From the IMG/VR virus record IMGVR_UViG_3300045999_007041, positions 1 to 30,168 of that record: a stretch of DNA of 30,168 nt; one strand, given 5' to 3'. Both the position numbers and the translations under genes were made by a program. The DNA comes from a virus. This document shows, one piece after another, positions 1-30,168 of this stretch (positions are counted from its first letter, which is position 1; each line of letters opens with the position of its first letter). The notes below the pieces were generated by a model, which saw only the letters and a program-made list of their open reading frames with translations, made no database searches and had not been told where the DNA came from.

Positions 1-113
1 CGGCTTCAACGAATAGCAATCTACCAGTGAGCGCGATTGCGTTTTTTGACCGATCAGACAATGATCCGGCGTCAACGTCCGGATACGGATCAAACGTGGT
101 CAAGGAGGTCTAA
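1..113 (+). CDS. C-terminal end of a protein cut by the window edge
   Basis: The frame beginning at base 3 is open from the window edge to a TAA at 111-113. The visible tail is about 36 residues and ends in TSGYGSNVVKEV. The stop lies between the strong ribosome site (102-108) and the TTG start of the next gene, which is the tight packing seen throughout this module. Genes just upstream of head-tail connectors in tailed phages are often capsid genes, so a major capsid protein is a reasonable guess from position. The fragment has no motif that proves it. Confidence 0.5.
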   Translation, partial: ASTNSNLPVSAIAFFDRSDNDPASTSGYGSNVVKEV

Positions 114-114
114 C

Positions 115-1305
115 TTGAAACTGAACCTGGGTGGAGGCTTGCAAAAGATTCCGGGTTTCACGACTCTCGACCGTCAGACTGGGCAGGAGGTTTTCCCGCT
201 TCCTGCCTATGCTGACGGCTCCGTTGATGAAGTACGCGCATCACATATCCTCGAGCATTTCGGCCATCGTGAAGCGGTCGACGTTCTCAAAGAGTGGGTG
301 CGCGTCCTCAAACCTGGCGGACGTCTGCGGATTGCCGTTCCGGATCTGCAGAAGATCTTGACTAAAGTGAGTGACCCATCGGCGCCGGTTGAGGGTTGGC
401 TGATGGGTGGCCAGACAGATGACAGCGATTACCACAAGAGCGTCTATACCGATGCCAAGCTGCGCGACATGTTGCGATACGTCGGCTTGACGGATGTGAC
501 AACGTGGGAATCAGAGATTCAGGATTGCGCATCACTGCCGATCAGCTTGAATCTGCAAGGCGTGAAGCCTGCGAATATGCAGCAGCTCGATGGGCGAATT
601 GAAGTCAAAGCGCGTGTGGCGGCAGTGATGAGCGTTCCTCGGCTGGGTTGGAATGATCACTGGGGTTGCGCTTGGCAGGCTCTCAGATCACACGAGTTCA
701 ACATCCCGCTCTATAAGTTCGGCGGCGCGTTCTGGGAACAAGGCATTCAGCGATCGCTCAACGTGCTGATCGAGCAGAACATCGAATGGGCCATTGCTCT
801 TGACTATGACACGCTCTTCACCGGTGACGACGTGCGCGAACTGCTGACCTTGGCGGCGCAGTATCCCGATGCGGACGCTATCGTCCCAGTCCAGGTGCGG
901 CGCAACAATGAGCAGTTCTTGTTCACAATGAAAGACGCCTTCGGGCAGTTGAAGCGATCGGCCACGCTTGACGAGTTTGAGCCGGATCTGACGCCCATTG
1001 AAACGGGCCATTTTGGAATGACGCTGATCAAGCTCAAGGCATTGCAGGAGATCCCCAAACCCTGGCTCTGGTCGCAACCTGGGCCATCGGGTGACTGGGA
1101 TGATGCCAAGGTCGACGCAGACATCTACTTCTGGCAGAAGTGGAGAGAACACAACAAGACGATCTACCAGGCCAATCATATCAAGCTGGGCCACCTGCAG
1201 GTCGTCTCAACCTGGCCGACAAATGACTGGCAGATCAAGCATCAGTACTTGAATGACTGGGCGGAAAACGGCAAGCCAAAGGAGTGTCGCATCGATGAAG
1301 ATTAA
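115..1305 (+). CDS. Two-domain SAM methyltransferase / glycosyltransferase-like protein
   Basis: The start is chosen at TTG 115 because a perfect AAGGAGG lies at 102-108, and translation from there opens with MKLNLGGG, the glycine-rich SAM-binding motif I. An in-frame TTG at 37 lacks a ribosome site. Residues 1-150 look like a class I (type 11) methyltransferase: LNLGGG, then SHILEHF and VRVLKPGGRLRIAVPDL. Residues about 175-380 look like a GT-A/GT2-type glycosyltransferase, with LDYDTLF as a DxD-like metal and nucleotide-sugar motif. The protein has 396 residues. It sits among head genes rather than in an accessory block, so modification of a virion component, or of a host glycan, is an inference. 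The substrates are unknown, and the acceptor region of the second domain is not recognised. Confidence 0.72.
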   Translation: MKLNLGGGLQKIPGFTTLDRQTGQEVFPLPAYADGSVDEVRASHILEHFGHREAVDVLKEWVRVLKPGGRLRIAVPDLQKILTKVSDPSAPVEGWLMGGQTDDSDYHKSVYTDAKLRDMLRYVGLTDVTTWESEIQDCASLPISLNLQGVKPANMQQLDGRIEVKARVAAVMSVPRLGWNDHWGCAWQALRSHEFNIPLYKFGGAFWEQGIQRSLNVLIEQNIEWAIALDYDTLFTGDDVRELLTLAAQYPDADAIVPVQVRRNNEQFLFTMKDAFGQLKRSATLDEFEPDLTPIETGHFGMTLIKLKALQEIPKPWLWSQPGPSGDWDDAKVDADIYFWQKWREHNKTIYQANHIKLGHLQVVSTWPTNDWQIKHQYLNDWAENGKPKECRIDED

Positions 1306-1501
1306 GCTCCTGAAACCGTGGGGAATGGCCAATCCTGGCGACGTGATCAACCCACCGCCAGGCGTGGCCCAGCTCCTTATCGAGCGCGGCATTGCCGAGT
1401 TGTATGAAGGTGAGGAGCAGGGCTTTGCTGGCAAGTGGAACAAGCGCATTGCTTATCCGGCGACACCGGCAGTGACAAGGGGGCAACGTGGCCGCAAGTG
1501 A
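1295..1501 (+). CDS. Small head-module protein
   Basis: A 68-residue protein starting MKIKLLKPWGMANPGDVI. ATG 1295 is preceded by AAAGGAG (1278-1284), and the gene overlaps the upstream one by 11 bases. The pattern of a short strand, PGDVI, then LIERGIAEL resembles small proteins often found between capsid and connector genes in siphophages. These are presumed to be structural or head-completion proteins. The C-terminus is basic (RGQRGRK). I infer the role from the family-like pattern and position only. Confidence 0.75.
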   Translation: MKIKLLKPWGMANPGDVINPPPGVAQLLIERGIAELYEGEEQGFAGKWNKRIAYPATPAVTRGQRGRK

Positions 1502-2159
1502 TTATGTGACGATGGATCAGGTCAGGGCGTATGTGTACCAGTCGCAGGACTCAGACGAGGATCTGCTGATCCGGATTGTTACTCGTGCGGCGCGGATCTT
1601 TGATGCGGCGTGTAGCCTGCCGGATGGGTACTTTGCCCAAGGGTCGAGCGGACAGACGGCCAGCATTCGCTACTACTGGGGCAATGGTACGGATTACCTG
1701 AAGATTGATCCGTATCTGTCGACCCCGACGCCTATCGTCACGATGCCGACAGGGTTTGCGGTGCTGAACTGGGTAGAGGTCAATCCATACAAGAACAGCC
1801 AGCAGAACACACCGGGTGAGTTCTTCTTGTCGCGCCGATACGGTGACGACTACTCGAGCTTTGCGGCTCTCAACGAGCGGCGCGATTACTTCTTCGCGGA
1901 GTTCAGCAGCCAGGTGGATTACGTGGGCTGGCCTGCTGGCATCCGCGTTGGCGTGACGGCCAAGTGGGGATGGGATCGCACACCAGAAGAAGTGCAAGAG
2001 GCCGTCCTCGAGACGGTGGCCAATATCTGGCGCAGCAAAGACCAAGGGTTCGCGCGTGCGGTCGCCATTGATGGAATCGCGATCATCAACCAGCCGCTAC
2101 CACCACGAGCGCAGATGATCGCGGATGGCTACAAAGCTGGGAGGGCAATGTTCGCATGA
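1488..2159 (+). CDS. Head-tail connector (gp6-like) protein
   Basis: A 223-residue protein whose N-terminus (VTMDQVRAYVYQ, then DLLIRIVTRAARIFDAA) and C-terminal helix (PEEVQEAVLETVANIWRSKD) fit the gp6-like connector family. That family forms the ring between portal and tail. The start is GTG 1488, with AAGGGGG at 1477-1483 in front. An internal ATG at 1512 has no ribosome site. The gene overlaps its upstream neighbour by 14 bases and shares a 4-base ATGA overlap with the next. At 223 residues it is longer than the usual HK97 gp6 (about 110); the extra central part (residues 60-150) is rich in aromatic residues. Confidence 0.65.
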   Translation: MAASDYVTMDQVRAYVYQSQDSDEDLLIRIVTRAARIFDAACSLPDGYFAQGSSGQTASIRYYWGNGTDYLKIDPYLSTPTPIVTMPTGFAVLNWVEVNPYKNSQQNTPGEFFLSRRYGDDYSSFAALNERRDYFFAEFSSQVDYVGWPAGIRVGVTAKWGWDRTPEEVQEAVLETVANIWRSKDQGFARAVAIDGIAIINQPLPPRAQMIADGYKAGRAMFA

Positions 2160-2674
2160 ATTTTGCCGTAACCATCGATGGCGTGGAGCAGTCACGACGG
2201 GCGTTTCAGACGCTCAACGAAACCGTGCGTGATTTCCGCGAAGCGTGGCCAGAGATTCACATGTACTTTCTCCGGGCGACCCTCGAGGAGTTCGACGCGC
2301 AAGGGGCCAGAGGCGCAGCAGCGTGGCAACCGCTATCAGAGAGATATGGCCAATGGAAGGCGAAACGATATCCCGGCAAGCCGATCCTTGTTCGAACTGA
2401 GCGGCTCCGGCGGTCCTTCTCGCTGGCTGGTCAAAAGGGCGGTGATCAGATTTATGATGCTTTGCCAGAATCGCTCACCATTGGATCGGCCGTGCCTTAT
2501 GCGAGGTTTCACCAGCGGGGCACCTCGAGAATGGCAGCACGGCCAATTCTGCAGCCTACGCAACGCGACATAGACCGCATTGTCTCGAGGTTGTTTCGTT
2601 TTGCGGAGCGTGGGGCCAGAGATGCAGGCTTCCAGACGCAATCACGCGCACGTCTTACACCGGGGGCTGAGTAA
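2156..2674 (+). CDS. Tail completion / virion morphogenesis protein (Mu gpG, P2 gpS type)
   Basis: 172 residues. The series AAWQPLSERYGQWK, then a leucine-rich RTERLRRSFS, then VPYARFHQRGTS and RPILQPT matches the phage virion morphogenesis/tail completion family. In that family a conserved W..L...Y, a LxxT.xLxxS and a YA..HQ.G pattern recur. The protein likely caps or joins the tail to the connector. The ATG overlaps the stop of the connector gene (ATGA), consistent with coupled translation. Position between connector and tail terminator fits. Confidence 0.7.
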   Translation: MNFAVTIDGVEQSRRAFQTLNETVRDFREAWPEIHMYFLRATLEEFDAQGARGAAAWQPLSERYGQWKAKRYPGKPILVRTERLRRSFSLAGQKGGDQIYDALPESLTIGSAVPYARFHQRGTSRMAARPILQPTQRDIDRIVSRLFRFAERGARDAGFQTQSRARLTPGAE

Positions 2675-3171
2675 TGGCATACACAACGACAAGATATCAA
2701 GCAGAGTTCGGCCTTCGCATACTGGACAACATCCAGGCATTCATCGAAGCGTCGACAGCCACAGCTATTGCGGAAATTGACGCAACACTGCGCGATTTTA
2801 CGGACTTCCGGACGCCGACGCCCATCGTCTTGAACTTCCCCGCTCTGTTTGTCTCGACGTCAAACGAGCAGCTGGAGCAGTCGGACGATGACTCGCATAT
2901 CCGGGGCCGGATCGAGTTTTACATCGATATCGCGGTTGATGGAGTCGACGCCTACACGCTTCAGCGAACGATCTTGAAATATACGCTTGCAGTTGACCGA
3001 GTACTTCGCACGATGACCGTTGCTGATTTGCTGGGCGGTGTCACCACCTCGACGGTGACAGAGCCAGTGTGGGAGGTGACGGAGCATCAGTTTGGGATAC
3101 TTCGGCAAAACGACACAATTTACCGTCTGGATTCTCGCATAATTCTGGCGGTGCAAATGTTGGAGAGATAA
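2674..3171 (+). CDS. Probable tail terminator / minor tail protein
   Basis: 165 residues starting MAYTTTRYQAEFGLRILDNIQ. The start codon directly follows the previous TGA with a one-base overlap. The alternation of a long N-terminal helix with beta strands (RGRIEFYIDIAVDG, DTIYRLDSRIILAVQML) is the layout expected of tail terminator proteins. These close the tube end, and this is the usual place for one. There is no decisive motif, so the call rests on size, fold impression and synteny. Confidence 0.5.
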   Translation: MAYTTTRYQAEFGLRILDNIQAFIEASTATAIAEIDATLRDFTDFRTPTPIVLNFPALFVSTSNEQLEQSDDDSHIRGRIEFYIDIAVDGVDAYTLQRTILKYTLAVDRVLRTMTVADLLGGVTTSTVTEPVWEVTEHQFGILRQNDTIYRLDSRIILAVQMLER

Positions 3172-3173
3172 CA

Positions 3174-3380
3174 ATGACAGCACGTGAAAAAGCTATGACG
3201 ATGACTCTTCCTCCGTTGCCGTGGACTCACGAGGCACTTGGTGAAGAGATGTATTGCACGATCGCGCGTGAGCTTGGCTACTTTGACCCGCGCAAAGAGA
3301 AGAAAGATTATCGACCCTCTCTTGATCCGACGCCGTTCAAGGATCTGATCAAGGCAACCTCAACGAAGAAGGAGAAATAA
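3174..3380 (+). CDS. Small hypothetical protein in tail operon
   Basis: 68 residues, start ATG 3174, two bases after the previous stop, with GGAGAG at 3162-3167 as ribosome site. It contains LPPLPWTHEALGEEMYCTIARELGYF and a lysine-rich end (ATSTKKEK). It is hydrophilic with no membrane segment. I do not recognise it. Its place between tail terminator and tail tube genes and its good ribosome site argue for a real gene, perhaps a small tail assembly factor. Confidence 0.65.
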   Translation: MTAREKAMTMTLPPLPWTHEALGEEMYCTIARELGYFDPRKEKKDYRPSLDPTPFKDLIKATSTKKEK

Positions 3381-3382
3381 CC

Positions 3383-4000
3383 ATGGCCGGAACCGCAAAG
3401 AATTACGATGCAAATGAAATAATTCTCGGGCCTGCTGACGTGTGGCTTAATGTCGCGGTTCCGTCAGCGAGTGCGCGAATGACCCTTCACACTGACGGCA
3501 CCCCGGACGACGTGGCCAATCCCAACGCCATCCATCTTGGTATGACCGTCGGCGGCACGACCTTCGAATATGTCCCGGAGATTCAGGACTTTTCATCTGA
3601 TGAGCTGACCGCCCCCCACCTGTCTCGCATCATCACCGAAAGGGCCACGCTCAAAGGCGAGTTCCTGCAGGTGTTTAACTGGAGCTTGCTCGAGAAGATG
3701 ACGGTGGGTGGCACGAAAAACGTCAACACCAACACGTCGACTGGATACGAAGAGTTGACCATTGGTGGACTCTCGACCATCAGCACGTTCAGCGTGGCCC
3801 TGATTGGTCAGGACATCAGCGGCAGCAGCCAGTGGTGGGTGGTTCAGCTCTATAAGACTTTCAACCGAGCTGGTTTCAACTTTACGGTCACTCGTAAGGA
3901 TCAGAGCCGCGCACCATTTGAGTTCAACGGCCTGGCCATCACCACGCGTGCGACTGGCGACCAGATCGCAAACTTCTGGCATCAGGGCGCCGCGAACTAA
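3383..4000 (+). CDS. Major tail (tube) protein
   Basis: 205 residues beginning MAGTAKNYDANEIILGPADVW. An opening of this type (a short tag, then a G.A.VW/Y strand) followed by an all-beta protein is typical of siphovirus tube subunits. Further support comes from HLGMTVGGTTFEYVPEIQDF, ATLKGEF and a late strand FEFNGLAITTR. The protein polymerises into hexamer rings whose stack length is set by the tape measure. The gene starts two bases after the previous stop, with AAGGAG in front. Position before the chaperone pair and the tape measure strongly supports the call. Confidence 0.78.
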   Translation: MAGTAKNYDANEIILGPADVWLNVAVPSASARMTLHTDGTPDDVANPNAIHLGMTVGGTTFEYVPEIQDFSSDELTAPHLSRIITERATLKGEFLQVFNWSLLEKMTVGGTKNVNTNTSTGYEELTIGGLSTISTFSVALIGQDISGSSQWWVVQLYKTFNRAGFNFTVTRKDQSRAPFEFNGLAITTRATGDQIANFWHQGAAN

Positions 4001-4019
4001 CCATCATTGAGAGGCTACA

Positions 4020-4535
4020 ATGAAGGCGAGTGAGTATAGACAGAAACGCCAGACAGTAGAGTTGACCGGACAGATCACTCTACCGTCTGGCGCAGTTTTT
4101 ACAATGAGGCGTCCACCGCTTGATCTGTGGATGGCGGCTGGCCGTATCCCGCAATCATTTCTTCGAGCGATGCTCGAGGCGCAGCAGGGCGGCAGTAATG
4201 CCAACGTGCAATTCTCGCCAGAGGAGACGATCGAGGGGCTGAACTTTCTGGCCGAGGCGGTGGTCTATTCCTGCGTGGAGCCACGGGTGGCAATCAAATC
4301 TGATGACCCCGATGTGCTGCTACTGTCAGAGCTTGAAGCGGAGGACTTTCGCTTCCTGACCGGATGGGTACAAGCGGGATCTCCTGGCGTCCCGGTGAAG
4401 ACTGAGACAGGGGAGGTGCAGCCCGAGAAGCTGCGCCGGTTTCGTCAAAAGCGACCAGGGGGAGGCTTTGTTGGCGATAGCGATGACGGCCAGCAAGTTC
4501 GGGACGAGGCCGAGCAGGTTGCTGCAATTGGCTGA
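4020..4535 (+). CDS. Tail assembly chaperone (gpG-like)
   Basis: 171 residues, mostly helical, with an N-terminal strand pair (VELTGQITLPSGAVFTMRRPP) as seen in many tail assembly chaperones. It lies between the tube gene and the tape measure gene, the canonical position. Bases 4458-4465 (GGGGGAGG), about 25 codons before its end, lie where a second frame (open from 4399 to 4662) overlaps. A ribosome slip there would add the product of that frame, as in lambda G-T. The predicted role is to bind the tape measure protein during tail assembly. The ribosome site is GAGAGG, nine bases before the ATG. Confidence 0.7.
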   Translation: MKASEYRQKRQTVELTGQITLPSGAVFTMRRPPLDLWMAAGRIPQSFLRAMLEAQQGGSNANVQFSPEETIEGLNFLAEAVVYSCVEPRVAIKSDDPDVLLLSELEAEDFRFLTGWVQAGSPGVPVKTETGEVQPEKLRRFRQKRPGGGFVGDSDDGQQVRDEAEQVAAIG

Positions 4536-4662
4536 TGCGGGAGTGGCATTCGACTTTGACAATGCCGCGGCGGTCAAGCTGCAGCAGTGGGAAGATGAGC
4601 GGATGGCCGCAATGTGGGGTAACGGTGGTGAGAGGCAGGTAATACTCGATGGCCCTCGATAG
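4468..4662 (+). CDS. Tail assembly chaperone frame extension (gpT-like), by frameshift or internal start
   Basis: This frame is open from 4399 to its TGA at 4660-4662. It overlaps the end of the chaperone gene and the first 14 bases of the tape measure gene. It encodes a helical 64-residue segment (SRLLQLADAGVAFDF, KLQQWEDERMAAMW). It lies in the +1 (equivalently -2) frame relative to the chaperone. The run GGGGG at 4458-4462 lets a Gly tRNA re-pair with GGG after a one-base forward slip. The same GGGGGAGG is also a good ribosome site for TTG 4468 or 4471, so an independent start is equally possible. By synteny this is the T part of a G/GT pair. Confidence 0.6.
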   Translation: MLAIAMTASKFGTRPSRLLQLADAGVAFDFDNAAAVKLQQWEDERMAAMWGNGGERQVILDGPR

Positions 4663-6856
4663 AGACCAGGTTGGACTGCTATTCAAGATCGACGTCAACT
4701 CGATGGATGCTCGGCAGCAGCTCGAGCTGTTTCAAGGCGTCGTTCAGGGAATGGCAGCGGAGACATCGGCGCAACTGTCACGAGTGGGTGACCGCATCCG
4801 CGCGACTGGTCAGCAGCTCAACAACACCTTTGGCGATGCAGCGCGGGGCCAGCTTGCCGGATTTGTGGGTCAATTCGGGTTAGTGGGTGACGCTGCGGCG
4901 GGAATGATCCCCAGCTTGACGGGCAGCGCGGCAGGTATGGCCGCGATTGCTGGTGGAGCAGTAGCGGCAGGTGCGGCGATGGCCGCAGCTGCAATGTCGA
5001 CGGCCAACTATGCCGGGGCGTTGAATGATCTTGCCGACGTTTCCAACCTTGAGATCGACACACTTCAGGGGCTTAATGCCGGAGCCGCGTTGGTGGGCCA
5101 GTCGTTTGAATCACTCACGTCAACCACAGTTGTATTTCAGAAGCAGATCGAAGCCGCCAAGAATGGCAACGAAGAGCTTGCTGCTAAATTTCGTGGACTT
5201 GGAATTGATCTGAGTGGATCGGTGGATGAGGCATTCCGGCAAAGCATCGAGCGTTTAGCTAGTCTGCAAGATGGCTCACAGAAGACAGCGTTGGCGACTG
5301 AGCTATTCGGCAAGCAAGGCATCCAGCTTCTTAAAATCATGAAAGAAATGGATGGAAGCTATGCAAATCTTATTCAGAAAGCAGATGATTTTGGCGTCAA
5401 ACTGTCTACAGAAGAAATTCAAGCAGCAGATAACTTTGGCAAGCAATTAGACATTTTAAGCATAAAGGCGCAGGGCTTTGCGTATTCCATTGGCACAACT
5501 GTCATTGAAGCTTTAGATTTTTTAAAGACCAAGTTGGTCTTGATGGGAGTGTTGGAAAGTGAAACCGAAAAAGCGCAAGCTGCTGCAATTGCACGCTTAG
5601 AAGGTGTGGATCGTGGGGGAGGGTTTCAACCTGAAGTAGACTATGCCAAGCGGTTACAAGAAGAATTAAAAAGGCTTCAAGACAAACAAAATCAAATGCG
5701 AGGCACGACCAAAACGCAACCGTTGGTTAATCTGCCTTCTGGCGATGCCGTCGCGCGCATTTATGATCAGTATCTGGCCAACATCAGAGCGCAGGAGCAG
5801 CGCGTTGAGGCCGAGCGTGAGCAGTTGCGAATCGCGGCACTGGCCGATGAAGAGTCGCGCATCATCGACGCCCAGCGACGAATCGAAGAAAACATCCTGC
5901 GAGTACGCTTGCAGATCGCCCAGGGCACAGAAGGCGCGTTGGCTGAGCGTCTACTGAATATCAAGTTGGGCAACCTCGAGATGGAAGCCACGGCGACCAA
6001 TCGCAAGTTGCTTGATCTGCAGTCTCAGCGTGTAGCACAAGAAGAAGCCTATGAGATGGATCGAGTTGCGCGAGTGCAGGCCGCTGAGGAGCGCATCCGG
6101 GCCGAGGCGCAAGCCACGCATGATCAGCAGGTGCGGCTCAACCAGGCATTGCAAGCGATGTTTGCCGAGGGGCAGCGGCAGCGGATGGAATCGCTCGCGG
6201 CTGATCCGTCGTCACGGCTGTCACTATTGGGACCAGAAGCGCAAAAAGCAGCAGATCAAGGCAAAGGCATGCTTGACCAACTGGGCGCAAGTGCAAACAG
6301 CGCGTTGAATGAGGTCAGCAAGTCGATGGGCAACTTCAAGACTATGATGATGGACGTCTTCGGCGGCATCGCAAATGGTCTGCAGAATATGCTCCAAGGT
6401 TTTATCCTGACTGGCAAGTTGAGCGGCGCGGCATTCAAGCAAATGGCAGCGCAGATTATCAGCGCACTGGTGGCACAAGCAGCCGTGAAGGCTTTGTTCA
6501 ACGTCGCGGAAGGATTCGCCGCGCTTGCTCTGGGTATGCCAACCACAGCGGCCAAGCACTTCACGGCGGCCAAATTCTATGGCGTAGTGGCTGGAGTTGC
6601 GGCTGCGGCCTCGGTGGGCCTCGCGGCGATCGGTGGCGGCGGTGGCGGCCAGAATGGCACGATGTTCCTTGGCCAGGATCGCCAAGCAGGGTCGGCCGTG
6701 GTCGAGCAGGGAGGACGGCGCAGCAGTGAGCCGCAGGTGATCATCATCCGGGCCGAGACTGAGCCAGGGGTGATGGTCAGCAAATTTGTTCAGGACTATC
6801 GATCAAATGGTGAAGCGCGTTCCGTGCTTCGAAAAGATCTTCTAGGAGAATTTTGA
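4649..6856 (+). CDS. Tail tape measure protein
   Basis: 735 residues. An Ala/Gly-rich hydrophobic stretch lies near residues 80-125, with charged heptad-like helices around 330-510 (EEQLRIAALADEESR region). A second hydrophobic Ala-rich segment (about 590-680) follows, then a Gly run and a short beta tail (QVIIIRAE). This layout, the size and the position right after the chaperone pair identify a tape measure protein. It sets tail length and is ejected during infection; at about 1.5 A per residue it would correspond to a tail near 110 nm. Codons 230-360 (about 5330-5720) are much more AT-rich than the rest and use TTA leucine, suggesting a swapped segment. Confidence 0.85.
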   Translation: MALDRDQVGLLFKIDVNSMDARQQLELFQGVVQGMAAETSAQLSRVGDRIRATGQQLNNTFGDAARGQLAGFVGQFGLVGDAAAGMIPSLTGSAAGMAAIAGGAVAAGAAMAAAAMSTANYAGALNDLADVSNLEIDTLQGLNAGAALVGQSFESLTSTTVVFQKQIEAAKNGNEELAAKFRGLGIDLSGSVDEAFRQSIERLASLQDGSQKTALATELFGKQGIQLLKIMKEMDGSYANLIQKADDFGVKLSTEEIQAADNFGKQLDILSIKAQGFAYSIGTTVIEALDFLKTKLVLMGVLESETEKAQAAAIARLEGVDRGGGFQPEVDYAKRLQEELKRLQDKQNQMRGTTKTQPLVNLPSGDAVARIYDQYLANIRAQEQRVEAEREQLRIAALADEESRIIDAQRRIEENILRVRLQIAQGTEGALAERLLNIKLGNLEMEATATNRKLLDLQSQRVAQEEAYEMDRVARVQAAEERIRAEAQATHDQQVRLNQALQAMFAEGQRQRMESLAADPSSRLSLLGPEAQKAADQGKGMLDQLGASANSALNEVSKSMGNFKTMMMDVFGGIANGLQNMLQGFILTGKLSGAAFKQMAAQIISALVAQAAVKALFNVAEGFAALALGMPTTAAKHFTAAKFYGVVAGVAAAASVGLAAIGGGGGGQNGTMFLGQDRQAGSAVVEQGGRRSSEPQVIIIRAETEPGVMVSKFVQDYRSNGEARSVLRKDLLGEF

Positions 6857-6857
6857 T

Positions 6858-7277
6858 ATGGCATCAGAGATGTACGCATTAGCCAAGCAAAGCCTACTTA
6901 GCCAGTTGCCGTCAATTGATTTTGACACCGACACGATCAAGATTGCGCTGGTGGGTGCTGGATACAGTCGCAACACGGCGACCAATGGCGATCAGTATTA
7001 CGTAGCTCTGGGAACTAATGTAGTGGGCACTCCACAGACGCTAACAAGCAAAACGGTGACTGGCGGCACGTTTGACGCGGCTGATGTCACATTTACCGCC
7101 GTGACTGGAGCGCAGGTGACACAGCTGGTTATCTACAAGGACACTCAAACGGCCAGCAACTCGCCGTTGATCGCGGTGATTGACTCAGCGTCGACTGGGT
7201 TGCCCATCACGCCAAACGGCGGTGACATTACGGTGAGCTTCGATAACGGCACCAACAGAATTTTCCGGCTGGTTTAA
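6858..7277 (+). CDS. Beta-rich tail-associated structural protein
   Basis: 139 residues, starting two bases after the tape measure stop, with AGGAGA upstream. After a short helix (MYALAKQSLLSQLPS) it has a run of strands: IKIALVGAGYS, TFDAADVTFTAVTGAQVTQLVIYKD and GGDITVSFDNGTNRIFRLV. Small proteins of this shape recur after tape measure genes and are thought to belong to the distal tail or baseplate. I do not recognise a named family. The stop overlaps the next start by one base. Confidence 0.65.
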   Translation: MASEMYALAKQSLLSQLPSIDFDTDTIKIALVGAGYSRNTATNGDQYYVALGTNVVGTPQTLTSKTVTGGTFDAADVTFTAVTGAQVTQLVIYKDTQTASNSPLIAVIDSASTGLPITPNGGDITVSFDNGTNRIFRLV

Positions 7278-9031
7278 TGACTCAACCAACGCGACACTGG
7301 CAAGCATTTGACCCAGCTTGGTTTGACCGACATCAAGCCAAGCTGTTGTGGGCCTGCAATGCGCCGATCATTGGGCGACTCGCTCGGCGTGTGTTCAAGT
7401 TCAAGCATCCCCTACCCCTTGAATTGATTACGCCAGATGCCGCGCATTTTCGCCAGGATGACCGCCAGTCAATTGGAACCTTCTTCACCTATGCACGGCA
7501 TAGCCAGCAGCTTTACAGCGCACTAAAGCCGCTCTGGTGGCTGATGCACTGGTGGGATGAGCTAATTGCGGATCGATGGATACCGGAGTTGTCGTTCGGT
7601 TTTGATCAGTTGACGGTCTACACCGGCGACTCAAATCTGTCTGTTCAGAATTTTGATGGCTCGATCCGGTCAGACGCCAATCTCTACAGTGATGCGCGAA
7701 ATGGGTCAGGTGATCTGCTATACGCTACGCTTGACTCACAACTGATCGTTGAAAACAGCAAATACGGCACCAGTCCTGCGTTTACCGTGCATCGGATGTA
7801 CGCCAAGTTTAACTTGGCCACGATGCCGGTAAACAACGTGGTGACAGTGGCAACGCTGAAGATTGCGCCTATTGCGCAGTTTCAAACTAGTGGGTTTAAC
7901 TTTGAGATATACACGGCTTCGATGTCGAATAGCAGTACTGATTTACAGTTTGCTGATTGGACAAGCACAACATCGCAAAATACATCGGATCGTTTGATCA
8001 ACGTTCAGTTTTCGTCTATTGGGCCGATCACACCTATTGATTACCGCACGTTGACTTTTGGCGCAACGGGTCGCGCGTATATTCAGAGCCGAGCAACTCA
8101 ATATCTGCCTTTAGTAGGTCGTCACAGTCGCGACGCATCAGGCACTTCTCCCACCACGGCCAGTTACGCGACGTTTGCGTCAGCGGAGAATAGCAATGAT
8201 CTTCCGCTCCTGCTCGAGGTGACATATGCTCGAGCGATTTTACCAAACGGCTTGGCAGTCACGGCGACCTTTGGCCAGCCTACGATAACAGGCACCAATC
8301 CCATCGTGAAACTGACCGGCCTGCCGGTGACCATTGAGTTTGGTCAGCCTGCTTTGCGTGGATCTGCTCAAACCGTCAATTTGAATGGATTCACGGTCGC
8401 GGTCACGTTTGGTCAACCGCGCATTCCGATCATTCAGCTCAATGGCCTGCCAGTAAATATCTACTTTGGCACTCCTCGCTTGCCGGTCATTCAACCATCA
8501 GGCTTGCCAGTCAACGTGACGTTTGGGGAACCCGTGGTGGGTCGTGGCCGAGTAATGCAGCTCAACGGGCTGGGCGTCAATGTCACGTTTGGCCAGCCTT
8601 CTATCACAGCAGTGACGCGCACGATTGAGCCGCAGGGTATCCCGGTGACGGTGCAGTTTGGCTATCCCGGACTTTCTATCCCGTACCCTGACGGCACGCT
8701 GTTTTCTGGGCCATATATCGCCCGTTTGATGGATCAGCCGATTGATTACGGGGTTACGCAGTACGAGTTCGAGGATGGTGGCCTGGCGGTCAACGTGCAG
8801 CCTTGCGGGGCCCGTCGCTGGGTGCTTGAGTATGAAGGGTTAAGCGTTGATGAGATCACGCAATTGCGCAACCACTATAACGCGATGCGCGGCCGATCGA
8901 GCACGTTCAACTTCTACCATCGTCGCGATCAAGTCACTTATTCCAACGTGCGGTATGTTTCAATGACTTTACCGGCACGAGAAAAAGCGTGGAGCAATGG
9001 GGCGTCGATCATATTGGAGGCGTTGGCATAA
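7277..9031 (+). CDS. Tail protein with DNRLRE-like module, seven short repeats and a distal-tail C-terminal domain
   Basis: 584 residues in three parts. Residues 115-320 (YAKFNLATMPVNNVVTVA, then a long beta region) resemble a DNRLRE-type beta-sandwich, a fold often used in adhesion. Residues 323-470 hold seven copies of a motif reading (N/S/T)GLPVxVxFGxPxI at 19-23 residue spacing. Residues 475-584 (GARRWVLEYEGLSVDEITQLRNHY) form a domain seen again at the end of the next gene product. It resembles the phage tail domain that follows the tape measure in many siphophages. A baseplate or side-fibre role is inferred. The ATG overlaps the previous stop by one base. Confidence 0.65.
   Translation: MTQPTRHWQAFDPAWFDRHQAKLLWACNAPIIGRLARRVFKFKHPLPLELITPDAAHFRQDDRQSIGTFFTYARHSQQLYSALKPLWWLMHWWDELIADRWIPELSFGFDQLTVYTGDSNLSVQNFDGSIRSDANLYSDARNGSGDLLYATLDSQLIVENSKYGTSPAFTVHRMYAKFNLATMPVNNVVTVATLKIAPIAQFQTSGFNFEIYTASMSNSSTDLQFADWTSTTSQNTSDRLINVQFSSIGPITPIDYRTLTFGATGRAYIQSRATQYLPLVGRHSRDASGTSPTTASYATFASAENSNDLPLLLEVTYARAILPNGLAVTATFGQPTITGTNPIVKLTGLPVTIEFGQPALRGSAQTVNLNGFTVAVTFGQPRIPIIQLNGLPVNIYFGTPRLPVIQPSGLPVNVTFGEPVVGRGRVMQLNGLGVNVTFGQPSITAVTRTIEPQGIPVTVQFGYPGLSIPYPDGTLFSGPYIARLMDQPIDYGVTQYEFEDGGLAVNVQPCGARRWVLEYEGLSVDEITQLRNHYNAMRGRSSTFNFYHRRDQVTYSNVRYVSMTLPAREKAWSNGASIILEALA
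8246..8680 (+). repeat. Seven-fold protein-level repeat (GLPVxVxFGxP)
   Basis: Within the tail protein at 7277-9031, seven units share a GLPV..TFGQP-like core. The TTT of the FG codons begins at 8270, 8339, 8408, 8465, 8522, 8588 and 8657, giving spacings of 69, 69, 57, 57, 66 and 69 bases. The DNA copies have diverged, so the repeat is clear in protein and only partial in DNA. Each unit could form one beta hairpin or one coil of an extended fibre. Confidence 0.85.
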
Positions 9032-10041
9032 TGGCGATCAATAATCCTACCTGGATCAATTACCAGAATACGATGATCAGCGGCTCCACTGTGATGAATG
9101 CGAATACGGGCGCAGATGCTTGTGCGCCTAACGCGATGTCAATGGGGACGGCTGTAGCCACCACGTTTAACGGTTTCGCGACTCTAGCAGACGAAGACTG
9201 GGAGATCACATTTGAGCTGGGCGGGCGTATGCCCAACGGTCGGGCGTATCTGGGTCTATGCTCTGCTGATGTTGCGTTTATTGACAGCGTGCTGAATTTC
9301 GTCAACTGGTCGCACTGCATTTACATCACGACAGAAACTTGGTCGACAGGCACGCCACCGCATCCAGCAAACTCGGTTTACATTTACGAAGGCTCATCGA
9401 CGCCAAAATACTGGGTTGACGGAATCTGGCTGTCCAATGGGCAGATGATCGCCATCCGTAACCTGGGCGGCGTGTTGTGTTACCACATCGGCGACCGCGT
9501 AATTTATCGGTCACTGACACCACCTGTCTATCCCATCGAGGCATGTGTTGCACTGGCCTGTTATGACATGGAGGTGATGGGCCAGATTATTACTGGGCCA
9601 AGTGTAGGCGTGGGAACTGGTGAGATCGCGCCGGGGCCATCGTTTGGGTCTGGATGCTCTGCGCCGTGGATCTTCCCTTCGCCGTCCGCTTTGCCTCAAC
9701 CACCATTGGCTAATGCTCCCATCCCGGTACGCTTTCAGGAGACTGTTACGGATTGGCGCGAGTATTCACAGCGATTTGCCAACCAGGTCAGCGTCAGCAA
9801 CACGCGATTGACGGCACCTGTCAGAATGTTTGAGGTCGAATGGGATGGATTATCGGCCGAACAGGCAGCTATGCTTGACCAGCATTATGACTCGACCAGT
9901 GGCGGCATTAAGTTTTCGATGACCGTTCCCCATACCGATGAAGTTGTGTTGAATTGCCGATATGCCTCCTATACTCGCGGGTCGCACACTCGTTATTGGT
10001 CGCAGTCCAGGCAGGCAACGATTATTCAACAAGCCGTGTGA
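9031..10041 (+). CDS. Tail protein, paralogous C-terminal domain
   Basis: 336 residues. The start is ATG 9031, which shares one base with the upstream stop (TAATG) and follows TTGGAGG at 9014-9020. The N-terminal 210 residues are beta-rich and aromatic (DEDWEITFELGGRMPNGRAYLGL, YVYIYEGSS-like strands). They resemble concanavalin-like or spore-coat-type beta-sandwiches that bind sugars, though this is only an impression. The last 100 residues (RMFEVEWDGLSAEQAAMLDQHY, then MTVPHTDEVVLNCRYAS) mirror the C-terminal domain of the preceding protein, suggesting duplication. Likely part of the tail tip. Confidence 0.6.
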   Translation: MAINNPTWINYQNTMISGSTVMNANTGADACAPNAMSMGTAVATTFNGFATLADEDWEITFELGGRMPNGRAYLGLCSADVAFIDSVLNFVNWSHCIYITTETWSTGTPPHPANSVYIYEGSSTPKYWVDGIWLSNGQMIAIRNLGGVLCYHIGDRVIYRSLTPPVYPIEACVALACYDMEVMGQIITGPSVGVGTGEIAPGPSFGSGCSAPWIFPSPSALPQPPLANAPIPVRFQETVTDWREYSQRFANQVSVSNTRLTAPVRMFEVEWDGLSAEQAAMLDQHYDSTSGGIKFSMTVPHTDEVVLNCRYASYTRGSHTRYWSQSRQATIIQQAV

Positions 10042-10053
10042 TAGAGTGACATT

Positions 10054-13000
10054 ATGCAGACAGTATCACCGACACTATATCAGATCCTCCGCGCATCAGA
10101 TCGAGACTTGGCCCCGGTCGACCTCTTCGAGTTTTACCCGCCATCAGTTATCGATCTGATTCCGGCTAATGCTGAGCGTCGCTTTGCGTCAACTGGATTG
10201 GTCTGGTACGGCTGGGAGTATGAGCAGCAGGCGATCAGTCGGAGTGACATCAGCCGGTATATAACTGAGAAGTTCAACTCGGTCAATATCACTCTGAGCA
10301 ACGTCGACAGGACTGTCAGCGATTGGTTGAACACGATTACGCTCGAGGGCTATCGCATATTGGTGCGCACGGTCAGCCGCAGATATTCAACTGACTCGGT
10401 GGTGTTGTTTGCTGGAAGGTGTGAGAAGCCGGGTGACGTCGACAACGCGACTATCACACTGACAGCCAAGCAGGATCTGGGCACGATCGAGAATGAGATC
10501 CCATTCAGCAAGTTTGATCTCAAGTGTCCGCTCAAGTTCAAAGGCGCGGAGTGCTTGGCCGGACAGACGCTTGCACAGAAGGGGCAGACATATAACCAGG
10601 CCAGCACGTGTAACAAGAGCTTCTCGCAGTGCGTTGAGTACGGCAACGAGAAGGCGTTTCAAGGCTTCCGTTATCGCGCAGTCATTGGTTCGTTTCGCGT
10701 CAATTCACGATCAACGGGCATTGGGGCAGTCTTTGGATCACGTCGAGCAACCAAGCAGTGGACATCAACGGATAATGTCCCGATCGGTCAAAGCGTACCC
10801 TTAGGACTTGGGCGCACTCAGATTGATTTGACCCCAGTGCTCTATGCCGATACGGGTGAATATTTGTACGGGCATTTTGTGGCCGGTGAAGGGCCGATCA
10901 CGCAATTTGCCGACGTCCGCAATACCACGGCAGGCTGGGCCACGACGTTCCAAACCAAGTATGAGCATCTGGGCGAATATGGTTACAACGTTGATCAGGC
11001 GACAGATAGCCAGTTGTTGGGCACAGAGTATTATTCCCATCGCGCTTATGTCGAGGCAACGATTGAGGGCAACAACCCAGATACGGGCGATCCCGCGCCC
11101 ACGCTGGCGGGTTTGGTGCTGTGGAATAAGATTCCGACGATAGGCGCAGCTGGGTTTGATGCCACTGACTGGTCAGACAATCCCGTGGAGCACGTGCGCT
11201 ATCTGCTCACAGAAGATCGCGCACTGAATTACGAGGAGTCATGGATCGACGACATGACCAGCTTCGAGACTGCGGAATATTGCAATGAGCCATTGCGCGA
11301 CGATTCAGGGTGTGAGGAGTTCTGGTACGATCAAACGCAAGGGACGGCAGGCACAGACTGGAAGCGGTATCGGTCAACTGGCGTGTTGGATAGTGCATAT
11401 TACAAATACGTGCTCAATCCCATTGATGTTAATCGACCGCAGAAACTCGGTGCAGAATACAACGCCTATGATCCGCTTGATCCTCCGCAAGGGATCACGC
11501 CCACGACCTTTTACCGCAAGCGGTACACAAGCAACTGGCACCTGAAAGAGCCAATCAAGGTATCGGACTTTCTTTTCAAGCACCTTCTGCCGTCCTTCCG
11601 GGGATACCTGATCACGGGCGCAGATGGTCGGTTGCAGATCAAGTCCGAGCGGCCTGCGATTTCATCATATTTGCGCAATGCTACCAGTCCAGGCGCGTCA
11701 ACGATCGCGGTCGAGGACGTGACAGCGTGGCAAAAACTACAGCTTAATCAGCTCTATGTCTTGGTTGGTGCTGGTCAGGATACCAGTGAGACGCACAGCG
11801 TGGAAGCTATCGAGTTTTCGTCGGCGGGCAATGCTCTCACGCTGACCGCGACGCAGGGCGCGACAGCGTACTCACCGACGTTCGTTGAAGGGTCAGCATC
11901 CACGCAAGCCTGGAATTACCTGACGATTGACAGCGCAGAGAATGGGACGGCGATCATCGTTACGGTCGATGGTGTGACGATCACGGCGGGCGGATATGAC
12001 GCCACTGGCAACCCCTCGAGCAATGGCGCGGCAGCAGGAGAGTTGACGGCAAGGATCAATGCCAACGCGACGTTGAATCGATACATCGAAGCGGTCTGGT
12101 CCAAGAGCAATCCTACGATTGTCATGTTGCGCTCCAAGCTGGGCGTGCTGACCCTCGGTCAGGCTCTCACCTACTCTCATGGGACGACAGAGCAGGCTGT
12201 GCACGTGCATGGGGTGTTTGCGGATCAGGCATTCGGCGCACTCGGTCAATCAAACATTATCAAGGACAGCTTTAAGTGGCCCTTGGGAAGCCGTCAGTCG
12301 TCCTACAATCAATTTTCCATCACCTATACGGACTCGACCCAGGACTTCCAGCAGACCGAGCTACGCGAGAACGATTACGATCATCAGGATCGCGTTAACA
12401 AGGTCAACAAGCTCGAGATCAGCGGGGCTTGTGTCGACAACTATCATCAGGCTGATCGACTGGTTCAGGCAGCGCGATACAAATACCGTGACGGTGATTT
12501 CTTTTGCTCCTTCCAGGCCACCGGTGATGCTCTCCTTCTCGAGGAGGGCGATATCATTTGCGTTCAGCACGACAACATGGTCGGCAAGCGCAATCAGCTG
12601 TTTCGCGTCGAGGAGCTGCGGGTAACGCAGGATCACCGCGTCAATATCGTTGCTCGGCTGTACGCAGAGCAGCAATTCCCCAGCGCGGCGACCGTGCGCA
12701 CGGTGGGCTTAAATACGGGCACAGTGTGGATTGCTGGCACTCCACCGGCTGTGACGGGGGCCACGATCACGGCCACGACGATCGACAGCGGACGGATCAA
12801 TTTCAACTTTGGTGATTTTGTTGGCGGCCAGACGGCAAGGATTGAAATCAAGCGTCCCGGTGATAGTGACTGGCTGCCCGTCATTGACGTTGTGCCGGAT
12901 GGCCTTGGCCGAGGTGCGGCAGAGATACCGGCACTGCGATTGAACACACAGATCCGGATCACGCCAATCAGCTCGACGGGCATTGAGGGCGCATCAACAA

Positions 13001-15252
13001 CCATCACTGTCACCAGTCCACTGTACCAATGGCCAGCCAGCTATCCCGCGGCTAATGGTTACGTGCTGTCCTCGACTACCGGCGGCGTGTTGTCGTGGGT
13101 GGCTCAGTCTGGCGGAGGCAATGCCTTCGGGACGATTGCAGTTACTGGTCAATCCAACGTTGTAGCTGATCAGGCCGGCGACACACTGACGTTAGTGGCA
13201 GGTAGCAACATTACACTGACCACGAGTACTAATGACACCTCTGTGACGATTGCCAGCACTGCGGCAGGTGTGACCGATGGCGATAAAGGAGACATTACGG
13301 TCTCAAGCAGTGGGGCCACGTGGACGATTGACAACGACGTTATCACCAACGCTAAGGTCAAGTCAGATGCTGCCATTGCTCATAGCAAGTTGGCCAGCAT
13401 AACAGCCGGATCGGTGCTACTGGGCAACGCAAGCAACGTGCCGACCGCAACGGCATTATCTGGTGACGTGACGGTCAATAGCAGCGGTGCTACTTCAATT
13501 GCCAGCGATGCTGTGACGTATGCCAAAATGCAAAACGTCTCGGCAGCGTCACGATTGCTTGGTCGAGGCAGCGCAAACGGGTCTGGAGATGTGCAAGAGA
13601 TCAGTCTTGGAACTGGCCTAACAATGAGCGGCACAACGCTATCCGCATCATCCGCAGCTACCCCCGGCGGCTCAACAACGCAAGTGCAGTTTAACGATGC
13701 TAGCTCCTTTGGCGGGGATGCTGGTTTAACCTACGATAAGACTACTGACGCTTTGACGGTAGTGGGCCCCACTCAGATGTCGGAGCTGCGACTCAAAGAA
13801 AGTGCTGGCGGGTCTGATTATGTGGGCTTCAAAGCTCCGGCACTTGTGACCAGTAGTAAAATCTGGACTCTACCAGATGGGGATGGAAACGATGGCCAGG
13901 TGTTAGCAACCAATGGCGTGGGCACGCTGCAATGGCGCAATGGCCGCGACGTGCTTACCGCTAACCGCACGTATTATGTAGGTTTTGATTTAGGTAGCGT
14001 AACGGCCAACGCGACGACTGACAAGATTGAAAAAACAGCGCATGGATTGGAAAACGGCGACCCAGTGGTGTTTAGCGCGGCAACGGCTCCAGCAGGCATT
14101 ATTTTAGGGGCGACATATTACGTTATCAATAAAACAACTAACGATTTTGAAATTGCTTTAACTGCCGGAGGCACCAAAGTCACCTGGACAAGCAACGGAA
14201 CGACGGTTACTTGTCGCACGGGCAATGATAATAATCCCGGTTTTGCATATACAAATTACGGTAGCAATATTCAAGCAGCAAATAGTCGCAGTGTTGCGGT
14301 ATTGACTATTCAAAAAGCAATTGATTTAGTTGCGTCAATTGATATGGCCGCCAATGGCGTAACTATACAACTGGCACCTGGTAGATACACAGATTTAGTA
14401 ATCTTAAAGCCATACGTAGGAGCTGGGCCAGTTACCATTTTGGGTGACACGTCTGCGCCTACCAATTACCAACTGCATCCATACAGCGCGGGTGGCACGG
14501 GAGTAGTAACGGCTAACGCAACCACTGATAAGATCGAGTTGACTAATCATGGTTTTGCTAATGGTACGCCTATATCCTTTATTATGTATGTAGCTCAGCC
14601 AGCAGGTTTGACGTTTACTCTTAATAAGACCTACTACGTGTACAATGCAAGTGCTAATGATTTTCAGATTGTAAGTTCGCCAACTAGCACCACGCCGATT
14701 ACGTGGACAACCACATCCACGTCGGTATATGCAAGCGCGTTTACTATTACATCTCTTCCCGCTACAGGAAAATATGTGTTAAAAGGCCTGCAATGTGTTG
14801 CACCAGTTGGTGGCATGTCTATTCGACCAACGCAAGCCGTATTAGACATTGAGCAGTGCAATTTAGCCAGTGCTGCCCCGTGGATTGGCCCCCCAACGAA
14901 TACAGGACCATTTAATCACATTTTTGCAGAAGTGAATTCTATGGTTTCGCTAAAAACCAGTAATACTATTTCTGGCGGTGTAGCTGATGCCATTCTTGCG
15001 ACTGATGGCGCATATATTACCAGTCGATTAAGCACGATTGTTTTTTCAGGGACACTTACGTTTAGTAATATCTTGCGTGGGGTAAGATCGGGCATACTGC
15101 TTATGGATCAATCGACATATACGGTTAATAATTCAGTTGCTGGGCAAAAATACCGCGTAGCGTCTAATGCGGTAGTACAAGGACCGTCCGCATCAATTCC
15201 CGGTAGTGGTGGCACAACTGAAACGGGCGGTCAATATATCGATCTTGCGTAA
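10054..15252 (+). CDS. Giant tail tip / receptor-binding fibre protein with beta-helix C-terminus
   Basis: 1732 residues. Residues 1-290 form a baseplate-type domain with a cysteine cluster near 160-200 (CPLKFKGAECL, STCNKSFSQC) like that of DUF2163-type tail proteins. The middle (to about 1000) includes long beta regions suited to a tail hub (for example VNKLEISGACVDNYHQADRLV). Residues about 1070-1210 carry fibre repeats (DGDKGDITVSSSGATWTI, LSGDVTVNSSGATSI). The end (1300-1732) has VLTIQKAIDLVASI and many short strands, as in parallel beta-helix receptor-binding tips. It holds two related insert modules (TANATTDKIE). Bases 13970-15250 are AT-rich with TTA codons, unlike the rest, so the tip was probably exchanged. 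No separate hub gene is visible, so this protein may combine hub and fibre. Confidence 0.72.
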   Translation: MQTVSPTLYQILRASDRDLAPVDLFEFYPPSVIDLIPANAERRFASTGLVWYGWEYEQQAISRSDISRYITEKFNSVNITLSNVDRTVSDWLNTITLEGYRILVRTVSRRYSTDSVVLFAGRCEKPGDVDNATITLTAKQDLGTIENEIPFSKFDLKCPLKFKGAECLAGQTLAQKGQTYNQASTCNKSFSQCVEYGNEKAFQGFRYRAVIGSFRVNSRSTGIGAVFGSRRATKQWTSTDNVPIGQSVPLGLGRTQIDLTPVLYADTGEYLYGHFVAGEGPITQFADVRNTTAGWATTFQTKYEHLGEYGYNVDQATDSQLLGTEYYSHRAYVEATIEGNNPDTGDPAPTLAGLVLWNKIPTIGAAGFDATDWSDNPVEHVRYLLTEDRALNYEESWIDDMTSFETAEYCNEPLRDDSGCEEFWYDQTQGTAGTDWKRYRSTGVLDSAYYKYVLNPIDVNRPQKLGAEYNAYDPLDPPQGITPTTFYRKRYTSNWHLKEPIKVSDFLFKHLLPSFRGYLITGADGRLQIKSERPAISSYLRNATSPGASTIAVEDVTAWQKLQLNQLYVLVGAGQDTSETHSVEAIEFSSAGNALTLTATQGATAYSPTFVEGSASTQAWNYLTIDSAENGTAIIVTVDGVTITAGGYDATGNPSSNGAAAGELTARINANATLNRYIEAVWSKSNPTIVMLRSKLGVLTLGQALTYSHGTTEQAVHVHGVFADQAFGALGQSNIIKDSFKWPLGSRQSSYNQFSITYTDSTQDFQQTELRENDYDHQDRVNKVNKLEISGACVDNYHQADRLVQAARYKYRDGDFFCSFQATGDALLLEEGDIICVQHDNMVGKRNQLFRVEELRVTQDHRVNIVARLYAEQQFPSAATVRTVGLNTGTVWIAGTPPAVTGATITATTIDSGRINFNFGDFVGGQTARIEIKRPGDSDWLPVIDVVPDGLGRGAAEIPALRLNTQIRITPISSTGIEGASTTITVTSPLYQWPASYPAANGYVLSSTTGGVLSWVAQSGGGNAFGTIAVTGQSNVVADQAGDTLTLVAGSNITLTTSTNDTSVTIASTAAGVTDGDKGDITVSSSGATWTIDNDVITNAKVKSDAAIAHSKLASITAGSVLLGNASNVPTATALSGDVTVNSSGATSIASDAVTYAKMQNVSAASRLLGRGSANGSGDVQEISLGTGLTMSGTTLSASSAATPGGSTTQVQFNDASSFGGDAGLTYDKTTDALTVVGPTQMSELRLKESAGGSDYVGFKAPALVTSSKIWTLPDGDGNDGQVLATNGVGTLQWRNGRDVLTANRTYYVGFDLGSVTANATTDKIEKTAHGLENGDPVVFSAATAPAGIILGATYYVINKTTNDFEIALTAGGTKVTWTSNGTTVTCRTGNDNNPGFAYTNYGSNIQAANSRSVAVLTIQKAIDLVASIDMAANGVTIQLAPGRYTDLVILKPYVGAGPVTILGDTSAPTNYQLHPYSAGGTGVVTANATTDKIELTNHGFANGTPISFIMYVAQPAGLTFTLNKTYYVYNASANDFQIVSSPTSTTPITWTTTSTSVYASAFTITSLPATGKYVLKGLQCVAPVGGMSIRPTQAVLDIEQCNLASAAPWIGPPTNTGPFNHIFAEVNSMVSLKTSNTISGGVADAILATDGAYITSRLSTIVFSGTLTFSNILRGVRSGILLMDQSTYTVNNSVAGQKYRVASNAVVQGPSASIPGSGGTTETGGQYIDLA

Positions 15253-15254
15253 CT

Positions 15255-15536
15255 ATGAATAATTTGATTGAAGTATTGGATAAACGACAGACGAGTGAGA
15301 ATACATGCAGCTTGACGGTTCGAGTGACATACAATTATCAGACATATCCGTTGACACTGCAGGACGTGCCATCTGCAAATGATGCCATGGATGAGTGGCT
15401 ATCGCAGAACCGGCAAAACATAATTGATCAGGCGATTGCGGCCAATCAAGCGGCTGTCGATGAGCGACTAGAAGCCGCAGAGCTGATGATTGACTTGCTA
15501 CTCGACACGCAACAGGAGACCCCCGTAAATGGCTGA
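15255..15536 (+). CDS. Small hypothetical protein after the fibre gene
   Basis: 93 residues starting MNNLIEVLDKRQTSENTCSLTVRV. A beta N-terminus is followed by a helical part (NRQNIIDQAIAANQAAVDERLEAAELMIDLLLD). It begins two bases after the fibre stop and overlaps the next gene by eight bases. No clear ribosome site is visible, so it may be translated by coupling. The place and small size suggest a fibre-associated or tail assembly accessory. No family recognised. Confidence 0.6.
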   Translation: MNNLIEVLDKRQTSENTCSLTVRVTYNYQTYPLTLQDVPSANDAMDEWLSQNRQNIIDQAIAANQAAVDERLEAAELMIDLLLDTQQETPVNG

Positions 15537-15759
15537 TGTCCCGATTACCCCGCAGTATCGGCTTGTCTTGAATCGCTGGCAAGCTGGCACGATAACTATT
15601 CGGCAGGTGGAACTATTCGTGAAAACTGGTTGGTTGACGCGAGATCAAGCTGACCTGATTTACACATACCCCCGGAAGGATACCGAGTTGGTGCGCAACG
15701 ATCCGTTCACCCAAGAAATTCAGGACGCAATAGAGGAGGAGGTGCAGCGTGGCACATGA
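15529..15759 (+). CDS. Small protein, XkdX-like position
   Basis: 76 residues with AGGAG nine bases before ATG 15529. It contains WQAGTITIRQVELFVKTGWLTRDQADLIYTYP. The 'V..G.LT.eQa.lI' pattern resembles short phage proteins such as XkdX that follow fibre genes, but the match is weak. It overlaps neighbours at both ends (8 and 11 bases), as expected for a translationally coupled late operon. Confidence 0.55.
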   Translation: MADVPITPQYRLVLNRWQAGTITIRQVELFVKTGWLTRDQADLIYTYPRKDTELVRNDPFTQEIQDAIEEEVQRGT

Positions 15760-16189
15760 TCAAATTCTTGACGGAGACAAGCGCACGATTGCATTATTGC
15801 CGCTGACCAAAATTGGCGTGCATATCTGGAAGCTTGTGGCGGGTGATACGTTCGAGCTTCACCGCATCTACACGGGCCTGACATCAGGCGCGACGATCAG
15901 CAAAGCCTACTGGACGGTCAAGGCGGTGGCTACTGATACGGACGCCGCGGCCAAGTATCAGATCTCGATCACAAGCACGTCGACAAGTTCCGGCCAGATC
16001 ATCGATGGCACGACGAACGGCGGATCGATTGAGCTGGCCTTTGTCGCCTCCGCTACCCAGACCCTCACGCTCACGCCAGGGCAGGATTATGTCTATGATG
16101 TCCAGGTGATTGATAGCAATGGCAGCATTTACACTCTCGAGCTGGGGACGATCTGTCCGCAGCAGGGCGTGACGGCAGCGACTACTTGA
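15749..16189 (+). CDS. Beta-sandwich structural protein at the end of the tail module
   Basis: 146 residues from GTG 15749, with GAGGAGGAGG at 15733-15742 giving a six-base spacing. The protein reads DTFELHRIYTGLTSGATISKAYWTVKAVATDTDA and LTPGQDYVYDVQVIDSNGSIYTLELGTI. This is an all-beta pattern like phage baseplate/upper-fibre (BppU-type N-terminal) or Ig-like domains that describe an allowed input and a 'TGLT..A' loop. It is the last rightward gene of the module. Its end overlaps by eight bases the end of a gene on the other strand, with no terminator between. Confidence 0.6.
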   Translation: MAHDQILDGDKRTIALLPLTKIGVHIWKLVAGDTFELHRIYTGLTSGATISKAYWTVKAVATDTDAAAKYQISITSTSTSSGQIIDGTTNGGSIELAFVASATQTLTLTPGQDYVYDVQVIDSNGSIYTLELGTICPQQGVTAATT

Positions 16190-16421
16190 CGCCACGCTCT
16201 GCCAGCCACTGGCGCAACTCTGCACGGCGTTTGCGCTTGGCCCGTAGTTCACGGCTGACGGGCTTGGCCGCATACCGTTTGCGTTGAGCCTGTCGGTGAG
16301 TCTCCGCACAGAGCGCACAGCGCACAGTCTCTGCTGCTGGCGCGATCTGGCAGTCAATACAAATGACCGCTGCAATTAGTTTGTCTCGCAGCGGCCTTCC
16401 AGTGGCGCGAACCTTTCTCAT
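16182..16421 (-). CDS. Small zinc-ribbon-like basic protein
   Basis: 79 residues. CIDCQIAPAAETVRCALC gives two CxxC-type pairs able to bind zinc, followed by a very basic C-terminal helix (SRELRAKRKRRAELRQWLAERG), which suggests nucleic acid binding. It is the last gene of the leftward operon and meets the tail operon tail to tail with an eight-base overlap. GAGGATAG precedes the ATG, a modest ribosome site. Function unknown. Confidence 0.6.
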   Translation of the reverse strand: MRKVRATGRPLRDKLIAAVICIDCQIAPAAETVRCALCAETHRQAQRKRYAAKPVSRELRAKRKRRAELRQWLAERGVK

Positions 16422-16464
16422 CTATCCTCACTATCTCTCAGCCGCACGGGCTGAACTAGCTACC

Positions 16465-16551
16465 TCAGCATGATGTAGAGTCGCCAAATGCCCACCACGC
16501 GACGCCGATCAACACGGCAGCTACAAGCACAAGCTCATTCAAGTTGTCCAT
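16465..16551 (-). CDS. 28-residue membrane microprotein
   Basis: A very short frame on the minus strand, ATG at 16551-16549 and TGA at 16467-16465. It is preceded by AAGGAGAG with a three-base gap, a strong ribosome site. The product starts MDNLNELVLVAAVLIGVAWW and ends FGDSTSC, giving one hydrophobic helix with an acidic N-terminus. It sits between the three-helix membrane protein (start 16806, end 16567) and the zinc-ribbon gene, filling most of an otherwise empty 145-base gap. The ribosome site lies right after the upstream stop, as in an operon. The function could be modulation of a membrane process, which is pure inference. Confidence 0.6.
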   Translation of the reverse strand: MDNLNELVLVAAVLIGVAWWAFGDSTSC

Positions 16552-16566
16552 GATCTCTCCTTTTTT

Positions 16567-16806
16567 TTACCGTAATAAAGAAACGCCACCAAGCACCATG
16601 ACAAGCGCTGAGATGAGCAGTGACCACGAGTAGCGGTATTGGAGCAACAGGTATAGTCCCCATATCGCAGCGACTCCGCCCAGTAAAGGGGCGATTGGAT
16701 GAGCGCGTTGTGTGAGAGCAACAAACGTTACGAACATGGCGATAAGAATCACAGGGACACTAGCTTTGTCGCGCTCTTCGATTAGTTCACGGTCCTGTTC
16801 AGTCAT
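16567..16806 (-). CDS. Small membrane protein with three predicted helices
   Basis: 79 residues from ATG 16806, which overlaps the upstream stop (TAATG) and has GGGAGG seven bases before. An acidic/basic N-terminus (MTEQDRELIEERDKAS) is followed by hydrophobic segments near residues 16-33, 40-58 and 62-78. The size and topology would fit a holin-like or superinfection-exclusion protein. It lies in the early leftward operon, away from the endolysin, so a lysis role is uncertain. No family recognised. Confidence 0.65.
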   Translation of the reverse strand: MTEQDRELIEERDKASVPVILIAMFVTFVALTQRAHPIAPLLGGVAAIWGLYLLLQYRYSWSLLISALVMVLGGVSLLR

Positions 16807-17405
16807 TATTCTACCTCCCGGTAAGGGTGCCACGGGTTACAGTCCACGTTGCTGCGCGATTCGACCACGCGCCGCAACCAGTAGACCATCGTCGATCTGT
16901 GAAGCGTGTTGCCGGTCCAGAGATACTCCCGCACTGCCTGGTGCAGGGTAAGGGCGGGTATCGTCGAGCGGTCGAGGTGCGGCAGGTAGTCAGCCAGCGT
17001 GACCCGCTGAGCGTCAGCCAGCTTGCCGGGGGAGAGATAGATCGAGTATTGGATCGCCGCGCTAACTGCCTCCGCCTGGCGGTCCGGATTGCCGGAGGGC
17101 CACTCACTGCGCACGTACTCGATCGCGGGGACTGGCGAGGGCCAGCCGTATCGACGAGCGTGGACGATTACGGACCGCTGTGCGGGATCACTGGTCTGCA
17201 GTGACTCCGGGTGATAGAGGCAGATCGTCGCTGACTGTATGGGGATGGGCTCCGGCGCGGGGATCTGCGCGTTACCCACGATTGCGGCGATAGCCACGAG
17301 TCCCCCGACCAGCAGAGTGAGTAGTAGGCCGTTACGCCGATTTCGGCCGACGCTGGCGCATCGTGGACAGTCGCATTTCCAATTGTTGCGTGATGATGTG
17401 TGCAT
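16806..17405 (-). CDS. Membrane-anchored hypothetical protein with N-terminal Cys motif
   Basis: 199 residues. CDCPRC near residues 11-16 could bind a metal. A hydrophobic segment (GLLLTLLVGGLVAIAAIVGN) at about 26-46 then predicts a single-pass anchor with a large C-terminal domain. That domain holds a Trp/Arg-rich helical end (LTLHQAVREYLWTGN, STMVYWLRRVVESR). AGGAGG lies five bases before the ATG, just after a 9-bp hairpin. It is co-oriented and coupled with the next membrane protein. Not recognised. Confidence 0.6.
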   Translation of the reverse strand: MHTSSRNNWKCDCPRCASVGRNRRNGLLLTLLVGGLVAIAAIVGNAQIPAPEPIPIQSATICLYHPESLQTSDPAQRSVIVHARRYGWPSPVPAIEYVRSEWPSGNPDRQAEAVSAAIQYSIYLSPGKLADAQRVTLADYLPHLDRSTIPALTLHQAVREYLWTGNTLHRSTMVYWLRRVVESRSNVDCNPWHPYREVE

Positions 17406-17416
17406 TGTGACCTCCT

Positions 17417-17439
17417 GCAGGGGAGGATCGCTCCCCTGC
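17417..17439 (-). other. Perfect 9-bp hairpin in the leftward operon
   Basis: GCAGGGGAG at 17417-17425 and CTCCCCTGC at 17431-17439 are perfect inverted copies separated by five bases. It lies between the ParB-like gene and the membrane-anchored protein gene and directly precedes the AGGAGG site of the latter. There is no U-tract, so it is not an intrinsic terminator. An mRNA processing or stability hairpin is more likely. Confidence 0.6.
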
Positions 17440-17458
17440 TCTATGTGATGTTGCGCTA

Positions 17459-18358
17459 TTAACGCGGTAACGGCACAGGTTTGCCAGCGTCAATATCTGC
17501 ACGTTTTAACGCTTTATCCATTCTGATTGCATTCCATGTAGAGAAAACAAGCAAAGCTATATACGCAAAAGCGATAGACTTTTGATCTGATGTCGAGTTT
17601 GTATACTGCCTAATTAAGGTTTCTCGAATTATGTGAAGTGGACTATCACGTGGTGCGCCACCTTCCATTAAGGTTGCAAGAAAATTTTGAGCAAATAATT
17701 CATCAACCTCGGTCAAGATATAATGCAATGCTCCTAACGATGTTGGTGTTATAAACTTGTATGATGGATAACGCTTGGAAAATGCAGCAGATTCACGAGC
17801 GTTAGAATATTTATCAAGCCAGCTCAACTCCTGATGACGAGAGATTTTTTTGCATCCTTGCTGTTTCTCACTGGCAATTCGATCTATAACCAATCGAGGG
17901 CTGAGAAAAGTGTAAGGAATGAATTGACCGTCTGATAGATCTTTAGCTGAGTGATAAATCTCAAGTAGTCTTAAGATGGAGCTTAACTGAGTAGCGTTTT
18001 TTTCTCCTTTGAGTGCTAATAAATCTGAAAAACTGCGCGTTACACCAGTATCAATAACATTAAAGATCTGCCTTGTTTGCGCATTAACAGGATGGTGAAC
18101 CACCATCATCTCAACAGGTTTGTCAGCTCGAACAATAGCCATGAGTCGATGTTGACCATCAACTAATGTTTTGCCAACAAAGATAATTGGTGAGCCAGTG
18201 CCAATAAATCGACCTGCAGTGATTTCAGATTGCAAGTAAGCGACTTGGCTTGATTTAACAGGGCGATTTTCCGTGTTTAGTTTTAACCACTCTTCTGCCA
18301 TTTGCGGAGTAACTCGAAGCCACTCCATTTTTGGTGCATGCTGTTTAGTGCTATTCAT
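17459..18358 (-). CDS. ParB/DGQHR-type phage protein
   Basis: 299 residues. The segment WLKLNTENRPVKSSQVAYL, then SPIIFVGKTLVDGQHRLMAI (DGQHR at 67-71), then VIDTGVTRSFSDLLALKG is the signature of ParB/sulfiredoxin-like domains common in phages. In that family the DGQHR or DGxHR motif marks a nucleotide-binding or hydrolysing site. The C-terminal half (120-299) is helical. Whether it acts on DNA or in partition is not known. The gene is clearly more AT-rich than its neighbours and uses many A/T-ending codons, suggesting recent transfer. CGGAGG precedes the start, after a hairpin at 18379-18400. Confidence 0.7.
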   Translation of the reverse strand: MNSTKQHAPKMEWLRVTPQMAEEWLKLNTENRPVKSSQVAYLQSEITAGRFIGTGSPIIFVGKTLVDGQHRLMAIVRADKPVEMMVVHHPVNAQTRQIFNVIDTGVTRSFSDLLALKGEKNATQLSSILRLLEIYHSAKDLSDGQFIPYTFLSPRLVIDRIASEKQQGCKKISRHQELSWLDKYSNARESAAFSKRYPSYKFITPTSLGALHYILTEVDELFAQNFLATLMEGGAPRDSPLHIIRETLIRQYTNSTSDQKSIAFAYIALLVFSTWNAIRMDKALKRADIDAGKPVPLPR

Positions 18359-18378
18359 GTCGTCCTCCGTGTGTAATA

Positions 18379-18400
18379 GCCGCCGAGTCTCCCCGGCGGC
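18379..18400 (-). other. 7-bp hairpin between the recT and ParB-like genes
   Basis: GCCGCCG (18379-18385) and CGGCGGC (18394-18400) can pair on either strand, with an eight-base loop. No T run follows in the leftward direction. It sits in the 53-base gap behind the recT gene and in front of the ribosome site of the ParB-like gene. It may shield recT mRNA from 3' decay or separate expression of the two genes. Confidence 0.5.
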
Positions 18401-18411
18401 GTGATGCGTGG

Positions 18412-19338
18412 TTAGAATACCGGGCCATCATCCTCGACAGGGATGGCGGCGGCAGCTTTGGCAGCCTCAGCGTGATACTCATCAAGACGCTTGCCAAGGC
18501 GATCGAGCAGCATATCGGCCTGATCGCTGGTCAGGGTGTTCAGGCTCTCAGCGGAGAGATCCGGCAGCGCGGTTTTGGCCAGCTTGTTGATGGCCTCGAG
18601 AAATTTGGCGGGAGTGACCTTGTACTCCTCCAGCTCCTCTCCAATGATCCGGAGTGCCTCTGACTGGTCACTGTCGATCAGCGCCAGTGATGCGGCAGGC
18701 GCGGCGGGTAGAGCTGGCGTCGCTGTTGTAATGTCGATCACGTTGGAGGCCTGCGCCATTTCCTCACTGGTATAGATCCCACTCATTTCTGATGGAAATG
18801 CTTTGCGCAAAGCAAGAGCCTCGGCACATTTGGCAAGCTGATTCGCGGGCATCTTTGCCCACATTGGATTCGGCCGCGGCTGGCCGGTGGCCTTGTCCTG
18901 GTACGTCTGGCAGTATTCCGAGTACAGCGCGACCGCCCAGAATGGTTCACGGCATCCAGCCCGATAGACGCCGATCTTTGCCGCGCGTGGTGGCTCATTT
19001 GCCAGCCACACATCGACCCACTGGCCATCTGCTCCGCACCACAACGGGCCTGACTGGCCCTCATATCGTCCGGTTCGCTCGGCCATCAGCCGATAGCCAT
19101 CAATCCCGGTCTGGATCTCGCAGACCTCGCGGCCCGTCTTCTTGTCCCACCGCTTCACCAGATGAATCTGGCGCGACAGGATATCCAGCCCTTTGCGCTT
19201 GGCGACTTCCACAAATAGTCGGAACTCGTCCTCCGTTGCACCTTTGGCAAACGTATTGCGGATCAGATCTAGCTGATCATCTGCGCTCATCGCCCGGAGC
19301 TGGCCGGGAGTGGTGGTTGTGGTCATTTCTGTGGACAT
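18412..19338 (-). CDS. bet: Phage recombination protein Bet (RecT/Redβ family ssDNA annealing protein)
   Basis: 308 residues. The core [19 protein letters not shown], then [21 protein letters not shown] (about 76-95), is the hallmark of the lambda Bet-like branch of ssDNA annealing proteins. [12 protein letters not shown] and [19 protein letters not shown] are further family blocks. The family binds single strands and anneals complementary DNA during recombination-dependent replication. The C-terminal 100 residues are Ala/Glu-rich and acidic (PVEDDGPVF), a common site for SSB or partner contact. No exonuclease (Redα/RecE) gene is adjacent in this window. GGAGGAAAC precedes ATG 19338. A dedicated promoter and operator lie just upstream. 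Confidence 0.88.
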
Positions 19339-19359
19339 TGTTGTTTCCTCCGTAAATTG

Positions 19360-19388
19360 TGATCTGATAGGGGCACTCTATCAGATCA
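19360..19388 (-). promoter_or_regulatory. 11-bp inverted-repeat operator over the recT promoter
   Basis: TGATCTGATAG (19360-19370) and CTATCAGATCA (19378-19388) form a perfect inverted repeat with a seven-base spacer. One arm overlaps the -10 element and the other covers the expected start site of the recT promoter. A dimeric repressor bound here would block RNA polymerase. As RNA it would form a hairpin in the 5' leader, but with no terminator. I saw no second perfect copy in the window. Confidence 0.65.
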
Positions 19389-19402
19389 TAGATAATTGTC
19401 AA
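19375..19402 (-). promoter_or_regulatory. Promoter for the recT gene
   Basis: On the minus strand a perfect TTGACA (19402-19397) is followed after 16 bases by TAGAGT (19380-19375), a four-of-six -10. The expected start is near 19368, leaving a leader of about 30 bases to ATG 19338. The element lies right behind the stop of the upstream zinc-ribbon gene (19411), so recT can be expressed independently of the operon promoter at 20661. Confidence 0.6.
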
Positions 19403-19410
19403 CTGGAAAA

Positions 19411-19683
19411 TTAGCGAGTGCGCCAATAATGCGCATCACGCAGCCTGTCGTCTGCCCGCTGCTCTGTCGTCAATCGATCGTGGCAGGGGCCACAGATTGC
19501 CTCATACCACTGGCCGACAGGCTGCATCAGGATCGTAGACTCCCCGCACTCCCCGCACTCCTGATGGCAGTGGATGCAGTGATCACGATGTGGGAAGTGA
19601 GCGATCTTGGCGCAGGACGGGCAGACGGGATAGTCCGTCAGGTTGTCGTCACCACAGCGTGGGCACTCGGCGTCGCTCATCAC
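19411..19683 (-). CDS. Multi-cysteine zinc-ribbon protein
   Basis: 90 residues packed with metal-binding pairs: CPRCGDDN, CPSCAKIAHF, CIHCHQECGECGE and CGPCHDRL. At least four CxxC knuckles interspersed with His point to two or more zinc sites. Its role may be nucleic acid or protein binding. GTG 19683 gives a 4-base GTGA overlap with the upstream gene and a good distance to GGAGG; ATG 19680 (TGATG) is the alternative. Either way translation is coupled to the gene before it. No named family recognised. Confidence 0.65.
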   Translation of the reverse strand: MMSDAECPRCGDDNLTDYPVCPSCAKIAHFPHRDHCIHCHQECGECGESTILMQPVGQWYEAICGPCHDRLTTEQRADDRLRDAHYWRTR

Positions 19684-20171
19684 AGGCTCACCTCCTCCAC
19701 CTTGATGCCACTGTTGCGCAACACCATTGCGGTGTGCGCCTGATGCCGAGCGCGATACTCGGCCTCTTTGTGGGTTTCGGGTGCGCCCAGCGCGTGTCCG
19801 CCCTGGACAAGACGAAAAGCCGCCCAGTGATTATCTGTGCGGAAATCCTCGGTCGTCCCGTCAGGACGACGCACGTCGGCGACGTAGAGATTGCCGCCGC
19901 TGTTTGCTCGAGTGAAATATCGAGTCCCCCGAGTCCACTCGGGGACCGTGGTGATAGCCTCACCCTCTTCGAGCTGAGCGAGAGAGGGCAGGCCGCAGTC
20001 GATCCCACACTGACGACGGCGGTACACGTACTCCATCACCTGCTCATACGTGAGAAGCGCAGGCTGATCCGCCTCCTCGGCCGTCGGGCGAGGGGTGTTG
20101 CGAAACAGGTCCCAAAACTCAAGACGCGTGACGTAATTGGTCAGTGATAGCGTGGTGGTAATAGTCTTCAT
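19680..20171 (-). CDS. Hypothetical early protein
   Basis: 163 residues beginning MKTITTTLSLTNYVTRLEFWDLFRNTPRP, with AGGAGG just before the ATG. It is a soluble mixed alpha/beta protein with RRRQCGIDCGLPSLAQLEEGE and a basic, His-rich stretch near the end (HKEAEYRARHQAHTAMV). I do not recognise it. The shared MKTIT start with the gene at 20315-20584 may reflect common translation signals rather than homology. Confidence 0.6.
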   Translation of the reverse strand: MKTITTTLSLTNYVTRLEFWDLFRNTPRPTAEEADQPALLTYEQVMEYVYRRRQCGIDCGLPSLAQLEEGEAITTVPEWTRGTRYFTRANSGGNLYVADVRRPDGTTEDFRTDNHWAAFRLVQGGHALGAPETHKEAEYRARHQAHTAMVLRNSGIKVEEVSL

Positions 20172-20180
20172 TGCATCCTC

Positions 20181-20315
20181 CTAAAATGGGATCTCGTCAG
20201 TTGCTTCCATGTTGCACTCGGCGCAGGGGTGCGTGTAACTGTCCACTGAGCCGTCAGCAGCGACATACTCGCCGGTGGTGATGTAGCCGCCATCGCAGCG
20301 TGGGTCATCGCACAT
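20181..20315 (-). CDS. 44-residue zinc-finger-like protein
   Basis: Starts at ATG 20315 (TAATG with the upstream stop), with GGAGGT six bases in front. The sequence CDDPRCDGG, then HPCAECNMEATDE carries CxxxxC and CxxC pairs, a minimal zinc-ribbon as in DnaJ-like or 'CxxC..GG' phage proteins. A longer in-frame extension upstream overlaps the preceding gene and lacks a ribosome site, so the short form is preferred. Function unknown. Confidence 0.6.
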   Translation of the reverse strand: MCDDPRCDGGYITTGEYVAADGSVDSYTHPCAECNMEATDEIPF

Positions 20316-20584
20316 TATGCGACCTCCGCAGGGATGGCGATGGTCTCGCGATATGGATCGCACGACTTGCCCGCGCCCGTCTTGCCCGCGCCGATGTAGA
20401 TCTCGGTGACGCACTCGGGCACCTCGACAGCGCACTCGAGCTGACGATCACCACGACGTGGCGCGATCTCAATAAATGTCATGCTGCCGTCAACCTTGTA
20501 CGCAACCCACCAATTTGCGCAACCCGTGCGATTCCAGCCCGAATTGGTCTGCTGACCTTTTGATTTGATCGTGATCGTCTTCAT
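20315..20584 (-). CDS. First gene of the leftward operon, hypothetical
   Basis: 89 residues from ATG 20584, chosen over ATG 20590 because CAGGAG sits at a proper six-to-seven base distance. The sequence MKTITIKSKGQQTNSGWNRTGCANWWVAYKVDG is followed by a beta-rich region and a glycine/lysine loop (YIGAGKTGAGKSCD). GAGKTGAGKS looks like a P-loop at first sight, but no ATPase fold surrounds it in such a small protein, so I treat it as fortuitous. The promoter at 20661-20633 lies about 42 bases upstream of the coding start. Confidence 0.6.
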   Translation of the reverse strand: MKTITIKSKGQQTNSGWNRTGCANWWVAYKVDGSMTFIEIAPRRGDRQLECAVEVPECVTEIYIGAGKTGAGKSCDPYRETIAIPAEVA

Positions 20585-20632
20585 TGTCATTCTCCTGTTT
20601 ACCGGCGGCTCCATTGCCGCTTCGATGGTGTG

Positions 20633-20661
20633 ACTATATCCCCACTAAGCTTGTTTGTCAA
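20633..20661 (-). promoter_or_regulatory. Main leftward promoter (TTGACA-17-TATAGT)
   Basis: On the minus strand TTGACA (20661-20656), a 17-base spacer and TATAGT (20638-20633) make a near-perfect sigma-70 promoter. Transcription would start near 20626 and run through the operon to 16182. Its -35 is arranged back to back with that of the rightward promoter at 20697, with the two TTGACA hexamers 34 bases apart. TTGTCAAT (20655-20662) and ATTGACAA (20696-20703) are an inverted pair, so one regulator could contact both. Confidence 0.75.
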
Positions 20662-20696
20662 TAAGAAAATATCGAGAGAGATGAATTATTTTTCGA

Positions 20697-20726
20697 TTGA
20701 CAAGCGGGGGAGTGGAAGCGTATTGT
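20697..20726 (+). promoter_or_regulatory. Rightward promoter for the HTH gene, likely leaderless
   Basis: TTGACA at 20697-20702, an 18-base spacer and TATTGT at 20721-20726. The expected start, seven bases after the -10, falls at 20733-20734, exactly on the ATG of the HTH gene. No ribosome site precedes that ATG. This predicts a leaderless mRNA. It faces the leftward promoter, forming a divergent control region. Confidence 0.65.
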
Positions 20727-20733
20727 CTGGCCC

Positions 20734-20979
20734 ATGGACGAGACGTATATCACAGTCACGGAGGCGGCGCATCTGACCGGATACCAGCGGCAGACGGTTC
20801 TGCACTGGATTCGGCGGGGATTCCTTCGCGCCGATCGAGTCGGGCGGTCCTGGATGATCCGCAGGGCCGACCTACTGGCGTATGAGCCGGAGCGGTCGGC
20901 ATTTGGGGCGGCGCAGGCATTGCCGCAGTACCTGCGCAACAAGTACCCAGCTCAGGTTGTGCAGTCCAACGATATTTGA
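20734..20979 (+). CDS. Small HTH protein (excisionase / MerR-type winged helix)
   Basis: 81 residues. TVTEAAHLTGYQRQTVLHWIRRGFLRADRVGRSWMIRRADLLAY is the helix-turn-helix_17/excisionase pattern: an alanine-rich recognition region, then a short wing. Such proteins act as excisionases or as transcriptional regulators. With divergent promoters immediately upstream it is a good candidate for the genetic switch regulator. The ATG lies directly at the predicted transcription start with no ribosome site. No integrase is visible in this window. Confidence 0.75.
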   Translation: MDETYITVTEAAHLTGYQRQTVLHWIRRGFLRADRVGRSWMIRRADLLAYEPERSAFGAAQALPQYLRNKYPAQVVQSNDI

Positions 20980-21019
20980 CACTTTTGCCCGTATGGTCTT
21001 TTTCGGCGTTGCGCTTGGC

Positions 21020-21376
21020 GTGATTGACGTATCAAGGGAGCGCATCAATGCAGGGGGAGGGGCTTCTGCGAAACTCCAGCGATCCTGGGACGGGCAAATG
21101 AGACACCGACGGGGACGGGCTGCCCGCCTCGTCTAGCCAGCCTAACGGCGGCGAATCGTCGGGAACCTCGGTCGAGTGAGCGGCCGAGAGGGGGAGGGTA
21201 ATACCTACACCTCCCCCGCTTACCAAGTTATGTGGGCAGCCGCAGGAGCAGCGGTTCTGGGGTGCAGCTGGTGGAGCTGTCACCTCGCCCACGCCAGTTC
21301 CCTGACAAGCGTTAGGGCGTTACATGGGAAATAAAGGTGTGTCTACCGGGAGGCTCTGCAGCCTCCCACTTTTTTT
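21020..21376 (+). ncRNA. Candidate structured noncoding RNA ending in an intrinsic terminator
   Basis: No convincing gene covers 20980-21386. Instead, many adjacent helices can form. They include 21076-21079/21085-21088; 21108-21119/21123-21133 (11 bp, one bulge); 21149-21153/21157-21161; 21167-21171/21184-21188; and 21190-21197/21210-21217 (8 bp). A three-way junction is closed by 21232-21237/21287-21292, with arms 21239-21243/21251-21255 and 21261-21269/21275-21284. Last come 21300-21306/21311-21317 and the terminator 21348-21367 with seven T. A 5' end and promoter are not clear; the RNA could be processed from the HTH gene transcript. I do not recognise a known class. A folded replication origin is an alternative, given the replication gene downstream. 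Confidence 0.5.
21348..21376 (+). terminator. Intrinsic terminator
   Basis: GGGAGGCT (21348-21355), loop CTGC, AGCCTCCC (21360-21367), then AC and seven T (21370-21376). The perfect 8-bp GC-rich stem and T run are textbook. The GAGG ribosome site of the next small gene begins right after the last T. Confidence 0.9.
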
Positions 21377-21386
21377 GAGGTGTGCA

Positions 21387-21530
21387 ATGGTGCTTGTGCT
21401 GTGGATGTTACTGGAAATCAATCGGATCTCTGCGCGGCCTGTCTTGGCTGAGATCGATGGACGGCCAACCCGGATCGAGCTTGAGCGGCCTGACGAACGA
21501 CCGACGCGATATATTCGCCCGCGTCGGTAG
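21387..21530 (+). CDS. 47-residue membrane-like small protein
   Basis: ATG 21387 with GAGGTG at 21377-21382 as ribosome site, immediately after the terminator T-run. The product starts MVLVLWMLLEINRISARPVL, a short hydrophobic helix, and ends in a charged Arg/Glu-rich tail (RPDERPTRYIRPRR). With no promoter between terminator and start, expression would depend on read-through, so it is a weak gene call. A longer frame upstream crosses the terminator and is unlikely. Confidence 0.4.
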   Translation: MVLVLWMLLEINRISARPVLAEIDGRPTRIELERPDERPTRYIRPRR

Positions 21531-21537
21531 TTTCCCG

Positions 21538-21565
21538 TTGACAAATAGTCTGTGCTGTAGATAAT
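21538..21565 (+). promoter_or_regulatory. Promoter of the replication module leader
   Basis: Perfect TTGACA (21538-21543), 16-base spacer and GATAAT (21560-21565), one mismatch from TATAAT. The expected start is near 21572, giving a leader of about 157 bases before the replication gene at 21729. That leader holds the pseudoknot-capable structure and a terminator. Confidence 0.7.
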
Positions 21566-21609
21566 CAATAGTGCGGTCGGGGGTGACGCCTCGAACAAAA
21601 CCCGCGAAA

Positions 21610-21719
21610 AGGTAAACGAAATAAACGACACGAGCCTTCAGTGAAGGCGGGTCAGGTTTGCGGCTGTCACCGCAATCGTTTACCTACCTGCCCGTTTTCA
21701 CTGAGGGCTTTTTGTTTTT
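21610..21719 (+). promoter_or_regulatory. Pseudoknot-capable leader with terminal T-tract upstream of the replication gene
   Basis: Three pairings are visible: A, AGGTAAACGA (21610-21619) with TCGTTTACCT (21676-21685), 10 bp perfect; B, AGCCTTCAGTGAA (21633-21645) with TTCACTGAGGGCT (21697-21709), 13 bp with one G-U; C, TTGCGG (21658-21663) with CCGCAA (21670-21675). A and B cross, so they form a pseudoknot or exclude each other. B is followed by T(5)GT(5), an intrinsic terminator. GGAG and the ATG of the replication gene follow at once. This is the layout of an attenuator, riboswitch or protein-controlled leader. I recognise no known riboswitch class. Confidence 0.65.
21633..21719 (+). terminator. 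Terminator/attenuator in the leader
   Basis: The 13-bp stem 21633-21645/21697-21709 closes a 51-base apical region that itself contains a perfect 6-bp hairpin. The T-rich run at 21709-21719 follows directly. It is larger than a simple terminator, and it lies within the 5' leader of the replication gene, so conditional termination is more likely than constitutive termination. Confidence 0.7.
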
Positions 21720-21728
21720 GGAGATTCA

Positions 21729-22634
21729 ATGAGAGCAAGTGATCTGCTTGATAGGCCCATAGCGTTTCATCGATGCCTTGCCGAGCTTGGCGGATCGGTC
21801 AACGCTGGCCTGATGCTCAGTCAGGCTCTTTACTGGGCCAAGCGAACAAAGGCGGCTGATGGTTGGTTCTGGAAGACTGCAGAGGAATGGCAGGAAGAGA
21901 CTTATTTGACCAGAACCGAGCAAGCAACGGCAAGAAAGCAACTCAAGAGACTGTCTTGCTGGCAAGAAGAGCTTCGTGGAGTCCCGGCAAAGCTCTTTTA
22001 TCGGGTTGATCTTGACGAGCTTGATCGACTGCTTTTTGAAAACAAGGATGCAGGAAACGTGCAAGCCAGTTTGCAGGAATCAAGCAAGCCAGTTTGCAGG
22101 ATTCCTGAAAACAAGAATTCAGGAATCATCAAACCATTCTTATTAGCAGAGACTACTACAGAGATTACATCAGAGACTACAGCAGAGAGTGTGAGGGATC
22201 GTCAGGTTGTGGTGATCTCGCAGGAGACGACACCAGCCAGACCGCACACACCACAGATTGAGGATGCTGTATCAATAGCAGTTAGCATCTTTCCTCAGAT
22301 GGGGATCTGGCAGCAGGACGTGATTGCCAACGGTGACATCAATCACCTGGCCCTTTGGCGGAAAGCGTGTGAAGACTGGCGAGATAATCGATACAGTCTC
22401 CGTAATATCACCGGCCTGATCGATAGCTACTATCGACTTGAGAAGCAGAACGCAAGAGATAAGGAGTACAACAACAATGGACAGAATCGACCAGTACGCG
22501 AAAGCCACAATGAGCGAGCAATCAGAGAGACCGTCGAATACATCGAGCGTCTCACCGGAACGACAGTCCGCGATAGCGACGCTCATTCAACAGACACGCT
22601 CTTTAAGCTCCCTGCCGCTTTCGGTGGGGAATGA
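21729..22634 (+). CDS. Phage replication protein with N-terminal winged helix (replisome organiser type)
   Basis: 301 residues. RPIAFHRCLAELGGSVNAGLMLSQALYW, then GWFWKTAEEWQEETYLTRTEQATARKQLKRL and LRGVPAKLFYRVD form the conserved winged-helix N-terminus of phage replication initiators/DnaD-like organisers, which bind origin DNA. A low-complexity Thr/Glu linker (TTTEITSETTAES) follows. The C-terminal domain (about 175-301) contains WRKACEDWRDNRYSLRNITGLIDSYY, likely for helicase or partner contact. GGAG lies at 21720-21723. The 3' 158 bases overlap the next gene in another frame. Confidence 0.75.
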   Translation: MRASDLLDRPIAFHRCLAELGGSVNAGLMLSQALYWAKRTKAADGWFWKTAEEWQEETYLTRTEQATARKQLKRLSCWQEELRGVPAKLFYRVDLDELDRLLFENKDAGNVQASLQESSKPVCRIPENKNSGIIKPFLLAETTTEITSETTAESVRDRQVVVISQETTPARPHTPQIEDAVSIAVSIFPQMGIWQQDVIANGDINHLALWRKACEDWRDNRYSLRNITGLIDSYYRLEKQNARDKEYNNNGQNRPVRESHNERAIRETVEYIERLTGTTVRDSDAHSTDTLFKLPAAFGGE

Positions 22635-23082
22635 GCTGGCTTTTGCCGTGCAAACGTGGACGGTGGCCCTCGAGGACATTCCGGATCATATGTTGGGGCC
22701 AGCCTGGAAGCGGGCCACCAAGGAACACGACTGGAGCAAGCCGTTTCCCGCCCATGCACTGATGCCAGCGTACAAGGCACTCCTCCTCGAGGATCGCGAG
22801 AAACGCCAGACGCTGGGCGGTCGACGTCGAGACGACACGACCCGCTGCCGGTATTGTGATGATACGGGCTATGTCCCCATTGCGACCTACTGCCCGACAG
22901 GAAATGAGTGGTACTACCCTGTCTATGGCTGCCAGTGCGCGGCGACGCCAATCAGCCAGCGGCAGGCCGTCCAGGTGCGCGATTGCTGGGAGCGTGACGA
23001 TCGGGGCCGATGGGTGCCAGGGTCAGCCAGCGAATCGATCAAATGCAGGTGCGGATTCTGCCGCATGAAAGGGGGCGCATGA
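22477..23082 (+). CDS. Replication-associated protein with C-terminal cysteine motifs
   Basis: 201 residues from ATG 22477, with AAGGAG ten bases before; ATG 22510 is an alternative. The first part is helical (SERPSNTSS, ERQSAIATLIQQTRSL). The middle has DIPDHMLGPAWKRATKEHDWSKPFPAHALMPAYKAL, a pattern found in phage proteins next to DnaD-like initiators. The end carries CRYCDDTGY, GCQC and KCRCGFC, likely zinc knuckles. A helicase loader or accessory role is inferred from the neighbour. It overlaps the previous gene by 158 bases, unusually long for this genome. Confidence 0.65.
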   Translation: MDRIDQYAKATMSEQSERPSNTSSVSPERQSAIATLIQQTRSLSSLPLSVGNELAFAVQTWTVALEDIPDHMLGPAWKRATKEHDWSKPFPAHALMPAYKALLLEDREKRQTLGGRRRDDTTRCRYCDDTGYVPIATYCPTGNEWYYPVYGCQCAATPISQRQAVQVRDCWERDDRGRWVPGSASESIKCRCGFCRMKGGA

Positions 23083-23381
23083 GATTAAGGCGCATCATCG
23101 ACATCAACCTGCTGACCAATCGGAGCCAGCAGAGCATTCAAGTGGATCTGTATACGGGCCACCGGACAACGATTATCAGAACCGTGAAGGATGTGGTCAC
23201 CAAAGCCGGGATCACCACCGGAACGATTACCATCGAACACCAGGACTACACGGTCCGACAGGTCGGCAAGTCTAACGAGTGGTACTTCTGCGACGCCAAC
23301 GGGCAGCGTGTAAGGCAGGAATTCGACAAGCAAAACAACGACGAAAAAGCCTACCGCGAGAAGCGGGAGAAGGGGGAGTAA
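23079..23381 (+). CDS. Hypothetical protein
   Basis: 100 residues from ATG 23079 (ATGA overlap with the previous stop, AAAGGGGG upstream). Beta-rich N-terminus (RLRRIIDINLLTNRSQQSIQVDLYTGHRTTIIRTVKDVV) and ITIEHQDYTVRQVGKSNEWYF, then a charged lysine/glutamate tail. No known family. It is coupled to the following small genes. Confidence 0.6.
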   Translation: MRLRRIIDINLLTNRSQQSIQVDLYTGHRTTIIRTVKDVVTKAGITTGTITIEHQDYTVRQVGKSNEWYFCDANGQRVRQEFDKQNNDEKAYREKREKGE

Positions 23382-23545
23382 TGGAGTACATCTCAGAAAA
23401 AGACATCCTGATACAGCAGCTGCAAAGTGCCCTATGTCACGCCCTGGTCTTCATTGACGAGGTGGAGCGTGATTTCGGCGTCGTGCCAGAAGAGGATGTG
23501 CTGGAACGAATCACTGCCGCAATCGCGGCAGCAAAGGGGGAGTGA
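23381..23545 (+). CDS. Small hypothetical protein, first of a paralogous trio
   Basis: 54 residues, ATG 23381 in a TAATG overlap, GGGGGAG just before. It reads EKDILIQQLQSALCHALVFIDEVERDF and ends ERITAAIAAAKGE. The same ending (AAIAAAKGE) closes the next gene product, and the DNA around the two ends (23515-23547 and 23748-23780) is 30/33 identical. This indicates duplication by recombination. Function unknown. Confidence 0.65.
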   Translation: MEYISEKDILIQQLQSALCHALVFIDEVERDFGVVPEEDVLERITAAIAAAKGE

Positions 23546-23780
23546 TGGCTGAGAAGTTAAACATTGCGCGATACAAGATGTCTCCCGGAACGATATGGCA
23601 AGACGACCTCGACATTGCCACAGTGTACGAGGAAGAATACCTGCATCTGCTTGCTGCTGCGCCGCTGATGCTGGAGGCGTTGGAACGAGTCCTCGCTGTT
23701 TACGGCTTGCCAGGGCGAGCCATAACGGCAGCCATACCAGACGTGATTGCCGCAATCGCAGCGGCCAAGGGGGAGTGATG
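23515..23780 (+). repeat. Pair of 33-base direct repeats at gene junctions
   Basis: Bases 23515-23547 and 23748-23780 match at 30 of 33 positions. Each copy covers the last codons, the GGGGGAG ribosome site, the TGA stop and the ATG of the following gene. Recombination between such copies would add or delete a whole small gene, which would explain the tandem arrangement. Confidence 0.8.
23545..23778 (+). CDS. Small hypothetical protein, second of the trio
   Basis: 77 residues from ATG 23545 (TGATG), or GTG 23542. EEYLHLLAAAPLMLEALERVLAVYGLPG contains the 'AAAPLMLEaLe' helix seen again in the third protein and in many short phage proteins of unknown role. Its C-terminus DVIAAIAAAKGE is shared with the first protein, so this product looks like a chimera of its neighbours' two motifs. 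Confidence 0.65.
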   Translation: MAEKLNIARYKMSPGTIWQDDLDIATVYEEEYLHLLAAAPLMLEALERVLAVYGLPGRAITAAIPDVIAAIAAAKGE

Positions 23781-24089
23781 CCATATACACCAGGCCCATG
23801 GACTGCGGACGCGTTCCGTGGAACGGATGAATACGATGACCCAGATACGCCCATAGTCGTGATGTTGCCACCGAAATACTATTGGTCGCCAAACATCGTC
23901 AGCATACCCGCAGCACTTCAGCAGGTCAGTGACGCCAAGCTGATAGCAGCAGCGCCGCTGATGCTGGAGACGCTAAAGGCCACGCTTGAGCAATTGCAAT
24001 CAATGGGCGAGATGATTAGCGACGCAACTATCCGGCGAATCAAAACCGCTATAGAGGAAGCTCAGTACGACTGGGACGAAGAAGGGTAA
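23778..24089 (+). CDS. Small hypothetical protein, third of the trio
   Basis: 103 residues from ATG 23778 (TGATG, GGGGGAG). MPYTPGPWTADAFRGTDEYDDPDTPIVVM, then SDAKLIAAAPLMLETLKATLEQLQ is the pattern of a widespread phage family: a 'PGPW' N-terminus, 'DA.LIAAAP.ml..Lk' and a final helical region. Its function is unknown. Confidence 0.7.
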   Translation: MPYTPGPWTADAFRGTDEYDDPDTPIVVMLPPKYYWSPNIVSIPAALQQVSDAKLIAAAPLMLETLKATLEQLQSMGEMISDATIRRIKTAIEEAQYDWDEEG

Positions 24090-24139
24090 GCTGGTAGATA
24101 ATTCGGTAATTCCGATTTAAACACAACAGGAGAACAACA

Positions 24140-24448
24140 ATGCCAAAATACAACGCAAGAGTGGATCGCAACCAGGCGGAAATCGTCGAAGCTTTCCGCC
24201 GCTACGGGGCCAGCGTGGCGCATACTCACACACTGGGCCAAGGTTTCCCAGATTTGGTAGTGGGCTATCGTGGCCAAAACTGGCTGGTCGAGGTGAAGGA
24301 CTGGATGAAGCCGCCCAGCCAGCGCAAGCTGACGCCAGCAGAGCAGGAGTTCCGCGATGCTTGGCGCGGCTCATATTACGTGGTCGAGACCGTGGGAGAC
24401 GTGGCCGCAATGCTCGAGGCATACCACAAGCTCGAGGAGGCAGCATGA
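24140..24448 (+). CDS. VRR-NUC-like / PD-(D/E)XK nuclease
   Basis: 102 residues. RYGASVAHTHTLGQGFPDLVVGYRGQNWLVEVKDW shows the PD...(D/E)xK nuclease core: D38 in FPDLV and E51-V-K53 in LVEVKD. The short size and 'G.GFPDLvvG..g....vEvKd' pattern match stand-alone VRR-NUC/Holliday-junction-resolvase-like phage enzymes, which cut branched DNA. GGAG precedes the ATG. Its end overlaps the DHFR start (ATGA), and it is near replication genes, suggesting a role in processing replication intermediates. Confidence 0.75.
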   Translation: MPKYNARVDRNQAEIVEAFRRYGASVAHTHTLGQGFPDLVVGYRGQNWLVEVKDWMKPPSQRKLTPAEQEFRDAWRGSYYVVETVGDVAAMLEAYHKLEEAA

Positions 24449-25302
24449 TTATCTCGATCATTGCAGCCTTGGACGAGCGGGGCACCATCGGCCAGGACAA
24501 TCGGATTCCGTGGCGGCAGGCGGCAGATCTGAAGCGATTCCGCCATCTCACCAGCGGTCACCACGTGGTCATGGGCAGACGAACCTACGAGAGCCTGCCC
24601 CAGCCGCGAGTGCTGCCCGATCGCAAAATAATCGTCCTCTCCACAACCGATGAGTTTGCCCGCACTCTGCCCGATCACGTGATCCACCAGCGGTCAATCT
24701 TCTCCGCGATGGAGTACGCCGAGAATGCCGGGGAGACGGAGCTGTTCTTGATCGGCGGCTGGGAGGTGTACATGATGGGCTTGTTGTTTGCCGATCGGCT
24801 GTACCTGACCAAAGTACGCACCTACACGCGTGGGAAAGTGACCAAGTTTCCGGACATTGCCTGGAAAGATTGGGAACTGCGGCAGTCGGCTGGGCCATAT
24901 TCGGCCGACGCGCACAACCAGCACGCCTATACGTTTGAGCTGCACGAGCGACTTACTGAGGATGTGTTGACGGCGCGGCGACGCGAGAAGCGGCTGAAGC
25001 AGTTGGAGGCGCATCGGATCAGGACCATGACTGACGTGGTTTGCGAGGGCTGCGGGGTGCAATTCCGACGCGCCTTGGCTGATGTCAAGTCCAGCCTCAA
25101 AAATGGCCGGCAGATTTTCTGTAGCAACAGCTGCGCCGCCAAAACTCGCAACGGAATTATTAGTCAGCTGACAACTATTTCTTGCAAGTGCGAGAAATGC
25201 GGGATAGAGTTCACGCGGCCAGCCAGCCTGGCAAAAAACAAGCATCATTACTGTAGCAAGGCTTGCTATCGAGCAGACTTGAAACGAGTCAGAAATTTGT
25301 AG
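24445..25302 (+). CDS. Dihydrofolate reductase fused to two C-terminal zinc knuckles
   Basis: 285 residues from ATG 24445 (ATGA overlap, GAGGAGG upstream). Residues 1-168 are a DHFR: MIISIIAALDERGTIG, D28 in AADLKRF as the catalytic acid, VVMGRRTYESL, FLIGGWEVY (a Trp where the third Gly of IGGG is usual) and YTFELHER. Residues 170-193 form a basic linker. Residues 200-230 (C200/C203, C226/C230) and 249-274 (C249/C252, C270/C274) are two zinc knuckles of the HNH-like DNA-binding kind, without nuclease His/Asn residues. The enzyme would reduce dihydrofolate for dTMP or purine synthesis. The zinc tail suggests tethering to DNA or to a replication complex. No thymidylate synthase is in the window. 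Confidence 0.82.
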   Translation: MIISIIAALDERGTIGQDNRIPWRQAADLKRFRHLTSGHHVVMGRRTYESLPQPRVLPDRKIIVLSTTDEFARTLPDHVIHQRSIFSAMEYAENAGETELFLIGGWEVYMMGLLFADRLYLTKVRTYTRGKVTKFPDIAWKDWELRQSAGPYSADAHNQHAYTFELHERLTEDVLTARRREKRLKQLEAHRIRTMTDVVCEGCGVQFRRALADVKSSLKNGRQIFCSNSCAAKTRNGIISQLTTISCKCEKCGIEFTRPASLAKNKHHYCSKACYRADLKRVRNL

Positions 25303-25311
25303 GAGGAACAA

Positions 25312-25686
25312 ATGGTCACAGCACAAGATTTTGTCGCAGCAGTTGAGAATTTCGCGATCACTCGCCTTTTCTACGAAGCGTTGGTCAGGGAGGGCAACGT
25401 TCTTGCGGAGGACGTGGCCACGTATGAGCCAAACACACCCGCTCACCGCGCTGCTATGGATCGTTATGAGCGCATCCAGAGCGCGGCGGCCTCGGCTCAG
25501 ACTGCCTTGGACCGGTACGAGCTGAAGTTTCTCGCTGTCCAGTATATTGAGCGCATCTATACGGTGGAAGGCGAATACGTCGATGAGATCGAGAACACAC
25601 TGTCGCGGCTCAGGATCGCAGGCGGCACGGAAGCGGCAAAGGCCATTGCCGACCAGCTCGAAAGTCGCTATGAGGAGGCGCGATAA
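25312..25686 (+). CDS. Helical hypothetical protein
   Basis: 124 residues with a strong GGAGG before ATG 25312. It is nearly all helix: DFVAAVENFAITRLFYEALVREGN, then AALDRYEL-like and EIENTLSRLRIAGGTEAAKAIADQLE heptads. Its stop overlaps the dCTP deaminase ATG (TAATG). I recognise no family. Being wedged between two nucleotide-metabolism genes suggests, without proving, a related role. Confidence 0.65.
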   Translation: MVTAQDFVAAVENFAITRLFYEALVREGNVLAEDVATYEPNTPAHRAAMDRYERIQSAAASAQTALDRYELKFLAVQYIERIYTVEGEYVDEIENTLSRLRIAGGTEAAKAIADQLESRYEEAR

Positions 25687-26279
25687 TGGTGCGAGGTGAT
25701 AGATGGTGGAGGCATTACGGGCCGCAGATTGTGACGGATTTTCAGCCGGGACAGGTGCGCGAGGAGCAGACCTGTCCGGTTGAGGTGGGACGTGTTATCA
25801 GCTACGGCACCAGCTCTGCAGGATATGACCTGCGGCTGTGGGGTGGTGGCTTGCAGCGGTTCGATTATGGGTTCGCCGAGGAGATTGACCCCAAGCGATT
25901 TGAGCGTCGTCAGCTGGCCGATATTCCATTGAAGCAATTTGCAGGCGGTGACTACTACCTGATGCCCGAATATTCCTACGCACTAGGCGCGACCCTCGAG
26001 ACCATCACCATTTCACGCGATCATCTGGGGCTCGTTGTTGGCAAGTCCACCTATGCGCGGTGTGGCTTGATCGTCAACACGACGCCCCTCGAGCCAGGAT
26101 GGACGGGCCAGCTTGTGCTCGAGCTGCACAACGCCACGCCGCTTCCGCTCCGGGTCTACGCTCGAGAGGGAATTGCGCAACTGCTGATGCTCCCCATTGA
26201 TATGACCCCAGAAGTCACGTATGCGGATCGTCAGGGCAAATATCAGGGGCAGATGGGCATTACTATGGCGAGAGTTTGA
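25686..26279 (+). CDS. dcd: dCTP deaminase (Dcd/dUTPase superfamily)
   Basis: 197 residues. YGTSSAGYDLRLWGGG (40-55), GLVVGKSTYARCGLIV (115-130) and PLEPGWTGQLVLELHNATPLPLRVYAREGIAQLLML (135-169) are the Dcd motifs. The Glu in LVLEL (E146) matches the catalytic glutamate, and GKSTYAR is the nucleotide-binding turn. The enzyme converts dCTP to dUTP, the precursor of dUMP and dTMP, complementing the nearby DHFR. A dUTPase or bifunctional activity cannot be excluded. GAGGAGG precedes the start. Confidence 0.82.
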   Translation: MVRGDRWWRHYGPQIVTDFQPGQVREEQTCPVEVGRVISYGTSSAGYDLRLWGGGLQRFDYGFAEEIDPKRFERRQLADIPLKQFAGGDYYLMPEYSYALGATLETITISRDHLGLVVGKSTYARCGLIVNTTPLEPGWTGQLVLELHNATPLPLRVYAREGIAQLLMLPIDMTPEVTYADRQGKYQGQMGITMARV

Positions 26280-26297
26280 TCAACATACGGAGGAATT

Positions 26298-26954
26298 ATG
26301 AACGAAAAACGGAGTGCTTTTGACTGGATCATGTTTCTGATGATCCACCTGATTCTTATCGGCGGCATCAGCTATGCCGGATTTCAGATCTACGGGTCAC
26401 GGCTGGGTGTCTGGGTAGCAGCTTCGGCGGCTGTGGCTGGCCTGACCAGTGCCTACTTGTACGCCAAGATTGTCCCCGGCGAGACGATCATGAAAGTCTT
26501 GCTTGGCTTGAGCGTCGCAGCAAATGCGGCGTATATGGTGCACAACGGAGCCAAGGCGATCGGCATCAGCGCATTCAACGATCAGCAGATTCGCAAGTAT
26601 GAGGCCGGAATGGCAGCGGCAGCAGGGGCCACGACTCGCCGAATTGCCAGTAGCCTGGGGGCTTCGGTGAAAGATGCCACGGCCTTGGAGAAGACATTCT
26701 CCGACGGTGTGTCGACCGTGGCAGCGTTGCTTGCCTTTGTGGAGATGTCACTTGCCATCATCTTCTTCGCGGTGGCATCGAAGCGCGTCTCAGCCATCGA
26801 GCGTGGCAACGATCCACAGCCTATGCCACACGTGGCCCCGCACCCACCTCCGATGCTGCCACGTGCCGGAATGGGCTTTGCCACAGGTTCCACCAACTTC
26901 TCCACAGGTGGCAGTCCGGTAAATGGCAATGGGAACACCGACCCAAAAGCCTAA
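26298..26954 (+). CDS. Multi-pass membrane protein with Pro/Gly-rich tail
   Basis: 218 residues with GGAGG before the ATG. Hydrophobic helices are predicted near 10-30, 36-56, 64-82 and 140-160 (SLAIIFFAVASKRV). Between them lies an Ala-rich soluble helix (RKYEAGMAAAAGATTRRIASSLGASVKDATALEKTF). The C-terminal 50 residues are Pro/Gly/Asn-rich and cytoplasm-like. It lies between dcd and a DNA-binding protein gene. I do not recognise it. The DNA of its second half carries eight TGCCAC/GTGGCA sites. Confidence 0.65.
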   Translation: MNEKRSAFDWIMFLMIHLILIGGISYAGFQIYGSRLGVWVAASAAVAGLTSAYLYAKIVPGETIMKVLLGLSVAANAAYMVHNGAKAIGISAFNDQQIRKYEAGMAAAAGATTRRIASSLGASVKDATALEKTFSDGVSTVAALLAFVEMSLAIIFFAVASKRVSAIERGNDPQPMPHVAPHPPPMLPRAGMGFATGSTNFSTGGSPVNGNGNTDPKA

Positions 26955-26980
26955 CCCCGGGGGCCAACCGGGGGAGTGTG

Positions 26981-27424
26981 ATGAGTAACTACTCCTCGCC
27001 ACGGGTGGCAACCACGCCACCCGTCGCCATTGCCACACTGGAGCCGGTCGAGGCTGATGTGGACTGGCCCGAGGAGATTCCTATAACAGACCCGCCACGG
27101 GTGGCAGCGACGCTTACGCCAGAGCAGGAGCCGACGCCACAGACCGCGCTTGTGGATGCCACACGGCCGATAGAAGAAGCGCAAAGCCTATTGCCACCTG
27201 TGGGAATTGCGCTAAGTGTTGATCACGTTAGAGTTAGCGAAAACACATACGCATTCCGGCTGCGCTGGTCAAATCCAGTGGGAGTGAGTCCCAAGCGACC
27301 AGCGATCTATTTCCAGTGGGTACACAAGACCGTATTTGATATGATCACGGAGGATAAAGCAGCATATGGCAACTTCAAGCAACAAGTCATCGCAGAATTC
27401 ACTAAGCAGCAGGAAGCCGTTTGA
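26981..27424 (+). CDS. Acidic proline-rich hypothetical protein
   Basis: 147 residues from ATG 26981, with GGGGGAG four bases upstream. The first 70 residues are Pro/Thr/Glu-rich and disordered-like (PPRVAATLTPEQEPTPQ). The rest is more structured (VRVSENTYAFRLRWSNPVG, AIYFQWVHKTVFDMITEDK). No family recognised. It holds five of the TGCCAC cluster sites. Confidence 0.55.
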   Translation: MSNYSSPRVATTPPVAIATLEPVEADVDWPEEIPITDPPRVAATLTPEQEPTPQTALVDATRPIEEAQSLLPPVGIALSVDHVRVSENTYAFRLRWSNPVGVSPKRPAIYFQWVHKTVFDMITEDKAAYGNFKQQVIAEFTKQQEAV

Positions 27425-27599
27425 ACCGATCAGCCACGTGTGGGAGATCCCGGCTGCGCTCTACGAATGCCGTCAGCTTGCCATAGACGGGAAGAACTTG
27501 GCGCTGGTGGCACTCCTCGAGTCAATCATCCGTGTGGCAGGGGTCGAGGCCCACACGTGGAGCAACCTGCCACAGATAGCAATTGCCACAGGAGAGTGA
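27366..27599 (+). CDS. Small hypothetical protein overlapping its neighbour
   Basis: 77 residues from ATG 27366, overlapping the previous gene by 59 bases, with GGAGG twelve bases upstream. After a Ser-rich start (MATSSNKSSQNSLSSRKPF) comes a helical segment VWEIPAALYECRQLAIDGKNLALVALLESIIRVAGV. The frame reads through four TGCCAC/GTGGCA sites. No function recognised. Confidence 0.5.
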   Translation: MATSSNKSSQNSLSSRKPFEPISHVWEIPAALYECRQLAIDGKNLALVALLESIIRVAGVEAHTWSNLPQIAIATGE

Positions 27600-27600
27600 T

Positions 27601-28416
27601 ATGGCAGACGAGCAATCGTTGATTGTGGGTGGATATGGGCGGCTCAATGAGCTGCCCGTCTTCACGTCGAGCGCGTGGGAAGATCACATCCAGGCGTGGC
27701 TGGACGCCGAGACCGCTGCCACAGAGCAGAGATGGCGGCAAGCTGCCATATGTGCAAGCGTGGTGACTCACTACGGGGAAAAGAGCGTCGAGCAGTTTGC
27801 CCAGTCGGTGGGCGTGCATCCTCGACGGGTCTATGAGTATCGAGCGGTCTATACCCTGGCGCAGGAATTCGGCGCTCGTCCGCCTAATCTGCAATTCTCT
27901 CATTACGTCGTGGCGTCCTCAGCCGATCAGCCCCTCGAGGTCCTCGAGGCCGCGGCCGAAAACAGCCTCTCCGTTCGCGACGTCAAGCGGCTGATTGCCG
28001 ACAAGCAAACCCCGCCCATCACCACTTCCCTTCCAGCAATCGCCGACAATCCCGCTGTGGTCGAAGCTTGGCACAGATACCAGCAGGCAGGGCGGGAGCT
28101 GATCCGCGTGGCGGCCGTCACCGCTCCGGCGATCCTCTACGCTCTCGAGGAGATCCAGTACGCTCTGGAGATCCCCGAGCAGACCGTGGCCGACCGGATC
28201 GTTTATGCCATCGAGACGCAAGGACTCACGGAGCTGGACACGATCGCGCAGGCACTTGGGCAGGATCGGGAGCGGGTCAGGGTCTGGTTGGCGCGAATGG
28301 TCGAGGCTGGTCAGCTCTCAGTCAGGCGGCAGGAGCTGGACGAGCGCGTCCCGGGTGCTCGAGGGCCAGCACGGGTCTATTACAGCGTGACAAGCGGAGG
28401 TGGCCATGATGTTTGA
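27601..28416 (+). CDS. DNA-binding protein with N-terminal HTH and C-terminal winged helix
   Basis: 271 residues. KSVEQFAQSVGVHPRRVYEYRAVYTLAQEF (61-90) is a helix-turn-helix that resembles those of ParB-like or DUF3102-type phage proteins. The C-terminal part (190-250, GLTELDTIAQALGQDRERVRVWLARMVEAGQL) looks like a winged helix. Two DNA-binding domains in one protein fit a partition, replication or regulatory protein. GGAGAG precedes ATG 27601. The TGCCAC cluster spans the region just upstream and its first 120 bases, so this protein is the natural candidate ligand. Confidence 0.62.
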   Translation: MADEQSLIVGGYGRLNELPVFTSSAWEDHIQAWLDAETAATEQRWRQAAICASVVTHYGEKSVEQFAQSVGVHPRRVYEYRAVYTLAQEFGARPPNLQFSHYVVASSADQPLEVLEAAAENSLSVRDVKRLIADKQTPPITTSLPAIADNPAVVEAWHRYQQAGRELIRVAAVTAPAILYALEEIQYALEIPEQTVADRIVYAIETQGLTELDTIAQALGQDRERVRVWLARMVEAGQLSVRRQELDERVPGARGPARVYYSVTSGGGHDV

Positions 28417-28999
28417 GCCAGCTTTATTGACCGAGCAGCAGGTGCGGGATGTGTTTGGCCTGCACTCGACCAGGCAACGCAGCTTTGTCGGACGAGTAAA
28501 GGCGTTCACGCCACAGTTCAATCTGCATTGCCCCCAGTATGGCATCAACACCCCGGTCCGACTGGCGGCATTCTTGGCGCAGATTGGCCACGAGTCCGGA
28601 TCACTGGCTCATCTGAAAGAGATCTGGGGACCGACCGATCAGCAGCGACGATATGAGCCGCCGAGTAACCTGGCGGCGAGACTGGGCAACAACACGCCAG
28701 GGGATGGATTCCGCTTTCGTGGCCGTGGCCTGATTCAAATTACTGGCAGATCCAACTATGAGCAGGTGGGCGCGGGGCTGGGCGTCGACCTGATCCGCCA
28801 GCCGGAGCTACTCGAGCAACCAGATTATGCCGTCGCCTCCGCTTGTTGGTGGTGGCAGTCGCGAGGGTTGAATCAAATCGCGGACGCAAACTCGCTGGCA
28901 GCCTTTGAGCGAATCACGCGCATCATCAACGGTGGATTGAATGGTCAGCCTGATAGAGTGCGAAGATGGGAACTCGCCAAAAAAATAATTCTGCCGTGA
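28406..28999 (+). CDS. Endolysin, GH19 chitinase-like
   Basis: 197 residues from ATG 28406, with GCGGAGG in front (ATG 28409 also possible). RLAAFLAQIGHESGSL carries the H-E pair with catalytic Glu63, RFRGRGLIQITGRSNYEQVG is the second signature, and CWWWQSRGLNQIAD follows. This is the glycoside hydrolase 19 fold used by phage lysozymes to cut peptidoglycan. No signal peptide is visible, so release probably depends on a holin. The gene overlaps the upstream stop by 11 bases. Confidence 0.85.
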   Translation: MMFEPALLTEQQVRDVFGLHSTRQRSFVGRVKAFTPQFNLHCPQYGINTPVRLAAFLAQIGHESGSLAHLKEIWGPTDQQRRYEPPSNLAARLGNNTPGDGFRFRGRGLIQITGRSNYEQVGAGLGVDLIRQPELLEQPDYAVASACWWWQSRGLNQIADANSLAAFERITRIINGGLNGQPDRVRRWELAKKIILP

Positions 29000-29046
29000 T
29001 AGTATGAAGCCGGTGCAAAGTTGGAATTGTTGTTGTTTTCTTGTCG

Positions 29047-29075
29047 GTGGTGGCCTTTGCGCCACCACTTTTTTT
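29047..29075 (+). terminator. Intrinsic terminator after the endolysin
   Basis: GTGGTGGC (29047-29054), loop CTTTGC, GCCACCAC (29061-29068) and then seven T (29069-29075). The stem is perfect. The next gene's ribosome site GGAGGG (29080-29085) begins five bases after the T-run. This is the third time in this window that a terminator abuts a ribosome site. Confidence 0.9.
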
Positions 29076-29089
29076 ATCTGGAGGGTCGA

Positions 29090-29290
29090 ATGAACATCAT
29101 GGTTTGGGCAAAGGGATTGCTGGCGGCCATCATCGGCGGCGTCGCCAACTCGGTTACGCTGATGATTACTGATCCGCTGAATTTCAATCTGGGTGAGGGG
29201 ATCAACAAGCTCCTGACCGTGGCGGTAACGTCGGCGATTATCGCGGCGGCGGCTTATCTCAAGAAGTCGCCAATCCCGGAGGTGCAGTAA
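29090..29290 (+). CDS. Holin-like membrane protein
   Basis: 66 residues from ATG 29090, GGAGGG five bases upstream. MVWAKGLLAAIIGGVANSVTLMI and LLTVAVTSAIIAAAAYLKKSP form two hydrophobic helices, with a lysine pair after the second. The small size, two-helix topology and position after the endolysin fit a class II holin. Specific family assignment is not possible from sequence alone. Confidence 0.6.
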   Translation: MNIMVWAKGLLAAIIGGVANSVTLMITDPLNFNLGEGINKLLTVAVTSAIIAAAAYLKKSPIPEVQ

Positions 29291-29291
29291 C

Positions 29292-29768
29292 GTGCGAAAC
29301 ATCATCCTTGGACTGGTCGTCCTCATCGGTCTGAGTGGGGCGGCTTGTAACGATAAGGGCAAGCAGTTTGCGGCCACAACTGATCGCGTTGCCGGGTATG
29401 TCGGGACGGGCCTGATTCTGGTCGATCAGTATACTTCGACTGGCCAGATGTCGGCCGAAACCGGCGTGGCGATCGTGACGGTCTTGCGGCAGATCAACGC
29501 GCTCAATGGCCAGCTGGTGACGGAGGCGAAGACCTACGTTCAGCCGGATGGCAGCTTGGCCTTGACTGGTGACGGGCAGCAGAAGCTGCTCAACATCCTA
29601 GCCAGCTCAACCAGCATCATCAACACGCTTACCAACGATCCGCGGGTCTTGTCCTTGCCCGATACCCAAAAGACGCAGATCAACGCACTGGTGGGCAACC
29701 TGAGCGCAACAATCGCCACGCTGGGCGAGCTGGTCAAAACCGTCAAGCTGGTCAAGGAGGGTAAATGA
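29292..29768 (+). CDS. Secreted or lipid-anchored helical protein in the lysis cassette
   Basis: 158 residues from GTG 29292. The N-terminus MRNIILGLVVLIGLSGAAC is a signal sequence with Cys18-19 position as in lipoproteins, though the classical -3 Leu is absent (GAAC). The mature part is helical (TGVAIVTVLRQINALNGQLV, SSTSIINTLTNDPRVL). With the endolysin and holin-like genes upstream, a spanin-like lysis function is conceivable but not shown. Its stop overlaps the next start (ATGA). Confidence 0.55.
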   Translation: MRNIILGLVVLIGLSGAACNDKGKQFAATTDRVAGYVGTGLILVDQYTSTGQMSAETGVAIVTVLRQINALNGQLVTEAKTYVQPDGSLALTGDGQQKLLNILASSTSIINTLTNDPRVLSLPDTQKTQINALVGNLSATIATLGELVKTVKLVKEGK

Positions 29769-29947
29769 ACAACCTGATCGATACGCTAAACACTCTCCCG
29801 GCTGTCATCCTGCTTATCATCAACGAGCTGCTGAAAGAGTCGGCGCGAACGGGCAAGACTCCGCAACAGCTACTCGAAGAGGCAGGTCTGCAGATTGCGG
29901 CCAATGAGCAGAAGGCCGCCGACCTGCTGGCCAAGCTCAAAGCGTAG
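29765..29947 (+). CDS. Small hypothetical protein
   Basis: 60 residues from ATG 29765 (ATGA overlap) with AAGGAGG upstream. It starts MNNLIDTLNTLPAVILLIINELL, a moderately hydrophobic helix, followed by a charged helix (QQLLEEAGLQIAANEQKAADLLAKLKA). Probably a lysis-module accessory. No family recognised. Confidence 0.6.
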   Translation: MNNLIDTLNTLPAVILLIINELLKESARTGKTPQQLLEEAGLQIAANEQKAADLLAKLKA

Positions 29948-29958
29948 TCTCCACAAAT

Positions 29959-30027
29959 CCCCGGCATAGGGGCTGGCTCCCGCTGGGCGTATAGCCTCAC
30001 GCCGGGGAACTGCGGAACCGCCAGCCC
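29959..30027 (+). other. Crossed inverted repeats (pseudoknot-capable)
   Basis: CCCCGGC (29959-29965) pairs with GCCGGGG (30001-30007) and GGGCTGGC (29970-29977) pairs with GCCAGCCC (30020-30027). The strands are in order A B A' B', so both stems can form only as a pseudoknot. It lies in the noncoding gap of 103 bases after the last lysis-module gene and before the next start. No T-run follows, so it is not an intrinsic terminator. Topology recalls HDV-like ribozymes, but no P4 stem or catalytic joining segment is convincing. Confidence 0.55.
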
Positions 30028-30050
30028 ACCAACTACACAGGCAATAACCA

Positions 30051-30168
30051 ATGATCCCCGAGAAAGTGACCCCGATGGTAGAGAAAGAATACGTTGATGT
30101 GACGATATCGAGCATTATTGCACTGGTGGCGGGGTGGCTGGTCAAATCGCTATACTCTGCCAGCCGAA
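30051..30168 (+). CDS. Start of a small membrane protein gene, cut by the window edge
   Basis: ATG 30051 opens a frame that runs off the window: 39 complete codons. It begins MIPEKVTPMVEKEYVDVT and continues with the hydrophobic SSIIALVAGWLVKSLYS, a likely transmembrane segment. The ribosome site is weak (AGG). It might be a second holin-like protein. The end is not visible. Confidence 0.45.
   Translation, partial: MIPEKVTPMVEKEYVDVTISSIIALVAGWLVKSLYSASR

Follow-up and report, generated by a model that had tools for sequence, protein, structure and literature searches.

A conserved modular structured RNA ahead of the replication operon in a group of phages

Genomic context of the locus

The window analyzed here is an IMG/VR virus record of 30168 bases, in which we examined the region 20980–21386. 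The region follows a small HTH gene (20734–20979, + strand), which encodes an 81-aa excisionase/MerR-like protein and occupies the position of a Cro-type gene. A sigma-70-like early rightward promoter (20697–20726, + strand; TTGACA-18-TATTGT), predicted from its sequence pattern, would drive the HTH gene together with the RNA; no other promoter-like site was found on the + strand from there to the RNA. A TTGACA at 20976 was rejected as the RNA's promoter: it lies across the HTH stop codon, lacks a −10 element at suitable spacing and is missing from the related contig L007. The stop codon ends at 20979, and the RNA starts 4 nt beyond it, with the first helix from 20984.

Behind the terminator of the RNA lies a conserved 47-aa ORF (21387–21530, + strand) of no known family, also present in L002, L007, L008 and L041. 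It sits between two structured RNAs and has a hydrophobic N-terminal part followed by ARPVLAEIDGRPTRIEL. A separate promoter (21538–21565, + strand; TTGACA-16-GATAAT) serves the replication operon and is followed by the second RNA, described below as the replication-operon leader, and by the gene for an O-like replication initiation protein (21729–22634, + strand). On the left side, 20580–20735 is a divergent control region with promoter-like sites on either strand and an inverted-repeat-like arrangement around TTGTCAATAAGAAAATA...TTATTTTTCGATTGACAA, common to L003 and others; a conserved GCGGCAATGGAGCCGC hairpin stands there where the leftward RecT operon begins.

Predicted fold of the region

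The predicted RNA fold of 20975–21380 has an energy of −185.7 kcal/mol (z = −3.6), which none of 100 dinucleotide shuffles equaled. In a scan of 400-nt segments on both strands, 20980–21379 (+) ranked first of 200, with the + strand folding better than the − strand, and the next intergenic block, 21381–21780 (+), ranked second. The sequence-only reading had described the region as far more structured than its neighbors; we accept this for the composition-corrected energy, since the region comes first in the scan, but the right-hand neighbor is nearly as structured. The third strongest excess of folding (z about −4.7) was observed at 19581–19980 (−), over an ORF in the leftward operon.

The boundaries drawn by that reading proved accurate to within a few bases (HTH stop codon ending at 20979, terminator T-run at 21370–21376), and the three-way junction and closing terminator that it described are present, as are more than ten helices. 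All elements lie on the + strand. The first, module C (20984–21098), has a closing helix (20984–20992/21090–21098), a conserved strand GGTCTTTT (about 20995–21002), inner hairpins (21008–21046 and 21050–21069) and a GATC-loop hairpin (21075–21089). Module A (21100–21165) consists of GAGACA and a three-way junction (21106–21112/21156–21162) that contains a CCTAACGG hairpin (21136–21152). An 8-bp hairpin (21167–21188) separates it from module B (21190–21229), a long G-rich/CCTCCCC hairpin (21190–21217) followed by the conserved strand CTTACCAAGTT. A further three-way junction (21231–21293), closed by TGTGGGC/GCCCACG and bearing a variable-length hairpin (21259–21286), is followed by a 7-bp hairpin (21300–21317) and an intrinsic terminator (21348–21376) with an 8-bp stem (21348–21367) and a T7 run.

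The absence of a convincing gene, also part of the earlier reading, was confirmed: the ORFs that cross the region match no PHROG and are interrupted in relatives by indels, some of 1 base and some of other lengths, and comparison of homologous phage regions revealed no coding conservation.

Compensatory changes among close relatives

The same RNA occupies the same place in L002 (90% identical), L007 (80–82%) and L041 (79%). We aligned these with the window and scored them against a hand-drawn structure of 106 pairs, which was derived from the window's own fold; changes on both sides of a pair do not follow from this derivation. Standard pairs fill 95.5% of the 423 pair cells. Thirteen pairs are changed on both sides, where shuffles averaged 7.4, and covariation scores 0.178, compared with a shuffled 0.110 ± 0.013; 0 of 500 shuffles reached either value, a figure that is not a probability, because four sequences are few and related. 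When partners were slid by 1–3 columns, pairing fell to 39–48% and double changes to 0–2.

The 8-bp hairpin at 21167–21188 occurs in three different sequences among the four relatives, all fully paired (CTCGGTCG/CGGCCGAG, CTCGACCG/CGGTCGAG and CTCGGTCA/TGACCGAG), the 7-bp hairpin at 21300–21317 shows a compensatory C-G to U-A change, and the terminator of L007 and L041 has another stem in place of the window's, still paired. Eight pairs are retained through G-U on the + strand and therefore fit an RNA read rightwards. Compensatory changes in homologous phage regions had been set beforehand as the test of a novel structured RNA, and together with the lack of coding conservation and of any Rfam match, the changes found support that proposal. 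What the comparison establishes is a family of structured RNAs that is conserved as RNA and not as coding sequence.

Diverged relatives and modular organization

Diverged contigs were gathered via replication protein alignment, RecT and leader-pattern scans. About nine further phage lineages (L040, L008/L045, L010, L011/L044, L110, L116, L118, L121/L156 and L124) carry versions that blastn does not align, in the same place after a small HTH gene and ahead of the replication operon. Local alignment to L040 gave z 11.3 for the window and z 14 for L041; further values were 6.5 and 5.1 for L007 to L110 and L008, 7.9 and 6.9 for L118 to L116 and L110, and 8.5 and 6.0 for L008 to L010 and L124.

Module C is the most widespread module, found in all members and twice in some. 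It comprises a closing helix of 7–11 bp, 3–5 nt, UUCUUU (GGUCUUUUU in the window), a variable hairpin-bearing insert, an nGAUC-loop hairpin and, 1–2 nt further on, the strand that completes the closing helix. A descriptor with this layout matched the window, L002, L007, L041, L008, L040, L110, L116, L118, L121 and L124, as well as L073/L088, an apparently unrelated pair; it had no match in 3.75 Mb of block-shuffled sequence and none in the leftward operon. On inspection, L011/L044 (L011 was missed by the strict form of the descriptor), the second copy in L118 and L010 also fit, the last with a GCTA instead of a GATC loop, which the descriptor missed and which was omitted from the model below. 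In the closing helix nearly all cells pair, and a single position shows as many as five pair types (in this comparison the second L118 copy was displaced by one base). Among eight sequences outside the window clade, covariation reached 0.473 compared with 0.181 in shuffles (0 of 500), and at most 0.173 when partners were slid. A covariance model, R1, built from these eight sequences recovered two copies that it did not contain, one in L008 (E 5.6e-4) and one, its second, in the contig of L121 (E 1.1e-6). Since the R1 search did not recover the window clade, the window is tied to the diverged versions by the descriptor, local alignment and synteny.

In module A, a junction carries CCUAACGG in a loop; in module B, ACCAAGUU or a similar sequence comes after a G-rich hairpin. 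The window has the order C-A-B-junction-terminator and most other members A-(B)-C-...-terminator; L118 and L156 carry two copies of module C, while L116, the minimal version, has module C without A and is essentially module C plus terminator. This variation in module order argues against a single fixed global fold. The HTH coding sequence runs at its 3′ end into module A in L110, L124 and L156. A strong intrinsic terminator stands at the end of most members; L118 has no strong terminator after the RNA, and in L156 (the contig of L121) the last module C uses its closing helix as the terminator stem.

A possible second, degenerate module C was observed in L040 at about 9408–9560 (UUUGUUCU ... 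GGGAUCCCC, closed by GGGATGCTCGC/GCGAGCATCCC), where the window has the 21231–21293 junction. Six matches of the pattern CCTAACGG...GGRATCC in viral contigs, and a pattern match in L005, were judged to be due to chance.

tRNA-like domains in some members

Between positions 21225 and 21226 of the window numbering, L007 carries an insertion of about 80 nt that folds into an acceptor-like stem of 7 bp and a T-arm bearing UUCAAUU. Comparable domains are present in L008 and L011/L044 and absent from the window, L002 and L041. They score 19–23 bits as tRNA-Sec in Rfam, below threshold; ARAGORN recognized no tRNA in the relatives' inserted domain, and no tRNA was found in the window. The domains in L007, L008 and L011/L044 share with tRNA and the tRNA-like domain of tmRNA the 7-bp acceptor-like and T-arm-like helices and a TTCAATT/TTCGATT loop, but, unlike tRNA, they have no 7-nt anticodon loop and no encoded CCA, and the anticodon arm is enlarged.

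A separate tRNA-like element with an enlarged anticodon loop lies just before the replication leader in L010 (1713–1857, −), L011 (3120–3222, −) and L044 (4361–4450, +). In L010 the first hairpin of the leader is partly repeated ahead of this element, whose segment 1714–1795 passes RF00005 at 37.1 bits.

A second structured RNA in the replication-operon leader

Directly behind the replication promoter, 21569–21715 (+ strand; z = −5.7) forms a second structured RNA. In the window this leader consists of a UGACG-loop hairpin, a 10-bp pseudoknot, a GUCA-loop hairpin and a terminator hairpin with a T-run that immediately precedes the start codon; the leader hairpin sequence is GGGGUGACGCCC. The leader was compared in the window, L002, L007, L008, L010, L011, L040, L041, L044, L110, L116, L118, L121 and L124. 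In all 14 sequences the leader can pair with the segment preceding the descending terminator arm to give a pseudoknot of 7–12 bp, with many different, covarying sequences, and the UGAC and GUCA loops, which are able to kiss, are invariant throughout. L008 has two leader copies. All leader-bearing contigs that span the interval contain module C, or its variant in L010. No antisense pairing between the upstream RNA and the leader was consistent among members. The leader may act in attenuation or in the manner of put. A search for the leader pattern in genome contigs gave 21 matches, all judged by context to be chance, and yielded no host.

Comparison with known RNA families

Across the whole window, no Rfam 15 family reaches its gathering score, and at a permissive threshold (E up to 10) only chance microRNA and snoRNA models appear, with no riboswitch. 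The sequence-only reading had named the large phage RNAs GOLLD and ROOL for comparison without recognizing the region as either; membership fails for lack of an Rfam match, while the comparison in kind is apt. GOLLD (RF02032) had no match in the Rfam scans or in 14 phage records, a search in which the control genomes were also without a match; likewise ROOL (RF03087) had none in the Rfam scans or in a separate model search that also left the control genomes without a match.

Some GOLLD members contain a tRNA in a linker, and their length is often above 800 nt (PMC12286853). Like GOLLD, the present family is a large many-helix phage noncoding RNA with variable outer parts around conserved ones, and the tRNA of some GOLLD members has a counterpart in the tRNA-like domain of some relatives here. 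It differs in length (about 300–640 nt), in lying behind the first early gene and not near a tRNA island, and in that the insert is only tRNA-like and not a tRNA recognized by ARAGORN. With ROOL it shares the character of an ornate phage or prophage RNA without a known protein partner, and it differs in size, neighbors and modules.

Isolate phages gave no real match to the window, L116, L044 or L118 regions, and plasmids none to the window region. A literature search, largely without subscription papers, found no description of the RNA, although one may exist elsewhere. Overall, the comparisons of sequence support a new modular phage RNA family that is not in Rfam.

Possible role of the RNA

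At about even odds, we favor a discrete noncoding RNA, made early and ending at its terminator, over a put/nut-like cis element. The first early rightward transcript would run from the promoter at 20697–20726 through the HTH gene and end, with this RNA as its distal part, at the intrinsic terminator at 21348–21376, which, perhaps with processing near the HTH stop codon, would yield a discrete stable RNA that acts in trans early in infection. Its acting surfaces would be the unpaired UUCUUU strand and the GAUC-loop hairpin of module C, which are common to nearly all members; the tRNA-like domain would be an accessory of some, and may give an enzyme that binds or processes tRNA its point of entry. 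We favor this model because most members end in strong terminators, because the replication operon has its own promoter, so that its genes need no read-through, and because the last module C of L156 is itself a terminator stem. Counting against it are the lack of a dedicated promoter, the varying module order, the absence of a strong terminator in L118, and the overlap of module A with the HTH end, which suits a cis element equally well or better.

Such a cis element, controlling early-operon transcription like HK022 putR or lambda nutR, is a serious though less probable rival: the nascent RNA would modify its own polymerase to pass the terminator at 21348–21376 and later ones. In lambda, the order is PR-cro-nutR-tR1-cII-O. 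The series of promoter, HTH gene, RNA, terminator, small ORF and O-like gene parallels it, and this order, with module A overlapping the HTH end in L110, L124 and L156, gives the analogy its weight. Judged by sequence pattern, the RNA has an early promoter on its upstream side and terminators on its downstream side; it adjoins or overlaps the HTH coding end, has tandem modules and is reduced in L116 essentially to module C and a terminator. It begins about 250 nt past the expected start site, and putR about 270 nt past PR (PMC9378689). However, HK022 put is about 70 nt long, has two stem-loops and stands in both early operons (PMC9378689), whereas the RNA described here is a multi-domain RNA of 300–640 nt, four to nine times that length, in one operon only; no short two-stem-loop RNA copied in both early operons, as HK022 has in putL and putR, was found. 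The replication operon's promoter and the terminator stem in L156 also argue for the discrete RNA.

It is improbable that the RNA serves the small ORF behind the terminator as a regulated leader, whether riboswitch-like or protein-binding. The structured RNA, terminator, Shine-Dalgarno sequence and 47-aa ORF are consecutive in the window, L002, L007, L008 and L041, and the conserved unpaired bases and tandem modules are aptamer-like, but L010, L011 and L044 have no such ORF behind the RNA, that of L110 and L116 is of other size and sequence, and Rfam found no riboswitch. The earlier suggestion of a structured replication origin, or of a single-strand initiation site acting as DNA, now appears very unlikely: the region adjoins the replication initiator gene, and covariation alone does not distinguish RNA from single-stranded DNA, but the eight G-U-kept pairs lie on the + strand, which folds better than the − strand and reads into the oriented terminator. 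A chance fold or hidden protein-coding region is hardly credible, since the ready folding of G+C-rich sequence and the 84- and 86-aa ORFs crossing the region are set against covariation, frame-breaking indels and the lack of a family match for these ORFs.

It is conceivable, though we hold this tentatively, that a new modular phage RNA class, with a tRNA-like domain in some members, and the co-occurring pseudoknotted leader together control the expression of early or replication genes without a dedicated phage protein, the RNA being either an RNA-only antiterminator or a noncoding RNA that is abundant and assembles with itself. Phage RNA families as complex as this are very few (GOLLD and ROOL), and their functions are poorly understood. 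The present family shows clear covariation and offers minimal (L116) and tandem (L118, L156) versions, and close relatives with and without the tRNA-like domain, in a fixed place before the replication genes; this natural variation makes the role of large phage RNAs directly testable.
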